A stretch of DNA of 64,000 bases from Oscillospiraceae bacterium. GTDB taxonomy: Bacteria > Bacillota > Clostridia > Oscillospirales > Oscillospiraceae. The notes under the pieces were generated by a model. It did not search any database, had not been told where the DNA came from, and saw only the letters and a program-made list of their open reading frames with translations. The DNA is taken from positions 1 through 64,000 of the forward strand of contig JAFZSD010000030.1 of NCBI GenBank assembly GCA_017619535.1. Direction: 5' to 3'. A program made the translations under genes and the position numbers. Shown here piece by piece: positions 1 through 64,000 of the stretch. Position 1 is the stretch's first letter; the number at the start of each line of letters is the position of its first letter.

Positions 1-1
1 T

Positions 2-106
2 ATCAACGCTGATAACAAAATGATAACAGAAGGGGTGATAGGCTGGATAATATGGATAGATCAAATAATCAAAGGAACCACGAACCGGACGAACAATATT
101 TCCTAA
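2..106 (+). CDS. possible C-terminal tail of a gene cut by the left edge
   Basis: A frame open from the first bases gives about 34 residues before a TAA at 104-106. The peptide has a hydrophobic stretch (VIGWIIWI) and ends in a polar tail. It is followed about 70 bases later by a strong terminator hairpin, which is where a transcript of such a gene would end. The frame is short and AT-rich, so it may be chance. No family can be assigned. Confidence 0.2.
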   Translation: MNADNKMITEGVIGWIIWIDQIIKGTTNRTNNIS

Positions 107-174
107 ACGGAATCAGTTAAGTCCTGTCGAGTGGGAGTAATACATAAGCCATATTAACGGACAAAACAAAATGC

Positions 175-215
175 TGCGCTGCAGGAAGGTCTAACTTCCT
201 GCAGCGCACTATTTA
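175..215. terminator. intrinsic terminator, probably bidirectional
   Basis: A perfect 14-bp stem (175-188 with 195-208) closes a 6-base loop. It has a moderately T-rich right flank (CTATTTATCT) and an A-rich left flank, so it could stop transcription from either side. It isolates the URO-D-family gene from whatever lies to the left. Confidence 0.7.
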
Positions 216-369
216 TCTGTTTCGTTCAACCGATCACTATATTAAATAGTCCGATCAAATATTTGCATATACTCCAGTATTCCGGTGATAGTATATTTAT
301 GATATAAAGAGTAATTTTCTTATCTATTATGTCTCTTACAAAAAAAGTAATAGTAGGCTTTCATAATTG

Positions 370-398
370 TTGAAATAGGATCTATCCTATGTTATATT
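370..398 (+). promoter_or_regulatory. sigma-A promoter with a dyad in its spacer
   Basis: TTGAAA (370-375) and TATATT (393-398) are 17 bases apart. The spacer holds an inverted repeat, ATAGGA-TCTA-TCCTAT (375-390), which overlaps the end of the -35 box. A protein bound there would sit between the two RNA polymerase contacts, so this is a candidate operator. It lies about 70 bases upstream of the URO-D-family gene. Confidence 0.6.
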
Positions 399-470
399 TA
401 CTTTAGTTATTCATAAGCAACTGATTGTTTTCAATTATGATCTGCAAATACAGCATCAAGGAGGAATACT

Positions 471-1559
471 ATGTACACAGCGAGAGAAAACATGCGCAGA
501 TGCATAGCCAACGACAAGCCGGATCGCTTCGTAAACCAGTACGAAGCTCTTCAGATCCTGCCCACGCCATTTATGATGTTCCACAACCCCAGACCCGAAA
601 AGGGCGGGCCTGAAGTCGTCAATGCGTGGGGCGTTACTAATGCTTACCCGGAAAATTCTCCTTCCGCCTTCCCCGTCCACACCCCTGACAAAGTCGTTAT
701 AAAAGACTTTGAAGAGTGGCAGGAATACGTAAAGGCTCCTTCTCTGGATTATCCTGAAGAGGAGTGGGATAAGGCCAAGTCGCTGTACGACGCCATCGAC
801 CGTACCAAGTCTTATGCCTGCACCATAGTCGCTCCCGGCCTTTTCGAGCAGACCCACCACCTCTGCGGAATGGATGAGGCTCTCGTAAACTACATGATGT
901 ACGAAGACGAGATGGGCGATCTTCTCAAATACCTGAAAGACTGGGAACTCCAGTACGCTGAGCTCATATGCTCAAAGCTTCACCCCGATGCCATACTTCA
1001 TCACGACGACTGGGGCAGTGAGCAGAACACCTTCCTGCCTCCTTCCATGTTTGAAGATTACTTCCTTGAGAATTATAAGGAAATATACAAGTATTATCAT
1101 GATCACGGTGTAGAAGTGATTGCACATCACTCAGACAGCTTTGGCGCCACCATCGTCCCATACATGATAGAAATGGGCATCGATGTGTGGCAGGGGCCGA
1201 TGCATACGAACAACGTGCCCGAGCTTGTGAAGCAGTACGGCAAACAGATCACCTTCATGGGCGAGATCGACAACAAATTCGTCGACTTTGATACGGCCAC
1301 TTACGACGACTGTGTCAAGGCTGTCAAGGATGCGTGTGAATCAGTCGGAACTAACGAAGGGTTCATCCCCTGCATCACCCAGGGCGGTCCTGGCTCCCTG
1401 TTTATCGACGCATACGAAGGCCTCTGGCAGGCGATCGACGAGTACAACACCGCTCGATTCGGATTTACTCAGGAACAGCTTGACGACGCCAGAATGCCGA
1501 TGTCTGTCACCCTCCCCGGCCGTTATAAATGCAATATCAAGTGCAGGTACACAAAGTAA
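471..1559 (+). CDS. uroporphyrinogen decarboxylase (URO-D/MtaA) family protein
   Basis: A 362-residue soluble protein of the URO-D superfamily. In anaerobes this fold mostly serves corrinoid-dependent methyl transfer (MtaA, MtbA, CmuA) rather than haem synthesis. The start is set by AAGGAGG just upstream. Methyltransferase members bind zinc through His-x-Cys and a later Cys. Here the corresponding stretch reads H219-H220-S221-D222-S223, with no Cys, while a later Cys (C301, in PCITQGGPGS) is kept. Zinc binding would therefore need an altered ligand set, or be absent. The gene stands alone between two terminators, with no corrinoid protein or MtaB-like partner nearby, so its substrate cannot be inferred. 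The promoter carries a candidate operator. Family assignment is firm; function is open. Confidence 0.85.
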   Translation: MYTARENMRRCIANDKPDRFVNQYEALQILPTPFMMFHNPRPEKGGPEVVNAWGVTNAYPENSPSAFPVHTPDKVVIKDFEEWQEYVKAPSLDYPEEEWDKAKSLYDAIDRTKSYACTIVAPGLFEQTHHLCGMDEALVNYMMYEDEMGDLLKYLKDWELQYAELICSKLHPDAILHHDDWGSEQNTFLPPSMFEDYFLENYKEIYKYYHDHGVEVIAHHSDSFGATIVPYMIEMGIDVWQGPMHTNNVPELVKQYGKQITFMGEIDNKFVDFDTATYDDCVKAVKDACESVGTNEGFIPCITQGGPGSLFIDAYEGLWQAIDEYNTARFGFTQEQLDDARMPMSVTLPGRYKCNIKCRYTK

Positions 1560-1593
1560 TAGTATTTTCATTTAACTCCATAATCAGCAAATC

Positions 1594-1636
1594 GCCCTGC
1601 GCAGTTCTGATTTCTGCGCAGGGCTTCTTTTATCTT
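1594..1636 (+). terminator. intrinsic terminator after the URO-D-family gene
   Basis: An 11-bp GC-rich stem (1594-1604 with 614-624 of the same kilobase, i.e. 1614-1624) with a 9-base loop is followed by TTCTTTTATCTTT. It lies about 35 bases after the stop codon and before the convergent THEP1-Nudix gene. Confidence 0.85.
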
Positions 1637-1665
1637 TGCTTACATCCGTAGTATAATATGGAGCA

Positions 1666-2616
1666 TCAGCTTCTTTCTGCGTTGCACCGTTCAAAGTATT
1701 CTTTTGCAAGCAGGAATGTCTCTCTGTCAGATTCGATAACGATAAGTCGCTCAGCCTCATCCAGAGGTATCCAGCCCGCGTCAGCTACCTCCAACGGGAT
1801 CGGAGGTCTGTATTTCTCATCGCTGTATCCGCAGAAGAACGTAACGCTTCGGTTCTCGTTAGTTCGAATGCTGGGGACCGTACGGCGGAAACAATTATCT
1901 ATCCTGGCCGTTATGCCGGTCTCTTCATAAATCTCACGCACAGCGGTAACTTCGGGTTTTTCACCGTAAAGGCTGTGCCCTTTGGGAAACGACCAGCCGG
2001 GCTTGCTTTTTACCATAAGGACATAAGTTCCCTTGTTGTCTCTTGAAAACACTACCGCTCCGTATGAGTCCTCGCGCTCGTTTCTTAAAGACGATTCGCC
2101 CCATTCCTGACGATACCAGTCCATGATTCGCTCTGGAATAAACTCTCTGTTCTCTTTTGTAACATCGATACAGTAGAGCAGGTGTGATCCTAGAAGCTCA
2201 TCCGTAAACCAAGAACTGTTTAGCTGGAGCACACCCAGCACGGGGACATCCGCCCTCAATGCACGCCGTACCGCTTCCTGAAAACCGGTTGCGTTTGATT
2301 CACGCGGGCCCAGCTCATCCATCAATACGATTTCCGCGTCATCAAAGTCCTCAAGCGCTGCACGTCCAAGGGAATCAAAGCGCTCTGCAACATCATACGT
2401 ATCTTTATCATGACACCGAAACAGCAAGTTATCTGGATCAGGTCTGTCGCTTCCGTCAGCCCGCAGGATATGCACGGTCATAGTATCTGGAAATACGCCG
2501 TTTGTGCGTACGGTATAAAAACCTCCTGTTTTGAGCCCCGACGCATCCAGAAACTTGCGTATCGCCGTTGACTTCCCTACCTGCTTTTCTCCTGTCAGAA
2601 ACAGATGCTTATGCAT
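1666..2616 (-). CDS. THEP1-type nucleoside-triphosphatase fused to a Nudix hydrolase
   Basis: A 316-residue fusion. The N-terminal half (about 1-170) is a THEP1/DUF265 P-loop NTPase: Walker A GEKQVGKST near residue 9, and a Walker B-like IVLMDELGPRES. The C-terminal half (about 180-316) is a Nudix hydrolase: the Nudix box starts at GHSLYGEKPEVTAVREI and continues YEETG, matching Gx5Ex7REUxEE. The first half would hydrolyse nucleoside triphosphates and the second a nucleoside diphosphate-X compound; the true substrates are unknown. An ATG 15 codons upstream exists, but the ATG used here has AGGTAGGGG before it and begins directly at the P-loop strand (MHKHLFLTGE). It is a single gene between terminators. 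Domains are clear; the role is inferred to be nucleotide housekeeping. Confidence 0.85.
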   Translation of the reverse strand: MHKHLFLTGEKQVGKSTAIRKFLDASGLKTGGFYTVRTNGVFPDTMTVHILRADGSDRPDPDNLLFRCHDKDTYDVAERFDSLGRAALEDFDDAEIVLMDELGPRESNATGFQEAVRRALRADVPVLGVLQLNSSWFTDELLGSHLLYCIDVTKENREFIPERIMDWYRQEWGESSLRNEREDSYGAVVFSRDNKGTYVLMVKSKPGWSFPKGHSLYGEKPEVTAVREIYEETGITARIDNCFRRTVPSIRTNENRSVTFFCGYSDEKYRPPIPLEVADAGWIPLDEAERLIVIESDRETFLLAKEYFERCNAERS

Positions 2617-2666
2617 GCTTACCCCTACCTGGCATAATCTTTCATTGCGAATACAAGACATTTGAC

Positions 2667-2703
2667 GAAAAGCTGACTGATCATTCGGTTCAGTCAGCTT
2701 TTC
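2667..2703. terminator. bidirectional-looking terminator between thrH and the THEP1-Nudix gene
   Basis: A perfect 14-bp stem (2667-2680 with 2690-2703) whose outer pairs are A-T, giving a U run in the minus-strand transcript. It lies 17 bases after the thrH stop codon and upstream of the THEP1-Nudix start. Confidence 0.85.
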
Positions 2704-2719
2704 ATTTCAGAATTCAAAT

Positions 2720-3322
2720 TCAGTCCATTGCGTTTTTTATGAGCGTCAACAGCTCCGAGTATTCTTCGCATGCCGGAAGATCAGGATTGTCAGCCTTTAT
2801 ACTGTCGGTACTGCGGAACAGGATACCGGCTTTGCTGGCGCGGATCATGGCCAGGTCGTTAAAGCTGTCGCCCGCTGCTATTGTTTCGAAACCGGCTGAC
2901 TGGAGGGCTCGGACGGTCGTCAGCTTCGTGTTTTCGCAGCGGAGCCTGTAATCGCTGATGCTTCCGTCATCGGCTACCACGAGTTCGTTGCAGAATATCG
3001 TAGGCCAGCCGAGTTTCTTCATCAGCGGCTGGGCAAACTGCGTGAACGTATCGCTTAGTATCACAGCCTGCGTTATCGACCGGAGTTCGTCGAGAAACTC
3101 TTTTGCACCGGGCATGGGATCGATAGCGGCTATTACTTCCTGGATCTCTTTGAGGCCGAGTCCGTGTTCTTTCAGTATGCCGAGACGCCAGCGCATAAGC
3201 TTATTGTAATCCGGTTCGTCTCTTGTCGTTCGGCGGAGTTCCGGTATCCCGCTCTTCTCTGAAAATGCGATCCAGATCTCAGGCACGAGAACGCCTTCAA
3301 GGTCAAGACATGTAATATACAT
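2720..3322 (-). CDS. thrH: phosphoserine phosphatase / homoserine phosphotransferase ThrH
   Basis: A 200-residue HAD-superfamily phosphatase that closely resembles Pseudomonas ThrH. It removes phosphate from phosphoserine in serine synthesis and can pass it to homoserine. Motif I is CLDLEGVLVPEIW: nucleophile D7, with Glu at position +2 as is typical of ThrH. Motif II is VILSDT, and motif IV is AAGDSFNDLAMI. The length matches the family. The start at 3322 lies after GAAGAGGG, and a longer in-frame start would add a hydrophobic segment not seen in ThrH. It has its own promoter (3354-3382) and terminator. ThrH is better known from proteobacteria; here it is a stand-alone gene in a Firmicute. 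Confidence 0.9.
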   Translation of the reverse strand: MYITCLDLEGVLVPEIWIAFSEKSGIPELRRTTRDEPDYNKLMRWRLGILKEHGLGLKEIQEVIAAIDPMPGAKEFLDELRSITQAVILSDTFTQFAQPLMKKLGWPTIFCNELVVADDGSISDYRLRCENTKLTTVRALQSAGFETIAAGDSFNDLAMIRASKAGILFRSTDSIKADNPDLPACEEYSELLTLIKNAMD

Positions 3323-3353
3323 AACAGCAGCCCTCTTCCGTTTGATTGGTGTC

Positions 3354-3382
3354 AGTAAACAACAAATCGCAAAAAATGTCAA
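3354..3382 (-). promoter_or_regulatory. sigma-A promoter for thrH
   Basis: On the minus strand TTGACA (3377-3382) and TTTACT (3354-3359) are separated by 17 bases. It lies about 30 bases upstream of the thrH start. The region between the upstream acetyltransferase stop and this promoter has only a weak 6-bp hairpin, so some read-through is possible. Confidence 0.65.
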
Positions 3383-3421
3383 GTACACCTGAACACAGCG
3401 GTGTTTCTCGACCGCTTACAG

Positions 3422-3907
3422 CTAATCAGCAATATCGGTCTTTGAACGCAGATCTAGTCTAAGGGTAACATTGGACTCTGTCCTGCTGACTTCTTCAAAT
3501 CCTTCGCTTAGAAACAGTGAGGTCGAAGTGTTATCTGCCGCTATATCGTCATAGAGAAACGTTAGTCCCTGTCTCTTCGCTTCACTGCAGAGAAGACGCA
3601 GCCCCTGTCTTCCGAAACCTTTGCCCCGTTCTTCGGCCAAGACTATAATGTCCGCAAGATATATCTGTCTGTCACTGTCAAAACGGAATGCGCATTCTCC
3701 GACGAATCTTCCTGTATCATCGTCAAGCAGATAGCGGTAAAACCGGTCTTCGCTCCCAAGCCAGAGTCTATACCATTTTTCCCAGTTATCACTCGGGAAA
3801 GGCACAGAGCCTCCCCACGCTCGGTTATACTCCATCGTAGCGGGATCGCTCAGCAGTTTCTCCCTGAACCACAGTTCATCCAACAACGGTCTGTAGAGCT
3901 TCAGCAT
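3422..3907 (-). CDS. GNAT-family N-acetyltransferase
   Basis: A 161-residue acetyl-CoA-dependent acetyltransferase. The acetyl-CoA binding segment RGKGFGRQGL (about 114-123) fits the Q/RxxGxG/A signature, followed by the usual helix and a C-terminal strand with LFLSEGFEEVSR. The acceptor cannot be predicted. It is the last gene of the exchanger-grpB-bcp operon, starting 18 bases after the bcp stop, so it would share the putative manganese control. Confidence 0.85.
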   Translation of the reverse strand: MLKLYRPLLDELWFREKLLSDPATMEYNRAWGGSVPFPSDNWEKWYRLWLGSEDRFYRYLLDDDTGRFVGECAFRFDSDRQIYLADIIVLAEERGKGFGRQGLRLLCSEAKRQGLTFLYDDIAADNTSTSLFLSEGFEEVSRTESNVTLRLDLRSKTDIAD

Positions 3908-3925
3908 TTAACCCTTACCCCTCGG

Positions 3926-4384
3926 TCAGGCGTCCAGATACTCCAGGATCTCGGAAGCATTTGTGTCCGGCTTGACTTTAGGCATTATCTTTTCAATGTT
4001 GCCTTTCTCGTCGATGATGAAGGTGGTCCTGACCACACCCATGCTTACCTTTCCGTAGTTCTTCTTTTCCTGCCATACCCCGTAAGCCTCGATAGCCTGA
4101 CGGTCGGGATCTGAGAGCAGAACAAAAGGCAGACCGTGCTTTTCTGCGAACTTCAGATGCGAAGCGACGGAGTCTTTACTAATTCCGATGACTGCCACAT
4201 TTTTGTTCTTGAACTGATCATATGCTCCGGCAAAAGCGCATGCCTGTCGTGTGCAGCCGGGAGTGTTGTCCTTCGGGTAAAAATACAGGACGACCTTCCT
4301 GCCGAGATAATCGGACAGTCTCACCGTATTGCCGTCTTTATCCTGGAGCGCGAAATCAGGAGCTTTATCACCTGTTTTAAGCAT
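3926..4384 (-). CDS. bcp: thioredoxin-dependent thiol peroxidase (Bcp/PrxQ)
   Basis: A 152-residue peroxiredoxin of the Bcp/PrxQ class that reduces hydrogen peroxide and alkyl hydroperoxides using thioredoxin. The peroxidatic Cys is C44 in TPGCTRQAC, with the resolving Cys C49 five residues later, the arrangement of atypical 2-Cys PrxQ enzymes. The active-site Pro/Thr/Arg context (YPKDNTPGCT) is intact. It overlaps the end of grpB by 8 bases, so it is translationally linked to it. Its place behind a manganese-sensing leader fits a joint response to metal and oxidative stress, though that link is inference. Confidence 0.95.
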   Translation of the reverse strand: MLKTGDKAPDFALQDKDGNTVRLSDYLGRKVVLYFYPKDNTPGCTRQACAFAGAYDQFKNKNVAVIGISKDSVASHLKFAEKHGLPFVLLSDPDRQAIEAYGVWQEKKNYGKVSMGVVRTTFIIDEKGNIEKIMPKVKPDTNASEILEYLDA

Positions 4385-4964
4385 GCTGCTGATCCTCCTT
4401 TTCAGAGTTTTCTACATAATCCGGCACTACCGTCAGAGCAGTGTCTGGCTCTTCCGCCTTTATTTGAGCGTAAGCGTCTTCTATGAAAGGCGATTTGTAT
4501 TCAATATATCCGTCGATATTGTACGGGAACATCCTCGCCCCGCGTTCTTTGACTCTGGAATACTCCTCCGCTTCCTCCGGATGGCTCCGGAGCCATTCAC
4601 GGAACGCTATGTGCCTTTTGAGCTCCGGAGAATCCTCAGGACATACGTAGAGATGATGCAGCGGAAGCTGCGTATCTCCGACGTAGCAGAACGCTTCCCT
4701 GCCTTCGATGCCCAGATCGCCTTCATGCACGTATCCTGCATCCGACAATTTTCTTACAGCTTCAGCCAGGTGCGCCGCGTCTTTTATAACGACGTCGATA
4801 TCTATAATAGGTTTGGCGGACATGCCTTCGACAGATGTGCTTCCCACATGCTCGATGCGCAGCGCGGTATCTCCGAGAAAAGATACGAGTCTCTCTTTCA
4901 GATCTTCAAACCACTGTTTCCAGCGCTGATCATACCTGACTACGACAACGTGTTTGGTGCGCAA
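4377..4964 (-). CDS. GrpB family protein (UPF0157)
   Basis: A 195-residue GrpB/UPF0157 protein, a member of the nucleotidyltransferase-like fold (LRIEHVGSTSVEGMSAKPIIDIDVVI keeps the GSTSVxG…KPxIDI signature). Some members are fused to dephospho-CoA kinase, but no biochemical role is established. The start codon is TTG at 4964, supported by GGAGG ten bases upstream; no ATG or GTG is better placed. It begins 30 bases after the exchanger gene and overlaps bcp by 8 bases. The C-terminal 20 residues are acidic and probably flexible. Confidence 0.85.
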   Translation of the reverse strand: MRTKHVVVVRYDQRWKQWFEDLKERLVSFLGDTALRIEHVGSTSVEGMSAKPIIDIDVVIKDAAHLAEAVRKLSDAGYVHEGDLGIEGREAFCYVGDTQLPLHHLYVCPEDSPELKRHIAFREWLRSHPEEAEEYSRVKERGARMFPYNIDGYIEYKSPFIEDAYAQIKAEEPDTALTVVPDYVENSEKEDQQHA

Positions 4965-4994
4965 GACCGATCATCCTCCCCTGCCGGCATTGAG

Positions 4995-5945
4995 TCATCT
5001 GGCTACTACGAAATATACATATACGGCATAGCCCATCAGAAGCAGTATGCCCTGGAGCCTGTGCGCTTTCTGCCTGATCATCATCGGGACCATGGCCAGC
5101 AGCGTGAAAGCGAGACATACGGGTATATCCACGGATATGCTCTGTGCCGATACTGGCAGACGTTCGCCGGATACCAGAGAACATACCGGAAGTATGAGCG
5201 AAAGATCTATAACGTTAGCGCCGATGATGTTTCCGACCGAAAGGCCAGATTCCTTCTTGGCTATTGCGGTAAGCATCGTGACGAGTTCCGGAAGAGACGT
5301 TCCCACCGCGATAAGAGTAACGGCTATTATGCGTTCCGGAACTCCCAGATGATATGCTATCTTGCTGCCGTAATTCACCATGAGCTGGCTGCCTCCGACT
5401 ATAGCCGCAGCGCCGATGATGAACAGCAGCACGTGTTTCCTCATCTTCTTTCTGTTGAAGTGTGTCTGGTCGGCTGCCTCCTCCTCTTCTTCTCTTGCCG
5501 AAATAAGGTTGAGAAGCATGAATGCAACGAAAATAGCGGCCAGAACTATGCTTCCGGGAATGCTCAGTCTGCCGCTCAGGCTGGACACGAGCAGCACGGA
5601 AGCTGAGGCTATCAGCAGTATTATCTGCGCCAGGTGTTTCCTGCGTGTGCATACGATCTCCATGGCTACCATCGCTATGGCAAGTATCAGCGCAGTGTTT
5701 GCTGTTACGGAACCCACGGCGTTGCCCACCGCCATTTCCGTCTTGCCTTCGATCGCGGCCAAGACCGATACTATTATCTCGGGAAGCGTCGTTGCGATGC
5801 TCACGATCGTAGCGCCGATTATAAAAGTCGGAACATGAAGAGCTTTCGCTATCCAGCTTGCCGCGTCGACGAACCAGTCTCCGCCTTTGATGACCAGCGC
5901 GATACCGACTGCAAACAGCACCCAGCTCCATATGATCCCGTCCAT
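4995..5945 (-). CDS. calcium/sodium-type cation exchanger (YrbG/CaCA family), likely Mn-responsive
   Basis: A 316-residue membrane protein of the Ca2+/cation antiporter superfamily. It has the two inverted alpha repeats: GATIVSIATTLPEIIVS near residue 42 and AVGTSLPELVTM in the second half, each with the acidic residue that binds cations. About ten membrane segments are visible, split by a charged loop (REEEEEAADQ) near the middle. The start at 5945 follows AAAGGAAAG; a longer frame would run into the leader. The leader contains a probable yybP-ykoY (Mn2+) riboswitch and a terminator just before the gene. In other bacteria that riboswitch precedes metal exporters, so Mn2+ (or Ca2+/Mn2+) efflux is the likely role. 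It is the first gene of a four-gene operon. Confidence 0.85.
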   Translation of the reverse strand: MDGIIWSWVLFAVGIALVIKGGDWFVDAASWIAKALHVPTFIIGATIVSIATTLPEIIVSVLAAIEGKTEMAVGNAVGSVTANTALILAIAMVAMEIVCTRRKHLAQIILLIASASVLLVSSLSGRLSIPGSIVLAAIFVAFMLLNLISAREEEEEAADQTHFNRKKMRKHVLLFIIGAAAIVGGSQLMVNYGSKIAYHLGVPERIIAVTLIAVGTSLPELVTMLTAIAKKESGLSVGNIIGANVIDLSLILPVCSLVSGERLPVSAQSISVDIPVCLAFTLLAMVPMMIRQKAHRLQGILLLMGYAVYVYFVVAR

Positions 5946-5967
5946 AAACTCACTTTCCTTTTTCCAT

Positions 5968-5991
5968 AAAAAATCAGGCGCCATGCGCCTG
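5968..5991 (-). terminator. intrinsic terminator of the riboswitch expression platform
   Basis: On the minus strand, a 7-bp GC stem CAGGCGC/GCGCCTG closes a 3-base loop (975-991 of this kilobase, i.e. 5975-5991) and is followed by ATTTTTTATG. It sits between the riboswitch and the exchanger ribosome binding site, so it would end transcription unless the upstream RNA prevents it. Confidence 0.75.
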
Positions 5992-6033
5992 CAAATACTT
6001 CAAGCACAGCACAGCCGTACTTGAGTCTCAATA

Positions 6034-6112
6034 ATTAAGGCAAGCCAGAAGCATCATATCTGCTCCGGGATTGTTGACTTACCGCTCTCTTTGAGCCATC
6101 TACTCCCTCAAT
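6034..6112 (-). ncRNA. probable yybP-ykoY manganese riboswitch aptamer
   Basis: The minus-strand leader shows the yybP-ykoY hallmarks in order. A P1 strand ATTGAGG (6106-6112) runs into GGGAGTAG. A later stretch TCAACAATCCCGG resembles the conserved L3 segment. The element closes with GGCTTGCC and CCTTAAT (6034-6040), which pairs with the P1 strand with one G-U. It starts at the predicted transcription start and is followed by a terminator. In this class Mn2+ binding usually switches expression on. The assignment is by motif memory, not by covariance search. Confidence 0.75.
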
Positions 6113-6119
6113 CGCGTAG

Positions 6120-6148
6120 ATAATACCACTGTTTTGCATCAAAATCAA
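6120..6148 (-). promoter_or_regulatory. sigma-A promoter for the exchanger operon
   Basis: TTGATT (6143-6148) and TATTAT (6120-6125) on the minus strand are separated by 17 bases. The predicted start point falls at about 6112, the first base of the riboswitch P1 stem, which supports both assignments. Confidence 0.65.
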
Positions 6149-6237
6149 TAGAGCAGCACCAAATGTCCGTATATAAACAATCGCAGAACATTATTACTCT
6201 AATATGGTAAAAAAGATTATCTGTTGTGTCCTCTATG

Positions 6238-6246
6238 TGTTATAAT
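6238..6246 (+). promoter_or_regulatory. extended -10 promoter for the activase gene
   Basis: TGTTATAAT gives a consensus -10 with the TGn extension. No good -35 box is found at the right distance, which extended -10 promoters can do without. It lies about 45 bases upstream of the activase ribosome binding site. Confidence 0.5.
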
Positions 6247-6297
6247 CTAGTAGAACAGATTGATAGTTTTAAACCGTTTTCCCGGAGGACTCGTTTA

Positions 6298-9200
6298 ATG
6301 GGCATATATTCCGCAGGTATCGACATCGGTTCCACGACCGTAAAACTTGTCGTACTGGATGAGGATAAAAATATAATATACGGAAACTACAGAAGGCATC
6401 TTTCACACACCCAGGTCTCTCTTGCAGAACTTCTTGAAGCGGCCGACACTGCAATAAAGCACGTCCCCGTACGTGTAAAACTGACTGGATCAGGTTCCAT
6501 CAATCTCGCCAGATCACTGGGCGTCGGGTTCGTACAGGAGGTCGTTGCAGTAGCTGCAGCGCTGCAGCGTACTGCTCCTCAGACCGACGTCGCCATCGAA
6601 CTGGGCGGCGAGGACGCGAAGATAATCTATTTCACCGGAGGCCTTGAAGAGCGCATGAACGGAGTCTGCGCCGGCGGTACCGGTTCGTTCATCGATCAGA
6701 TGGCGTCTCTTCTGCAGACCGACGCCGCCGGTCTCAACGAGGCCGCCTCCGAAGCATCAGAGATATACCCGATAGCCGCCAGATGCGGAGTTTTCGCAAA
6801 GAGCGACATACAGCCCCTTATAAACGAAGGCGCCAGGAGATCCGACCTGGCTGCGTCTATCTTCCGCGCCGTAGTGAATCAGACGATATCCGGACTTGCC
6901 TGCGGAAAACCGATCCGAGGCTGTGTGGCGTTTCTGGGCGGTCCTCTGCACTTTCTTCCTGAGCTTAAGAAATCATTTATCGAAACGCTGCGCCTCTCTC
7001 CCGAGAATATCGTCGATCCCGAGAACTCTCATCTGTTCGCCGCTATGGGAGCCGCACTCGAGGCTGACGGAGAAACGGAGGTCTCGCTTGGCGAGATAAG
7101 CAAAAAGCTCCGGGCAGGAGTAAAGATGGAATTCGAGATAAAACGTCTCCCTCCTCTGTTTTCATCAGAAGCAGATTATTCCGAATTCGTGGAACGTCAC
7201 AGTAGAGCCAGAGTAAACAGGGCCGATCTCTCCGCCTATTCGGGAGACTGTTTCCTCGGTATAGACGCCGGTTCCACCACCACCAAGCTCGCGGTCATAA
7301 ACACGGACGGCGAACTGCTATACTCTTATTATGACAATAACCACGGCGACCCAATAAAGACAGCGATCAGCGCCGTATCACAGCTCAGGGAGATCCTACC
7401 CCCTTCTGCCCGTATAGCTCGTTCCTGTTCGACCGGTTACGGCGAGGCTCTTTTGAAATCAGCCTTCAGTCTCGACGAGGGCGAAGTCGAGACTATCGCC
7501 CACTGTACCGCCGCCTCTTTCTTCGATCCGGAGGTCGACTGCGTTCTCGATATAGGCGGTCAGGACATGAAATGCATAAAGCTCAAGAACAGGATCGTCG
7601 ACGCCGTTATGCTGAACGAAGCCTGTTCCTCCGGATGCGGATCTTTCATCGAGAACTTCGCTTCTTCCCTCGGTTACAGCGCTCCCGAGTTCTCAAGGCT
7701 GGCGCTCTTTGCAAAAAACCCTGTCGACCTCGGAACGCGATGCACCGTTTTCATGAATTCCAGCATCAAACAGGCACAGAAAGAAGGAGCCTCGGTCGAA
7801 GACATATCGGCCGGTCTTGCATGTTCTGTCATAAAGAACGCTCTGTTCAAAGTCATCAAACTGACTGACGCCAGAGAGCTCGGAAACCATGTCGTCGTAC
7901 AGGGCGGCACATTCTGCAGTCATGCTGTCCTGAGAGCCTTTGAGCAGATCTCAGGAGCGGATGCGGTATGTCCGGACATATCCGGTCTGATGGGCGCATT
8001 CGGGGCCGCTCTCATTGCCCGAAACTCATATGAGGGCCAGGAAACGGTCATGATGCCGCTGGACGAGATATGCTCTCTCAGTTACACCTCGACGACGATA
8101 CGCTGCGGCCGCTGCCAGAACAACTGCCTGCTTACGGTCAACAGATTCCCCGGCGGCAGACGCCACATATCCGGGAACCGATGCGAAAAAGGCCTCGGCA
8201 GCGAGAGCGCCGGCGAAAAAGCGCCCAACCTTTATGACTATAAGTTCTCAAGGATATTCGGATATGATCCCCTGAGTGAGGATGAAGCGCCCCGCGGCGT
8301 TTTGGGAATACCGCGCGTACTCAATATCTATGAGAACTATCCCTACTGGGCAACCTTCTTCCGCGAGCTGGGCTTTTCGGTCGTTCTCTCACCCCCGTCG
8401 GGCAGGAGCATATATGAGCTCGGAATGGAATCGATCCCTTCCGAGTCGGAGTGTTATCCGGCCAAGCTGGCTCACGGACATATCCAGTGGCTAATAGACA
8501 GCGGCGTCAAAACGATCTTCTATCCCAGCGTCTACTATGAGTTCCGCGAAACTCCCGGCGCTCAGAATACATACAACTGCCCCATAGTAGTCGGTTATCC
8601 TGAAAACCTGAAAAACAACGTCGAATCCATTACTGACGGCGCAGTCAGGTTCATACACCCTTTCATTGCGTTCAGCAGTGAGAAGACTGCCGAAAAACGG
8701 CTCGTTGAGCTCTGTGCGGAGGAATGGAACATCCCTGCGTCAGAGACCCGCGCCGCCGCCCGGATGGCGTGGATCGAACAGAGAAAAGCAAAAGACGATA
8801 TACGCGCGGAAGGCCGGCGCGTGCTCGGCTGGATGGAAGAGAACGGCAGGAAAGGCATTGTGCTTGCCGGGCGTCCGTATCACGTCGACCCGGAGATCAA
8901 TCACGGCATTCCCGATATGATATCGTCATACGGACTTGCTGTCCTCAGCGAGGACAGTCTGCCCGTCGGTTTCATACCTCAGCGGCCTCTGCGTGTCAAC
9001 GATCAGTGGGTCTTCCATTCGCGTCTCTATACAGCGGCGGAGTTCGTCACCGGACGCGGCGATCTTGAACTCGTACAGCTGAATTCATTCGGATGCGGTC
9101 TTGACGCGATAACCACGGATCAGGCGTGCGAGATACTGGAGAAACGCGGACGGGCGTATACCGTTCTCAAGATAGACGAGGTGAACAATCTCGGCGCCGC

Positions 9201-10551
9201 GCGGATACGTATACGCAGTCTCCTCGCCGCTTCAAGGCTCCGCGGTGAAAACCCCGTTTCAGACAGAGAAACGTCTCTTGTTTTCGACCGGAGCAGATTC
9301 ACCGGTGAGATGAAAGATCAGGGCTATACGATCATAGCTCCTCAGATGAGTCCGATCCATTTCGATATTCTCGAACCTGTATTCAGAAAATACGGCTACA
9401 ACATCGTAGTCCTCGACAACGACAACAGGCATGCGATCGATACAGGTCTAAGATATGTCAACAACGACGCTTGTTTCCCGTCGATCACAACGATAGGACA
9501 GATCATGGATGCCGTTCTGTCAGGTGAATACGACACTGACAGGCTCGCCATAATAATGTCCCAGACCGGCGGTTGCTGCCGCGCAAGCAACTATATAGGG
9601 TTTATCAGAAGAGCGCTGGTAAAAGCCGGGCTGTCCCACATACCCGTCATCTCGCTCAACGTTAACGGCATGGAGAAAAACCCCGGATTCAGTCTGTCTC
9701 CGGGTCTCCTGATGACCGCACTGCGCAGCATCGTATACGGCGACCTGATCATGCGCTGCCTCTACAGAGTCCGGCCATATGAAGTCGAACCAGGATCTGC
9801 TGACGTCCTCAGAAAAAAGTGGACACGGATATGCGTAGATTCACTCGTGTCCGGCGGTTCAACATACGCAGAGAACTGCAGGGGCATCGTCGAGGATTTC
9901 GACAATCTTCCGATCCATGAGGACATGAGGAAACCGCGAGTCGGCGTCGTCGGCGAGATACTGGTCAAGTATCTTCCTCTTGCGAACAACCATCTTGTGG
10001 ACCTCATCGAAAAAGAAGGCGGAGAGGCCGCAGTACCCGATCTGATGGACTATATTAATTCTTGTATCTATGAAAAGCGATACCGCTACAGATATCTGGG
10101 CGCCGGGCTGACCTCCGAGGTGATCCCCCGGATCGCGGTCCCTGCCGTAAGAAAACTGCGGTCTCCGGCACTGAAGGCTCTGGAAAGGAGTCGCCGGTTT
10201 GAAGCGCCCATGCCCATCGAGAGGGTCGCAGAGCTGGCTGAGCCGTTTCTCTCGATTTGCAACCAGTACGGCGAGGGCTGGTTCCTCGCGGGAGAGATGG
10301 CTGAGCTTCTGAATTCCGGAGTCCCGAATATCGTATGTGCCCAGCCCTTTGCCTGTCTTCCAAATCACATCGTCGGAAAAGGTGTAATAAAGATGCTCAG
10401 GAAACACTATGCCGACGCGAACATCGTAGCTGTGGACTACGATCCGGGAGCAAGCGAAGTAAACCAGCTCAACCGTATCATGCTCATGCTCTCAGCCGCC
10501 AAAAAGAAGCTTCTGATTGAAGAGGGCGCAGAACAGACCGCTGACCGGTAA
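6298..10551 (+). CDS. giant acyl-CoA dehydratase activase-type protein (two BadF/BadG ATPase domains + DUF2229 + HgdB-like region)
   Basis: A 1417-residue cytoplasmic protein. Two ASKHA ATPase domains come first (GIDIGSTTVKL near 8, GIDAGSTTTKL near 322). Each carries the Cys pair that bridges a [4Fe-4S] cluster in activases: C124 and C163 in domain 1, C443/C447 and C482 in domain 2. A Cys cluster CGRCQNNC begins at 603. Then comes a DUF2229-type region with PSESECYPAKLAHGH, and a C-terminal half resembling 2-hydroxyacyl-CoA dehydratase subunits (QTGGCCRASNY, SLNVNGMEKNPGFSL). Such proteins use ATP to drive electrons at very low potential; relatives act as reductases of double-cubane-cluster proteins. 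The start at 6298 follows CGGAGG. No dehydratase genes are nearby, so the electron acceptor is unknown. A terminator follows. Confidence 0.85.
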   Translation: MGIYSAGIDIGSTTVKLVVLDEDKNIIYGNYRRHLSHTQVSLAELLEAADTAIKHVPVRVKLTGSGSINLARSLGVGFVQEVVAVAAALQRTAPQTDVAIELGGEDAKIIYFTGGLEERMNGVCAGGTGSFIDQMASLLQTDAAGLNEAASEASEIYPIAARCGVFAKSDIQPLINEGARRSDLAASIFRAVVNQTISGLACGKPIRGCVAFLGGPLHFLPELKKSFIETLRLSPENIVDPENSHLFAAMGAALEADGETEVSLGEISKKLRAGVKMEFEIKRLPPLFSSEADYSEFVERHSRARVNRADLSAYSGDCFLGIDAGSTTTKLAVINTDGELLYSYYDNNHGDPIKTAISAVSQLREILPPSARIARSCSTGYGEALLKSAFSLDEGEVETIAHCTAASFFDPEVDCVLDIGGQDMKCIKLKNRIVDAVMLNEACSSGCGSFIENFASSLGYSAPEFSRLALFAKNPVDLGTRCTVFMNSSIKQAQKEGASVEDISAGLACSVIKNALFKVIKLTDARELGNHVVVQGGTFCSHAVLRAFEQISGADAVCPDISGLMGAFGAALIARNSYEGQETVMMPLDEICSLSYTSTTIRCGRCQNNCLLTVNRFPGGRRHISGNRCEKGLGSESAGEKAPNLYDYKFSRIFGYDPLSEDEAPRGVLGIPRVLNIYENYPYWATFFRELGFSVVLSPPSGRSIYELGMESIPSESECYPAKLAHGHIQWLIDSGVKTIFYPSVYYEFRETPGAQNTYNCPIVVGYPENLKNNVESITDGAVRFIHPFIAFSSEKTAEKRLVELCAEEWNIPASETRAAARMAWIEQRKAKDDIRAEGRRVLGWMEENGRKGIVLAGRPYHVDPEINHGIPDMISSYGLAVLSEDSLPVGFIPQRPLRVNDQWVFHSRLYTAAEFVTGRGDLELVQLNSFGCGLDAITTDQACEILEKRGRAYTVLKIDEVNNLGAARIRIRSLLAASRLRGENPVSDRETSLVFDRSRFTGEMKDQGYTIIAPQMSPIHFDILEPVFRKYGYNIVVLDNDNRHAIDTGLRYVNNDACFPSITTIGQIMDAVLSGEYDTDRLAIIMSQTGGCCRASNYIGFIRRALVKAGLSHIPVISLNVNGMEKNPGFSLSPGLLMTALRSIVYGDLIMRCLYRVRPYEVEPGSADVLRKKWTRICVDSLVSGGSTYAENCRGIVEDFDNLPIHEDMRKPRVGVVGEILVKYLPLANNHLVDLIEKEGGEAAVPDLMDYINSCIYEKRYRYRYLGAGLTSEVIPRIAVPAVRKLRSPALKALERSRRFEAPMPIERVAELAEPFLSICNQYGEGWFLAGEMAELLNSGVPNIVCAQPFACLPNHIVGKGVIKMLRKHYADANIVAVDYDPGASEVNQLNRIMLMLSAAKKKLLIEEGAEQTADR

Positions 10552-10568
10552 CATCCTGGCAAAAAATT

Positions 10569-10601
10569 ACCGCCCTGTATGTTTGTTACATACAGGGCGG
10601 T
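10569..10601. terminator. bidirectional terminator between the activase gene and yegP-like gene
   Basis: A perfect 14-bp stem (10569-10582 with 10588-10601) with a 5-base loop, an A-rich left flank and a TTAAGTATTT right flank. It lies between two converging genes and can serve both. Confidence 0.85.
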
Positions 10602-10626
10602 TAAGTATTTCCGTTTTACTTGTCGG

Positions 10627-10998
10627 TTACTCCTGGATGACTATCTTGGAGTCAGCGGCATTCTTCTTTACAGACTCGATGCCGTTGGTGCAGCCTGCCA
10701 TCGCCTTATAGCCTTCGCTGACGGCAATGATCTGGCCGTTCGTGGCCTTCAGGCGGAAGCGGTACTCGCCGGCCTTGTCGAGATAGATCTCGAACTTCGG
10801 ATGCTTCTCAACGGCGTAACCTTCCTTTGTCTGATCCTCTACGGCAGCTATAGGCGCATTCTTCTGAACGCTGGCAATACCGTTCTTGCAGGAAGCAGCG
10901 GAGGAATAGACCTCCGATGTAGCAATGACTTCGCCGTTGCCGGCCTTAAGATCGAACTTTATGCCGGTCTTGGTCTTCTTGATAAGAAACGTTCCCAT
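10627..10998 (-). CDS. YegP family protein (two DUF1508 repeats)
   Basis: A 123-residue protein made of two tandem copies of the DUF1508/YegP fold. Repeat 1 (about 3-50) reads FLIKKTKTGIKFDLKAGNGE..IATSEVY and repeat 2 (about 65-115) reads YRFRLKATNGQIIAVSEGY. Each ends in the SCKNGIASVQKNA / GCTNGIESVKKNA signature. YegP-type proteins are small and abundant, and their function is unknown. The start at 10998 follows AGGAGG; the upstream frame extension has no ribosome binding site. It has its own promoter at 11065-11093 and shares a terminator with the activase gene. Confidence 0.9.
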   Translation of the reverse strand: MGTFLIKKTKTGIKFDLKAGNGEVIATSEVYSSAASCKNGIASVQKNAPIAAVEDQTKEGYAVEKHPKFEIYLDKAGEYRFRLKATNGQIIAVSEGYKAMAGCTNGIESVKKNAADSKIVIQE

Positions 10999-11064
10999 GT
11001 CTTTTCCTCCTGTAAATATAAAGAATTGCTTCATGCTGTTTCGAAACTACTTTAACATATAACA

Positions 11065-11093
11065 AATATATATCCTAAGTCTGCCGATTTCAA
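11065..11093 (-). promoter_or_regulatory. sigma-A promoter for the yegP-like gene
   Basis: TTGAAA (11088-11093) and TATATT (11065-11070) on the minus strand are 17 bases apart, about 65 bases upstream of the start codon, in AT-rich DNA. Confidence 0.65.
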
Positions 11094-11124
11094 GTAGTAA
11101 TGTCGATTTACAGTTACTAATACG

Positions 11125-12438
11125 TCATTTTTTGGACATAGGATCATGATTTTTGCTCATCAGAGTCCGAAGCAGTCTTATGAGAGGCAGCAGATACAGA
11201 TAGAATGCCGCCGTCACAGCGCCGGCCGGCGCTCCCACTACTGAAAGCGGAACGGCAGACGCTATGGACCAGGGCACCAGCGGAGACATGACTACGGCCG
11301 TGTCCTCTATGTCAAGAGCGAGTTCGGGCTTGTTTCTGTAGTTGTCCGAACACAGCTGTTTCGTCATTATTATCGCAAGCGTCTGATTGCTGCTTATGAT
11401 CGCAGCGAGAACTGCAGCTGCAAACGTCGCCGCGAAACTGGACGCTCTTCCGGCTATTGCCGCGGTCCTGGCTTTCAGCCCGTCGATCATACCGGTTCCG
11501 TCGAATATGCCGGAATATGACGCGGAGATAAGCACGATGAGCGAGACCGTTACCATGGACACGAGTCCTCCGCCGTCAAGAATGGCGGCAAGCTCCCGGG
11601 TCGGAGCATGGTAGCCTGTTATCATAAAAGAGACCATATCTCTTATCGACACGTCCTGGATAACTATGCTGAGCGCTGCCGAAACAACGATACTGGTAAG
11701 CATGACCCACCTGATGTTTATCCTGCAAAGCGACATTATGATTATGAGAGCCGCAGGCACCAGCAGAATCCAGTGCATCGTAAAACCGCTCCGGAGTATT
11801 TCAAGCGCCTCTGTGGAAAACTGTGCGTTTTTGTAGCTCATGCCGATCGCCGCGTAAAGAGCGCATGAGATCAAAAACGGCAAAACGGCGCTTCTGAGCA
11901 TGTTCCTTATATTATCATATATATCAGTTCCGGTCAGTTCGCATACGAGGTGGGCGCTGGTCGACATGGGCGAGCAGCGGTCTCCGAAGAAAGCGCCGGC
12001 CAGTATGGCGCCGCCCAGCAGCGTCGGACTGATCCCGGCGGTGCGTCCGATGGCCATGCATATCGTACCGACGGTAGCGGCTGTACCGAACGACGTTCCT
12101 ATAAGAAGCGAGACGAGACAGTTTATAAGGAAGACCGCGGGGAGCAGAAATGCAGGTCTGACTATCCCTGCGGCGCTGCAAATAATCATCGGGATAGTAC
12201 CTGAAGATCTCCATGTAGCGGTCAGAACTCCTATGAGCAGGAAGACGACCAGGATGTTCTTCACGGTATCCATGCCTTTGAGCGACATGCGGAGCATATC
12301 CCGTACGCTGTGCTTTTTTATAAGGCCGTATGCAAAGAACAGGATATAACCTGCTATCATCGCATAGAGCACCGATATGTCCGCCGCAACGCAAGCAATC
12401 AGCGCAGCCGCAAAAATGATTAATACTGCCGCTTCCAT
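11125..12438 (-). CDS. Na+/H+ antiporter NhaC-family carrier
   Basis: A 437-residue membrane protein of the NhaC family with about eleven hydrophobic segments. Family signatures include LLIGTSFGTAATVGTICM near 110-127 and GDRCSPMSTSAHLVCELTGTD near 152-170, the latter with the conserved acidic residue and CSP motif. A second half-repeat runs from SSNQTLAIIMT. NhaC-type proteins exchange Na+ for H+ or carry organic ions, and several clostridial members are amino acid carriers, so the substrate is open. A GGGGG ribosome binding site precedes the ATG. No riboswitch is visible upstream, unlike the second NhaC-type gene at 16172. It is a single gene, divergent from the esterase. Confidence 0.85.
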   Translation of the reverse strand: MEAAVLIIFAAALIACVAADISVLYAMIAGYILFFAYGLIKKHSVRDMLRMSLKGMDTVKNILVVFLLIGVLTATWRSSGTIPMIICSAAGIVRPAFLLPAVFLINCLVSLLIGTSFGTAATVGTICMAIGRTAGISPTLLGGAILAGAFFGDRCSPMSTSAHLVCELTGTDIYDNIRNMLRSAVLPFLISCALYAAIGMSYKNAQFSTEALEILRSGFTMHWILLVPAALIIIMSLCRINIRWVMLTSIVVSAALSIVIQDVSIRDMVSFMITGYHAPTRELAAILDGGGLVSMVTVSLIVLISASYSGIFDGTGMIDGLKARTAAIAGRASSFAATFAAAVLAAIISSNQTLAIIMTKQLCSDNYRNKPELALDIEDTAVVMSPLVPWSIASAVPLSVVGAPAGAVTAAFYLYLLPLIRLLRTLMSKNHDPMSKK

Positions 12439-12728
12439 AATTTGCCCCCGGAAAGTTTTCAGTCGATTTTACCACCGCACCAAAGACTTGTCCATAATTA
12501 CTTTACTCTATTAAGTTTTAACTCTGTCATTTCCGGATCTAAAGATGAAACAAAATGAAATCGAGATTCAGGTATGCCGGAGTAAAAATAGCAAAAAACG
12601 AACTCGTTTACCCTTGAAAATCTGTAGAGCATTATGTTAAAAATGATGATATAATCTCATTCGTAGAGATCCACAAAAAACAATTCGGATCTGAATATCC
12701 GCATATACATAAGAAATGAGGCTGAACG
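12439..12728. promoter_or_regulatory. divergent intergenic region with an extended -10 promoter
   Basis: This AT-rich 290-base gap separates the NhaC-type gene (minus) from the esterase (plus). TGATATAAT at 12647-12655 is an extended -10 element about 65 bases upstream of the esterase ribosome binding site. I find no clear minus-strand promoter and no riboswitch. Confidence 0.45.
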
Positions 12729-13622
12729 ATGAACCGCGCCGAACAGATGCTTCATGAAACAATACAGAAAGGCCGACTGCTCGATACTTCAGGGATGAAG
12801 CGCAAATACATGGACGTGCCCTACGGCAGCGACTGCATGCAGGCTCTTAACATCTATCTGCCGAATGAAGGAGAAGGTCCCTTCCCCACCATAATTTACG
12901 TACACGGCGGAGCCTGGTCCGTCGGCGACAAGTCGGACTCTCAGATCAACACGTTCATTCCCGGTCTTGACCGCGGATACGCTGTCGTCAGCGTCGGTTA
13001 CCGTCTTCTCCCGGACGTTCATTATCCGGAGAACCTGTTTGACGTCAAGGCTGCTCTGCGCTGGTGTGCTGAACACGGCAGCGAGTATTCCCTCGATAAC
13101 GACCGCGTAGCGTGCACCGGCGCTTCTGCAGGAGCTCAGCTCATGCTCATGGCAGTTTTCACACAGGGCGTCCCCGCTTTTGAAGGAGCCCCTTTAGGCC
13201 CGACCTGCAATATACGTGCTGTCGTAGATCAGTTCGCGCCCACGGATTTCCGAAACATGAGACGTGACTATGACGAGTCCGGATACGACCGAGCAGACAA
13301 ACTGAAGCCCGGAGCTCCGGGACCTGCCAACGCTCTCATGGGGTTCAACGTGGATGATTCTCTTCGCATGTTTGCATTCGCGAGCCCCATCTACAGCGTA
13401 CACAAGGATATCCCTCCCGTACTCATCCTCCACGGCCAGTACGACTCTAAAGTCCCTTATCAGCAGTCCGTACGTCTTGCTGAAAGGATCCGCGAGATAG
13501 CAGGTCCTGACAAAGTAAAGCTCGTGATCAGTCCGGACACCGAACACGCGGACACGAAATACGACGCCGAACCATATACTAGCATAATATTCGATTTCCT
13601 CGACCCTCTTGTAAAAGGCTGA
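12729..13622 (+). CDS. alpha/beta hydrolase (HSL-type esterase/lipase)
   Basis: A 297-residue alpha/beta hydrolase of the hormone-sensitive-lipase type, hydrolysing carboxylic esters. The oxyanion-hole motif is H59-G-G-A-W63. The nucleophile elbow is G131-A-S133-A-G135. The likely acid is Asp in HGQYDSKVP (about 240), and the His is in SPDTEHADT near the C terminus. No signal peptide is seen, so it is cytoplasmic. A GAGGCTGA ribosome binding site precedes the ATG. It is a single gene with its own terminator. The natural ester is unknown. Confidence 0.88.
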   Translation: MNRAEQMLHETIQKGRLLDTSGMKRKYMDVPYGSDCMQALNIYLPNEGEGPFPTIIYVHGGAWSVGDKSDSQINTFIPGLDRGYAVVSVGYRLLPDVHYPENLFDVKAALRWCAEHGSEYSLDNDRVACTGASAGAQLMLMAVFTQGVPAFEGAPLGPTCNIRAVVDQFAPTDFRNMRRDYDESGYDRADKLKPGAPGPANALMGFNVDDSLRMFAFASPIYSVHKDIPPVLILHGQYDSKVPYQQSVRLAERIREIAGPDKVKLVISPDTEHADTKYDAEPYTSIIFDFLDPLVKG

Positions 13623-13639
13623 TAATAGATGGTTATAAC

Positions 13640-13676
13640 AGCGGCGGCTGCTTTGTAGGCAGCCGCCGCTTAAATA
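13640..13676. terminator. hairpin terminator between the esterase gene and recG
   Basis: A perfect 12-bp GC-rich stem (13640-13651 with 13659-13670) with a 7-base loop lies between converging genes. The flanks are A/T-rich (TAAATAT to the right, TTATAACC read on the minus strand) but contain no long U run. Confidence 0.7.
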
Positions 13677-13682
13677 TCTGTA

Positions 13683-15761
13683 TCAGTTGAGCCGTGACGC
13701 AAGGCCGCTGAACATTCTTTCCACATGTTGGCTCAGTTTGGAATTCTCGGGATCGGTGAGTTCCGGATCTTCTTCAAGGACCCTCTTTGCCGCTTCCTGC
13801 GCCTGTTTTAGAACGTCCATATCTCCGGCTATGTCGGCTATGTGCATTTCGGGCAGTCCGTGCTGCCGTGAACCGAAGAAATCTCCGGGACCGCGAAGGC
13901 GGAGATCCTCTTCGGCGATCTTGAACCCGTCGTTTGTCTCGCACATGACTTTGAGCCTCTCCTTTGCGGTATCGCCTCCGCTGCCCTCGAACAGCACACA
14001 GTATGATTTGTGTTTTCCCCTGCCGACACGGCCCCGGAGCTGATGAAGCTGAGAAAGGCCGAAACGGTCTGCGTTCTCAACTACCATAAGCGCTGCGTTC
14101 GGAACGTCGACGCCTACTTCAATGACCGTAGTCGCCACAAGTATGTCCGATTCTCCCGCAGCAAACGCCTTCATCGTCTCATCCTTGGCCAACGGTTTCA
14201 TTTTACCGTGGATTATTGCCACGCGCAGATCCGGGAAGACTTCATCACGCAGCTTCTTAGCATATTCCTCGGCAGCTTTGAGATTTTCCGGCGCATCGGG
14301 CGCCTGTTCGGTGTCCGCTTCCCCGACCATCGGACAGACGATATACACCTGACGTCCCTCGGCCACAAGCTTCCTGATGAAATTGTTTATGCGTTCACGC
14401 ATATCCTCGCCGACGGCGAAAGTGTCAACCTTCTGCCTTCCGGGGGGCAGTTCGTCAATGATCGAAACGTCCAGATCACCGTATATAATAAGCGCAAGCG
14501 TTCTCGGTATCGGTGTCGCCGACATAACGAGGACGTGAGGACGGTCGCCTTTTTTGGTCAGCTCCGAACGCTGGTCCACGCCAAAACGGTGCTGTTCGTC
14601 GGTGATGACGAGAGCGAGATCCGAGAACTCCACATCTTCAGATATGAGAGCGTGCGTCCCTATGACCAGATCGGTCTCACCGGACGAGAGACGGGCGCGG
14701 GCTTCTCTTTTCTGCTTCGCCGTCATGCTTCCCTTGAGTATATCCACGTTCATGCCGAGAGCACCGAGCATGGATGTGAGAGACCTCAGATGCTGGTCAG
14801 CAAGGATCTCCGTGGGAGCCATGAAAGCGGACTGTCTTCCTGCCCTCCACGCAGCGTAGCAGCAGGCGGCCGCGACCACCGTCTTGCCGGAGCCGACATC
14901 GCCCTGCAGCAGCCGGCTCATCGGTCTTTCGCCTTTGGTCATATCAGACACTGCTTCGTCCACAGCGCGTCTCTGGGCTCCTGTGAGCTCGAAAGGAAGC
15001 GATCTGAAGAACGGTCCCATATCGCATTCCGGCAGCATGATGCCGCTCTGTTCCATTCTTCTGCCGCGCATCAGCCTCATCGCCGCCGAGAGTGCGAACA
15101 GTTCCTCGAAAACTAGCCTGCGTCTGGCTATCTCCAGGGATCCCGTATCCTTCGGAAAATGCACGTTCTCATAGGCGAAGCCCGCCGAGCAGAGGTTGCT
15201 CTCCTCTCTGACCCTGGCCGGAAGGATATCCGGATACTGCTCTCTGCAGGCGTCAAGGCCGCTGCGGACTGCTTTGGCGACGAAATTCTGCGTGAGGCCG
15301 GACGTCAGGCGATATATCGGCATGATGCGTCCAGTCGTTCTTCCTGAATCCTGTTCCCGCTCCATTACCGGGTTTACCATCTCCGGGCGCCCTATCCTGC
15401 CGCCGACACGGCCGTAGAACACATACGTCTCTCCTATATGAATGGAATCACGTTTGTACGGCTGATTGAAGAAGGTCACGTCCAGCGAATCCGCCCCGTC
15501 GACCGCTTTGAACTTCAGCAGGTCCATTCCCTTGCGAATGTGGGATAGTCTGGGCTGCGTTGCCACTACTGCGCATACGCACGCGTTTTCACCGACGATC
15601 AGGCTCCCGATATCTTTAAAGACTGTCCGGTCTTCATATGTGCGCGGGAAATACGAGACAAGGTCGCGGAGCGTCCTGACGCCGAGCTTCTCAAAAGACT
15701 TTGCCCGCGCTTCACCTACGCCTTTTATATATCGAACGTTCAGGCTGTCAAGTTCGTCCAT
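13683..15761 (-). CDS. recG: ATP-dependent DNA helicase RecG
   Basis: A 692-residue superfamily 2 helicase that reverses stalled replication forks and branch-migrates Holliday junctions. The N-terminal wedge/OB domain includes KGVGEARAKSFEKLGV near residue 14. The helicase core shows Walker A GDVGSGKTVVAA near 290, DEQHRFGVDQR in place of the DEAD box, SATPIPRTLAL, and motif VI LHQLRGRVGRG. The C-terminal part matches the RecG tail (LRLRGPGDFFGSRQHGLPE). Length is normal for the family. It is transcribed from its own promoter (15795-15823). Confidence 0.97.
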   Translation of the reverse strand: MDELDSLNVRYIKGVGEARAKSFEKLGVRTLRDLVSYFPRTYEDRTVFKDIGSLIVGENACVCAVVATQPRLSHIRKGMDLLKFKAVDGADSLDVTFFNQPYKRDSIHIGETYVFYGRVGGRIGRPEMVNPVMEREQDSGRTTGRIMPIYRLTSGLTQNFVAKAVRSGLDACREQYPDILPARVREESNLCSAGFAYENVHFPKDTGSLEIARRRLVFEELFALSAAMRLMRGRRMEQSGIMLPECDMGPFFRSLPFELTGAQRRAVDEAVSDMTKGERPMSRLLQGDVGSGKTVVAAACCYAAWRAGRQSAFMAPTEILADQHLRSLTSMLGALGMNVDILKGSMTAKQKREARARLSSGETDLVIGTHALISEDVEFSDLALVITDEQHRFGVDQRSELTKKGDRPHVLVMSATPIPRTLALIIYGDLDVSIIDELPPGRQKVDTFAVGEDMRERINNFIRKLVAEGRQVYIVCPMVGEADTEQAPDAPENLKAAEEYAKKLRDEVFPDLRVAIIHGKMKPLAKDETMKAFAAGESDILVATTVIEVGVDVPNAALMVVENADRFGLSQLHQLRGRVGRGKHKSYCVLFEGSGGDTAKERLKVMCETNDGFKIAEEDLRLRGPGDFFGSRQHGLPEMHIADIAGDMDVLKQAQEAAKRVLEEDPELTDPENSKLSQHVERMFSGLASRLN

Positions 15762-15794
15762 GCGCTCATCTCCTTTTCCCTAATCTCAATTTGG

Positions 15795-15823
15795 ATGATA
15801 CCACAGTAGCGGTCTCATTTCAA
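15795..15823 (-). promoter_or_regulatory. sigma-A promoter for recG
   Basis: TTGAAA (15818-15823) and TATCAT (15795-15800) on the minus strand are 17 bases apart and end about 35 bases before the recG ATG. Confidence 0.65.
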
Positions 15824-15859
15824 TCAGCGCACGCCGCTTCGGGGCCTGCGTCTGACTTA

Positions 15860-15888
15860 TTGACACATTTGCGTTATTGTGCTAAAGT
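15860..15888 (+). promoter_or_regulatory. sigma-A promoter for the lysine-riboswitch transcript
   Basis: TTGACA (15860-15865) and TAAAGT (15883-15888) are separated by 17 bases. The start point would fall about 35 bases before the riboswitch P1 stem. Confidence 0.7.
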
Positions 15889-15930
15889 GTCATTAATTAA
15901 ATATCGTGGTTTTCGTTCATCGAAGAACAT

Positions 15931-16086
15931 GATAGAGGCGCGGTCATCATCAGTACCGCGGGACAAAGCCAGGCAGCCGTCCCGCGTGAAAGGGCTGACC
16001 GCCGAAGGGCATGACTCTGCCTGCGAGTCATGCACCTGGCCGTCTGCAGAATATGCAGCCGTCTGTCACATGCGTGGAGAGCTATC
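15931..16086 (+). ncRNA. lysine riboswitch (L-box) aptamer
   Basis: All conserved lysine-riboswitch segments appear in order: GATAGAGGCGCGG at the 5' side, ATCAGTACCGCG, GTGAAAGGG, GACCGCCGAAGG, CTGGCCGTCTGCA, GCCGTCTGTCA and TGGAGAGCTATC. The first and last segments close P1 (GATAG with CTATC). This closely parallels the Bacillus lysC element. Lysine binding normally stabilises the aptamer and lets the downstream terminator form, so the carrier gene should be repressed when lysine is plentiful. Confidence 0.95.
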
Positions 16087-16111
16087 ATCGGTAACATCCC
16101 TTGCAGAAAAT

Positions 16112-16156
16112 GCCTATGGTACATCCGCGTTCATGGATATGCCGCAGGCAATTTTT
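16112..16156 (+). terminator. terminator of the lysine riboswitch
   Basis: A 15-bp stem with two mismatches and two G-U pairs (16112-16126 with 16135-16149) is followed by ATTTTT. It ends just before the ribosome binding site GAGGGG, so it controls whether the carrier gene is transcribed. Confidence 0.8.
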
Positions 16157-16171
16157 ATGAGGGGTGTTTTT

Positions 16172-17779
16172 ATGTCACGCAAGAAAAAACTTGTCATCTT
16201 TTTCGCTGTTGCAGTGCTTGTATGCGCGCTGTTCACAGTGACCGCGTTCGCGGCTGATGACGGCGAAGAGTACACCAGCAACATGTACTCTACGTTCTGG
16301 GCTCTCGTTCCTCCGATCATCGCGATAGTCCTCGCGCTCATCACAAAGGAAGTCTATTCCGCGCTCTTTGTAGGCATCCTCGTCGGCGCTCTGTTCTATT
16401 CGAACTTCAACGTAGTCAGAACGCTCGATACGATCATCAACGACGGCTTCCTGGGAGGTCTGGCGGACGCCTGGAACATCGGTATCTTCATGTTCCTCAT
16501 CCTGCTCGGCACCATGGTGGCGCTCATCAACAAGGCTGGAGGCTCCCAGGCTTTCGGAAGATGGGCGGAACAGAACATCAAAACCAAGGCCGGCGCACTT
16601 TTCGCGACCTTTATACTCGGCATCCTCATCTTCATCGACGACTATTTCAACTGCCTCACCGTCGGCAGCGTTATGCGTCCCGTGACCGACCGTCACCAGA
16701 TCTCACGCTCAAAGCTCGCATATATCATCGACGCCACCGCGGCTCCCGTCTGCATGATCGCCCCGATCTCATCCTGGGCGGCGGCGGTCTCCGGCATGGT
16801 GGACGAAGCCGAGTATACCGGCATCGAGCTCTTCGTCCGTGCTATTCCTTATAACTTCTATTCCCTGCTCACGTTCGTTTTCATAATCGCTCTCATACTC
16901 ATGAAATTCGATTACGGCCCGATGCGCAAGCATGAGTTCAACGCCAAGAACGGCGACCTGTTCTCCGGCGAGAAACACGAGGATACCGAAGCTCTCGAAG
17001 GACATCCCAACGGCAGGGTCTTCGATCTGCTCATTCCGATCATCCTCCTCGTCGTATTCTGCATCATCGGCATGGTCTATGTGGGCGGCTACTTCTCCGG
17101 TGAGACCTTCGTCGATGCTTTCGGCGCGACAGACGCCTCTGTCGGTCTTCCCTGGGGCACTCTCGTAGCCCTGATCATAACGGTCATCTACCTTATCTGC
17201 CGCAAGCTCATTACCTTCAAGGAAGCAATGGCCTGCCTGCCCAAGGGCTTTATCGCCATGGTCCCTGCGCTGCTCATACTCTCCTGCGCAATCGCCCTTA
17301 AATCCGTCACCGGTCTTCTCGGCGCCAGCGAATACGTCTACGGCCTCATGGAGAGCGCCTCTCAGAGCCTCGTCAACATGCTTCCCGCCGTCATCTTCCT
17401 GGTCGCCTGCGTGCTTGCATTCGCGACCGGTACGTCCTGGGGCACCTTCGGCATCCTGATTCCGATAGTCACCGCTATCTTCCCGGCTACGAGCCCCCTG
17501 ATGATTATCGGCATCTCCGCCTGCCTCGCGGGCGCCGTCTGCGGCGACCACTGCTCTCCGATCTCCGATACGACTATAATGTCCTCCGCAGGCGCACAGT
17601 GCGATCACGTGAACCACGTTTCCACTCAGCTGCCCTACGCGATAACTGTCGCGGCCGTTTCCTTCGTCTGCTTCATAATCGCGGGGTTTGCACCGTACTG
17701 GATCTCGATACTCGCCGGCATAGTGCTCACTGTCCTTGTGCTCTTCATCATCAAGGCAACGCAGAAGGCAGAAGATTGA
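16172..17779 (+). CDS. NhaC-family Na+-coupled carrier, probable lysine transporter
   Basis: A 535-residue NhaC-superfamily membrane protein. It has a signal-peptide-like N terminus (KKKLVIFF…ALFTVTAFA) and then about twelve membrane segments. NhaC signatures include FIDDYFNCLTVGSVMRPVTD, ATAAPVCMIAPISSW, FATGTSWGTFGI and GDHCSPISDTTIMSSAG. The start at 16172 has GAGGGG at the right distance, and a much longer upstream frame would translate the riboswitch and is rejected. The leader carries a lysine riboswitch and terminator, so expression rises when lysine is scarce. NhaC-type genes under L-box control have been proposed as lysine importers (LysW). I infer lysine uptake rather than plain Na+/H+ exchange. 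Confidence 0.88.
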   Translation: MSRKKKLVIFFAVAVLVCALFTVTAFAADDGEEYTSNMYSTFWALVPPIIAIVLALITKEVYSALFVGILVGALFYSNFNVVRTLDTIINDGFLGGLADAWNIGIFMFLILLGTMVALINKAGGSQAFGRWAEQNIKTKAGALFATFILGILIFIDDYFNCLTVGSVMRPVTDRHQISRSKLAYIIDATAAPVCMIAPISSWAAAVSGMVDEAEYTGIELFVRAIPYNFYSLLTFVFIIALILMKFDYGPMRKHEFNAKNGDLFSGEKHEDTEALEGHPNGRVFDLLIPIILLVVFCIIGMVYVGGYFSGETFVDAFGATDASVGLPWGTLVALIITVIYLICRKLITFKEAMACLPKGFIAMVPALLILSCAIALKSVTGLLGASEYVYGLMESASQSLVNMLPAVIFLVACVLAFATGTSWGTFGILIPIVTAIFPATSPLMIIGISACLAGAVCGDHCSPISDTTIMSSAGAQCDHVNHVSTQLPYAITVAAVSFVCFIIAGFAPYWISILAGIVLTVLVLFIIKATQKAED

Positions 17780-17823
17780 TTCGGACTAAAGTCATACATC
17801 CGCTGTCTCCGGACAGCTGCAGG

Positions 17824-17858
17824 AACGCCCCGCTTCAGAAAGCGGGGCGTTTCCGTTT
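17824..17858 (+). terminator. terminator of the lysine-carrier gene
   Basis: An 11-bp stem (17824-17834 with 17841-17851) and 6-base loop is followed by TTCCGTTTCT, about 45 bases after the stop codon. Confidence 0.8.
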
Positions 17859-17870
17859 CTCAATATTTCA

Positions 17871-17906
17871 GGGCCGGCAGATCAGATGATCTGCCGGCCC
17901 ATTTTA
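17871..17906. terminator. terminator of the rarA-efp operon
   Basis: A 12- to 14-bp GC-rich perfect stem (from 17871 to 17900) lies just after the stop of the minus-strand CD1247-like gene. The minus-strand tail is TGAAATATT and the plus-strand tail ATTTTAG, so it may work both ways. Confidence 0.7.
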
Positions 17907-17931
17907 GCGTATCATTCAGACTTTTCGAAGA

Positions 17932-18378
17932 TCATTCCTCTTCGTCTTCGTCTTCTTCCTCTTCCTCGTCATCGTCATCGAACTCGAACTCGAGGTGCTC
18001 GCCGCATGCCGGGCAGTCCATCTCGCCGGCAGCCACGTCGTCGTCAGACACTTCGATCTCGGCACCGCAGGCGGGGCAGGTAACGCCGTACTCGGCATCC
18101 TCGTCCTCGTCTTCGTCCTCATCGTCGCAGCAGCACTCGTCTTCGTCAAATTCATCGGGACCGAATACGAATTCCTCGACGTCGGAGAGATCGTCGGAAA
18201 CTGCGTCGAGACCTTCGCCGACCTCTTCTACGCTTTCATTGATATCCTCAAGCTCAAAGGCGATATCCTCGAGCACGTCGATTATAGCCTTGAAGAGCTT
18301 TCCCTGCTTGGATTCGCCGTCGATGCCGAGCCCCTCGGCAAGGCCCTTGATGTACGCAACTTTTTCAGAGACAGTCAT
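17932..18378 (-). CDS. CD1247 N-terminal-domain protein with zinc-ribbon-like motif and acidic tail
   Basis: A 148-residue acidic protein found in Clostridia. The N-terminal 55 residues form the CD1247-type domain (MTVSEKVAYIKGLAEGLGI, then helices ending in DVLEDIAFELEDI). The middle is almost all Asp/Glu. Two CPAC pairs (CPACGAEIEV and CPACGEHLEF), about 25 residues apart, look like a zinc ribbon. The last 20 residues are nearly all Asp/Glu. The start at 18378 follows AAAGGAGG; a 14-codon longer reading lacks a ribosome binding site. It is the last gene of the rarA-pepP-efp operon. The function is unknown; the acidic tail could mimic nucleic acid, but nothing shows that. Confidence 0.85.
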   Translation of the reverse strand: MTVSEKVAYIKGLAEGLGIDGESKQGKLFKAIIDVLEDIAFELEDINESVEEVGEGLDAVSDDLSDVEEFVFGPDEFDEDECCCDDEDEDEDEDAEYGVTCPACGAEIEVSDDDVAAGEMDCPACGEHLEFEFDDDDEEEEEDEDEEE

Positions 18379-18438
18379 GATAGTATCCTCCTTTACGTTG
18401 TTATTATCATTATCGCTCACAGTGCGCGGTATACGTTG

Positions 18439-19002
18439 TCAGCTCTTTGAACGCTCGAGATATTCTCCGACTCTTGTGTCTATGCGGACCTTGTCGCCCT
18501 CGTTGATGAAGAGAGGCACTTTGACCTCGGCGCCGGTCTCAAGAGTCGCGGGTTTCGTAACGTTCGTAGCGGTGTTTCCCGCAAAGCCGGGATCGGTCTG
18601 GGTAACGACGAGATCCACGAACGTGGGAGGCTCTACGTTGAATACCTTTCCCTTGTAGGAATAGAGCGTGCACTCCATGTTCTCCTTGACGAACTTGAAG
18701 TTGTCGCCGAGCATGCTGGCGTCGATGGGCTCAAGCTCGTAGGTCTCCATATCCATGAAATAGTAGAGGTTACCGTCGTTGTAGCTGTATTCCATGGTAC
18801 GGCGCTCAACTGTTGCGTTCTCAAACTTGTCGGTGGGGTTGAACGAAGTCTCCGTGACAGCACCGGTGATGACGTTCTTCATCTTGGTGCGCACGAACGC
18901 CGCGCCCTTGCCGGGTTTAACGTGCTGGAACTCCACGACCTGCATTACTTTGCCGTCCAGTTCAAATGTCACGCCGTTTCTGAAATCGCCTGCTGTGATC
19001 AT
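18439..19002 (-). CDS. efp: translation elongation factor P
   Basis: A 187-residue EF-P, which enters the ribosomal E site and relieves stalling at polyproline stretches. The three beta-barrel domains are intact. The loop that reaches the peptidyl transferase centre is [10 protein letters not shown], with Lys32 at the tip, the residue modified in many bacteria. No modification gene (EpmA, YmfI or EarP) is recognised in the window. It follows pepP by 75 bases, the usual clostridial pairing of an Xaa-Pro peptidase with efp, and AGGAGGATTATCAT precedes its ATG. Confidence 0.97.
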
Positions 19003-19077
19003 ATGATAATCCTCCTGTTATGCTGATTTCTTTGACACTTGATTTTACCCCATATCGGAGACTTTTGCAAGTTTAAA

Positions 19078-20142
19078 TTACAGTATTATGAGCTCTTTGG
19101 GCAATTCTGTGATATCCACGCATCCGGTTTCCGTGATATATATGACGTCCTCGATCCTCACGCCGAATCTTCCGGGAAGATATATGCCCGGCTCTGCGGA
19201 TATCACGGCACCTGCAGGAATCGGATCGACACCTGAAGGAGACGCGTACGGCGCCTCATGTACCTCCAGTCCGACTCCGTGTCCGAAGCCGTGACCGAAC
19301 TCTTCGCCGTATCCGGCCTTTTCGATGACGGCTCTTGCGGCTCCGTCTATATCGCTGCCGGTCGCCCCCTCGTGCGCCGCAGCTATGCCAGCCAGCTGCG
19401 CCTCCAGTACGATCTCATATACCTTTCTCATCTCGTCGGTCGGTTCGCCGACACAGAGCGTCCTGGTCGTGTCCGAGCACCATCCGTTCTTGCGGACTCC
19501 GAAATCTATCGTAAGGAACCCCTTTCCTATCTTACCGTCGGAAGGCACGCCGTGGGGCATGCTGGAATGAGGACCGGAGACTATGATGCTGTCGAAGGAC
19601 TTGTCCTCCGCTCCGTTCTTCTGGAACCTGTAAAGGAGCTCTGCTGCGAGTTCCCTCTCCGTAATTTCGGTGGAGATAAGCGGCAGGATCTCGTTGAAAG
19701 ACTTCTCAGCCGTACGCTGAGAGTCGATGAGAAAGCTCAGTTCCTCGGCCGTCTTCACAGCCCGGAGGTCGGTGACGATCTTCTGTGCCGGGACAAGTTC
19801 GGCGTTAAGCTTCTCTCGCCACTGTTCATAGGCGTGATACGAGGTGGAGTATTCCTCGAAGCCGAGCTTCCTGATGTTCTCGGAAGCAATGACGTCATTA
19901 ATCCTTTTGCTGTATGGATACTCGCGGGTGACCATCAGAACCTCGGCGTCTGTAATGGTGTTCTCCGCTGCCTCTATATATCTGGAATCGGTGAAAAACC
20001 ATGCTTTTTCAGCTGTTATGATCGCAGCGCCGTCGGAAGCGTCGAAGCCGGAGGCATACTGCCGGTTTACCGGGCTCTCAAGCATGAGCGCATCTATTTC
20101 AGCCGCGGCGACGGCCGCCATGATCTTTCTGAAGTTGTTCAT
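19078..20142 (-). CDS. M24-family Xaa-Pro aminopeptidase/dipeptidase
   Basis: A 354-residue metallopeptidase of the pita-bread fold. The N-terminal creatinase-like domain spans about 1-125. The catalytic domain keeps the M24 metal ligands: the Asp pair in LTIDFGVRKNGWCSDTTRT, the His in FGHGFGHGVGLEVHE, the Glu in SAEPGIYLPG, and the final Glu in VRIEDV. It removes N-terminal residues preceding proline, or cleaves X-Pro dipeptides. It lies in an operon directly upstream of efp and downstream of DUF951, the normal order in Clostridia. Confidence 0.93.
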   Translation of the reverse strand: MNNFRKIMAAVAAAEIDALMLESPVNRQYASGFDASDGAAIITAEKAWFFTDSRYIEAAENTITDAEVLMVTREYPYSKRINDVIASENIRKLGFEEYSTSYHAYEQWREKLNAELVPAQKIVTDLRAVKTAEELSFLIDSQRTAEKSFNEILPLISTEITERELAAELLYRFQKNGAEDKSFDSIIVSGPHSSMPHGVPSDGKIGKGFLTIDFGVRKNGWCSDTTRTLCVGEPTDEMRKVYEIVLEAQLAGIAAAHEGATGSDIDGAARAVIEKAGYGEEFGHGFGHGVGLEVHEAPYASPSGVDPIPAGAVISAEPGIYLPGRFGVRIEDVIYITETGCVDITELPKELIIL

Positions 20143-20192
20143 AAACGATTACCTGCTTCCTTTATATATCCTGAAAACGATACTAGTGTTTG

Positions 20193-20393
20193 TCACGGCT
20201 GTGCCGTTTCGGTCTGTACGCGTTCTACCTTTTTGATCCCCTTCTCGATCTTGCTTCTGGGATTCATGATCTCTCTTCCGCATCCTAGACAGCGCATCTT
20301 GAAATCAGCGCCGATGCGGAGCACTTCCCAACGGCAGCTGCCGCAGGGGTGCTTCTTTTTCATCGTTAGCACATCACCGACATGTATATCCAT
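20193..20393 (-). CDS. DUF951 family protein
   Basis: A 66-residue protein of the DUF951 family found in Firmicutes. The N terminus MDIHVGDVLTMKKKHPCGS is typical, and four Cys in CGSCRW and CLGCGR suggest a zinc site. The biochemical function is unknown. Basic residues dominate the C-terminal half, which might bind nucleic acid. It starts 15 bases after rarA and is followed by pepP. Confidence 0.9.
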   Translation of the reverse strand: MDIHVGDVLTMKKKHPCGSCRWEVLRIGADFKMRCLGCGREIMNPRSKIEKGIKKVERVQTETAQP

Positions 20394-20408
20394 TACTGAC
20401 CTCCGAGT

Positions 20409-21668
20409 TCACTTTTTTATGGAGTCCCAGTACTTCTTCGCCGCCTGCTCCGTCTTGTTATCTCCATACTCGTAGTATCTGGCATCTTTCAAAACGTCCG
20501 GCAGATACTGCTGCTTTACCCAGTGGTTTTCAAAACTGTGCGGATACTTATACCCCTGTTCGCGCTCAAAACCGGTGCCGTCGGCATGGACGTTCTGGAG
20601 CTCGCGAGGTATGGGGCCTGTCTTTCCCGCCCTGACGTCGGCCATCGCCCTGTCGATAGCGATGACGCCTGAATTTGATTTTGGAGCCGTCGACAGAAGT
20701 ATCACAGCGTCAGCAAGCGGGAGCCTAGCTTCCGGGAGGCCGAGCTGAACGGCGCTGTCGACGCACGCCTTGACGATGGGTATTGCCTGAGGATAGGCAA
20801 GCCCTATATCCTCCGTCGCGATGCAGAGCAGTCTCCTGCACGGAGACAGGATGTCTCCCGCTTCGAGAAGGCGCGCCAGATAATGGAGCGCGGCGTCCGT
20901 ATCCGAACCTCTGACGGATTTGTGCAGTGCGGAAAGGATATCGTAGTGTTCGTCACCGGCTCTGTCATACCTCATGGCGCTCTTCTGGACCGCTGACTGC
21001 GCGTCGCTTAGCGTTACGCGCACGGTGCCGTTCTTTACAGGCGAAGCGTTCAGAAGCAGTTCCAGGGCGTTCAACGCCTTCCTTACGTCTCCTCCGCACC
21101 CCTGGGCGATGTGCTCGGCGGCTCCGTCCTCGAATTCGACCCCGGCGCCGAGCTTTTCCTCCATCATTTCGGCCGCACGCTTCACGGCGCGCTTTACATC
21201 TTCCGCCGGTACCGGTTTGAATTCGAACACAGTGCTGCGGCTGAGTATGGCGTTATACACGTAGAAATACGGATTCTCAGTAGTGGAGGCTATGAGCGTT
21301 ACTTTGCCGTTTTCTATGAACTCGAGGAGCGACTGCTGCTGCTTCTTGTTGAAATACTGGATCTCGTCGAGGTACAGCAGAACGCCGTCCGGCGCGAGAA
21401 GCGTGTCGACGTCCGCTATCACATCCTTTATATCAGAGATCCCCGCGGTGGTCGCGTTTAGACGGCGAAGGACACGTCCGGAGGTCCTGGCGATGATGTT
21501 CGCGACCGTCGTCTTGCCGGAACCGGAGGGCCCGTAGAATATCATGTTGGGGATCTGACCGCTCTCCACTATCCTCCTGAGCAGTCCGTTCTCTCCGAGT
21601 ATATGCTCCTGTCCCACCACGTCGTCAAGACTCTCGGGACGCAGCTCGTCGGCCAGCGGTCTGTACAT
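20409..21668 (-). CDS. rarA: replication-associated recombination protein A (RarA/MgsA AAA+ ATPase)
   Basis: A 419-residue AAA+ ATPase related to clamp loaders that acts at stalled replication forks. Features in order: RP..LDDVVGQEH near 10, Walker A GPSGSGKTT near 47, Walker B LLYLDEIQYFNKKQQ near 97, sensor 1 STTENPYF, and the C-terminal MgsA domain with RCLLCIATEDIGLAYPQA-like and KYPHSFENHWVKQQYLP. The start at 21668 is chosen because GGAGGTGA lies eight bases upstream; a GTG nine bases earlier overlaps that site. It is the first gene of the operon and is divergent from nth, with which it shares a -35 box. Confidence 0.95.
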   Translation of the reverse strand: MYRPLADELRPESLDDVVGQEHILGENGLLRRIVESGQIPNMIFYGPSGSGKTTVANIIARTSGRVLRRLNATTAGISDIKDVIADVDTLLAPDGVLLYLDEIQYFNKKQQQSLLEFIENGKVTLIASTTENPYFYVYNAILSRSTVFEFKPVPAEDVKRAVKRAAEMMEEKLGAGVEFEDGAAEHIAQGCGGDVRKALNALELLLNASPVKNGTVRVTLSDAQSAVQKSAMRYDRAGDEHYDILSALHKSVRGSDTDAALHYLARLLEAGDILSPCRRLLCIATEDIGLAYPQAIPIVKACVDSAVQLGLPEARLPLADAVILLSTAPKSNSGVIAIDRAMADVRAGKTGPIPRELQNVHADGTGFEREQGYKYPHSFENHWVKQQYLPDVLKDARYYEYGDNKTEQAAKKYWDSIKK

Positions 21669-21707
21669 CGCTCTCACCTCCGTTTTGCTGTTTTATCATT
21701 AAAGAAT

Positions 21708-21759
21708 ATTATATCCTCACTCGTTTCCGTTTGCAACAGACATCGCCTGTTGATATAAT
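21708..21759. promoter_or_regulatory. divergent rarA/nth promoters sharing one palindromic -35 box
   Basis: TTGCAA at 21731-21736 is its own reverse complement. On the plus strand it is followed by a 17-base spacer and TATAAT (21754-21759, with TG extension) for nth. On the minus strand it is followed by a 17-base spacer and TATAAT (21708-21713) for rarA. The two promoters therefore fan out from a single -35 element. Confidence 0.75.
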
Positions 21760-21786
21760 ACCAGATGTGAACAGTGAGGTGACTGC

Positions 21787-22425
21787 ATGATGGATCCTTC
21801 TGCAAATATTGACGAGATAGTAAGGCTGCTGGAACTGGATTATCCCGATTCGGTATGCTCGCTTGATTATCCCAGGGACTATGAACTGCTGATCGCGGTA
21901 AGGCTGTCGGCACAATGTACCGACGAGCGGGTCAATATGGTCACGCCTGCTCTTTTCAAGGCATACCCCACCCTTGAGTCTATCGCGGACGCCGAGCCTG
22001 AGGACATCGAGCCGTACATCCGCTCCTGCGGTTTCTTCCGGGCCAAGGCGCGGGACATCGTCGGAGCCGCCAGAATGATCATATCGGATTACGGCGGAAA
22101 AGTGCCCGACACTATGGAGGAGCTTCTTAAGCTCCCCGGCGTCGGACGGAAGACCGCCAATCTTCTTCTGGGAGATATATACAAGAAGCCTTCCTCGGTA
22201 GTAGTCGACACACACTGCATCAGAATATCCAACCGGCTCGGGCTCGTCGACACAAAGGACCCCGAGAAGATCGAGACCGCTCTCAGGGCGATCCTTCCTC
22301 CGGACAAGTCGAACGATTTCTGCCACCGTCTCGTACTTCACGGCCGTGCCGTCTGCACGGCTCGGGCTGCGCACTGTGAAAAGTGCTGCATCAGAGAGTA
22401 CTGCCCGTCAGCCAAACAGTCTTAG
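21787..22425 (+). CDS. nth: endonuclease III
   Basis: A 212-residue base-excision-repair glycosylase/AP lyase that removes oxidised pyrimidines. The helix-hairpin-helix motif LPGVGRKTANLLLGD contains the catalytic Lys (K122), and the catalytic Asp is D141 in VVDTHC. The C-terminal [4Fe-4S] cluster ligands are spaced C-X6-C-X2-C-X5-C (CTARAAHCEKCCIREYC). AGTGAGGTGA precedes tandem ATG codons. It has its own promoter, divergent from rarA, and is followed 21 bases later by an acetyltransferase gene. Confidence 0.96.
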   Translation: MMDPSANIDEIVRLLELDYPDSVCSLDYPRDYELLIAVRLSAQCTDERVNMVTPALFKAYPTLESIADAEPEDIEPYIRSCGFFRAKARDIVGAARMIISDYGGKVPDTMEELLKLPGVGRKTANLLLGDIYKKPSSVVVDTHCIRISNRLGLVDTKDPEKIETALRAILPPDKSNDFCHRLVLHGRAVCTARAAHCEKCCIREYCPSAKQS

Positions 22426-22446
22426 TACCGCTTCGGAGGCAACGCT

Positions 22447-22911
22447 GTGGAAAACTATCAGATTATCCCTCTCGAGAAGGAGCACGTCCCGCTGGTTCTG
22501 GATTTCGAAAAAGAGCTTCGCCGGCAGGAACCGGATACGTATTTCTGGGAGCCTGACGAGGAGTACGTTAATGCTCTGGAGAGTTCCTTCTTGGACGACA
22601 GATTCAATAATTCCGTGTCACTGATAGCCGTTAAGGACGGCAGGATCATTGGCAGGATCGACGCGGTGCTCATCGCGTCCAGAAACGATCCGGCGTGTAC
22701 ATCCGCATATCTGGACTGGATATGCGTGCTTAAAAGCGAGCGTCACCGTATGGTCGCGCAATCCCTTCTGGAGAAGCTGCGCACAGAGCTCAAGTCGAGA
22801 AACGTCTCCCTTCTCGTGGCGCTAATGGCTCAGAACAGCGAAGCTCAGAGGTTCTACAGATCGGTTCGCGGCGCGTCGATCCACGACGAGGGGATCTGGA
22901 TCGATCTGTGA
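22447..22911 (+). CDS. GNAT-family N-acetyltransferase
   Basis: A 154-residue acetyltransferase-like protein. The pattern is strand-rich up to LDWICVLKSERHRMVAQSLLEKL (the region that would hold the acetyl-CoA loop, here RHRMVA rather than the classical RxxGxG) and then LLVALMAQNSEAQRFYRSVRG, the usual C-terminal GNAT element. The start codon is GTG at 22447 after CGGAGG. The departure from the pyrophosphate-loop consensus could lower acetyl-CoA binding. It lies 21 bases after nth and is probably co-transcribed. The substrate is unknown. Confidence 0.75.
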   Translation: MENYQIIPLEKEHVPLVLDFEKELRRQEPDTYFWEPDEEYVNALESSFLDDRFNNSVSLIAVKDGRIIGRIDAVLIASRNDPACTSAYLDWICVLKSERHRMVAQSLLEKLRTELKSRNVSLLVALMAQNSEAQRFYRSVRGASIHDEGIWIDL

Positions 22912-22971
22912 TACCGGCCGTGACCTCCGGTGGCGTATCAGCGCTCAAATAACAATCTCCTTAACAGACTG

Positions 22972-23004
22972 CCGGCGGGATCAGACGATCCCGCCGGTTA
23001 AATC
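22972..23004. terminator. bidirectional terminator between the acetyltransferase and ABC genes
   Basis: A perfect 11-bp stem (22972-22982 with 22987-22997) with a 4-base loop and the tail TTAAATCT, placed between converging genes. Confidence 0.75.
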
Positions 23005-23027
23005 TATATGTCGCAACAGTAAAGGAA

Positions 23028-25967
23028 CTACTCCGTTCTAAGGGCTTCGACCGGATCTTTCTTCGCGGCTATCCGCGCAGGGATCAGTCCGGATATGAAC
23101 GTGAGCGCCATGCTTATGAGAACAAGTATCACGGCAGCGCCGGCCGGCAGCCTGGCTATGTTGGATATACCGGCAAGGTTTTTAACTATAGCGGATGCCG
23201 GAATGCACAGAAGCACGGTTATGATTATACCGAATAGACCGGACGCGAAGCCCACGATGAGCGTCTCCGCATTGAATACGCTGGACACGTCCCGCTTGGA
23301 AGCGCCGATACTGCGCAGGATCCCTATCTCTTTTGTGCGTTCCAGAACGGAGATGTAAGTGATGATGCCGATCATTATCGATGATACGATGAGCGAAATG
23401 GAAACGAACGCGATGAGCACGTAGGATATTATATTGATTATCCTGCTCACGGACTTCATGATTATGCCGACGTAATCCGTATAGGCTATTATGTTCTCTT
23501 CGTGTCCTTCGTCAGTCACTTTCTTGTTATAGCTGTTGACTATTTCTATGATACTGTCCTTGTTCTCGAACGTGGATGCGAAGATGCTGATCGAGGACGG
23601 TGACTCGGGGTCGATCACGCCGAGCTTTTCAATGTTGTCATCGTAGTTCGAATCCGACATCGTAGCCGGCATGTAATCGTCGTACATGTCCGACAGATAA
23701 GCCTCGTCCAGACCCGCCATCCACGCGTCTGCCAGCGCCGCGATCTCACCGCTGGTCATATCGGCGAGTTTCGCCTCCGTCTCAGCGGCATAGCTTTCCG
23801 ATATCGACTGCCTGAGAGCCTGCATGACGTAGTTTGCGAGCTCTTCATCCTTCATTCCCGCGAGATAATTCGCTACGGTCTGAGAATCCATTCCGGTCTG
23901 CTCCGCCATTGCCGGAGCCAGCATCTGCTCCATGGCGGTCCTGTCCATCGCGGAAGCCGCTGCCTGCGCACGCGTTTCGAGCTCATCGTCCGTGAGCGAC
24001 AGGGCCAGCTGCGTATACAGCGCCGCCTTCTCAACCTCGGTCAGCGATGAGAACCATCCTTTGATCATATCGGCTTTTTCGGCGTCCGTTATGTCGTCGA
24101 GACTGCCGTCATCGAATTTCAGTCCTGTGAAGACGTCTGTCTCTTTATCCTCTGTCTGCTGCTTTACTATCTCCGATGCGTCGACTGCGGCAGCAACATA
24201 ATCTCCGAGTTCTTTCGTATATCCGACTGCGCCGTGCATGGCTGTCGTGACAGCCTCTCCGTTAGGTCTTATTATCCCGACGACCTTTATCGCTTCGGCG
24301 TTGTCGATGACGTATGTCATATACGTCTCATTCTCGGTCATGTCTTCCCAGAAGCCTTCCGTCTCATTGTAACGGTAGTAATCCGTCGGGAGGACGAGCC
24401 TGAATTCGAGATCCAGCAGTTCGTCGTAGGTCCAGCTCTCCGTTTCCGCCGATATGGTCTCTCCGTTCAGGAGTTTGCCCAGCATCTCCTTTATCTCGTC
24501 CGGGTCCTTGAGACCGAGCGCGTAAAGGAACACGTCGTTTATCTCGTTATTCTCATCGATCACCAGAACGACTTCATCGTACTGCTGCGGCCATCTGCCG
24601 GCAACGACGTCATACTGGGAGTCAAGCAGTTCCCGGTTTTCAAGGAGCTCTTCCCATATATCCATGCTGTACATCGAATAGGAGACAGAAACGGCCGATG
24701 ACATCATGTCGTCCGTCGTTGTAAAGCTGTCGTAGAGTCCGTCGAATATGGAAGTCGGGTTTATGCGCGTCACTCCGTCGATCGTATCAGCGGAGTATAT
24801 GTTGAGAGTCGTCCCGTAGCCGTAACGGATCTCGCTCACGTATTGACCGATCCCGCTCTCCCCGCTTTCAAGATATTCCTTGAACGCGGACAGGTTGTTC
24901 TTCTGGCGCGTCATGCTGACCATGGAGTCGAGCATGTCGGACATTACGGTGCTCGAATATACGGCGTCGTCCCCGTGTTCTTCAGACTTGTCCCTTGCGC
25001 TGACGATGCTGGAAAGGAGCCCCCCGATGTCCATGGACTCGGCCGTTATCTCCAGCGGATATGCCGACAGCGTATCCTCCTGCACCTTATCGATGTAGTT
25101 CTGTATCCCGTTGGACAGGGACAGTATCAGCGCTATGCCTATTATCCCGATGCTGCCGGCAAAGGCAGTCAGTATGGTGCGCGTCTTTTTTGTCAGCAGA
25201 TTGTTAAGAGAAAGACTCAGGGCCGTGCCGAATGACATCGAGACCTTTTTAGTTCTTTCAGGCGAGTCGTCTGCCGTCTCGTCCCCGCCTGCGTACGGAT
25301 CGCTGTCGTCTGTGATGCGTCCGTCGAGCAGACGGACTATACGCGTTGAGTAGCGCTCGGCAAGGTCGGGGTTGTGAGTGACCATAATGACGAGACGGTC
25401 CTTCGCCACTTCTTTTAGTATATCCAGAACCTGTATGCTGGTCTCCGTATCGAGAGCGCCTGTAGGTTCGTCGGCAAGAAGGATATCCGGATCGTTGACG
25501 AGAGCGCGGGCTATCGCGACGCGCTGCATCTGGCCGCCGGACATCTGGTTGGGGCGTTTCCGTATCTGATCGCCGAGTCCGACCTTTTCAAGGGCTTCGA
25601 CCGCCCTCCTTCTGCGTTCGGACTTGGATACTCCGGACAGAGTCAGGGCGAGTTCAACATTTGAAAGCACCGACTGGTGCGGGATAAGGTTATAGTTCTG
25701 GAAAACGAATCCCACCGACCTGTTCCTGTACGCATCCCAGTCGCTGTCCACGTATTCTTTTGTGGAACGGCCGTTTATGACCAGGTCTCCGCTGGTGTAC
25801 TGATCGAGACCGCCTATGATATTGAGCAGAGTCGTCTTTCCGCATCCGGACGGCCCGAGCACCGATACGAACTCGCTCTTCCTGAAATCTATACTGATCC
25901 CTTTCAGCGCCGATACCGTGGAATCTCCGGAGATATAATCTTTTGTGATGTTCTTGAGTGAAAGCAT
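23028..25967 (-). CDS. fused ABC transporter ATPase and MacB/FtsX-type permease
   Basis: A 979-residue single-chain ABC exporter half. The ATPase (about 1-225) shows Walker [10 protein letters not shown], signature [15 protein letters not shown], Walker [13 protein letters not shown] and the H-loop THN. A membrane helix follows at about 265-290 ([21 protein letters not shown]). A very long extracytoplasmic region of roughly 560 residues, acidic and rich in Asp, Glu, Ser and Thr, comes next. Three helices at about 860-970 form the FtsX domain, ending in [19 protein letters not shown]. It would work as a dimer, in the mechanotransmission style of MacB, moving a peptide or envelope-targeting drug. 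It is a single gene with no two-component system beside it, so the cargo is unknown. Confidence 0.88.
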
Positions 25968-26099
25968 TATACGAGCTCCTGACGGGATTTATTTAACACA
26001 CATATAAGTATAATTACGGGGCTCTGCTATTTCCACACCGCAGAACCCTGTTTTACAGATAATTTACATTTTTTCATCGGTTTACAGATATATGACAGC

Positions 26100-26131
26100 A
26101 AAAAGCAGCCGGACCTTCAATCGGTCCGGCT
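26100..26131 (-). terminator. terminator after rpsU
   Basis: A 9-bp perfect stem (26107-26115 with 26123-26131) with a 7-base loop, followed on the minus strand by GCTTTTTGC. It lies ten bases after the rpsU stop. Confidence 0.85.
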
Positions 26132-26140
26132 GTCCTTCGA

Positions 26141-26326
26141 TCAATAATATCTCTTGTTCTTGTTCTTTCTGGCGGCCTCGGATTTCTTGCGGCGCTTGAC
26201 GCTGGGGCTCTGATAGTATTCCTTCTTTCTGAGATCAGCAAGAACACCATCCTTGGCGCAGTTGCGCTTGAACCTTCTCAGTGCGCTGTCCAGAGACTCA
26301 TTTTCCTTTACGCGGACTTCCGACAT
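26141..26326 (-). CDS. rpsU: 30S ribosomal protein S21
   Basis: A 61-residue ribosomal protein that contacts the 3' end of 16S rRNA and helps initiation. The sequence [19 protein letters not shown] and the very basic C terminus ([17 protein letters not shown]) are typical of the family. GGAGGGAGGG lies just upstream. It has a perfect consensus promoter (26406-26434) and a terminator, so it can be transcribed on its own even though it follows leuS. Confidence 0.98.
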
Positions 26327-26395
26327 TTATTTCCCTCCCTCCAAATACGTGCAGCGGCACGCTTTAAGGGCCATGATCAATGGCTTTAAGTGCAT
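26327..26395 (-). CDS. candidate leaderless upstream ORF before rpsU
   Basis: A 22-codon frame starts with an ATG that lies only about four bases after the predicted transcription start. It has no ribosome binding site of its own, so it would have to be read as a leaderless message. The stop TAA abuts the rpsU ATG directly (TAAATG), and the rpsU ribosome binding site lies in its last codons (…EGGK). Such an arrangement would couple termination to rpsU initiation. A frame of this length can occur by chance, so confidence is low. Confidence 0.25.
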   Translation of the reverse strand: MHLKPLIMALKACRCTYLEGGK

Positions 26396-26405
26396 TAGCA
26401 CGGAT

Positions 26406-26434
26406 ATTATAAGTGTTTACCGCAATATTGTCAA
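26406..26434 (-). promoter_or_regulatory. perfect consensus sigma-A promoter for rpsU
   Basis: On the minus strand TTGACA (26429-26434) and TATAAT (26406-26411) are separated by exactly 17 bases, matching consensus at all twelve positions. It lies between leuS and rpsU. Confidence 0.9.
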
Positions 26435-26449
26435 TAGTGTTTTTCTTTA

Positions 26450-28975
26450 TCACTTGACTATGAGGTTGATCAGCTTGTTTTTGACTACTATGGTGCGCAC
26501 GATCTGCTTGCCCTCGATGAGACGAGCTATCTTCTCGTCGGCCTTAGCGGCTTCGAGCACGACGTCGTCCGGGGAATCAAGCGGCACCTTGACGGTCGTC
26601 TTCAGTTGTCCGCCGACCTGGACGGCTATCTCCTTGATGCTCTCCACCGTCTTGCTCTCATCGTATTCAGGCCACTTCTGCTGGCAGCAGAGTCCTTCGA
26701 ACCCCTGGAGCTCCCAGAGCTCGTCACATATGTGGGGAGCGAACGGCGAGAGTAGCGTGAGAAGGGCTTTGATATCCCCTCTCGACGGGGCGTTGGAATA
26801 GAAGTCGTTGACGAGAGACATGAGGACGGCAATGGCGGTGTTGAACTTCATGCTGTCGATATCGTCGCCGACTTTTTTGATGGCGCGGTGAACGGCGGCT
26901 TCATTCGCAGCGGAATAGCTTTCGTCGCCTTCGATCCTGTTCTCGGCGAGGTTCCAAACTCTGTCGAGGAAACGCTTGCATCCCTTTACAGCGGTCGGAG
27001 ACCAGGGCGCAGCCTTCTCAAAGTCGCCGAGGAACATGACGTAGAGTCTGAGCGTATCCGCTCCGAACTCCTTGATGACGTCGTCGGGATTGACCACGTT
27101 GCCAAGAGATTTGCTCATCTTGACTATGTTCTGATTGGCCATCTCACCGTATTTTTCCACCAGGTACTTCTTTGCCTCTTTCTCGCTGCCGCACTGTTCG
27201 ACAAGGCTCGCCTTCTCTTCATCGGAGAGGTTGTCGAAGTTGTGGGGATTGAGGCCGAGGATCATGCCGTGGCTGGTGCGCTTCATGTAGGGTTCCTTCG
27301 TGGGGACCACGCCGATGTCGTACAGGAATTTATGCCAGAAACGGGAATACAGCAGGTGGAGCGTGGTATGCTCCATGCCTCCGTTATACCAGTCTACGGG
27401 CGTCCAGTAATCGAGAGCTTCTTTCGAAGCGAGAGCCTCGCTGTTGTCGGGGTCCATATAACGCAGGAAGTACCAGCTTGAACCCGCCCAGTTGGGCATG
27501 GTATCGGTCTCGTGCTCGGCGGGGCCTCCGCATTTCGGGCACGTGCACTCGACCCACTCGCGCATGTGAGCGAGGGGGCTCTCTCCCGTGTCGGTCGGCT
27601 CATAGCTCTTTACGTCAGGCAGGAGCAGCGGCAGATCCTGTTCGTCCATCGGGACCCATCCGCACTTGGGGCACTTGATGATCGGGATCGGCTCGCCCCA
27701 GTAACGCTGACGCGAGAAAACCCAGTCGCGGAGTTTGTAGTTTATCTTCTGCTCGCCGAGGCCGTGCTCGGTGAGCCACTCGATTATCTTTTTCTTTGCC
27801 TCCTCGACGGGCAGCCCGTTGAGGAATCCGGAGTTGACGAGAGTACCGGTCTCGCAGTCGACGTACGCTTCTTTTTCAACGTCTCCGCCGGAGACGACTT
27901 CTATTATCGGCAGCCCGAATTTGCGGGCGAACTCCCAGTCGCGGGTGTCATGTCCGGGAACGGCCATGATGGCTCCGGTACCGTATGTGGCAAGAACATA
28001 GTCGGAGATGAATATCGGGATCTCACCGCCGGTAACGGGGTTTATAGCCCTGACTCCCTTCAGCTGCACGCCTGTCTTGTCCTTCTGGAGCTCGGTGCGT
28101 TCGAAGTCGGACTTTTTAGCGGCCTCGGCCTGATAGCCACGCACCTCGTCGAGGTTTTCGATGAGCGGCTCCCATTTTTCGAGGAAACGGTGTTCCGGCG
28201 ACATGACCATGTACGTTACGCCGAACAATGTGTCGGCACGAGTCGTAAATACCCGGAGCTTGTCGCCTGCGGTCGTGGAGAAGTCCACTTCCGCGCCGAC
28301 CGAACGTCCGATCCAGTTGCGCTGCTGGGTCTTTACGCGCTCGATGAAATCCACATCGTCAAGATCGTCGATCAGCCTCTGGGCGTACTTGGTGATTGCG
28401 AGCATCCACTGGCTCTTTTCCTTCTTTATGACCGGAGCGCCGCAGCGTTCGCAGACTCCGTTGACGACCTCCTCGTTTGCAAGCACTACCTTGCAGGAGG
28501 TGCACCAGTTCACGGGCATGCCCATCTTGTACGCAAGTCCGTGTTTGAAGAACTGAAGGAATATCCACTGGGTCCACTTATAGTAATCCGGATCGGTCGT
28601 GTCTATGCAGCGGTCCCAGTCGAAGCCGTAACCGAGCATCTTTAGCTGTTCCGTGAAGCGCGCGATGTTGCGCTTCGTGACCTCAGCAGGATGCATATGG
28701 TTCTTGATGGCATAGTTTTCGGTCGGCAGTCCGAAGGCGTCGAATCCAATCGGGAAAAGGACGTTGTAGCCCTCCATCCTCTTCTTCCTGGTTATGATAT
28801 CCATAGCCGTATAAGGCCTGGGATGGCCCACGTGCAGACCGTCTCCCGAGGGGTACGGGAACTCGATCAGGCCGTAGAACTTCGGCCTGTCGTCGCCGTT
28901 TTTAGCGGCATAGACCTTTTTCTCGTCCCAGATCTGCTGCCATTTTTTCTCTATACGTGAATACTCGTACTTCAT
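26450..28975 (-). CDS. leuS: leucyl-tRNA synthetase
   Basis: An 841-residue class I synthetase that charges tRNA-Leu and edits mischarged products. The HIGH-type motif is HVGHPRP near residue 47. The CP1 editing domain lies at about 225-420 and includes [15 protein letters not shown] zinc-binding region follows with CPKCGW, and another Cys cluster (CEWCTC-like CTCPKCGG). The KMSKS loop is KMSKS, with its first Lys at about 619. The C-terminal anticodon domain runs to the end. Length is normal for bacterial LeuRS. It starts 19 bases after rsfS. No T-box leader is present here because it is internal to the operon. Confidence 0.98.
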
Positions 28976-28994
28976 TTACTGACCTTCTTTACAT

Positions 28995-29354
28995 TTACTC
29001 TGTCACTATATCGCTGATATCCAGCTCTGCGGCATCGCCCCATAGCCTCTCGAGGGAATAGAATTCTCTGATCTCTTTCAGGAACAGATGGACGATAACG
29101 CAGCCGAAATCGACGAGCACCCATCCGCCGGCGCGGTAGCCCTCCCGCCTGATAGCGGGCTCGCCGAGCTCTGCAAGCTGCTTTTCCACCTCGTCGGACA
29201 GCGTCTTGATCTGAGTGGTGGATCCCGCAGTGCATATGACGAAATAATCCGCCAGCACGGTGAGATCCTTGGTCTCAAGCACCTTGATGTCCATCGCTTT
29301 CTTGGAGTCTAGCGCCTTAACGGCTGCTACGGCTATTTCTTTAGGTGTGAGCAT
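28995..29354 (-). CDS. rsfS: ribosomal silencing factor RsfS
   Basis: A 119-residue RsfS/Iojap protein that binds uL14 on the large subunit and blocks subunit joining in starvation. The family segment DLTVLADYFVICTAGSTTQ is clear, followed by REGYRAGGWVLVDFG and VHLFLKEIREFYSLERLW. Of two near-adjacent ATG codons the one at 29354 is preferred, because AAGGAAG lies six bases before it while it abuts the first. The nadD-yqeK, lcp, rsfS order is conserved across Firmicutes. Confidence 0.95.
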   Translation of the reverse strand: MLTPKEIAVAAVKALDSKKAMDIKVLETKDLTVLADYFVICTAGSTTQIKTLSDEVEKQLAELGEPAIRREGYRAGGWVLVDFGCVIVHLFLKEIREFYSLERLWGDAAELDISDIVTE

Positions 29355-29405
29355 TAGCATCTTCCTTTATAAAAAGATTGTGAAACTGCAAATAATAATG
29401 ATCGT

Positions 29406-30851
29406 TTACTCTTCAGACCACGGTGCGGACTCTCCGGAGCCGCCGTCATCCGGCTCGTCATCGCCAACCGGTTCGTCTCCTCCGCCCGGCTCGTCTCCGC
29501 CGCCCGGCTCGTCTCCGCCGACCGGTTCGTCTCCGCCGCCGGGTTCGTCTCCGCCGCCCGGCTCGTCTCCGCCGCCCGGCTCATCGGGCGGATCCGGTTC
29601 ATCTCCGCCGCCCGGGTTATACGGTGGATCCGGATCATATCCGCTGTAGGAGGAGCTGCCGCCGCTGTATGAGGAAGGAGAATAATTGCCCCAGGAACTG
29701 TTACCCTGATAGACGCCGTTCGTGGAATATACGTACCCGCTCGAATCCTTAGTAAGGATGCTGAGTTCCTCCATTTCGATGTCCTCAGCGTAAGGGTTGA
29801 GGTACTCGTTTATCATGTCCAGCCATTCGTACGGATAGATGGTCACATATGATACGTACTCGCCGCCCTGATATACATACGCTTCCGTGTTGCCCGGGAG
29901 CTGGTGGAAAACAATATTCTCCGGGTCTACCTTCAGGAGTTCCTTCGCGAACCACACGACGTTGCCGCTGGTAAGATCCGTGTTTACGTATTTTATGAAT
30001 ATCTCGGCAAGAGAAGTGATCTTGATGGAATCCTTGTTGGCGATTATCTGTTCCGCAGCCGTTTTCAGGAAATCCTGCTGGGTCGCTATACGGCCTATGT
30101 CCGCGTTCGCGTATCCGCTTCTGAACCTGACCACCTTCAGCGCGTCAGCGCCGTCGAGATGCTGCATGCCTTCGGCGAAGTCGATATACAGATCCTGATA
30201 CGGGTCTTCGTAATACATGCGCTGAGGCACGTAATAGTCGATGCCTCCGACGGCGTCAACCAGTTTGGAGAACGCCAGCAGATCGACGTTGATATAGAAG
30301 TCCGGCCTGAATCCGAGGATATCCGCGAAATGGTCCATCATTCCGTCGACACCTGAATAGGCGTAGAGAGTGTTCACTTTTTTGACCGCCCAGGAGACGT
30401 TTACCATCGTATCCCTGGGGATGCTGACGACATTGAGCGTATGGTTGGTCACGTCGAAATTCGCGACCATTATGGTGTCGGTATTGCCGTTTCCGTCATC
30501 TGATCCGAGGATGAGGAACGTATACTTTTCATCCGGGCGGGAGGCGGTACCGCTCTCATTTTTCTTTTCCGGCTTTACGGTTTCCGGTTTCTCCTCGTCG
30601 TCGCCGATCGTTTCGGCTGGGACGGTCGACTGATTGGGCCGGTTGTCGACTATATCCGGCGGTTTTACGCCGAATTTGATCCAGGCCAGTATGGCAAGCA
30701 GGATCACGAGTATAACAGCCAGGATTATTATCAGAGCTCTCAGTCCGCGGTTTTTGCGTTTTGCATTCCGGTTTTCGCTGACTGCCGGCTGCGCTTCACG
30801 GACATGTGCGCCTGTATGTTTGCTTTTGCGGCTGTTGCCGAACAGTTTCAT
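29406..30851 (-). CDS. LytR-CpsA-Psr (LCP) family cell-wall glycopolymer ligase with repeat tail
   Basis: A 481-residue membrane-anchored protein. The short basic cytoplasmic N terminus is followed by one helix at about 40-60 (ALIIILAVILVILLAILAWI). The LCP catalytic domain (about 100-335) has conserved D/R residues: SIPRDTMVNV, LNTLYAYSG-like VNTLYAYSG, GGIDYYVPQRM, VVRFRSGYANADIGR. LCP enzymes transfer teichoic acid or capsule polymers from lipid carriers to peptidoglycan. The tail is unusual: after a Ser/Tyr-rich linker come about eight copies of GGGDEP, probably a wall-spanning spacer. It starts one base after the nadD-yqeK stop, in a long housekeeping operon. Confidence 0.92.
   Translation of the reverse strand: MKLFGNSRKSKHTGAHVREAQPAVSENRNAKRKNRGLRALIIILAVILVILLAILAWIKFGVKPPDIVDNRPNQSTVPAETIGDDEEKPETVKPEKKNESGTASRPDEKYTFLILGSDDGNGNTDTIMVANFDVTNHTLNVVSIPRDTMVNVSWAVKKVNTLYAYSGVDGMMDHFADILGFRPDFYINVDLLAFSKLVDAVGGIDYYVPQRMYYEDPYQDLYIDFAEGMQHLDGADALKVVRFRSGYANADIGRIATQQDFLKTAAEQIIANKDSIKITSLAEIFIKYVNTDLTSGNVVWFAKELLKVDPENIVFHQLPGNTEAYVYQGGEYVSYVTIYPYEWLDMINEYLNPYAEDIEMEELSILTKDSSGYVYSTNGVYQGNSSWGNYSPSSYSGGSSSYSGYDPDPPYNPGGGDEPDPPDEPGGGDEPGGGDEPGGGDEPVGGDEPGGGDEPGGGDEPVGDDEPDDGGSGESAPWSEE
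29452..29613. repeat. 18-bp tandem repeat encoding GGGDEP
   Basis: An 18-bp unit is repeated about seven times head to tail (roughly 29452-29583), with one further copy at about 29596-29613. It encodes the Gly-Gly-Gly-Asp-Glu-Pro repeats at the C terminus of the LCP protein. Two copies begin with Val instead of Gly, one has Asp at another position. In-frame copy number can change by slippage without breaking the frame. Confidence 0.9.
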
Positions 30852-30852
30852 G

Positions 30853-32025
30853 TTAAGATCCTTCCTTTGCTCTCAGCAGATATTCCATCGCTTCGAGCGT
30901 ACGCTTGTGCGGCTCCTCTCCGTATGACTTAATGTCGTCAACGCTCATTCTGAGTCCGAGGATCATCGCATCGTCGATACTTTCGTAACAGAGCCGGCGC
31001 AGCGCGTCGAGACCTTCGAAATCACGCGTGGGCTCTATATAATCAGCAAGATAGACAACTTTCTCCAGAAGCGCCATACCGGCGCGGCCGGTAGTGTGCC
31101 AGCGGATAGCGTCATAGACCTCATCCGGCACTCCGAACATGTCTCTAGCCACAGCGGCACCCGTTTTTGCATGCAGAAGCTTAAGGTTGGCGAGTTCGAC
31201 GTTATCGTTTATAATACCATATTTTTCGCACAAACGCAACTGCTCGTCCATCGTGAGCTTCTTCGTTATATCGTGGAGGATGGCTGCTTCACGGGCATTA
31301 TCTTCATCCGCTCCCCATCTTGCTGCAAGCCGGACAGCCTCCTTCTCGCACCCGCGGACGTGAGCCACGCGTTTCGGCTTGAGCATCGAATAGGCCTGTT
31401 CTCTGAGCCAGCGGAAGTCGGGTCTTGAACCGTACAGACGGTGCGAGATGATGTAAGAATAGACCACGCCGTCCAGATACTCGATACCTCCTCGGTCGGC
31501 AAGTTCTGAGCGGAGCTCCGTCGACGATATCTCTATAACGTCGTTCCGCACGATCCTGGCGGAAACGCCGTGGCTTTTTCTGAGTTCGGCTGCATATTCG
31601 GCTATCTCTGCGTCGTCGTTCTCGCCGCGCGAAAAAACGGCCGGCGTTACCATTCCGATCAGTCTGTCAGCCTCACGCCAGTTTTTCAGAGTGACGAACA
31701 TATCCGTACCCATCAGGAGGAATATCTCCGCGTCCGGATATGCTGACCTCAGCTCGTCTACGGTATCGACGGTATAGCTGCTGCCGCCCCTTTTAAGTTC
31801 GATATCCAGCACTTCCGTGCGTTCCATGCCTGAAAAAGCCGCTTTCGTCATGACGAGTCTGTCAGCTGGCTGCGCCGTATTCTCCGGAAGCGCTTTATGC
31901 GGAGGTATCGCAGCCGGGATAACGAAAAGCCTGTCGAGCCTCAGCGCTCTTGCGGCCGTCTCGGCTGCCGCGCGGTGTCCGACGTGAGGCGGATTGAACG
32001 TTCCGCCGAAAATGCCTATCCTCAT
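30853..32025 (-). CDS. nadD: fused nicotinate-nucleotide adenylyltransferase (NadD) and HD-domain YqeK
   Basis: A 390-residue fusion. The first 195 or so residues are NadD, which makes deamido-NAD from nicotinate mononucleotide and ATP: GGTFNPPHVGHRAAAE holds the nucleotidyl-transferase motif and EISSTELRSEL the second. The remaining residues are a YqeK-type HD phosphohydrolase, whose relatives cleave Ap4A symmetrically: AHVRGCEKEAVRLAARWG, HD pair in AILHDITKK, and HTTGRAGM. In Bacillus these are adjacent separate genes, nadD and yqeK. Joining them is known in some Clostridia. It overlaps yhbY by four bases. Confidence 0.93.
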   Translation of the reverse strand: MRIGIFGGTFNPPHVGHRAAAETAARALRLDRLFVIPAAIPPHKALPENTAQPADRLVMTKAAFSGMERTEVLDIELKRGGSSYTVDTVDELRSAYPDAEIFLLMGTDMFVTLKNWREADRLIGMVTPAVFSRGENDDAEIAEYAAELRKSHGVSARIVRNDVIEISSTELRSELADRGGIEYLDGVVYSYIISHRLYGSRPDFRWLREQAYSMLKPKRVAHVRGCEKEAVRLAARWGADEDNAREAAILHDITKKLTMDEQLRLCEKYGIINDNVELANLKLLHAKTGAAVARDMFGVPDEVYDAIRWHTTGRAGMALLEKVVYLADYIEPTRDFEGLDALRRLCYESIDDAMILGLRMSVDDIKSYGEEPHKRTLEAMEYLLRAKEGS

Positions 32026-32318
32026 TTTACAAGTACGATCCTTTTATCCAGCTTCCTGTTTTCCCTGTAGATCACGAACTTCGAACCGATGACCTGCACA
32101 GGTTCGGCCGAACAGATGCTGCAGAGCTCTGTGCATGCCTCTCTGGCCGTGAGCATGGAGTTTTCCAGAACGCGTCCCTTCACCAGTTCCCTGGCTGTCA
32201 GCGCACTGTCGGCCTGAGCCGCAACGTTCTCCGTTACGCCTCCCTTTCCGATTATCAGTATAGTGTCGGCGGTGTTCGCAAGACCGCGAAGCTGCGCGCG
32301 CTGTCTGCTGTTAAGCAT
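32022..32318 (-). CDS. yhbY: YhbY family RNA-binding protein (CRM domain)
   Basis: A 98-residue CRM-domain protein associated with the large ribosomal subunit precursor. It starts with LNSRQRAQLRGLAN. The GxxG loop lies in LIIGKGGVTENV, and the family ending VQVIGSKFVIYREN is present. It overlaps rdgB by eight bases upstream and nadD-yqeK by four downstream, so the three are translationally coupled. The YhbY-NadD-YqeK-RsfS order is typical of Firmicutes. Confidence 0.93.
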   Translation of the reverse strand: MLNSRQRAQLRGLANTADTILIIGKGGVTENVAAQADSALTARELVKGRVLENSMLTAREACTELCSICSAEPVQVIGSKFVIYRENRKLDKRIVLVK

Positions 32319-32913
32319 CGTTTACCTCCAGAAGATGTTCTCTCAGTTTGCCGCAGAACGTTCTGAGCGCCCTGCCCCTGTGAGAGATAGCGTTTTTTTC
32401 TTCGGCGGTCATTTCGGCCATACCTCTCCCGGTCTCCTCGACGCGGAACACCGGATCGTATCCGAAGCCGCCTGAGCCGGACGGTGCAAGCATGATCGTT
32501 CCGGGACATACGCCCTCGGCCGTTATCAGCGTACCGTCCGGGAATCTGCACGCTATGGATGAGACGAATCTTGCGTCTCTTTGTTCCTTGCCCTCCATGT
32601 TTTTAAGGAGAAGCAAGTATCTCTGCTCGTCGCTGAGACCCGGCCCGCCGTAGCGCGCCGAGTAGACTCCCGGAGCTCCGCCGAGCGCATCGACTACGAG
32701 TCCGGAATCATCGGCGATGCTGGGCATTCCCGTGGCGGCGCACGCGGCGTCCGCCTTGATGAGCGCGTTCTCGGCGAAAGTCACGCCGGTCTCCTCCGGG
32801 GATCCGCTCACTCCGGCTTCTGAGAGAGAAATGACCTCTATCCCGAGTTCGGAAAGGATATCTCTCATCTCGATAAGCTTTTTTCCGTTGTTGCTTGCTA
32901 GGACGAACTTCAT
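32311..32913 (-). CDS. rdgB: XTP/dITP diphosphatase (RdgB/HAM1)
   Basis: A 200-residue house-cleaning pyrophosphatase that removes non-canonical purine triphosphates such as dITP and XTP. Signature segments are LASNNGKKLIEM at the N terminus, ADDSGLVVDALGGAPGVYSARYGG near 68-90, GFGYDPVF near 150 and SHRGRALR near the C terminus. Length is normal. It overlaps ftsY and yhbY at its two ends (four and eight bases). Confidence 0.96.
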   Translation of the reverse strand: MKFVLASNNGKKLIEMRDILSELGIEVISLSEAGVSGSPEETGVTFAENALIKADAACAATGMPSIADDSGLVVDALGGAPGVYSARYGGPGLSDEQRYLLLLKNMEGKEQRDARFVSSIACRFPDGTLITAEGVCPGTIMLAPSGSGGFGYDPVFRVEETGRGMAEMTAEEKNAISHRGRALRTFCGKLREHLLEVNDA

Positions 32914-33818
32914 GACAGCAGCGCCTCCACGAATTCATGCCCGTCGAACGGCAGGAGGTCGTCCGTCTGTTCTCCTACGCCTATGAACTTGACGGGCACG
33001 CCGAGCTGGTCGCATATGGCCAGCACTATGCCGCCTTTTGCCGTGCCGTCGAGTTTTGTCAGGACGATGCCGGATATACCGGAGGATTCCTTGAACTGTT
33101 TGGCCTGGATAAGGCCGTTCTGTCCGGTCGTGGCGTCGATGACAAGGAGAGTCTCCCTGTCCGCTCCGGGCAGCTCGCGGTCGATGACCCTGCTGATCTT
33201 GCTGAGTTCGTTCATGAGATTCGACTTGTTGTGAAGGCGTCCGGCCGTGTCGCAGATAACAACGTCCGCTCCGCGGGCCTTTGCCGCGGCGATTCCGTCG
33301 AATACGACGGCCGCGGGATCGGAGCCTTCCTCATGACGAACTATATCGCATCCCGCGCGTTCAGCCCATACGGAGAGCTGTTCCGCTGCGGCTGCTCTGA
33401 ACGTGTCTCCCGCGCAGAGCAGGACCTTTTTGCCCTCTCCGCCGAGAAACGCGGCCAGTTTTCCTATCGTCGTCGTCTTGCCTACGCCGTTGACTCCGAC
33501 CACCAGGATAACTGAAGGTTTTGTTGAAAGAGACAGCGCCGTATCGCCTGTGTCGAGATGTTTTTCAAGTATCTCAGCCAGGGCGTTTTTGATCTCCTCG
33601 CCTTTCCTGTACCCTTCCCTGCGTGTCACTTCTCTGAGCTCATCGACAACCTGCTCGGTCGTTTCGACACCGATATCCGCAAGGATAAGCGTTTCCTCCA
33701 GCTCCTCAAAGAACTCCTCGTTTGCGCCTGTAAACGCCGCGAACATGCCGTTCAGCTGAGCGCCCACGCTCTTTTTGGTCCTGAGAAGTCCATTCTTGAT
33801 CTTTTCAAAGAAACCCAT
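32910..33818 (-). CDS. ftsY: signal recognition particle receptor FtsY
   Basis: A 302-residue SRP receptor GTPase that brings ribosomes translating membrane proteins to the translocon. The N-terminal acidic A domain is very short here; the protein goes almost straight into the N domain (LEETLILADIGVETTEQVVDEL). The G domain has G1 GVNGVGKTTTIGKLA near 108, DTAGRLHN and TKLDGTAKGG. It starts 18 bases after smc, the common smc-ftsY pairing in Firmicutes, and overlaps rdgB by four bases. Confidence 0.97.
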   Translation of the reverse strand: MGFFEKIKNGLLRTKKSVGAQLNGMFAAFTGANEEFFEELEETLILADIGVETTEQVVDELREVTRREGYRKGEEIKNALAEILEKHLDTGDTALSLSTKPSVILVVGVNGVGKTTTIGKLAAFLGGEGKKVLLCAGDTFRAAAAEQLSVWAERAGCDIVRHEEGSDPAAVVFDGIAAAKARGADVVICDTAGRLHNKSNLMNELSKISRVIDRELPGADRETLLVIDATTGQNGLIQAKQFKESSGISGIVLTKLDGTAKGGIVLAICDQLGVPVKFIGVGEQTDDLLPFDGHEFVEALLS

Positions 33819-33836
33819 TTCGGTATCTGCCTCCGG

Positions 33837-36800
33837 TCAATTGAGAATAGTACGCTCCGCCTCGTCGAGGTCGATGTTGATTATGCGCGAAACGCCCTGT
33901 TCCTGCATAGTGACGCCGTAGAGGACGTCGGCCTCCTCCATGGTCCCGCGTCTGTGGGTGATCACGAGCATCTGGGTCTTGTCAGACATCCGGCGCATGT
34001 ATTCGGCAAAGCGAAGGACGTTTGCCTCGTCCAGCGCCGATTCGATCTCGTCCATTACGATAAACGGAGCCGGGCGGATCTTGAGGACCGCGAAATAGAT
34101 CGCGATAGCAACGAAAGCCTTTTCTCCGCCGGACAGGAGCGTGATGGTCTTCAGGGATTTTCCAGGCGGCTGGACCTTTATCTCGATACCGCAGTTCAGT
34201 ATATCCGATTCGTCCTCTAGTTCGAGAGAAGCGCGGCCGCCTCCGAAGAGCTCTAGGAAAGTCTCCTGGAAGTGTTCGTTTATCCGCTTGAATTCACGTT
34301 CGAAGATGACTCTCATCTCGTCCGTGATGTCTGTGATGATATCCGTCAGTTCGTTTTTGGCCTTCTCGATATCGTCGCGCTGTTCGGTAAGATACTGATA
34401 TCTTGTGTTAACCCGCTCGAACTCGTCTATCGCACCGATGTTCGGTGTCCCGAGCTTGGATATCTCGCGTCTGAGCTCGCCTATGCGCTGTTTCGCGGCA
34501 GGCATGTCTTCAAGCTCCCTGCGCATCTCAAATGCGTCGTTTCTCGTCAGCTCATATGTATCCCAGAGTTTGTCGACGATCTGTTTCTCCTCCATGGCCG
34601 CCGCAAGCTTCTTCTGTTCCAGGCCGGCGCATTCGCGCTCAAGGTTCAGAAGCAGGTTGTTCCGATCCTGCATGTCGCGGCCGTGCTGGGTGCGGCGGGC
34701 TTCTATGGCGAGTCTTTCGTCGGTTATTCCTGAGAGTTTCTCGCGCAGGCGCTCGATGCCGGCGGTCATATCCGCTCTGGCGCGCTCCTTTTCGGCGATC
34801 TCCTCTCTTATGCTCTCATATCTCGATTCAAGTCCGGAGATGTATTCCTGCTGCTGCGCTCTGCCGCCCGAGAGTCCCTCGCGTATCGAAGTAAGCTCGG
34901 CGACCGCCGCCCTGGCTGCAGTCTCTTCCGCCTCGAGGGAAGCGCTTCTTGCGCGGAGCTCGGAGAGCGAAGACGTTATCTCCTCTCTGGCTGAGAGAAG
35001 AGCCTCCCGGCCTTCCGTCAGTTCGTCTATCCTGCTCTGCAGGTCTGACGCCTGCTTCTCCGCTTCGGAGATCTCCCCTCTGGCAACTGATATATCGTCG
35101 GTATACTGGGCTATCCTTGCGCGGAGCTGCTCTCTTTCATCGTTCAACGCGCCTATCGCGGCTTCCGCCGCCGCGACAAGTTCCGAGAAGTGGCCGCTGT
35201 CTCCCGACAGCCTGAGCTCCTCTGTCTCTGCAGTGCGCAGTTCGTCGGAAGTGACGGAGAGTTCATGTTCAGCGTCTGCAAGCTCGCTCTCGGCGGATCT
35301 CATGGCTTTTTCGGCGGAATTCAGTTCGCCTGCAAGCTCTTCCGAACGCGCTTCGAGCTCTTTGAGTTCATTAGCGCGTGAGAGTATTCCGGCGTTCTTT
35401 CCTCCGGAGCCGCCCGTCATGGAACCGCCGGCGTTGACGACCTGTCCGTCAAGTGTGACCAGATTGAACCGGTGTCCGAATTTGCGGCCTATCCTGATGG
35501 CGTCATCCAGTGTCTGGACTACCGCCACCCTGCCTATCATATATGAGTATACGCCGTCGAATCTCTTGTCAAATTCGGCGAGATCTATGGCCAGACCCTC
35601 GAATCCCTTTTCCTGTTCGAGGCCTTTCTCGTTCAGGCGCGAGCCCTTTATCGTCGCGACCGGCCAGAAAGTCGTACGTCCTGCGTCGCGTCGTTTGAGG
35701 AGCTCTATACCGGCTTTGCCGTCCTCGGCCGTGCCTACGATTATGTGCTGCATCCTTCCGCCGAGAGCGGTCTCTATAGCCACGGCATACCGTTTGTCTG
35801 CGCGGATCAGTCCGCCGACCGTACCGTGGATGTTTTTCAGGATGCCCCGTTCGGACTCCTGCATCACGGTCTTCGTCGCCTTGGAGTAACCCTGGTATTC
35901 CTTTTCCATCTCCCGGAGAAGATTTATGCGTGACGTGAGCGCGTTGGCGTCCATCGTCAGCCGCATATGCACCGCCCTGCTCTCTTCCGCCCGGTTCCGG
36001 CGCGTGTCCACACGCAGCCTGTAGCCGTTTATTACGTTTTTAAGAGACGCCGTCTTCTCTTTTGCTTCTGAAAGAGCTTTTCCGCAGGCTTCTGCGTCTT
36101 TCTTCAGTTCAGCGAGCTTTTCGCCGGCCGAACTGACATCCTGTATGAGAACGTTCTCGCGGTCGTCCATCTCCTGCAGCGCGGACGCCAGCGCCGACAG
36201 GTGCGCCTTCCGGTCAGCGGCTGTCGACGCCGCTTCGTTTTCTTCCCGTAGGAGCGAACTCAGTTCATCGGCCGCTTCACCTGCAGATCTGGCCAGTTCG
36301 TCCGACCTTTTCAGAACAGTCTCTGTCTCCGAGTCGAGTTTTTCCCGCTCTGCGGATATCTCTGCGAGCCTGTTCTGCCGGTCCTCTATCTGCCGTACGA
36401 TGCCGCTGTCGCGGTCTTCCTGTTCGGAAAGCTCGAAACGCACGCGTTCAGTCTCGGAAACGTTGCTCTCCAGATTCGCTCTGAGAACCGCTATCGCGCT
36501 GTCGGCCTCGGCGCAGCGTCCTTCAGCCTCAGCGATGCTTTCCCTGACTGCGTCGGCCTCGATATCCTTGTCGCGCATCTGCTCGGAGAACTGCTCGTTC
36601 TCAGCGTAGAACGCGTCGACCTCCGCGCGCACTCTTTCGAGGTGTTCGGCCGCGGAAGCGTGGCTCTCCTCAAGCTTTTCCGCGCTCTCGGCAAGCTTCT
36701 CGAGGGTATCGGCCCATACAGAGATCTCGATCCCGCGGAGCTCGTCGCGCAGCAGCAGGTATTTTTTCGCAGTCTCAGCCTGGCCGCGGAGAGGCTCGAC

Positions 36801-37415
36801 CTGCAGTTCCAGTTCGGAGATCTTGTCGTTGACGCGAAGCAGGTTCTCGTCTGTGCGCTGGAGTTTCCGCTCTGATTCCTCTTTTCTGTGGCGGTAACGG
36901 GAAATGCCCGCAGCCTCTTCGAAGATATCCCTGCGGTCGGTCGACTTGGCGGACAGGATCTCGTCGATCCTGCCCTGTCCGATTATGCTGTAGCCCTCAT
37001 GTCCCATGCCGGTATCCATGAGGAGCTCGGTTATGTCCTTCAAACGGACCAGACGCCTGTTGATATAGTACTCGCTCTCACCGCTTCGGTAGTAGCGGCG
37101 TGTTATCATTACCTCGCTGCTGTCCATATTGAACGCGCCGTCGGTATTGTCGAGTATAAGCGACACTTCGGCGAAACCCATCTGGTTCCGTTTCTGTGTG
37201 CCGCCGAATATGACGTCTTCCATCTTGCCGCCGCGCAGAGCCTTCGTTGACTGCTCGCCTGTGACCCACAGGATCGCGTCGGAGATGTTCGACTTGCCGC
37301 TGCCGTTGGGGCCTACGATGCACGTGACCGGTTTCTCGAATGTCAGCCTCACTTTGTCCGGGAAAGACTTGAAGCCCTGTATCTCCAGTGCGCGCAAATA
37401 CAATCCGTTCACCAT
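33837..37415 (-). CDS. smc: chromosome segregation protein SMC
   Basis: A 1192-residue SMC ATPase that organises and separates the chromosome together with ScpA and ScpB. Walker A is GPNGSGKSNISDAI near 35. Coiled coil, rich in Glu, Arg, Ala and Leu, runs from about 170 to 500 and 680 to 1000. The hinge lies between (GTVGGLIRADKRYAVAIETA, then VNAGGSMTGGSGG). The C-terminal head has signature LSGGEKAFVAIAIYFAVLK and Walker B FIVMDEIESALDEANV. Length is normal. It follows the radical SAM gene by 67 bases and precedes ftsY. Confidence 0.97.
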   Translation of the reverse strand: MVNGLYLRALEIQGFKSFPDKVRLTFEKPVTCIVGPNGSGKSNISDAILWVTGEQSTKALRGGKMEDVIFGGTQKRNQMGFAEVSLILDNTDGAFNMDSSEVMITRRYYRSGESEYYINRRLVRLKDITELLMDTGMGHEGYSIIGQGRIDEILSAKSTDRRDIFEEAAGISRYRHRKEESERKLQRTDENLLRVNDKISELELQVEPLRGQAETAKKYLLLRDELRGIEISVWADTLEKLAESAEKLEESHASAAEHLERVRAEVDAFYAENEQFSEQMRDKDIEADAVRESIAEAEGRCAEADSAIAVLRANLESNVSETERVRFELSEQEDRDSGIVRQIEDRQNRLAEISAEREKLDSETETVLKRSDELARSAGEAADELSSLLREENEAASTAADRKAHLSALASALQEMDDRENVLIQDVSSAGEKLAELKKDAEACGKALSEAKEKTASLKNVINGYRLRVDTRRNRAEESRAVHMRLTMDANALTSRINLLREMEKEYQGYSKATKTVMQESERGILKNIHGTVGGLIRADKRYAVAIETALGGRMQHIIVGTAEDGKAGIELLKRRDAGRTTFWPVATIKGSRLNEKGLEQEKGFEGLAIDLAEFDKRFDGVYSYMIGRVAVVQTLDDAIRIGRKFGHRFNLVTLDGQVVNAGGSMTGGSGGKNAGILSRANELKELEARSEELAGELNSAEKAMRSAESELADAEHELSVTSDELRTAETEELRLSGDSGHFSELVAAAEAAIGALNDEREQLRARIAQYTDDISVARGEISEAEKQASDLQSRIDELTEGREALLSAREEITSSLSELRARSASLEAEETAARAAVAELTSIREGLSGGRAQQQEYISGLESRYESIREEIAEKERARADMTAGIERLREKLSGITDERLAIEARRTQHGRDMQDRNNLLLNLERECAGLEQKKLAAAMEEKQIVDKLWDTYELTRNDAFEMRRELEDMPAAKQRIGELRREISKLGTPNIGAIDEFERVNTRYQYLTEQRDDIEKAKNELTDIITDITDEMRVIFEREFKRINEHFQETFLELFGGGRASLELEDESDILNCGIEIKVQPPGKSLKTITLLSGGEKAFVAIAIYFAVLKIRPAPFIVMDEIESALDEANVLRFAEYMRRMSDKTQMLVITHRRGTMEEADVLYGVTMQEQGVSRIINIDLDEAERTILN

Positions 37416-37482
37416 CCTTGACTGCCGTCCGGCCGGAGCTTCCGACTACGTATGGCAGCCTGTGTTTATTCAGTTTATTATA

Positions 37483-38511
37483 TTATATTTCTCTGCTTTT
37501 ATCAATGCTTAAAACGCGTACATCGCCGTCCGGCAGGTCCGTCTCACGCACCTTCAGCGATCCGAGGCCGAACTGCCCGGCAAGCGAAGTTATATTGATT
37601 CTTTTCTGACCCACCATAAGCGGGATCCTGCCCTTCGCGACGCCCAGAACGACATCGGAACCCGGTGCTGTTCCTTCCAGAAGCGCAGCAGCCTTCCGGC
37701 GGTAGATCTCAGAATATACAAGTTCACCGAACGCAGGATGGTACGCGCCGGCGGCCGCTTCCCCTCCCGACAGGTCGTCCGTCGGATTGAGGCCCAGCCT
37801 GATGATCGGTATCCCGGCTGACGAGAACATGGGCACAAGTTCCGCGCAAAGCTCCACCGCGTCCCTGACTGTGTGCTCCCTGTACTCGCCACGTTTCCAC
37901 ATATCGTAGAGTTCGGTGTCCCGCACGATCACCGTCGGATATATCCTCACGCCGTCGGGGGCAAGAGCGATCAGTTCCCTTGCCGTATATTTCGACCGCT
38001 CCGGCGTGTCTTCAGGAAGTCCGGTCATCATCTGCAGGACCAGTGAGAATCCTTCCTTTTTGAGAAGATTCGCCGCTCTCCGCGTATCGTCCGGGGTGTG
38101 TCCGCGGTTTGACGCCTCAAGCACCTCGGGGCACATGGACTGCGCACCGAGTTCCACTGTCGTGACTCCGAAGGATCGGAGCCGCTCCGCCGTCTCTTCA
38201 TCGACGCAGTCCGGACGCGTCGACAGCCTTATGGAGGATATCTCACCAGAACGCACGAACGGCAACGCCGCCCTGAGGAGACTCTCCTGTTCCCCGGACG
38301 GTATTGCCGTAAAACTGCCGCCGTAAAAAGCAAGCTCTGCCGGCGTGCCCGGACGGAGCTTGCCTCTGGCCGATTCTATTGCCTCTCTGACGTCCTTTTC
38401 GTTTGCAGGACGCAGCGCGCCGGATATCCTTCGCTGGTTGCAGAATACGCAGTCGTTGGGACATCCCGCGTGCGGTACGAAAACGGGTATGATTACTCTT
38501 TTCGGCGTCAT
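37483..38511 (-). CDS. Elp3-like radical SAM protein
   Basis: A 342-residue radical SAM protein related to the catalytic part of Elp3 but without its acetyltransferase domain. The [4Fe-4S]/SAM cluster motif is C-X3-C-X2-C in AGCPNDCVFC near the N terminus, followed by LAFYGGSFTAIP. The start ATG at 38511 overlaps the rnc stop as ATGA, which favours it over a longer frame inside rnc. The gene recurs between rnc and smc in Clostridia. Elp3 modifies wobble uridine in tRNA, so tRNA or rRNA modification is plausible but unproven. Confidence 0.88.
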   Translation of the reverse strand: MTPKRVIIPVFVPHAGCPNDCVFCNQRRISGALRPANEKDVREAIESARGKLRPGTPAELAFYGGSFTAIPSGEQESLLRAALPFVRSGEISSIRLSTRPDCVDEETAERLRSFGVTTVELGAQSMCPEVLEASNRGHTPDDTRRAANLLKKEGFSLVLQMMTGLPEDTPERSKYTARELIALAPDGVRIYPTVIVRDTELYDMWKRGEYREHTVRDAVELCAELVPMFSSAGIPIIRLGLNPTDDLSGGEAAAGAYHPAFGELVYSEIYRRKAAALLEGTAPGSDVVLGVAKGRIPLMVGQKRINITSLAGQFGLGSLKVRETDLPDGDVRVLSIDKSREI

Positions 38512-39182
38512 ATTCCCAATGCCTCTATCGCTGAGCGCGCAGCAGCCTGCTCCGCTTCCTTCTTGCTGTGACCGTCTCCGGACCCTAGGACTTTTCCGTT
38601 CAGACATACCTCAGCGGTGAACGTCTTCTGGTGGTCAGGGCCGCTCTCGCCGGCCATGCGGTAGGTTATCTCCTGGGTCCCCTCCCTCTGGAGGTATTCC
38701 TGGAGACGCGTCTTGTAATCGGCGCTTCCCGATTCGACGGTCGCGGCGCGTGAGAGTATGAACCTGTCGACCATGTCTTTGGCGGCGACGAAGCCTCCGT
38801 CTATGAATACCGCGGCAAGGACCGCTTCCACCGCGTCAGCAAGGATCGACGGGCGGGTCCTTCCGCCTCCGAGTTCCTCGCCTTTTCCGAAACTCATATA
38901 TTCTCCGAGCCCCAGCTCTTCGGCGACGCCGTAGAGGCTCCGCTCGCATACGAGCTCCGCACGGAAACGCGTCATCCGTCCCTCTGGAAGGTCGGGATAC
39001 TTGTTGTACAGATACGAAGCCACTATCATCCCGAGGACAGAGTCCCCCAGGAACTCCAGCCTTTCGTTGGATTCCGCGCCGCTCTTTCTGTTTTCGTTCG
39101 CATAGGAACTGTGCGTCAGCGCAGTCGCGAGCAGATCTTTGTTTTTGAATTCGTAACCGAGTTTTCTCTCAAGTTCATGCAT
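38508..39182 (-). CDS. rnc: ribonuclease III
   Basis: A 224-residue double-strand-specific endonuclease that processes rRNA precursors and structured mRNAs. The catalytic signature is NERLEFLGDSVLGMIV near residue 40, the second acidic cluster is ADAVEAVLAAVFIDGG near 115, and a double-stranded RNA-binding domain covers the C-terminal 70 residues (DYKTRLQEYLQ … GDGHSKKEAEQAAARSAI). The ATG at 39182 gives the usual length, with AGGTGATC upstream. It ends in a four-base overlap with the Elp3-like gene. Confidence 0.97.
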   Translation of the reverse strand: MHELERKLGYEFKNKDLLATALTHSSYANENRKSGAESNERLEFLGDSVLGMIVASYLYNKYPDLPEGRMTRFRAELVCERSLYGVAEELGLGEYMSFGKGEELGGGRTRPSILADAVEAVLAAVFIDGGFVAAKDMVDRFILSRAATVESGSADYKTRLQEYLQREGTQEITYRMAGESGPDHQKTFTAEVCLNGKVLGSGDGHSKKEAEQAAARSAIEALGI

Positions 39183-39251
39183 CCGGATCACCTGTGAAAT
39201 AACATATATCATAACTGAGGGCGGGTATTGCAAACCCGCCCCCGATCTCAT

Positions 39252-39488
39252 TTATTCTTCGACTTTGCTTTGAATGTACCGGAGAACATCTCCGACAGTC
39301 ACGAGCTTGACAAGAACCTCGTCGTCAGTTTCGGGGATGTCAAACTCCTCTTCAAGAGCCATTGTCATCTCAACTACGTCGAGCGAATCCGCTCCGAGAT
39401 CGTCCGCGAACGAAGTCTCCAGCGTTATGGATTCTTCGCTGACGGAGAACTGTTTTGCGATCAGACCGCGAAGTCTTTCAAAAAGCAC
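39252..39488 (-). CDS. acpP: acyl carrier protein
   Basis: A 78-residue acyl carrier protein that holds growing fatty acids on phosphopantetheine. The attachment serine is in GADSLDVVEMTMALEEEF. The start codon appears to be GTG at 39488 after GAGGTGA. It has its own promoter (39539-39567) between plsX and itself, which fits the much larger amount of carrier protein a cell needs, and it is followed by rnc, as in Bacillus. Confidence 0.95.
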   Translation of the reverse strand: MLFERLRGLIAKQFSVSEESITLETSFADDLGADSLDVVEMTMALEEEFDIPETDDEVLVKLVTVGDVLRYIQSKVEE

Positions 39489-39538
39489 TGTAAATCACCT
39501 CGTATCAGCATATGCGGATTATTCCGCCCTTCGGGGAA

Positions 39539-39567
39539 AGTGTAACTTTCCCGCAAATAATTGTCAA
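39539..39567 (-). promoter_or_regulatory. internal sigma-A promoter for acpP
   Basis: TTGACA (39562-39567) and TACACT (39539-39544) on the minus strand are 17 bases apart, in the 107-base gap after plsX. A T-rich stretch of the transcript lies just before it, without a strong hairpin. Confidence 0.7.
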
Positions 39568-39595
39568 CTGTTTTTTTGTTAAGTTTTTTCCGCCC

Positions 39596-40630
39596 TCAAT
39601 TAACCTCTTCGGGCAGCTGTACTTTCATGTAATCTATGTTCTCGGCGATGAGCTCCGCGATGCCCGCATCCACCGCCGTGACCGCCTGCCGCACCGCGTT
39701 GTATATCGCTTTTGCGTTCGAAGAACCGTGAGCTTTTATAACAGGTTTGGTTATCCCGAGAAGGGCCGTGCCGCCGAAAGCGTCGGCGTCGAACTTGTCC
39801 TTGAGCCTGTAGACTTCTTTCTTGCATAGCAGAGCGCCGAGCTTCGTTTTGGCGTTCGCGTAGAACGCGCCTTTCAGTTCGGAAAGAAGATAGGCGCTCG
39901 TTCCTTCTATGCACTTTATGAGAACGTTTCCGGAAAAGCCGTCGCACACGAGGACGTCGCAGGCGCCGCGCATAACGTCCTTGGCCTCCACGTTGCCTAT
40001 GAAGTTGATCTTTTTCCCTTCTCTGTTCTCTGAAAGGAGCTTATAGGTCTCGACCTGCAGCTGTGTCCCCTTCGTGCTCTCCGCGCCGTTGTTGAGAAGG
40101 CCTATCCGCGGGGAATCTACGCCCGCGATCTTCTCCATATAGAAGGAACCCATATAAGCGAACTGAAGCAGGTATTCCGGCGTGCAATCGGTGTTGGCGC
40201 CGCAGTCGATAATCATCACTCCGCCCTCGCCGGTCGGGATAACAGGCGCGAGGGCCGCTCTTCTTATACCGTGGACGCGCTTCACTATGAGCGTCGCTCC
40301 CGCCAGAAGCGCGCCGGTGCTGCCTGCCGAAATGACGGCGTCTCCGAGTCCGTCCCGGACCATGCGGAGCGCTACTGTCATGGATGCGTCTTTTTTGCGT
40401 CTGCATGCGAGAGCGGGATCATCCTCCATGTCGATGACCTCGGTAGCGTTGACGATCTCGACGTTCGTCGGAAGTTCGCTAACTCCCAAAGTCTCCAGAG
40501 ATCTCAGGATGTCCTCGCCGCGTCCGACCAGAGCTATATCCGCGCCGAAATCAGGCGCCGCCATTATTGCGCCTTTCACGATCTCAAGAGGAGCGTTGTC
40601 TCCGCCCATGGCGTCTACGACGATCTTCAT
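39596..40630 (-). CDS. plsX: phosphate acyltransferase PlsX
   Basis: A 344-residue enzyme that makes acyl-phosphate from acyl-ACP for membrane phospholipid synthesis. The N terminus [19 protein letters not shown] and the later segments [20 protein letters not shown] and [16 protein letters not shown] are standard. Its start overlaps the trmFO stop by four bases (ATGA). plsX next to acpP is a conserved lipid-synthesis pairing. Confidence 0.97.
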
Positions 40631-41934
40631 ATTCTGTCCTCCGATATGTATCTGTCTATTATTCCGAGCGCCCGCTCGGAGATCATCACGTTCTTGTTTC
40701 GTTTGCCCTTGACGCGGACGTCAAGAGGATCTATGATACCGAAGTTTATGTTCATTGGCTGGAAGTCTCCGACCGAACCCGTCGATACATAAAGCGCAAG
40801 CGCTCCGGTCGCGGTCCCGGACGGGAGATCCGCCGGCACAAGCCCCTTCATCCCGCGTGCGGTCTCAATGCCGCATAAAAGGCCCGAAGCCGCGGATTCA
40901 ACATATCCCTCCACCCCGGTCATCTGTCCCGCGAAGGATATGCGGGGCTCCGTCCGGAGGCGGTAGTATCTGTCCAGAAGACGGGGCGAGTCGAGATAGG
41001 TGTTCCGGTGCATCACACCGTAGCGGAGGAACTCTGCGTTCCTGAGCGCAGGTATCATCGAGAAGACGCGCCTCTGCTCCGGAAACTTAAGGTGCGTCTG
41101 GAACCCGACGATATTGTACATCGTGCCCTCGGCGTTATCCTTCCGCAGCTGAACTACAGCGTATGGTTCTTTTCCCGTGGACGGATCCCGGAGCCCTCTG
41201 GGTTTCAGCGGCCCGAAACGCATCGTGTCCTCGCCTCTGCGCGCCATTACCTCAATTGGCATGCACCCCTCGAATACTCCTCCGTCGTCAAAGCCGTGGA
41301 CCTCCGCTTCTTCAGCGTTCACAAGCTCTCTTCGGAATCCGGAGTATTCTTCACGCGTCATGGGGCAGTTTACATAATCAGGCGTTCCCTTGTCGTAGCG
41401 CGAAGCAAAAAACGCGCTGCTCATGTCTATGCTGTCAAAAGATACTATCGGCGCCGCGGCGTCGTAAAAGCTGAGAGGCGAGCTTTCCGGACACAGCGAT
41501 CTGATCTTTTCGGCGAGGGCGTCGGAAGTAAGCGGTCCGGTGGCTATTATGACCCTGCCCTCCGGGATCTCCGTCGCCTCTTCAGACACTGTCTCTATAA
41601 GCGGCTCGTTCTTAATCTTCGAAGTGACCGCGTCAGAAAACGCGTACCTGTCGACGGCGAGCGCTCCTCCCGCCGGTACCCGTACCGAGTCCGCACAGCT
41701 AAGGATGAGGCTGTCCAGTCTTCTTAACTCTTCCTTAAGAAGTCCTACGGCGTTCGACAGGTCGTCGCCCCTGAGGGAGTTGGAGCACACCAGTTCCGCG
41801 AAGCCGTCGTATGAGTGGGCCGGCGTCTTCTTGGCGGGCTTCATCTCGATGAGCATGACCTTTATCCCTCTTCGGGCGAGCTGCCATGCCGCCTCGCAGC
41901 CGGCAAGGCCGGCCCCGACTACCGTGACCGTCAT
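40627..41934 (-). CDS. trmFO: folate/FAD-dependent tRNA (uracil-54-C5)-methyltransferase TrmFO
   Basis: A 435-residue flavoprotein that makes ribothymidine-54 in tRNA using methylenetetrahydrofolate. The FAD-binding motif is [19 protein letters not shown] at the N terminus, followed by [21 protein letters not shown] and [20 protein letters not shown], both typical of TrmFO. The start overlaps the topA stop by four bases. The topA-trmFO order is well conserved in Firmicutes. Confidence 0.97.
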
Positions 41935-44189
41935 TTTGACGCTTTTCCCGATGTCGTCTTTTTTGCAGCGGACTTCGTCTTTGCAGCAGTTTTTGCCTTC
42001 GATACGGAAGCGGTCTTTTTCGAGGATGCTTTCTGTTTTCCGTGTGCAGAAGTCTGCTCTCCGGAGGCAGATGATTTCTTGTAGCCGCGCTTGTCCTCAG
42101 GCAGGAAATTCGGACAGCTCTCGTTGATGCAGAATGGTTTCTTGTATCCGCGCCCCGCACGTTTGAACATGGTCTGTCCGCATGAGGGGCAGTTCTCCTT
42201 GACCGGTACGTCCCAGGTCATAAAATCGCAGCCCTTATTGAGTTTTTCACAGGCGTAATAGGTGTATCCGTTTTTGGAAACGCGTTTGAGCAGTCGGCTG
42301 CCGCATTTTGGGCACTTTCCGGGCATCTCGATGACGAGCGGTTTTGTAAACTTGCATTCCGGATAACCTGGGCACGCCAGGAATTTGCCGAATCTTCCGC
42401 TCTTCACAACGAGATTGCGTCCGCAGAGATCGCAGACCTCGTCCGAGACCTCGTCCGGGACTCTGATGCGTTCGCCCTGCAGCGCCTTTTCGGCTTCTTC
42501 GATCGACTTCTCGAATCCGCCGTAAAACTTCTCGAGCATTTCCTTCCAGCCTTCGTCGCCCTTTTCGACGCTGTCCAGTTCCTCTTCCATGTGGGCGGTA
42601 AAGCCGAGATCGACTATATCCGAGAAGCGCTCTTTCATAAGCCCTGTCACCACTTCTCCAAGCGGAGTGGGTTTGAGGAACTTTCCGTCTTTTATCACGT
42701 ATTCCTTGTCCGTTATGATGGATATCGTCGGAGCGTAGGTGCTGGGACGGCCCACGCCCGTCTCCTCCATCTCGCGTATGAGGGTGGCTTCCGTATAGCG
42801 GGAAGGCGGCTGTGTGAACTTCTGCGAACTGATGATATCCAGAAGGTCGAGTATCTCACCGGTCTCCAGATCCGGCAGCGGCGACTCCTTTTCTTCTTTT
42901 TCGTCGTCGCGTGACTCTTCGTAGACAGCGGTGTAACCGGGGAACTTTATTACGGAGCTCGCGGCGCGGAATACGTAGCCGGAGCAGCCTATGTCCACGG
43001 AAACGCTGTCGTAGACGGCAGCCGCCATCTGGCTCGCTATGAATCTGCTCCAGATGAGTCTGTACAGCTTGTACTGATCGCTGGTGACGCTCCCCTGGAC
43101 ATCCTCGGGCAGTATGAACACGTTGCTCGGGCGTATGGCCTCGTGGGCGTCCTGGGCGCCGCTCTTTGTCCGGAACGTGCGCGCTCTGCCGGGATGGAAC
43201 TGCTGTCCGTACTTTTCGGTAATGAGTTTTTTCGCGTCCGCAAGGGCGACATCGGATATACGGAGGGAGTCCGTTCTCATATAGGTGATGAGACCTATGG
43301 TCCCCTGTCCCTTGATGTCCACGCCTTCGTAGAGCTGCTGCGCGATGGACATCGTCCTGCGCGGCGTCATTCCGAGGTGCCTTGACGCCTCCTGCTGCAG
43401 CGTGGAGGTAATGAACGGCGGCGCAGGGCTCTTTTTTCTGTCAGCGCGCTTTATATCCGTCACCGTGAATTCGGAATCCTTTACGGCGGCTATGACCGCG
43501 TCCACGTCTTCTTTGCTCCTGAGCTCCTGCTTCGATCTGCCCTTGCCGTAATAGTGAGCCGTGAACGTTCCTTTATGCTCTCTGCCCGAGAGTTTCGCGT
43601 CCAGGAGCCAGTACTCCTCGGGAACGAAATCCCTGATCTCGTTCTCGCGGTCTACGACCATTCTCGTCGCGACAGACTGCACGCGCCCGGCCGAGAGGCC
43701 TCTCCTCACCTTGCGCCAGAGCAGCGGGCTCAGTTTGTATCCGACGATCCTGTCAAGGATACGTCTCGCCTGCTGCGCGTCGACAAGATCCTGATTGATC
43801 GCCCGCGGGTTTTTGATGCTGTCCTGAACGACGTTCTTGGTTATCTCGTTGAACGTGACCCTGCACACCTCGTCGTCTGCCAGCCCCAGCAGCTCCTTGA
43901 GATGCCAGGAAATGGCCTCTCCTTCGCGGTCAGGGTCGGTGGCGAGAAAGACGCGGCTGCTGGCCTTTGATTCCTTCTTGAGCTCTTCTATCGTCGCCTC
44001 ACGTCCCTTTACCGGGCGGTAATCCGGAATGAAGCCGTGCTCGATATCGACTCCCAGCGTGTTTTTCGGCAGGTCGCGGAGATGCCCCATCGAGGCAGTG
44101 ACCTTATAGTCGCTGCCGAGGTATTTCCCGATAGTTTTCGCCTTTGCCGGCGACTCGACGATAACGAGATTCGTTTTTTTCTTTGCCAT
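41931..44189 (-). CDS. topA: DNA topoisomerase I
   Basis: A 752-residue type IA topoisomerase that relaxes negative supercoils. The TOPRIM domain is at the N terminus ([32 protein letters not shown]). The active-site tyrosine is Y303 in [12 protein letters not shown]. Three C-terminal zinc modules contain [16 protein letters not shown] and CPSCGQTM. A Lys/Ala/Ser-rich tail of about 50 residues ends the protein and resembles DNA-binding tails of other bacteria. The ATG at 44189 follows GGAGAAG; a TTG six codons earlier is less likely. Confidence 0.97.
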
Positions 44190-44250
44190 TGTTCTTCTCC
44201 GTTTCAATAAAGCTTTGGATAAAATATGTCAGCGCACGCAGGCGCGTCTT

Positions 44251-45003
44251 TTACATGTTTTTGCCTGACATCTCCCACATTATCACCGACGCGGCGACGG
44301 CGGCGTTGAGAGATTCGCATTCCTCCGACATCGGTATCACTATCCGATCGTCGCATATGGCGAGCATCTCATCGGAGAGACCGCTCCCTTCGCTTCCGAT
44401 CGCGACTGCTGAACCCGCAAGGGAAACCGCTCGCAGATCACGGCTGTTACTGCCCAGCGCAGCGCCAAGGATGCGGATACCTGAATCCCTGAGCGACCTG
44501 ATACCGTCGAGCTCCGACTCTATGATCCTCTGCCGGAATATGGCTCCCATCGTAGCCCGGACGGTCTTCGGATTATAAATGTCGGCGCAGCCGCCCGTCA
44601 GGATCACCGTTCCGATACCGAATGCGTTGGCCGTTCTTATGACGGTGCCTACGTTTCCCGGATCCTGTATCCTCTCCAGTATTATGATCCCGTCACCTTT
44701 CGGCGGCAGGCTCTCGCCCGGTATCCGGCATGAAAAGACGACGTCCCGGGCGGTCTTCAGCGGCGACACATGATCAAGGAGCTCTCCGGGAACTTCGAAT
44801 ACGTCCGCATCCGCCGGCATGCCTTTGGGCAGTTCTCCGGCTGTAAGAACGGTCACTATCTCCGCTCCGTGATCTATAGCCTCCCGGAGCATTTTGAAGC
44901 CGTCGCAGATGAACTCGCCGCACAGACGCCTGTAGGCCCTCTCCGCGCCGAGTTTTTTCATGTGTACGATCCTGTCGTTCCGGCGGCTCGTCAGTCGTTC
45001 CAT
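44251..45003 (-). CDS. TrmH/SpoU-family RNA 2'-O-methyltransferase
   Basis: A 250-residue SPOUT-fold methyltransferase. The N-terminal substrate-binding domain (about 1-90) contains RAYRRLCGEFICDGFKMLREA. The catalytic domain has motif 1 ILERIQDPGNVGTVIRTANAFG, motif 2 AIGSEGSGLSDEM and motif 3 IPMSEECESLNAAVAASVIMWE, which form the trefoil knot. It methylates a ribose in rRNA or tRNA; RlmB-like activity on 23S rRNA is likely but the target is not certain. It has a promoter at 45087-45115 and lies 61 bases before topA, so it may head the long operon. Confidence 0.9.
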   Translation of the reverse strand: MERLTSRRNDRIVHMKKLGAERAYRRLCGEFICDGFKMLREAIDHGAEIVTVLTAGELPKGMPADADVFEVPGELLDHVSPLKTARDVVFSCRIPGESLPPKGDGIIILERIQDPGNVGTVIRTANAFGIGTVILTGGCADIYNPKTVRATMGAIFRQRIIESELDGIRSLRDSGIRILGAALGSNSRDLRAVSLAGSAVAIGSEGSGLSDEMLAICDDRIVIPMSEECESLNAAVAASVIMWEMSGKNM

Positions 45004-45086
45004 CGATGTCCCCCCGCGGCATATCCTGCCGGTTTCTCATGCTATCAGAAGGATTTTTCCCGCTATACCATATAAAATACAAAGTC

Positions 45087-45115
45087 ACTATACAGGCAGT
45101 TTTCGAAAAAGTCAA
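45087..45115 (-). promoter_or_regulatory. sigma-A promoter at the head of the trmH-topA operon
   Basis: TTGACT (45110-45115) and TATAGT (45087-45092) on the minus strand are separated by 17 bases. No terminator is seen between this promoter and the rpsU region, so transcripts could be very long. Confidence 0.7.
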
Positions 45116-45194
45116 CTCAATAAATTCTTTATTTTAATGTGTTGATCCATGATGCAGAATGATATGGATATTCAGGAACCGTATCCGCACAGGC

Positions 45195-45227
45195 AAAAAC
45201 GGCCCTCACGTGCAGTGAGAGCCGTTT
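45195..45227 (-). terminator. terminator of the trpB2-paaK-ACT operon
   Basis: An 11-bp stem with one G-U pair and a 5-base loop, followed on the minus strand by TTTTTGCC. It lies about 35 bases after the ACT gene stop. Confidence 0.85.
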
Positions 45228-45262
45228 CCATGTTTACTCTGTCTGACAGATCGATTCCGCGC

Positions 45263-45694
45263 TCAGAGGATCGCCCTGAGCTTGTCGTCGGTGAGCGTCT
45301 GCAAGCCGCTTTCGGCTAGGACGGTCTCCGCATTCTCCAGGTCGTCCACACGGAGAATGACGTAAGCGCTCAGAGCCTCTGCGCCTGTGAACGCGTACAT
45401 GTACTCCACGTTGATCTGTGCCTTTTCAAGGGCCTGAAGGATGTTGTTGAGCGCTCCGGCCTGATCGTCCATCTTGACGGCGATGACCTTTGTCTCCATA
45501 ACGATGTAGTTGGAAGACAGCGTTTCTTTGGCCTTGTCCGCGTCGGAAACAATAAGACGGAGTATGCCGAAATCCTTTGTGTCGGCAAGGCTCATCGCGC
45601 GGATGTTGACTCCGGCGTCGGAGATGATCCTTACTGCCTCGGCCAGCCTTCCGGGGCTGTTTTCAAGAAATACTGACAGCTGCGTAATAGCCAT
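45263..45694 (-). CDS. double ACT-domain protein
   Basis: A 143-residue protein of two ACT domains (about 1-66 and 70-143). The first opens ITQLSVFLENSPGRLAEAVRIISDAGVNIRAM and the second VIAVKMDDQAGALNNILQALEKAQINVEYMYAF. ACT domains bind amino acids and regulate enzymes. The protein has no catalytic domain. It is the third gene after trpB2 and paaK, starting 27 bases after the ligase. The same pairing with phenylacetate-CoA ligase genes is common in anaerobes, so a sensor of an aromatic amino acid or arylacetate is likely, but the ligand is not known. Confidence 0.9.
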   Translation of the reverse strand: MAITQLSVFLENSPGRLAEAVRIISDAGVNIRAMSLADTKDFGILRLIVSDADKAKETLSSNYIVMETKVIAVKMDDQAGALNNILQALEKAQINVEYMYAFTGAEALSAYVILRVDDLENAETVLAESGLQTLTDDKLRAIL

Positions 45695-45721
45695 TTTATA
45701 ATCTCCTTTCAGTTGACCGGG

Positions 45722-47029
45722 TCAGTCATGGAGCTTGCGCCTGTCGATGACTCTGACCGCCTTGCCTTCGCTTCTTGTGATCGTCTTGGGCGCCACGAGG
45801 TGCATCTTGGGGCCGATGCCGAGCATCGTTCTCATGGCAGCCTCGAGACTGCGTTCCCTGTTCTGGATATCAGATACCTTGTCGGAGAACTGGTCCGGAT
45901 TGAGCTCCACATAGACGTCGAAGGTATCGTTGTTTCTCTCCCTGTCGACGACGATCTGATAGTTCGGCGTATAGCCCTCCTTTAGGAGGACGGTCTCGAT
46001 CTGGCTCGGGAACACGTTGACGCCGCGGATTATCATCATGTCGTCGCTTCTGCCCATCGGCTTGCTCATCTTCACATGGGTCCTGCCGCAGGAGCATTCC
46101 TTGCGGCTGAGAGTGCAGATATCTCTCGTCCTGTATCTTATGAGCGGGAACGCCTCTTTGTCAAGAGCGGTGAAGACGAGTTCTCCCTTGGATCCTTCGG
46201 GCAGCACTTCCCCTGTATCGGGATCGATGATCTCGGCGTAGAAGTGGTCCTCGTTGATGTGCATGCCGGTCTGCTCCTCGCATTCGAAGGAAACGCCCGG
46301 TCCGCTGGTCTCGGTAAGTCCGTAGATGTCGTAGGCCTTGATGCCGAGGCTCTTTTCGATGCTCCTGCGCATCTCTTCGGTCCAGGGCTCAGCGCCGAAT
46401 ATGCCGGCCTTGAGCTTGTTGTCCTCGGGTTTGTAACCCATCTCGGCCAGCGTCTCGCCGATGTAGGCAGCGTATGACGGCGTGCAGCAGATGATCGTCG
46501 AACCCAGATCCATCATGAACTGGATCTGTCTCTCGGTGTTGCCGGAAGACATGGGGAGCGTAAGGCATCCGACCTTGTGGGAGCCGCCGTGGAGGCCCGA
46601 GCCACCCGTGAACAGCCCGTAACCATAGCAGACCTGGCAGACGTCCTCCGCCGTTCCCCCGGCCGCCACGATGGCGCGGGCGCAGCACTCCTCCCAGATG
46701 TCGATGTCGTTCTGCGTATAGAATGCGACGACGCGCTTACCGGTAGTACCGGAAGTGGAATGTATCCTCACGCAGTTCTTAAGGTCGGTCCCGAGGAGAC
46801 CGTAGGGATATGCGTCGCGGAGATCGGCTTTAGACAGAAACGGCAGAAACTTGATATCGTCCACGGTCCTTATGTCTTCGGGCTTTACGCCTTTCTGATC
46901 CATGAGATCGCGGTAGTATTTGACGTTGTCGTATACGTGCCTGATCTGCTTTCTCAGTTTTTCATTCTGGATCTCGAGTATCTTCTCGCGCGGAGCTGTC
47001 TCGATCTCCTTCTGGTAATAGTTTTTCAT
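45722..47029 (-). CDS. paaK: phenylacetate-CoA ligase (copy 1)
   Basis: A 435-residue adenylate-forming enzyme that makes arylacetyl-CoA from an arylacetate, ATP and CoA. The N terminus (IRHVYDNVKYYRDLMDQKGV) is the usual PaaK cap. The ATP loop is IHSTSGTTGKRVVAF near 91. Later motifs are YGLTETSGPG near 235, RYRTRDI and GRSDDMMIIRGVNVFPSQIE in the C-terminal lid. AAAGGAGA precedes its ATG. It lies between trpB2 and the ACT gene and falls under the aromatic leader. Run in reverse it could conserve energy from arylacetyl-CoA; run forward it supplies IorAB-type reductive carboxylation. Confidence 0.93.
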   Translation of the reverse strand: MKNYYQKEIETAPREKILEIQNEKLRKQIRHVYDNVKYYRDLMDQKGVKPEDIRTVDDIKFLPFLSKADLRDAYPYGLLGTDLKNCVRIHSTSGTTGKRVVAFYTQNDIDIWEECCARAIVAAGGTAEDVCQVCYGYGLFTGGSGLHGGSHKVGCLTLPMSSGNTERQIQFMMDLGSTIICCTPSYAAYIGETLAEMGYKPEDNKLKAGIFGAEPWTEEMRRSIEKSLGIKAYDIYGLTETSGPGVSFECEEQTGMHINEDHFYAEIIDPDTGEVLPEGSKGELVFTALDKEAFPLIRYRTRDICTLSRKECSCGRTHVKMSKPMGRSDDMMIIRGVNVFPSQIETVLLKEGYTPNYQIVVDRERNNDTFDVYVELNPDQFSDKVSDIQNRERSLEAAMRTMLGIGPKMHLVAPKTITRSEGKAVRVIDRRKLHD

Positions 47030-47109
47030 GTGAACAATTCTCCTTTGCCGTTTCTGTTTTTTCCGGCGTCTGTTTTCGCCGGGCGTTATCTTAACCTTTA
47101 GTTTGCTCT

Positions 47110-48477
47110 TTAGTCAACCTGAGGAAGCGACGCGATGCTCTTCGCAAGGTCCTCGTCGGTGGGGATGTAATCGTCCATCTCTCCGTCGTGGAACTTCTGG
47201 TAAGCGACGAGATCGAAATAGCCGGTACCGGTGAGTCCGAATACTATCGTCTTCTCCTCGCCCGTTTCCTTGCACTTCATGGCCTCGTCTATGGCGACTT
47301 TGATGGCGTGCGAGCTCTCGGGAGCGGGCAGTATGCCCTCTACTCTTGCGAACTGCTCTGCAGCCTTGAAGACCTCCGTCTGCGGGACGGATACGGCCTC
47401 CATAAGGCCGTCGTCGTACAGCTGGGACAGTATAGAGCTCATGCCGTGGTAGCGGAGACCGCCCGCGTGGTTCGGTGCCGGGATGAAACCGCTGCCCAGA
47501 GTGTACATCTTTGCGAGCGGGCAGACCATGCCGGTGTCGCAGAAATCGTATGCGTACTTGCCTCTGGTAAAGCTTGGGCAGGACGCGGGCTCGACAGCGA
47601 TGATCCGGCAGTCGAGGTCGCCGTTTATCTTGTCTCTCATGAAGGGGGCGATAAGTCCGCCGAGGTTGGAACCGCCGCCGGCGCAGCCGATGACCATGTC
47701 GGGCTTTATACCGTACTTGTTCAGAGCCGCCTGGGTCTCGAGGCCTATGATGCTCTGATGCAGGAGGACCTGGTTGAGCACGCTGCCGAGAACGTATCTG
47801 TAGCCGGGAGTCGAAACAGCGACCTCCACGGCCTCGGAGATGGCGCAGCCGAGGCTGCCGGTGGTACCGGGATGCTCGGCAAGGATCTTCTTGCCGATCT
47901 CAGTCGTCATCGACGGGGACGGAGTGACGTCGGCGCCGTAAGTCCTCATTACCTCTCTGCGGAAGGGCTTCTGCTCGTAGGAGACCTTGACCATGAAGAC
48001 CTTGCAGTCGAGTCCGAGGTAGGAGCAAGCCATGGAGAGGGCCGTTCCCCACTGACCGGCGCCGGTCTCGGTGGTCACGCCCTTCAGGCCCTGCCTCCTT
48101 GCGTAATATGCCTGGGCGATCGCGGAGTTAAGCTTGTGGGAACCGCTGGTGTTGTTGCCCTCGAACTTGTAATAGATCTTCGCCGGGGTGCCCAGCGCCT
48201 TCTCGAGGCAGTATGCCCTGACCAGCGGCGACGGTCTGTACATCTTGTAGAAGTCGTATACTTCCTGAGGGATCGGGAAATACTCTGTATCGTTGTCAAG
48301 CTCCTGCTTGATGAGTTCTTCGCAGAATACGGGGGCAAGTTCCTCGGCCTTCATCGGTTCGTGTGTTCCGGGATTGAGGAGCGGAGCGGGCTTGTTCTTC
48401 ATGGCCGAGCGGAGATTGTACCATGCCTTCGGCATCTCGTCTTCCGTAAGATAGATTTTGTAAGGGATCTTTTCCAT
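47110..48477 (-). CDS. trpB2: TrpB2-type tryptophan synthase beta chain
   Basis: A 455-residue PLP enzyme of the TrpB2 (TIGR01415) type, which joins indole and serine, or phosphoserine in some, to make tryptophan without a TrpA partner. Lys115 in GSHKLNSA binds PLP. The phosphate loop is GCAGGGSNLGG. Other signatures are TETGAGQWGTALSMA and PAPNHAGGLRYHGMS. The start at 48477 is preferred because AAAGG lies eight bases before it; an ATG three codons earlier abuts that site. No other trp gene is in the window, so the likely job is salvage of free indole. Its leader carries two leader peptides and a terminator. Confidence 0.93.
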   Translation of the reverse strand: MEKIPYKIYLTEDEMPKAWYNLRSAMKNKPAPLLNPGTHEPMKAEELAPVFCEELIKQELDNDTEYFPIPQEVYDFYKMYRPSPLVRAYCLEKALGTPAKIYYKFEGNNTSGSHKLNSAIAQAYYARRQGLKGVTTETGAGQWGTALSMACSYLGLDCKVFMVKVSYEQKPFRREVMRTYGADVTPSPSMTTEIGKKILAEHPGTTGSLGCAISEAVEVAVSTPGYRYVLGSVLNQVLLHQSIIGLETQAALNKYGIKPDMVIGCAGGGSNLGGLIAPFMRDKINGDLDCRIIAVEPASCPSFTRGKYAYDFCDTGMVCPLAKMYTLGSGFIPAPNHAGGLRYHGMSSILSQLYDDGLMEAVSVPQTEVFKAAEQFARVEGILPAPESSHAIKVAIDEAMKCKETGEEKTIVFGLTGTGYFDLVAYQKFHDGEMDDYIPTDEDLAKSIASLPQVD

Positions 48478-48530
48478 TTTTAGCATCCTTTCTCAGTTGA
48501 TTCGATTAATCCTTTTTCATACGGTCGGTC

Positions 48531-48575
48531 TCAGATGTGGCGCCAGAGTCGCCATCGCTTGGTAAGCAGGTACAT
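48531..48575 (-). CDS. second leader peptide with two Trp codons (mini-ORF)
   Basis: A 15-codon frame (MYLLTKRWRLWRHI plus TGA) lies between the terminator and trpB2. GGAGGA sits seven bases before its ATG, one of the best ribosome binding sites in the window. Residues 8 and 11 are Trp in a strongly basic, Arg-rich context. The stop lies about 50 bases before the trpB2 ATG. Translating or stalling on it could gate trpB2 initiation, or mark a second stage of control. The peptide matches no leader I know. Confidence 0.65.
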   Translation of the reverse strand: MYLLTKRWRLWRHI

Positions 48576-48603
48576 TTCTATTTCCTCCGATGTTTCCTGA
48601 TAA

Positions 48604-48639
48604 ACAAAAGATGCGGCACAGTTGATCTGTGCCGCATCT
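48604..48639 (-). terminator. attenuator terminator in the trpB2 leader
   Basis: A perfect 13-bp stem (48609-48621 with 48627-48639) with a 5-base loop, followed on the minus strand by TTTTGTTT. It lies after the first leader peptide and before the second, so it decides whether trpB2, paaK and the ACT gene are transcribed. Minus-strand CAGATCAAC, covering its upstream arm and loop, can instead pair with GTTGATTTG in leader codons 23-25. Confidence 0.9.
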
Positions 48640-48660
48640 GATTACGTGATTCAGGTTACC

Positions 48661-48753
48661 TCACGCTTCGTCGCACCGCAAATCAACCTTACCAAAAGAA
48701 TCGGTAAAGCTAAACCAGAACCAGTAAAAAGCGGTGCCGAGCGTTCTGTTCAT
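48661..48753 (-). CDS. aromatic leader peptide controlling trpB2
   Basis: A 30-residue peptide begins at an ATG with TTAGGAGA upstream. Residues 9-14 read Phe-Tyr-Trp-Phe-Trp-Phe, with more Phe at 16 and 20, so charged tRNAs for all three aromatic amino acids are sensed in one cluster. The codons before the run (GCACCGC, 48731-48737) can pair with codons after it (GCGGTGC, 48673-48679). Codons 23-25 (GTTGATTTG) can pair with the terminator arm. This is the layout of ribosome-mediated attenuation: stalling at the aromatic run frees the antiterminator strand. Confidence 0.85.
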   Translation of the reverse strand: MNRTLGTAFYWFWFSFTDSFGKVDLRCDEA

Positions 48754-48770
48754 TGCGTTTCTCCTAACGT

Positions 48771-48787
48771 GCGCTTTATCAAAGCGC
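48771..48787 (-). other. short hairpin in the trpB2 leader 5' end
   Basis: A perfect 7-bp stem GCGCTTT/AAAGCGC with a 3-base loop lies between the transcription start and the leader-peptide ribosome binding site. It could stabilise the 5' end or set the timing of ribosome loading. Confidence 0.5.
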
Positions 48788-48810
48788 TGTATTGCTGTAA
48801 CATTGTGGTG

Positions 48811-48839
48811 ATTATACAACCGTGTTTTCTGGATGTCAA
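48811..48839 (-). promoter_or_regulatory. perfect consensus sigma-A promoter for the trpB2 operon
   Basis: On the minus strand TTGACA (48834-48839) and TATAAT (48811-48816) are separated by 17 bases, matching consensus at all positions. Such a strong promoter fits a unit whose output is set afterwards by attenuation. Confidence 0.9.
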
Positions 48840-48902
48840 CACAATATTTTGAATTTTATGAAATATTATGCGCAGAATGTACAGATGTCCGTCCGTATCC
48901 GT

Positions 48903-49271
48903 TCATTCTGACGGAAGAATCTCCAGCCAGTAGCCGTCGGGGTCGTTTATGAAATAGATCCCCATATCGGGATTCTCGTAACAGATGCAGCCCATCTCCT
49001 CGTGGAGCCGATGCGCAGCTTCGTAATCGTCTGTTCTGAACGCGAGATGGAACTCCTCTTCGCCGAGATCGTAGGGCTCGGTATGGTCTCTCAGCCATGT
49101 GAGTTCAAGGAGGAAATCGCTGCTGTCGTTTCCTATATACACGATCGTAAAGGAACCGTCGGGAGCCGTCTTGCGGGATCTTTCAGTCAGCCCCAGTGCT
49201 TTCTCGTAAAAGGCCAGAGAACTCTCCAGGTCCAGCACGTTGTAGTTTTCGTGTTCCATGGTGAATCTCAT
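48903..49271 (-). CDS. VOC-family (glyoxalase I-like) protein
   Basis: A 122-residue vicinal-oxygen-chelate protein. The two beta-alpha-beta modules are visible: MEHENYNVLDLESSLAFYEKALGL, and FHLAFRTDDYEAAHRLHEEMG ending in YFINDPDGYWLEILPSE. Glyoxalase I metal ligands correspond to the early His (MEH), a mid Glu (LLELTW), the His in FHLAF and the final Glu in WLEI, all present. A metal-dependent lyase acting on a thiol adduct is possible; the substrate is not known. It starts 30 bases after the second phenylacetate-CoA ligase. No clear terminator follows before the trpB2 promoter. Confidence 0.88.
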   Translation of the reverse strand: MRFTMEHENYNVLDLESSLAFYEKALGLTERSRKTAPDGSFTIVYIGNDSSDFLLELTWLRDHTEPYDLGEEEFHLAFRTDDYEAAHRLHEEMGCICYENPDMGIYFINDPDGYWLEILPSE

Positions 49272-49301
49272 GCGGTCCGCCTCCTTGGCCCTAAGTGCGC
49301 G

Positions 49302-50537
49302 TCATTCGTAACGCTCGTCGTATACGCGTTTGGTCTTCTTCTCGCTGCGAGGCAGCAGGCCTAGCTCGACGACTTTTACGAGAGGAGTGAATCCTATGCG
49401 GCTCTTGACGGTGGCAGCTATGCGTGACGCCAGATCCGCGAAATTCACGGAACCGTTCGTCTCGACATAGAGACGCATGGTGTCCTTTCCGTCCAGATGC
49501 GATATGCGGATCTGATACTCGCTCGAGACCTCCGGGAACTGTTTCAGGACTTCCTCGATCTGGCTCGGGAATACGTTCACGCCCTTTATCTTGACCATGT
49601 CGTCGGTGCGTCCCATTATCGTGTCTATCCTGGGATACTTGCTTCCGCAGGGACACTCTCCGGGGATTATCCTGGACAGGTCGTGGGTGCGGTAGCGTAT
49701 GAGCGGAGCGCCTTCCTTGACGAGCGTCGTTATAACTATCTCGCCCCACTCGCCGTCGGGAAGTATCTCACCCGTCGCCGGATCTATGATCTCGATGTAG
49801 ATATAATCGTCCCAGCAGTGCATTCCCGTATTGTACTTGCAGTTGATGCCTATGCCGGGGCCGTAGATCTCCGTGAGGCCGTAGATATCGTAAAGCTCGA
49901 TGCCCAGCGATTCGGAGATACGCTGGCGCATCTTATCGCCCCAACGTTCCGATCCGATGACTCCCTTCTTGAGCTTGATGCGGTCCTTAATGCCCCTCTT
50001 CTCGATCTCCTCAGCCAGCAGCAGCGCGTAGGAAGAGGTCGAGCATATGACCGTGCTTCCGAGATCCTGCATCATCGTGAGCTGCTTTTCCGTGTTGCCG
50101 GGTCCCATGGGTATGACCATGGCGCCCAGTTTTTCAGCGCCGAGCTGGAACCCGATGCCGGCCGTCCAGAGCCCGTAGGCCGGAGTGATCTGGATGCGAT
50201 CCTTATTCGTGATCCCCGCGGTCTCGTAGCAGCGTTTGAACATTATCGCCCAGTCGTCGACATCCTTCGCCGTATAGGGGATTATAACGGGAAGGCCAGT
50301 GGTGCCGGAGGATGAGTGGATACGTACGATATCTTCCTCCTTCGCCGCCATCAGTCCCAGCGGATAGGCGCTGCGGAGATCAGCCTTTTCCGAAAACGGC
50401 AGCTTCGAGAAATCCTCAGGCGTGGATACGCCTGTTATGCCTGCCGCTTCAAGTTTTTTGCCGTAAAAGCTTCCCGACCGACGCAGCCTGTCGATCTGGT
50501 CGTTGACCTGTTTCAGCTGCAATTCCGAGATCTGCAT
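49302..50537 (-). CDS. paaK: phenylacetate-CoA ligase (copy 2)
   Basis: A 411-residue adenylate-forming ligase paralogous to the gene at 45722. ATP loop IHSSSGTTGLPVIIPYT near 88, YGLTEIYGPGIGIN near 230, RYRTHDLSRI and GRTDDMVKIKGVNVFPSQIEEVL near 315-338. The start at 50537 follows AAAAGGGG; an ATG eight codons earlier overlaps the iorB stop (ATGA) and is an alternative. It sits directly behind iorA-iorB, whose product or substrate is an arylacetyl-CoA, so the two activities are almost certainly consecutive. Having two ligases suggests different acids, for example phenylacetate or hydroxyphenylacetate versus indoleacetate. Confidence 0.92.
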   Translation of the reverse strand: MQISELQLKQVNDQIDRLRRSGSFYGKKLEAAGITGVSTPEDFSKLPFSEKADLRSAYPLGLMAAKEEDIVRIHSSSGTTGLPVIIPYTAKDVDDWAIMFKRCYETAGITNKDRIQITPAYGLWTAGIGFQLGAEKLGAMVIPMGPGNTEKQLTMMQDLGSTVICSTSSYALLLAEEIEKRGIKDRIKLKKGVIGSERWGDKMRQRISESLGIELYDIYGLTEIYGPGIGINCKYNTGMHCWDDYIYIEIIDPATGEILPDGEWGEIVITTLVKEGAPLIRYRTHDLSRIIPGECPCGSKYPRIDTIMGRTDDMVKIKGVNVFPSQIEEVLKQFPEVSSEYQIRISHLDGKDTMRLYVETNGSVNFADLASRIAATVKSRIGFTPLVKVVELGLLPRSEKKTKRVYDERYE

Positions 50538-50557
50538 AGTCTTTCCCCTTTTCCAGT

Positions 50558-51145
50558 TCATTTATGTGCGCAGTCAAGCCCGTACTCCAGAGCTCTTCTG
50601 TTGAGTTCTGCATACTTTTTCGGAACCCTGCGTTCTATCATTTCCATCAGCATATCTGCCGTTACAGGCAGCGCTCCCGCTGCGATCGACGCTCCAAGAA
50701 GTATTATATTAAGGACCTTTGCGGTGCCGATCTCGCGAACGGCAGCATCAGTGTCGACGACAGTCAGTCTTCCCACGTGTTCACGAAGGTGCCCTATCAT
50801 GACTTCCGAGGAGTATCCGGATCTGACGAGAGCCTCTGTCACCGGTATAACGACCCGTGAACTTACGACCGCGGCGCCGTCTTCCTTCAGATACGGAAGC
50901 ATGCGCACCGCTTCTCCCGGCTCGAAGCCGATGATTGTGTCAGCTCCTCCGAGGGGAACCATCGGAGAATATACGCCTTCGCCGATGCGAATATGACTCG
51001 TCACGCTGCCTCCGCGCTGAGCCATACCGATCGTCTCGGCGCTCATTACGGGGATCCCGCTCTCCATAGCGGAGGCGGATATAAGTTTTGACGCGAGAAC
51101 GGTCCCCTGACCGCCTACGCCGCACAGTATGATGCCAGTACTCAT
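50558..51145 (-). CDS. iorB: indolepyruvate oxidoreductase subunit beta
   Basis: A 195-residue subunit of indolepyruvate ferredoxin oxidoreductase, corresponding to the gamma domain of 2-oxoacid:ferredoxin oxidoreductases. It begins GIILCGVGGQGTVLASKLIS and continues TIGMAQRGGSVTSHIRIG, both typical. The ATG at 51145 overlaps the iorA stop (TAATG), with GGAGGGGAAG upstream inside iorA, so the two subunits are made in step. It forms the enzyme with iorA. Confidence 0.95.
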   Translation of the reverse strand: MSTGIILCGVGGQGTVLASKLISASAMESGIPVMSAETIGMAQRGGSVTSHIRIGEGVYSPMVPLGGADTIIGFEPGEAVRMLPYLKEDGAAVVSSRVVIPVTEALVRSGYSSEVMIGHLREHVGRLTVVDTDAAVREIGTAKVLNIILLGASIAAGALPVTADMLMEMIERRVPKKYAELNRRALEYGLDCAHK

Positions 51146-52947
51146 TATTCTTCCCCTCCGATCGCTCCGGCGGGACACACCCTGCTGCAGAGACCGCACC
51201 CTGTGCACTGAGCCGTATCTATAACGGCTTTACCGTCCGGCATAGAGATCGCGGGACATCCGAGTTCCTTTATGCATCTGCTGCATCCGACGCATTTTTC
51301 CGGGCTGACGGAAGCGGGTCCTCTCCCCTTTGAGACCGCGATGCACGGGGAGCGGAAAACGATCGCCTTGACTCCCGGAAGCGCCGAGGCGCATCTGACC
51401 GCACCCACGGCCGCGTCCAGTTCGAAGGGGTCGACCGTCTCCACGAATCCAAGTCCGATCCCGCGCAGAACGCTCTCGATGCTTACGGCAGTTCCGCTGC
51501 CGCCCATCATCGTAATCCCGGTCCCCGGATGCGGCTGGTGTCCCGTCATCGCCGTGGTGGAATTATCGAGGACTATGAGAGTCATGTCGGCTTTGTTGTA
51601 TACCGCGTTCACGACACCGGGTATAGCTGAAGCGAAGAAAGTCGAATCGCCCACGAACGCGAAGCAGGAAGTATCGGGTTCGATACGGTTGATCCCCTGC
51701 GCTATCCCCAGGCCCGCGCCCATGCAGAGACAGGTGTCCACCATGTCCAGGGGCATCGCGTTTCCCAGCGTGTAACAGCCGATATCTCCGCAGAAAACCG
51801 CCTTTTTGCCTTTCATGGCGGTCTTTACGGCGTAGAAAGATGCTCTGTGGGGACAGCCCGCGCATAGCACGGGCGGCCTCACCGGAAGTTCAGGCTGTCC
51901 GGAAACGGCCTTCCTGCTCACGGGCTCTCCCATGAACGCCGAGATATCCTCCAGTACGCTGTCCACGGTATTTTCTCCTGCCGTACGGACGTCACCGGTG
52001 AGTTTTCCCCTGATCCTTACATTAAGTCCGAACTTGCCGCATACATAGACCAGAGCCTGTTCGATCACCGGATCGAGCTCTTCGACGCAGAGGACCTCGT
52101 CGAGCCCCCTGAGGAATTCGACAGCCTTTTTCTCCGGGAACGGATACGGCGTCGATACCTTGAACAGCCTCATCCTGCCGAGCCGCTCTCTGGCCTCCAT
52201 GGCGTAACCGAAGCTGACTCCTCCTGTCGCCACACCCTTCCGGCTGCCGTTCTCCTCCGGGTAGACCTTATTGATCGGGTCATCCGAAAACACGTCGCTC
52301 AGCGCGGAGTTCCGTTCGACGATCTTCTTGTGATTGGCGTTTGCCAGCCGCGGAAAGATCACCCAGCGGCCGCTGTCCTTTACGAACCCTTCGGCTGCAT
52401 GCTCCAGATACTCGCCTGCATCCTTCACGTCCACGGAAGCATAGCAGTGTGATACTCTGGTGGTCGAACGGAGGAAAACGGGCGTGCCGTATCTCTCAGA
52501 CAGAAGGAAGGCCTCCTGCACCATTTCGTAGGCCTCCTGGACCGTGGAGGGATCATAGCACGGGACTTTTGAAAAGCCCGCGTAAGTCCGCGTATCCTGC
52601 TCGGTCTGTGAGGATATGGGACCGGGGTCGTCGGCCACGAGGACGACCATCCCTCCCTTTACGCCGATGTATTCGACGCACATGAGAGGATCGGAAGCGA
52701 CGTTCAGTCCCATCTGCTTCATCGTCACCAGCACTCTGGCTCCGGCATACGCGGCTCCGGCGGCGACCTCCATGGCCGTCTTCTCATTGACGGACCATTC
52801 AACGTAGGTGCCCTCCGGCCTGTATTTCGCAGCGGTCTCGAGCACTTCCGTAGACGGCGTGCCCGGGTATCCGCAGACGAGGTCGACTCCGGACGCTATC
52901 GCGCCGAGAGCTATCGCCTCGTTACCCATCAGGAATTCTCTGTGCAT
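51145..52947 (-). CDS. iorA: indolepyruvate ferredoxin oxidoreductase subunit alpha
   Basis: A 600-residue subunit that, with iorB, interconverts arylpyruvates and arylacetyl-CoA with ferredoxin. The N-terminal pyrimidine domain opens MGNEAIALGAIASGVDLVCGYPGTPSTEVLE. The thiamine diphosphate region (about 375-460) includes CAGCPHRASFYA, GDIGCYTLG, CMGAGLGIAQG and GDSTFFASAIPG. The C-terminal 50 residues hold two [4Fe-4S] ferredoxin motifs (CVGCSRCIKELGCP, CTGCGLCSRVCP). The ATG at 52947 with GGAAGTG upstream gives the family's normal N terminus. In amino acid fermenters the enzyme oxidises arylpyruvates; in methanogens it runs reductively for aromatic amino acid synthesis. Confidence 0.96.
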   Translation of the reverse strand: MHREFLMGNEAIALGAIASGVDLVCGYPGTPSTEVLETAAKYRPEGTYVEWSVNEKTAMEVAAGAAYAGARVLVTMKQMGLNVASDPLMCVEYIGVKGGMVVLVADDPGPISSQTEQDTRTYAGFSKVPCYDPSTVQEAYEMVQEAFLLSERYGTPVFLRSTTRVSHCYASVDVKDAGEYLEHAAEGFVKDSGRWVIFPRLANANHKKIVERNSALSDVFSDDPINKVYPEENGSRKGVATGGVSFGYAMEARERLGRMRLFKVSTPYPFPEKKAVEFLRGLDEVLCVEELDPVIEQALVYVCGKFGLNVRIRGKLTGDVRTAGENTVDSVLEDISAFMGEPVSRKAVSGQPELPVRPPVLCAGCPHRASFYAVKTAMKGKKAVFCGDIGCYTLGNAMPLDMVDTCLCMGAGLGIAQGINRIEPDTSCFAFVGDSTFFASAIPGVVNAVYNKADMTLIVLDNSTTAMTGHQPHPGTGITMMGGSGTAVSIESVLRGIGLGFVETVDPFELDAAVGAVRCASALPGVKAIVFRSPCIAVSKGRGPASVSPEKCVGCSRCIKELGCPAISMPDGKAVIDTAQCTGCGLCSRVCPAGAIGGEE

Positions 52948-52996
52948 TCGATCACTTCCGTATAGTTCAGATGCATCCCGTCTCGCCCCGTCGGGA

Positions 52997-53590
52997 TCAG
53001 TCTTCTCTTTCTGAAACAGGCAGACGTACCGGCACGGTGAATCTGCCTTCTTCGATATCAAAAGTGTACAGGTCGCAGTTGCGTACGAGTCTGGACCACC
53101 AGGCTCCGCGGGAGTCCGGTGTGAGATACTCCAGCGCTCCCTTCATGGCTATCGCGTGGGTAGAAATCAGGATGTTCCCTTCAGACGGTGAAGCGCGCAG
53201 TTCCTCAAGGAAACTGCCCATGCGGGCTTTCACCGAACCGAGAGTCTCCATCCCTTCAGGAGCCGGTTCGTTCGCGAAATCGCCGAAGAACCTGACGAGC
53301 TCCGGCGGAAGGTCGTTGAGATCGGTGCCTTCATAGGGGCCGTAGTCCATCTCCATAAGACGTTCGTCAGTGATGATATCTTTTCCGCCCGCTATTATCC
53401 CCGCAGTCTGGACAGCTCTGGTCAGAGGGCTGGAATAGACGCGCGAAAACGCGATCCCGCTGTCTTTCAGAGCCCGGGCGACCACGGAGGCCTGTTCAGT
53501 TCCCTCTTCGTTCAGCGGGCAGTCGATCCTGCCCTGCATGATCCTCGCGTTGTTGAGCGCCGTCTTTCCGTGACGGATGATACAGATCAC
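52997..53590 (-). CDS. histidine phosphatase family protein
   Basis: A 197-residue phosphoglycerate-mutase-like phosphatase. The catalytic RHG motif is at the very N terminus (VICIIRHGKTALNN). Other parts are the GRIDCPLNEEGTEQA segment, SSPLTRAVQTA, LMEMDYGPYEG and the second His in STHAIAMKG. The start is inferred to be GTG at 53590, which overlaps the flavodoxin stop (GTGA) and begins exactly at the first beta strand. The substrate is unknown; relatives include alpha-ribazole phosphatase and phosphoglycerate mutase. Confidence 0.88.
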   Translation of the reverse strand: MICIIRHGKTALNNARIMQGRIDCPLNEEGTEQASVVARALKDSGIAFSRVYSSPLTRAVQTAGIIAGGKDIITDERLMEMDYGPYEGTDLNDLPPELVRFFGDFANEPAPEGMETLGSVKARMGSFLEELRASPSEGNILISTHAIAMKGALEYLTPDSRGAWWSRLVRNCDLYTFDIEEGRFTVPVRLPVSERED

Positions 53591-54045
53591 AGCGTGTCCG
53601 CCCAGCTCACGAGCTCCGCACCGCAGCTCACGCGCTTCGCATCGTTTATCACGGCGCCTTTCACATAGGGCTGCAGCTTCTCCACTGTCTTTCCGAGGCC
53701 GCTGCTTCCCGACGTTGCAAACAGGATGACCCTTTTCCCGGTCCAGTCGTAATTCTTGCAGAAAGTGTTGATAACGTTGGGAGCGCAGTAATACCATATC
53801 GGGAATCCGATGTATACCGTGTCGTATTCTTCGAAGTTTTCGATCCTGCCCGCTACGGGGACGTCTTTTCTGCCGAACTTTTCCTTATTGCATCTTGCAA
53901 GCGGATTCGTCCATTTGATATCCGCGGCGGTATAGGGCACCTCGGGTACTATCTCGAAGATATCAGCTCCGAGATGCTCCGCGAGCTCGTTTCCGGCTCT
54001 TGCCGTGTTTCCTTCAGCACTGAAATAAGTGACAAGCGTCTTCAT
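53587..54045 (-). CDS. flavodoxin family protein
   Basis: A 152-residue FMN-binding flavodoxin. The phosphate loop is TYFSAEGNTARAG at the N terminus, then ADIFEIVPEVPYTAADIKW, YIGFPIWYYCAPNVINTF and FATSGSSGLGKTVEKL, the standard layout of the DUF/flavodoxin-4 subgroup common in Clostridia. It can carry electrons in place of ferredoxin. It starts 16 bases after the tocopherol-cyclase-like gene and overlaps the phosphatase gene by four bases. Confidence 0.92.
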   Translation of the reverse strand: MKTLVTYFSAEGNTARAGNELAEHLGADIFEIVPEVPYTAADIKWTNPLARCNKEKFGRKDVPVAGRIENFEEYDTVYIGFPIWYYCAPNVINTFCKNYDWTGKRVILFATSGSSGLGKTVEKLQPYVKGAVINDAKRVSCGAELVSWADTL

Positions 54046-54061
54046 TTAAACTCTCCTTATC

Positions 54062-55198
54062 TTATATCGGGTCATACTCTCCGTATTCGCATCCGACATG
54101 TGTCGCCTCGATCTCGTCGACGAGCGCGAAAGCTCCGTCTTTTCTGTCGTAAAGCTTTACGGTACCGAAACCGTTTCCGCCGTTCCATAGACGGTTGTGC
54201 CTCTTTGAACCGTCCGGAGCCTCATAATTCACGAACAGCATGTCGCTCTTCATGCACGTTATATCCGTCTCCATCGCGGCGTATCTGTTTTCCTGACGGA
54301 CGTGCCATCTGACTTCCTCGTCGTCCTCTTCAAAGGAGAACTCCGTCTTTACTGCGAGCCAGAAGTGGGAGAAGTTGAAGTCATATTCCCTGCCCTCGTA
54401 GCAGAACGCGCCCAGAAGCCGGCGGTCCAGCGGGACGAAGTAGATCTTCGGCCGTCCTCCGCCGATGTCGAAGGCGCTGTTTTCCAGCGTACGACCGATC
54501 AGCCTGCTCCTGAGGCAGCTGGACGCCAGCCAGACCCAGGGAGTAGTGAAGTCGCGGCCCCAGTTCTTGTCGGCGTATCCGTAGCACTTGTCCGGGCTGA
54601 CAGTATATTCCCTGCCGTTGCAGACTATCTTTCCGGAATAGGCAGTCTTCATGCCCTCGGCGTGCCAGTACATGGCGAAAGCCTCTGCGGACCTGAGGAA
54701 CCTGCCGGCGCCGTAACCGACGTTGAAGGCGATCTGCTTGTCCACTTTGAGATCCCAGCTTATCTCTCCGGAACCGCACATCCACTCGGGATGCTCCGCC
54801 GCCTCTTCAGGGCTTATGCTGACGCTTCCGCGCAATTCTGTCTCCGATGCGAGGCAGTCCGCAGCCCCTACGCTGTAGGGGGCGTCCATGTGGATATCCA
54901 CGTCCTTCCACGCAAAGAAACGGTGGAGCTGGAAGTGTTCTTCTCCCCAGCATCCGGCCTTGACCATCAGATATGAAGGCCTCTTTCCTGCCTCTTTGTT
55001 CGCCGGCAGCTGACCCAGCACAGGTTCATCTTCGGCAAGGGCGGGGTTGCAGACGAAGAACTCGATGAAAAAGGGCTTGTCCTCCCCTGTCTCTGCGTCC
55101 TGCGCCGTAAAGGAATGCCACCACCAGTCGTATCCGCGTTTTCTCAGAGTTCCGCGGAGCATGCAGGCGTCTTTTGAAATATCATGTTTAGTGACCAT
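54062..55198 (-). CDS. tocopherol-cyclase-like family protein
   Basis: A 378-residue protein resembling the tocopherol cyclase-like family (two lipocalin-like barrels). Landmarks are KRGYDWWWHSFTAQD near the N terminus, SWDLKVDKQIAFN, MYWHAEGMKTAYSG and the diagnostic GYADKNWGRDFTTPWVWLAS near 205-225. The plant and cyanobacterial enzymes cyclise tocopherol, a pathway not expected in an anaerobe, so a different lipid-like ligand is likely. No signal peptide is seen. It lies between the SGNH/MBOAT pair and a flavodoxin. The family call rests on motif resemblance. Confidence 0.72.
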   Translation of the reverse strand: MVTKHDISKDACMLRGTLRKRGYDWWWHSFTAQDAETGEDKPFFIEFFVCNPALAEDEPVLGQLPANKEAGKRPSYLMVKAGCWGEEHFQLHRFFAWKDVDIHMDAPYSVGAADCLASETELRGSVSISPEEAAEHPEWMCGSGEISWDLKVDKQIAFNVGYGAGRFLRSAEAFAMYWHAEGMKTAYSGKIVCNGREYTVSPDKCYGYADKNWGRDFTTPWVWLASSCLRSRLIGRTLENSAFDIGGGRPKIYFVPLDRRLLGAFCYEGREYDFNFSHFWLAVKTEFSFEEDDEEVRWHVRQENRYAAMETDITCMKSDMLFVNYEAPDGSKRHNRLWNGGNGFGTVKLYDRKDGAFALVDEIEATHVGCEYGEYDPI

Positions 55199-55271
55199 CG
55201 TCAGTACCTCCGGTGTTTTGCCGTCCGTCTACCTTATCTGCCGGACATTCACACGATCCGTCCCGATATCA

Positions 55272-56864
55272 TCAGTAAAGAATGATATCGCTGAAAGCAT
55301 AGGATGAGTCAGCCTTCTGTGAACTGTCAACTGCTCCGCCGTTCAGTATAACGTTATACTTCCCGTCAAGTCCGTAAAGATTCACTACATATCTGTGCCA
55401 CTCATAATCCAGTCCCGACGACTGCAGGGTGAAGCTTCTGATCACATTCCCGCCGCTGTCGTAGACGAACACTGAAGGCTGGCCGGCGCCGGCAAGTCTT
55501 TTGCCGCAGAAAGTCAGATAGCAGTGGCCGTCCGAAAGATCCATATCCGCCTTTACGCCGATGAATTCCGAGTTCAGAAGGTATTCAGCCAAATCACCTT
55601 CGTCAGGTCCGCGCTGCAGGGTCCCCGCGCAAAGGATGCCGTTCTGTCCTCCGCTGCTGTCTTCAGTCTGACCGGCGCCCCGGATCTCTGCGCCGGCGGT
55701 CAGCAGGTCCACAGGCTTCGCCCCGGTTACCTCTTCGTTCACAAGGGCTGCCGCGTAGAAGCTGTACTCATAGTCCTCCTGCGTGTTCATCGTCGAATAG
55801 TCGAATGTGGTATAGAAATCTTTCACCCGCTGGATGTAATCGAGATAGTTGTCTTCAGTGATCTGGTGCTTTCCGTCGTGCATCCACCTCAGGATAAGGC
55901 TGTTTATCCAGGTGCCGTAGTGAACGGTGTCCTTGTAATTGTTCAGATCCGCCGTCAGCTCCGGGCAGTCGTTGAACGAGAAGAGATGTATGTTGTCGTG
56001 GCCGAGTATCGTCTCTATCACGCACTGTTCCGCCTGTATATGCCGCAGTATGGTCCCGTCCGTGTTGAGATAGCTCCACCACACGGCGCAGTACGGGGAA
56101 AAATAGTAATAGAACTGGACGTCCGGATAATCGTCGGCAAGGGACGTCACGTTCTGCGTGATGTTCGCCCTTATCGCGTCAAGCTCGTCTTCGGTCATAG
56201 AAGGCGCCGGCTTTCCGGGTTTGTTGACCACGCCCTCCGGGCACACCTTGCTCACCCCGTAGGAATGGGCGTATCTCCAGCTCGAATAATCGTCGAAAGA
56301 CGTGATCCCCGGTTCGAACCCTTCCTGATTCCTGCCGTATGACATCTGGTACGCGAGCCCGAATACGACGTCCCTGTTGAACAGGTACTTCACGTCGTTG
56401 AACGGATCTGAATCATAGAGATACGTGGGATACTCGCCGAGATCGTCGCGCTTTGCATCCTTGTCATCGTAGAATCTCTGCATCTCGAGGCTTCGGACTA
56501 CTGTCTTCATTCTCGGGTTGCTCTCCAGGGCAAGCCTTATATTCTCGTCTATCTCCCTGAAAGTAGCGCCCGCGAAGGGCAGCTTGACGGAATTCGTTCC
56601 GAAAAGATCGTCCATCTCAGTAGTGCGGAAATTCTCGATGAGCGACGTGCCGGTTATCATGGCGTCGTAATCGAATCTTCTGATTATTCCGTTGTTCTGG
56701 CTGCGCTGGTTGGTCAGAGTATAGAAATACCTGTCCGTGTCCGGTTCGTGGTAATGGAAATACGGGTCGAGCCTGTATACCCACGCCCCTATAAGACACA
56801 GCGCTACAAGCACGATGGCCAGCCACAGCGCCAGCAGTTTTCTCGGTTTCTGTACTGAACTCAC
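55272..56864 (-). CDS. membrane-anchored SGNH-hydrolase-like protein, partner of MBOAT
   Basis: A 530-residue protein with an N-terminal signal anchor at about 11-30 and an extracytoplasmic body. SGNH catalytic elements can be read: Ser74 in MITGTSLIENF (block I), and D312-T-V-H315 in the DxxH block V. The C-terminal 150 residues look like a beta-sandwich (LSDGHCYLTFCGKRL, SGLDYEWHRYVVNLYGL). The start is GTG at 56864 with GGGAGGC upstream, ten bases after the MBOAT stop. In AlgI/AlgJ-, DltB/DltD- and PatA/PatB-type pairs an MBOAT moves acyl groups outward and such a protein places them on a polymer; that role is inferred here. Confidence 0.8.
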   Translation of the reverse strand: MSSVQKPRKLLALWLAIVLVALCLIGAWVYRLDPYFHYHEPDTDRYFYTLTNQRSQNNGIIRRFDYDAMITGTSLIENFRTTEMDDLFGTNSVKLPFAGATFREIDENIRLALESNPRMKTVVRSLEMQRFYDDKDAKRDDLGEYPTYLYDSDPFNDVKYLFNRDVVFGLAYQMSYGRNQEGFEPGITSFDDYSSWRYAHSYGVSKVCPEGVVNKPGKPAPSMTEDELDAIRANITQNVTSLADDYPDVQFYYYFSPYCAVWWSYLNTDGTILRHIQAEQCVIETILGHDNIHLFSFNDCPELTADLNNYKDTVHYGTWINSLILRWMHDGKHQITEDNYLDYIQRVKDFYTTFDYSTMNTQEDYEYSFYAAALVNEEVTGAKPVDLLTAGAEIRGAGQTEDSSGGQNGILCAGTLQRGPDEGDLAEYLLNSEFIGVKADMDLSDGHCYLTFCGKRLAGAGQPSVFVYDSGGNVIRSFTLQSSGLDYEWHRYVVNLYGLDGKYNVILNGGAVDSSQKADSSYAFSDIILY

Positions 56865-56874
56865 GGCTGCCTCC

Positions 56875-58323
56875 CTAGAAGTTGAAATACACGAACACAG
56901 ACTCGCCGCCCAGGCATATGAAGCTCCATATGAAAGCGACGGCTGCGGCTATCATCGACACGGCCGATATCTTCCTCAGATTCCTGTAGTTGTTCTGCGG
57001 TATTAGACAAATCGCAAAAGCCGCGGCCAGAAAGACGAGCGGCCAGAAGCCCCTGACGTTTTTCGTGAAATACTGCAGATGCAGGACGTTCTCGAACAAC
57101 GCCGTTTCCTTTATCTTGAACGCCGTTATAAGGCTCTCGCTCAAATTCATGCTCTGAAATCCGAACATGGTCTTCAGTATGCTCTTCCACTGGCTGATGG
57201 AATTCGACCTGAAAAGAAGCGCAAGGATATTCAGCACGGAGAACGTGACTCCCCACCGCACGGGGGTGAATATCCTCTCCTCTGTTTTGTCGAACAGCCT
57301 GTCGATCACCAGGAACAGTCCGTGCAGGAGGCCCCAAAGGATAAACGTCCAGTTCGCCCCGTGCCAGATGCCGCTGATTATAAAGACTATCATGACGTTG
57401 AGGCACGTCCTGAAGGTCCCCTTCCTGCTGCCTCCCAGCGGGAAGTAGATATACTTGGTAAAGAACCTCGTCAGAGAGATATGCCATCTCTTCCAGTAAT
57501 CGCGTATGGATATGGCTTTATACGGGGAGTCGAAGTTTATAGGCAGCAGGATGTTCAGCATCAGAGACACGCCTACGGCCATGTCGCAGTATCCGCTGAA
57601 GTCGAAGTACTTCTCGAAAGTGTAGCTCAGCGTGACGACGATCCAGTCCATGGCGGTCGCGCCGGAGACATTATTAAATCCCCATGTGACGGCTGCCGCG
57701 AACGTATCCGCTATAATGACCTTCTTGAAAAGGCCGAAACAGAATATCTTTAGCCCGAAAGCGACGTTCTCCCAGTTTATCCTCTTGAGCGACTGATCGT
57801 TGAGCTGGGAGATGAAGTCGACCGGATCGGTCAGCGGGCCCATGAGTATCTTCGGGAAATAGAGGATGAAAGCCGCATAGTCCACAAGGGAAACGTTCTC
57901 CAGTTCACCCTTGTACACGGCCACCACATAGGCGATCTGCTGGAACGTTATGAAGCTCAGGCCGACCGGGAGTATCAGGTTCCGCAGCGCGATCTCCGTT
58001 CCGAAGAACGTATTCAGGTTCGAAATGCCGAAATTGAGATATTTGAACAGGAGCAGCAGGCATATGTTCACAGCGATCGGCACGGCCGCAAGCAGTCTTC
58101 TGCCCGTGTCTCTTTTGCGCATGAGCACGGCGAACAGATAGTTTACGGCCATGCTTACGACGAGCACGGCGAGGGACTTCACGTCCATATAGCCGTAGAA
58201 GACTGCGCTGGCCGCGATCAGCACAAGTTTCCCGGCCAGTTTGCCAGCTTTATTCAGAAGGAAATATGCCAGAAGCGTGACAGGCATGAACAGAAGGATA
58301 AATCCGAATGAATTGAACTGCAT
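56875..58323 (-). CDS. MBOAT-family O-acyltransferase (AlgI-like)
   Basis: A 482-residue polytopic membrane protein of the MBOAT family, similar to AlgI and DltB. The invariant His lies in IISGIWHGANWTFILWGLLHG near 310-330, preceded by the substrate-loop motif FDSPYKAISIRDYWKRWHISL and FFTKYIYFPLGGSRKG. It carries acyl groups, usually acetyl, across the membrane for O-acylation of an extracellular polysaccharide or teichoic acid. It is the first gene after a good promoter (58380-58407), followed by its SGNH partner. Confidence 0.93.
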   Translation of the reverse strand: MQFNSFGFILLFMPVTLLAYFLLNKAGKLAGKLVLIAASAVFYGYMDVKSLAVLVVSMAVNYLFAVLMRKRDTGRRLLAAVPIAVNICLLLLFKYLNFGISNLNTFFGTEIALRNLILPVGLSFITFQQIAYVVAVYKGELENVSLVDYAAFILYFPKILMGPLTDPVDFISQLNDQSLKRINWENVAFGLKIFCFGLFKKVIIADTFAAAVTWGFNNVSGATAMDWIVVTLSYTFEKYFDFSGYCDMAVGVSLMLNILLPINFDSPYKAISIRDYWKRWHISLTRFFTKYIYFPLGGSRKGTFRTCLNVMIVFIISGIWHGANWTFILWGLLHGLFLVIDRLFDKTEERIFTPVRWGVTFSVLNILALLFRSNSISQWKSILKTMFGFQSMNLSESLITAFKIKETALFENVLHLQYFTKNVRGFWPLVFLAAAFAICLIPQNNYRNLRKISAVSMIAAAVAFIWSFICLGGESVFVYFNF

Positions 58324-58379
58324 CCGCTTACTCTCCAGCGGGCCTTATTAGGCCTGATTTATATTCGTATACAGAATAT

Positions 58380-58407
58380 ATTATAGAGCAAAAGCGCTTT
58401 TTTTCAA
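58380..58407 (-). promoter_or_regulatory. sigma-A promoter for the MBOAT operon
   Basis: TTGAAA (58402-58407) and TATAAT (58380-58385) on the minus strand are 16 bases apart. The spacer contains the palindrome AAAAGCGCTTTT, a possible operator. Confidence 0.65.
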
Positions 58408-58447
58408 TGTTTTCTTTCCGCGGATCAGCCGGAACATAAATGAGCGC

Positions 58448-58482
58448 AAAAAACGGACCCGCTCACAAAGAGCCGGGTCCGT
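58448..58482 (-). terminator. terminator of the ECF transporter operon
   Basis: A 9-bp stem (58453-58461 with 58474-58482) with a 12-base loop, followed on the minus strand by TTTTTTGCGC. It lies 20 bases after the ecfT stop. Confidence 0.85.
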
Positions 58483-58501
58483 GTTTATCTGTCGCAGTCA
58501 G

Positions 58502-59329
58502 TCAGACGAACGGGTTCCAGAACCTGCCGCCGTTTATGACGTTCAGGGTTATCGAGGCGCCCAGCAGCAGAGCGCATACGGCCATCGCGGCTATATCCGC
58601 CGCCTTGAAAGGTCTCGCCATGTACCATGTCCGCTTTTTGCCCTTCCCGAAACCGCGAAGTTCCATCGCGTTGGAAATGACGTCTATCCTGTCCATGCTG
58701 GACAGGATGAGCGGGATAAGTATCGTGCTGGCGCTTTTCAGGCGTTTGACCAGATTCTGCTTCTTGCTCATCTCTATACCTCTCGCCTGCTGCGCCTGGG
58801 ATATCTCATGATAGCTCTTCTGGATATCCGGTATGTACCGCAGGGCGAGAGCCACGGAATAGGCTATCGTGTACCTGACGCCTACCCTGTTGAGGGACGC
58901 CGCGAACTCGCTGGGGTTCGTCGTGCATACGAAAAGAAGTACGATGGGTATCGTGGCGAAGTACTTGAGCACAAGATTCAGATGATAGAACAGCTGTTCC
59001 TTGGTGACCACATATCTGCCTCCCAGCGAAAACAGCTCGTGGCACGTGCCGTAGAGCGTTACGCCGTGCTGAGGAGAGAACAGGAATATCAGTATATTGT
59101 TGAGGATCATGAAGACCGCCATGAAGCTCAGGAGGAACGACACGTCCCGCAGGCGTATCTTCGAGATATAGAACAGAACGAAGCTGAGCACGGTGAGGAG
59201 CACCAAAAGGCGCGTATCGTAGGTGCTCATGGCCGCGAAGCTCCACAGGAGCAGGCAGATGAACTTCGTTGCGCCTGTCAGCCGATGGACCGGAGAAGGG
59301 CGGTCTATGTAGTTGAAGATGTTTCTCAC
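58502..59329 (-). CDS. ecfT: ECF transporter transmembrane subunit EcfT
   Basis: A 275-residue membrane subunit with about six helices. It couples the ATPases to the substrate-binding subunit. The cytoplasmic coupling segments are present with the Ala-Arg-Gly signature in QAQQARGIEMSKK near 195, and a second coupling region in AMELRGFGKGKKR. The start codon is GTG at 59329, which overlaps the ATPase stop (GTGA). Order S-AA'-T is complete in this operon, so this is a dedicated-module ECF importer. Confidence 0.92.
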   Translation of the reverse strand: MRNIFNYIDRPSPVHRLTGATKFICLLLWSFAAMSTYDTRLLVLLTVLSFVLFYISKIRLRDVSFLLSFMAVFMILNNILIFLFSPQHGVTLYGTCHELFSLGGRYVVTKEQLFYHLNLVLKYFATIPIVLLFVCTTNPSEFAASLNRVGVRYTIAYSVALALRYIPDIQKSYHEISQAQQARGIEMSKKQNLVKRLKSASTILIPLILSSMDRIDVISNAMELRGFGKGKKRTWYMARPFKAADIAAMAVCALLLGASITLNVINGGRFWNPFV

Positions 59330-61035
59330 GAGCGGAACACCTCCCGCTCGTAATCTATGAAGCGCTGGACGAACTCCCTGGGCTCTTCTATGCCGCACAT
59401 GACGGCCAGGTCGTACAGGCTCGTCTCCTTGAGATTGGCCCTCTTGATGATATCGGGGTCAGTCAGTATCCCGGCGGAGGTGTCGTCGGCAATGACGGCG
59501 CCGTCGGTGAACACTACCGAGCGCTCTGCGTATTCCAGCATCAGGTGCATGTCGTGGGTTATCATCACGACCGTGACGCCTTCGCTGTTGAGATCGCGCA
59601 GAAACTCCATGATCTCAGTGTAGTGCCGGTAGTCCTGTCCGGCCGTAGGCTCGTCCAGGATGATCATTTCCGGTTCCAGAACCAATATGGACGCTATCGT
59701 GACGCGCTTTTTCTGGCCAAAGCTGAGGGCTGATACGGGCCAGTTGCGGAACGGCCACAGGCCGCAGGTCTTCAGCGTCTTCTCTACTCTGGGCCTGATC
59801 TCGTCCTCGGATAATCCGCGGGTCCGAAGTCCCAGCGCGACTTCGTCGTAGATCATCGGCTTCGAGAGCATCTGGTTCGGGTTCTGCATCACGTAACCGA
59901 CATGATCGGCGCGTTCCTTGAGCGACATGTTCTTCCAGTCGCATCCCGTAAACTCAATCTCGCCTTCCTGCTCATGTTCGAAACCGCAGACCACCTTGGA
60001 AAACGTGGATTTGCCCGCCCCGTTGGTGCCGACTATCGCGATCAGCTCTCCCTTTCGCACGTCGACGCTCACATCCGTCAGCGCGCGGTGGCCGCTCGAA
60101 TATGAAAACGTTATGTTCTTTGCCCGCAGCAGATAAGGACGGTTCTCCTCCCTGACGCGGGGAGGGGTGCTCCTGAACCACGAGACTACAGATCCTCTGT
60201 CGTCGTCGGAAAGCTTCAGCGAACGGATGCTGTGGGGCAGCATCTCCTCCGTAACTTTAACGCCGGCGTACTTGATGGCTGTCAGATACAGAGGTTCCCT
60301 GATGCCGTTTTCCAGAAGCAGATCGCTGCTCAGAAGCACGTCGGGCGATGTGTCCGATATTATCCTTCCCTGTTTCATCAGGACTATCCTGTCCACGTCC
60401 CGGTGCAGGACGTCTTCAAGACGGTGCTCGATGATGATGACCGCAGCGCCTGTCTCTTTATGGATCTCGTCTATGAGCTCGATGGCGGATTTGCCCGTGG
60501 CGGGGTCGAGATTGGCCAGCGGTTCGTCGAACAGCAGGACGTCGACATCATCCACCATGACGCCGGCAAGAGAGACACGCTGCTTCTGGCCGCCGGACAG
60601 TTCGCTGGGTGCGTGAAGAAGATGCGATTCTATGTTCACGATCTGGGCGGCCTTCTGTACGCGGTCATGCATCTCCGGCTCGCCCACGCAGTCGTTCTCG
60701 AGCGCGAACGCAATATCCTCCGCAACGGTCAGCCCGATGAACTGGCTGTCAGAATCCTGAAGCACCGTGCCTACGGTCTTGGATATCTCGAACAGGCTGA
60801 GATCCTTCGTCTCCCTGCCCATGATGGTCACGGTCCCGGTGCTCTCGCCGCGGAATGAAAAAGGAATGAGCCCGTTGATGCAGTGCGCCAGAGTCGATTT
60901 GCCGCATCCGGACGGGCCTGCGATAAGGACCTTCTCACCTTTATGGATCTTCAGATTTATGTCGTAGAGCGTCGGCTCCGCCTGTGCGTTGTACTGAAAG
61001 CCGAAATTTTTAAATTCGACTATCGGCTCATTCAT
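59326..61035 (-). CDS. ECF transporter ATPase, two ABC domains fused (EcfA-EcfA')
   Basis: A 569-residue protein with two complete ATPase domains. Domain 1: Walker A GPSGCGKST near 40, signature LSGGQKQRVSLAG, Walker B LLFDEPLANLDP. Domain 2: Walker A GTNGAGKST near 335, signature region ALSFGQKKRVTIAS, Walker B IILDEPTAGQD. The second signature, LSFGQKKR, departs from LSGGQ, as in many ECF ATPases. Both catalytic Glu residues are kept. Fusing the two ECF ATPases in one chain is seen in part of the YkoD-like group. It follows the S subunit after an 88-base gap containing a hairpin. Confidence 0.93.
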   Translation of the reverse strand: MNEPIVEFKNFGFQYNAQAEPTLYDINLKIHKGEKVLIAGPSGCGKSTLAHCINGLIPFSFRGESTGTVTIMGRETKDLSLFEISKTVGTVLQDSDSQFIGLTVAEDIAFALENDCVGEPEMHDRVQKAAQIVNIESHLLHAPSELSGGQKQRVSLAGVMVDDVDVLLFDEPLANLDPATGKSAIELIDEIHKETGAAVIIIEHRLEDVLHRDVDRIVLMKQGRIISDTSPDVLLSSDLLLENGIREPLYLTAIKYAGVKVTEEMLPHSIRSLKLSDDDRGSVVSWFRSTPPRVREENRPYLLRAKNITFSYSSGHRALTDVSVDVRKGELIAIVGTNGAGKSTFSKVVCGFEHEQEGEIEFTGCDWKNMSLKERADHVGYVMQNPNQMLSKPMIYDEVALGLRTRGLSEDEIRPRVEKTLKTCGLWPFRNWPVSALSFGQKKRVTIASILVLEPEMIILDEPTAGQDYRHYTEIMEFLRDLNSEGVTVVMITHDMHLMLEYAERSVVFTDGAVIADDTSAGILTDPDIIKRANLKETSLYDLAVMCGIEEPREFVQRFIDYEREVFRS

Positions 61036-61077
61036 TGCGTCGTCTCCGTTTCTTGTCCTTCGGTCTTAATCGGCAAA

Positions 61078-61106
61078 ATACGGCGGGAGAAGATCCCCCG
61101 CCGTAT
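61078..61106 (-). terminator. hairpin between the ECF S-subunit and ATPase genes
   Basis: A perfect 10-bp stem (61078-61087 with 61097-61106) and 9-base loop, followed by TTTTGCCG on the minus strand. Because the ATPase has no obvious promoter of its own, this probably terminates only a part of the transcripts, or protects the upstream 3' end. Either would yield more S subunit than ATPase. Confidence 0.6.
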
Positions 61107-61123
61107 ATCCGTGCAGAAAAGTG

Positions 61124-61675
61124 TCAGTTTTCTTCCTTGAGGCTGCCCTTCTTGGGTTTTGCCGCCGCATATGCGAGGCACAGGAGCGTGCCGACTATCG
61201 CGGTGGTGATGATGTTGGCGATGCCGCCTACAAGGCCCTGAACGAAGACCTTGTTCGCGGGTTCCGCATACATCGCGATATCCAGCGCCGGTGCTACGCC
61301 GACCCAGCAGATAAGGTGCGCGATGATCTGCGTGATATTGAACGTGGCTATGCCTTTCTTGCCGAATACGCCGTCAGCAAGAGCGATCTTTCTGGAGATG
61401 CAGCCCATCAGCAGTCCGAAGATTCCGGACGCGATGACCCAGCTCCACCAGATGCCGCCGCCCCAGGAGAGGTCGATCAGGAAATGGCCTATGAGGCCGA
61501 TGAGCAGACCCGCGATAGGCCCGAAGAGAACGGCCATGAATCCCAGAAGACCATACTGGAGACAGATGTTCGTGTTTGGTACAGGACTCGGGATCGCCAC
61601 GAAACGGCCAAGTACGAAGAATAGCGCGGCGCCGATACCGATGGCGACGATGGTTCTAACCGGAGAACGTTTCAT
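61124..61675 (-). CDS. ECF transporter S component, UPF0397 family
   Basis: A 183-residue membrane protein with about five to six helices, matching the UPF0397 family of ECF substrate-binding subunits. Landmarks are TIVAIGIGAALFFVLGRF, the VPNTNICLQYGLLGF segment, FGPIAGLLIGLIGHFLID and WGGGIWWSWVIASGIFGL. Family members are often labelled riboflavin transporters by convention; the true substrate is not certain. The ATG at 61675 follows GGGAGTG. It has a strong promoter at 61732-61760 but no riboswitch, so an FMN- or thiamin-type ligand is not supported by regulation. Confidence 0.9.
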   Translation of the reverse strand: MKRSPVRTIVAIGIGAALFFVLGRFVAIPSPVPNTNICLQYGLLGFMAVLFGPIAGLLIGLIGHFLIDLSWGGGIWWSWVIASGIFGLLMGCISRKIALADGVFGKKGIATFNITQIIAHLICWVGVAPALDIAMYAEPANKVFVQGLVGGIANIITTAIVGTLLCLAYAAAKPKKGSLKEEN

Positions 61676-61731
61676 GATTGTTTCACTCCCTATCAATTTG
61701 TGCCGCCGCGGAAGGCGGACTTCATATGCTG

Positions 61732-61760
61732 ATTATACAACACTGAATAAAATGTTTCAA
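61732..61760 (-). promoter_or_regulatory. sigma-A promoter for the ECF transporter operon
   Basis: TTGAAA (61755-61760) and TATAAT (61732-61737) on the minus strand are separated by 17 bases. The 107-base leader region is too short to hold a known vitamin riboswitch. Confidence 0.8.
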
Positions 61761-61803
61761 CCGGAATCGTATATAATCCTGCAGTCCAGGGGCGCTGCTC
61801 CGG

Positions 61804-62928
61804 TCATCCGCCGCCGCTTACGATCTTCTCGACATCGGCGCGTTTCTCGAACAGAATGCAGCCTCCCGTATGATCGTCGTCCAGCAGTCCCCCGGCGTTC
61901 AGCGACGTGAACAGCTTCGAATGTAGCGCATCACGGAGCGAGCCGCTGCTGACGCTCACGTCCGAATACGGCGAGAACGGACACGGTTCCGCTCCACCGC
62001 GGGAGTTTATATGGAAGAATCCTCTTCCCGCCGCCATGCATCCGCCGCTCGCCCGTTCGTCCCCGGGGAACGAAAGCAGGATCATGTCGGGCCATATGCT
62101 CCTCAGTCCTTCTGTCGCTTCCCTCAGATATGCGCGCTCCTTATCGCCCGGCGCCAGGTACTGCGAATCATCGTTCATCGGCACGAATTCCACATATACT
62201 ACGAGCCTGCACCCGCGGCTGACCAGAGTATCGAGGAACTCCCTCGATGTTACCTCCCGTATGTTGTCTGTAGTCACCGTTACGGACGCGCCGAACAGGA
62301 GGCTCCTTTCGCCCAGAGCGTCCATATTTCTCATTATCCGGTCGTAGATACCGGGTCCCCGTCTCGAGTCCGTATGTTCGCGTCCGCCCTCGATACTGAT
62401 CACAGGGATAAGGTTCCTGCGTCTGTCGAAAAGCTGCAGGTACCTGTCGTCAATATACGTCCCGTTGGTGAATATCGGGAAAAGGATGCTGTCCGCTTCG
62501 CCCGCCTTTTCTATCACGTCGCGCCGGAGAAGCGGCTCGCCGCCTGCAAGAAAAATAAAGCTTATGCCCAGTTCTTCGGCCTCGCCGAATATTCTCGCCC
62601 AGTCCTCCGCGTCAAGCTGAACCGCAGGTTCCGAGTCGACGGTCGCGCTTGTGCACCGGGAATAGCATCCGGAGCAGTGGAGATTGCAGCTGCTCGTAAT
62701 GCTTGCTATAAGGAAAGGCGGTATGTGCTCTCCTTCCGTCTCGAAACGGCCGCGTATCTTCGTTGCGCGCCTGCTCGCAGCGGCGAACCTCATCATAAAA
62801 GCGCTTTCGCGGGGATCCTTAAGAGTCGCTTTGAGCGCTTCTGAAACTATCTTTTCAACGCCGTTTTCAAGATATTTCTGCAGATCTCTGCTGTCGTTCA
62901 TCACGTTTCTTTGTCCTTTAAGGCTCAT
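61804..62928 (-). CDS. radical SAM protein with a reduced SPASM-like C terminus
   Basis: A 374-residue radical SAM enzyme. The cluster motif is C-X3-C-X2-C in CNLHCSGC near residue 82, then FIFLAGGEPLLR and FTNGTYIDD, which bind SAM. The C-terminal part has GGCMAAGRGFFHINSRGGAEPCPF and a last Cys in TGGCILFEKR, a pattern like the first part of a SPASM domain but with few Cys, enough for one extra cluster at most. The start ATG overlaps the ABC-F stop (ATGA) and has GGAAGAG upstream. No small peptide substrate gene is visible beside it, so peptide maturation is only one possibility. Confidence 0.85.
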   Translation of the reverse strand: MSLKGQRNVMNDSRDLQKYLENGVEKIVSEALKATLKDPRESAFMMRFAAASRRATKIRGRFETEGEHIPPFLIASITSSCNLHCSGCYSRCTSATVDSEPAVQLDAEDWARIFGEAEELGISFIFLAGGEPLLRRDVIEKAGEADSILFPIFTNGTYIDDRYLQLFDRRRNLIPVISIEGGREHTDSRRGPGIYDRIMRNMDALGERSLLFGASVTVTTDNIREVTSREFLDTLVSRGCRLVVYVEFVPMNDDSQYLAPGDKERAYLREATEGLRSIWPDMILLSFPGDERASGGCMAAGRGFFHINSRGGAEPCPFSPYSDVSVSSGSLRDALHSKLFTSLNAGGLLDDDHTGGCILFEKRADVEKIVSGGG

Positions 62929-64000
62929 TCGGTCTCTTCCGCTTTTTTGAGCTCTACATATTCGTCGAAGGTGATCCTTCTGTCGATCGCCTTTCCGTCA
63001 GCAAACTCGATTATCCTGTTGGCGACCGTCTCGTTCATCTGATGGTCGTGGGTGGTGAATATGATATTACCCTTGAATTCGGACATGCCGTTGTTCAGCG
63101 CCGCGACGCTTTCGAGGTCGAGGTGGTTCGTGGGCTGATCCATGAGCAGAACGCTCGCGCCCGACAGCATGAGTTTCGAGAGCATGCAGCGCACCTTCTC
63201 TCCTCCGGAGAGCACCGACACGTTCTTGTACACGTCGTCCCCTGTAAACAGCATCCTTCCGAGGAACGTACGCAGATAGCTCTCCCTCTTGTCTTCGGAG
63301 AACTGACGCATCCAGTCCATTATGTTGAGGTCGCATCCGTCGAAGTATTCGCTGTTGTCCTTTGGGAAATACGCCTGCGTCGTGGATACGCCCCACTTGA
63401 TGGTCCCGGAATCGGGCTCCATCTCCCCAGCGAGCAGCTTGAACATCGTCGTTATGGCTATCTCGTCCGAACCTATGAAAGCGATCTTGTCACCTTTGTC
63501 CATGATAAAAGTGACGCCGTCCAGCACTTTGACTCCGTCCACTGTCTTCGAGACGTCCGTGACGAACAGTCTGTCCTTGCCCGGTTCCCTGTTCATATGG
63601 AAGCCGACCCAGGGATAGCGCCGCGAAGACGCCGGCATCTCTTCGATGGAGATCTTTTCGAGCAGTTTCCGGCGTGACGTAGCCTGCCGGGACTTGGACT
63701 TGTTCGCGGAGAAGCGCCGGACGAACTCCTCCAGTTCGGCGATCTTTTCCTCCGCCTTGCGGTTCTTCTCTTTTATGAGCTTCTGCATCAGCTGGGAGGC
63801 GTCGTACCAGAAGTCGTAGTTGCCCACGTACATCTTTATCTTCCCGTAATCTATATCCACGATATGGGTACAAACCGTGTTCAGGAAGAATCTGTCGTGG
63901 GAGACGACTATAACGGTGCCCGCATAATCCATGAGGAACTCCTCGAGCCATATGACGGAGTTTATATCCAGGTTGTTGGTGGGCTCGTCGAGAAGTATTA
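62925..64000 (-). CDS. ABC-F family ATPase, 5' part cut by the right edge
   Basis: The frame is open to the right edge, so the N-terminal part is missing; about 358 residues are seen. The end of ATPase domain 1 is present (ILLDEPTNNLDINS, VVSHDRFFLN), followed by the linker (charged helices, about 40 residues after it) and ATPase domain 2 (KGDKIAFIGSDEIAITTMFKLLAGE, signature LSGGEKVRCMLSK). In domain 2 Walker B reads LLMDQPTNHLD: the catalytic Glu is Gln. Its Walker A is also degenerate (GSDEIAITT instead of GxxGxGKS/T). ABC-F proteins act on ribosomes in translation or antibiotic protection. Site 2 seems built to bind, not hydrolyse, ATP. Confidence 0.9.
   Translation of the reverse strand, partial: ILLDEPTNNLDINSVIWLEEFLMDYAGTVIVVSHDRFFLNTVCTHIVDIDYGKIKMYVGNYDFWYDASQLMQKLIKEKNRKAEEKIAELEEFVRRFSANKSKSRQATSRRKLLEKISIEEMPASSRRYPWVGFHMNREPGKDRLFVTDVSKTVDGVKVLDGVTFIMDKGDKIAFIGSDEIAITTMFKLLAGEMEPDSGTIKWGVSTTQAYFPKDNSEYFDGCDLNIMDWMRQFSEDKRESYLRTFLGRMLFTGDDVYKNVSVLSGGEKVRCMLSKLMLSGASVLLMDQPTNHLDLESVAALNNGMSEFKGNIIFTTHDHQMNETVANRIIEFADGKAIDRRITFDEYVELKKAEETE

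Follow-up and report, generated by a model that had tools for sequence, protein, structure and literature searches.

The leader in front of trpB2 in the window (the whole stretch of DNA that was analysed, 64,000 nucleotides) is very probably a ribosome-mediated transcription attenuator, a reading that rests on sequence comparison, without expression, ribosome-profiling or mutational data. In this gut clostridium, the switch appears to keep the genes behind it off unless phenylalanine, tyrosine or tryptophan is scarce. The leader is one of a family of attenuators in Clostridia that has apparently not been described before and that mainly targets DAHP synthase, the enzyme with which aromatic biosynthesis begins. 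The original prediction had read this leader as an attenuator, and that reading is supported, with the qualification that the leader is no one-off but a member of a family. The elements of the leader are as follows:

48811–48839, minus strand: promoter TTGACA-17-TATAAT, 12/12 consensus bases
48771–48787, minus strand: 5′ stem-loop GCGCTTTGATAAAGCGC between the promoter and the Shine-Dalgarno sequence, structure kept in relatives
48761–48765, minus strand: Shine-Dalgarno sequence AGGAG of the leader ORF, read from the sequence
ATG 48753 to stop 48661, minus strand: leader peptide ORF MNRTLGTAFYWFWFSFTDSFGKVDLRCDEA, 30 codons, homologues found
48731–48737, minus strand: anti-antiterminator 5′ strand GCACCGC, partner 48679–48673, compensatory changes
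48712–48729, minus strand: regulatory codons 9–14, F-Y-W-F-W-F, only aromatic-to-aromatic substitutions between close relatives
48687–48709, minus strand: pause-type hairpin CTTTACC...GGTAAGG, 7 bp, 48709–48703 with 48693–48687
48679–48688, minus strand: antiterminator 5′ strand GGTTGATTTG, supported by covariation and a partner-swap test
48673–48679, minus strand: anti-antiterminator 3′ strand GCGGTGC, compensatory changes
48620–48629, minus strand: antiterminator 3′ strand CAGATCAACT, overlapping the terminator arm and loop, supported by covariation and a partner-swap test
48600–48639, minus strand: intrinsic terminator (stem 48639–48609, 13 bp, loop of 5) with the U-rich tail TTTGTTTATC

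The consensus promoter, the 30-codon ORF with its own ribosome binding site, the Phe-Tyr-Trp-Phe-Trp-Phe run at codons 9–14 and the 13-bp terminator with a U run had all been named in the original prediction, and all are present as described. The complementarity of the two competing pairings given there, GCACCGC (48737–48731) with GCGGTGC (48679–48673) and GTTGATTTG (48687–48679) with CAGATCAAC (48629–48621), is exact. The pause-type hairpin, the 5′ stem-loop and a second mini-ORF had not been recognised. A promoter with 10–12 of the 12 consensus bases is found at the equivalent position of related leaders (n = 10), and the 5′ stem-loop is represented in relatives by unrelated sequences that, read by eye, adopt the same structure (CCGCGGGAGGTTCCCGCG, GGGCGGCTTTCCGCCC).

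Alignment of six leaders from three genera (g1, g12 and g66) revealed that the anti-antiterminator, pause hairpin, antiterminator and terminator are all kept, and compensatory changes were observed in each of the four helices. Both sides have changed at 4/7 pairs of the anti-antiterminator, at 3/12 pairs of the terminator, and in one pair each of the pause hairpin and the antiterminator, in both of which 100% of the cells are paired. In a control in which the partners were slid by 1–3 columns, pairing fell to 20–51%. The closing pair of the pause hairpin is C-G, U-G or U-A over the three genera. The sequence GTAAGGTYGATTTG of the antiterminator strand occurs in 6/6 leaders, although it is part of the ORF in g1, read in a different frame in g12 and positioned beyond the stop codon in g66; since it is kept across frames and outside the ORF, selection there acts on the RNA, not on the peptide. 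The expectation that the codon run and both pairings would persist and covary was met in the orthologous operons, with compensatory substitutions in two other genera.

Covariance model R1 was built from the six leaders and searched against 300 genomes of the window's family, and the matches were inspected by hand. The search yielded 32 leaders (L230–L262) in 29 genomes from 16 genera of one clostridial family (G335 included); because its filters were strict, the leader counts are lower bounds. Matches L256 and L258, as well as those on the reverse strand, were discarded as terminator look-alikes. Nearly all members keep the aromatic codons and the Shine-Dalgarno sequence, with the rest of the peptide diverging. 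The antiterminator strand pairs with the terminator loop of its own leader in 31/31 leaders tested (L255 left out). Swapping of partners among the 17 distinct strands cost 3.5 kcal/mol each on average, and 0/20,000 permutations reached the observed sum, which is no formal probability, since related sequences are not independent; the permutation and Fisher tests were not corrected for phylogeny. Since neither intrinsic terminators nor short ORFs are rare, the leader might be taken for an ordinary terminator beside a spurious aromatic-rich frame, with pairings due to chance. Such an explanation is hardly tenable, given that 32 related leaders carry aromatic runs, that every helix covaries and that no permutation in the swap test did as well. 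Moreover, the window contains one aromatic-rich ORF (Shine-Dalgarno sequence, 8–50 codons, at least six aromatics in eight residues), and no ORF meeting the same criteria was found in 40 first-order-Markov randomised copies of it. The full-text literature searched gave no description of a comparable aromatic leader attenuator from Clostridia, although most subscription papers were outside the scope of the search and absence is not proof.

Masked folding of the window leader indicated in silico that, as expected, the position of the ribosome selects the structure. Without a ribosome, the anti-antiterminator formed 7/7 pairs; with a ribosome stalled at W11 or W13, 7–9/10 antiterminator pairs formed, the 3′ arm of the terminator not yet being made; with a ribosome at the stop codon, 0 antiterminator pairs formed. 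The predicted states are off without a ribosome, on with a stall up to codon 13, and off at the stop. In a stall scan by masked folding, codons F9, Y10 and F12 were placed within the effective stall zone, and stalls at codons 4–8, upstream of the aromatic run, were likewise predicted to antiterminate. In equilibrium folding the finished terminator always wins, from which it is inferred that antitermination must depend on kinetics, as it does in the attenuators already known. In 5/6 leaders, the truncated RNA without a ribosome already leans towards the antiterminator, to differing extents, so that shut-off without translation is predicted for the window leader only; for g66, the antiterminator is predicted to be removed only in part by a ribosome that has reached the stop codon. 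Selection of the structure by ribosome position is, as far as these folding models go, clear in the window leader and weaker in its relatives.

In the mechanism inferred, RNA polymerase would start at about 48804, and a ribosome would follow, translating the leader. Scarcity of charged Phe-, Tyr- or Trp-tRNA would make the ribosome stall at codons 9–13 and cover GCACCGC, so that the anti-antiterminator could not form. GGTTGATTTG would then pair with CAGATCAACT once the latter is transcribed, spoiling the terminator and allowing transcription of trpB2-paaK-ACT. A ribosome reaching the stop codon would mask GGTTGATTTG or let competing helices form; the terminator would close, and the transcript would end near 48600.

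At least 18 of the leaders lie before aroF (DAHP synthase, 333–347 residues) and one before aroB (TIGR01357); the remainder precede trpB2, symporter or paaK genes, or are found at contig ends. The identity of aroF was confirmed in one case (NF006421/TIGR01361) and assigned in the others by matching N-terminal sequence. Leader peptides of aroF carry Phe and Tyr codons (e.g. ASYYFYFTD, TAYYYYYFTD and FAYAYYFTM). Specificity has apparently been retuned by codon changes on a constant RNA scaffold.

The genes behind the window leader, together with a cluster upstream of it on the same strand, are the following:

47110–48477, minus strand: trpB2, TrpB-like PLP enzyme (NF009057 and TIGR01415, above cut-off)
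45722–47029, minus strand: paaK-like phenylacetate-CoA ligase (TIGR02155, E 1e-156, below its cut-off; Pfam AMP-binding domains above cut-off)
45263–45694, minus strand: ACT-domain protein (PF19571, PF01842)
48903–52962, minus strand: upstream iorA-iorB-paaK-glyoxalase-like cluster (iorA TIGR03336, above cut-off), with a putative role in arylacetate/aryl-pyruvate interconversion

The attenuator-linked gene order is trpB2-paaK-ACT in g1 and trpB2-symporter-paaK-ACT in g12, while in g66 symporter-paaK-ACT-trpB2 stands behind leaders ending in RYWFWFYFTM. In G189, the attenuator lies directly before an apparent paaK, as read from the sequence. Outside the attenuator-linked operons, trpB2 under T-box control is typically unlinked to paaK, which does not follow trpB2 in 107/111 loci, and paaK-ACT is often found after iorA-iorB. 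Rumen bacteria are known to carboxylate aryl acetates reductively to aromatic amino acids. Taken with the gene content of the operon, this makes a salvage role plausible, and the operon is inferred to turn salvaged aromatic acids and indole into Phe, Tyr and Trp. Synthesis of Phe from phenylacetate has been noted (PMC7356843). The genomes are incomplete metagenome bins. No DAHP synthase of the B. subtilis type, the only type searched for, was found in the incomplete bins G000, G101 and G065, which suggests, within these limits, that they rely on aromatic salvage; G113 and G177 possess a DAHP synthase of this type, each with its own leader. The operon points to bacteria, many of them from the rumen, that may be without the entry enzyme of the shikimate pathway and subsist on aromatic acids produced by other organisms.

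Of 300 genomes of the window's family, 267 contain TrpB2 or a more distant relative of TrpB; the peptide-coding pattern of the FYWFWF type was detected in only 4/400 family genomes, namely the window, a genus mate (FYWYWF) and two members of genus g12 (FWWFWF). A class-wide search of 283 genomes for TGG-TWY-TGG-TTY behind a Shine-Dalgarno sequence gave no convincing match besides the window. Model R1 gave one marginal match (E 0.004) in the 80 named trpB2 loci examined, which come from Clostridia of the gut and rumen. In paaK-ACT operons with iorAB, no convincing leader was found; separately, an ORF preceded by a Shine-Dalgarno sequence (MNVHRTVYAYTFTYAFYFARR, five aromatics in eight residues) was seen at position 623 of locus L188, far upstream of iorA. 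An unrelated aromatic leader, MKLYADSKFFGFSNGWWFSREFVVPGME, followed by a terminator, was also observed before trpB2-paaK-ACT in locus L030 (RUI026, a named Clostridia bin), some 225 bases ahead of the trpB2 at 6001; it is possibly convergent and went undetected by model R1.

As an anchor, trpB2 alone was rejected: among about 110 orthologues nearly all lack the aromatic leader, and most have a T-box motif. The original prediction was to fall if orthologous operons lacked the leader. Stand-alone trpB2 genes do mostly lack it, because most of them carry T-boxes, and the orthologous operons keep it; the contrast drawn there with T-box control also holds, a T-box motif lying upstream of most trpB2 orthologues. 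Two trpB2 loci gave an Rfam T-box match above the gathering score and eight further loci a match below it (E 7e-13 or better), and the specifier was UGG in the alignments inspected. With orthologous genes under T-box control, the window leader could itself be a riboswitch or be bound by a protein (as a T-box, a TRAP target or a metabolite aptamer), with the ORF playing no part in control. This is a most improbable reading: the window leader showed no match to the RF00230 covariance model and no T-box motif, neither it nor 16 aroF/aroB loci matched any Rfam family at the gathering threshold, and the aromatic codons and Shine-Dalgarno sequence have been retained where the rest of the peptide diverged. 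Three g12 genomes (G227, G266 and G303) have T-box-trpB2 and two others the attenuator, and the two modules therefore substitute for each other within one genus, in which regulator swapping before trpB2 is testable.

A further element lies in the interval between the terminator and trpB2:

48531–48575, minus strand: second mini-ORF MYLLTKRWRLWRHI, Shine-Dalgarno sequence GGAGG 48588–48584, relatives behind T-boxes

Relatives of this mini-ORF, with a (K/R/S/Y)WR core (LTKRWR) and a Shine-Dalgarno sequence, were found in about 20 genera directly behind the T-boxes of trpB, trpB2 and putative Trp-transporter genes; all 16/16 copies inspected from the family-wide search stand directly behind a T-box terminator. 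ABC-type substrate-binding lipoproteins, which we take to be TrpX-like, are among the products encoded behind them. Trp-Arg is invariant in 31 copies, one of which (L124; true peptide MILLTKRWRHCT) was scored in the wrong frame. Five synonymous codons are used for the Arg after Trp, and the Arg before Trp is CGA in 23/26, possibly a case of slow decoding. Judged from these sequences, the peptide or the way it is decoded is likely to be under selection. The mini-ORF has been retained despite replacement of the T-box in G000, G101 and G335 and, by eye, in G057 and G139 (MFILSGIWRFGARTI, MFIFSRIWRFGARMK), and is gone in G177. The window copy has two separated Trp codons and no Phe codon, most relatives having one Trp codon, and no terminator follows it. 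A hairpin under the mini-ORF (TGGCG...CGCC) was rejected as a functional core, because it looked conserved only among the copies that precede trpB2. The mini-ORF, kept from the T-box version, probably adds a Trp-responsive step, the mechanism of which is unresolved.

The amino-acid specificity of the window leader is inferred from its codons. The claim that it senses all three aromatic amino acids agrees with the codons in g1 and g66 but not with the FWWFWF leaders of g12, which have Phe and Trp only. Trp codons occur in 10/10 leaders of trpB2/symporter operons versus 2/17 aroF leaders, the T-boxes of stand-alone trpB2 orthologues have UGG specifiers in the alignments inspected, and the downstream mini-ORF has Trp codons without Phe; the leader might accordingly sense mainly Trp, its Phe and Tyr codons being aroF-type relics of little regulatory weight. 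We regard this as possible but rather unlikely, because Phe codons are present in every trpB2/symporter leader, substitutions within the run remain aromatic, and F9, Y10 and F12 fall in the effective stall zone. Furthermore, the operon includes paaK-ACT, which is seldom found behind trpB2, and elsewhere the scaffold goes with aroF, at the head of all three pathways. We favour, with reasonable though incomplete confidence, a single RNA attenuator scaffold for aromatic supply, with Phe/Tyr leaders before DAHP synthase and Phe/Tyr/Trp leaders before salvage operons, that has replaced the Trp T-box in some lineages and left its companion mini-ORF, giving an undescribed tandem of pan-aromatic and Trp control.

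The trp, pheA and his leader attenuators of E. coli and Salmonella comprise a leader ORF, regulatory codons and competing pairings. The window leader resembles them in its regulatory-codon ORF, competing pairings, antiterminator, intrinsic terminator and stall logic. Unlike them, it is clostridial, has no sequence relation or Rfam match, serves other target genes and mixes Phe, Tyr and Trp codons in one run; in g66, moreover, the stop codon comes before the antiterminator strand. The mechanism of leader attenuators is summarised in PMC9413887. In Firmicutes, leader-peptide attenuators are known for histidine genes, some replacing a T-box (PMC2965389, PMC9413887); these are alike in mode and sometimes stand in the place of a T-box, but differ in amino acid (histidine, not aromatic), genes and sequences. 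The Trp T-box (RF00230) of the window's family governs trpB2 where it stands alone, a further trpB and presumed Trp transporter genes, and senses by direct tRNA binding, whereas the window leader, without T-box features, would do so via the ribosome.

Leader peptides of the B. subtilis rtpLP type have consecutive Trp codons and a stop adjoining the Shine-Dalgarno sequence of the gene. By these criteria the window mini-ORF does not qualify, its Trp codons being separated and its stop (48531) lying well away from the trpB2 Shine-Dalgarno sequence (trpB2 start 48477). The B. subtilis at (rtpA/yczA) operon was reportedly found by Chen and Yanofsky (2003, 2004) to have a T-box followed by a Trp-codon leader peptide. 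Relatives of the mini-ORF are likewise placed between a Trp T-box and a gene, but most copies have one Trp codon in a conserved KRWR context, not several consecutive ones; in the window, the stop is tens of nucleotides from the Shine-Dalgarno sequence of the gene, and the T-box is replaced by the attenuator. By analogy, the mini-ORF may form a second Trp-responsive tier. The two studies are cited for the at operon in PMC11255114. Elsewhere in the window, a lysine riboswitch (RF00168, 94.7 bits) is located at 15925–16092 on the plus strand.
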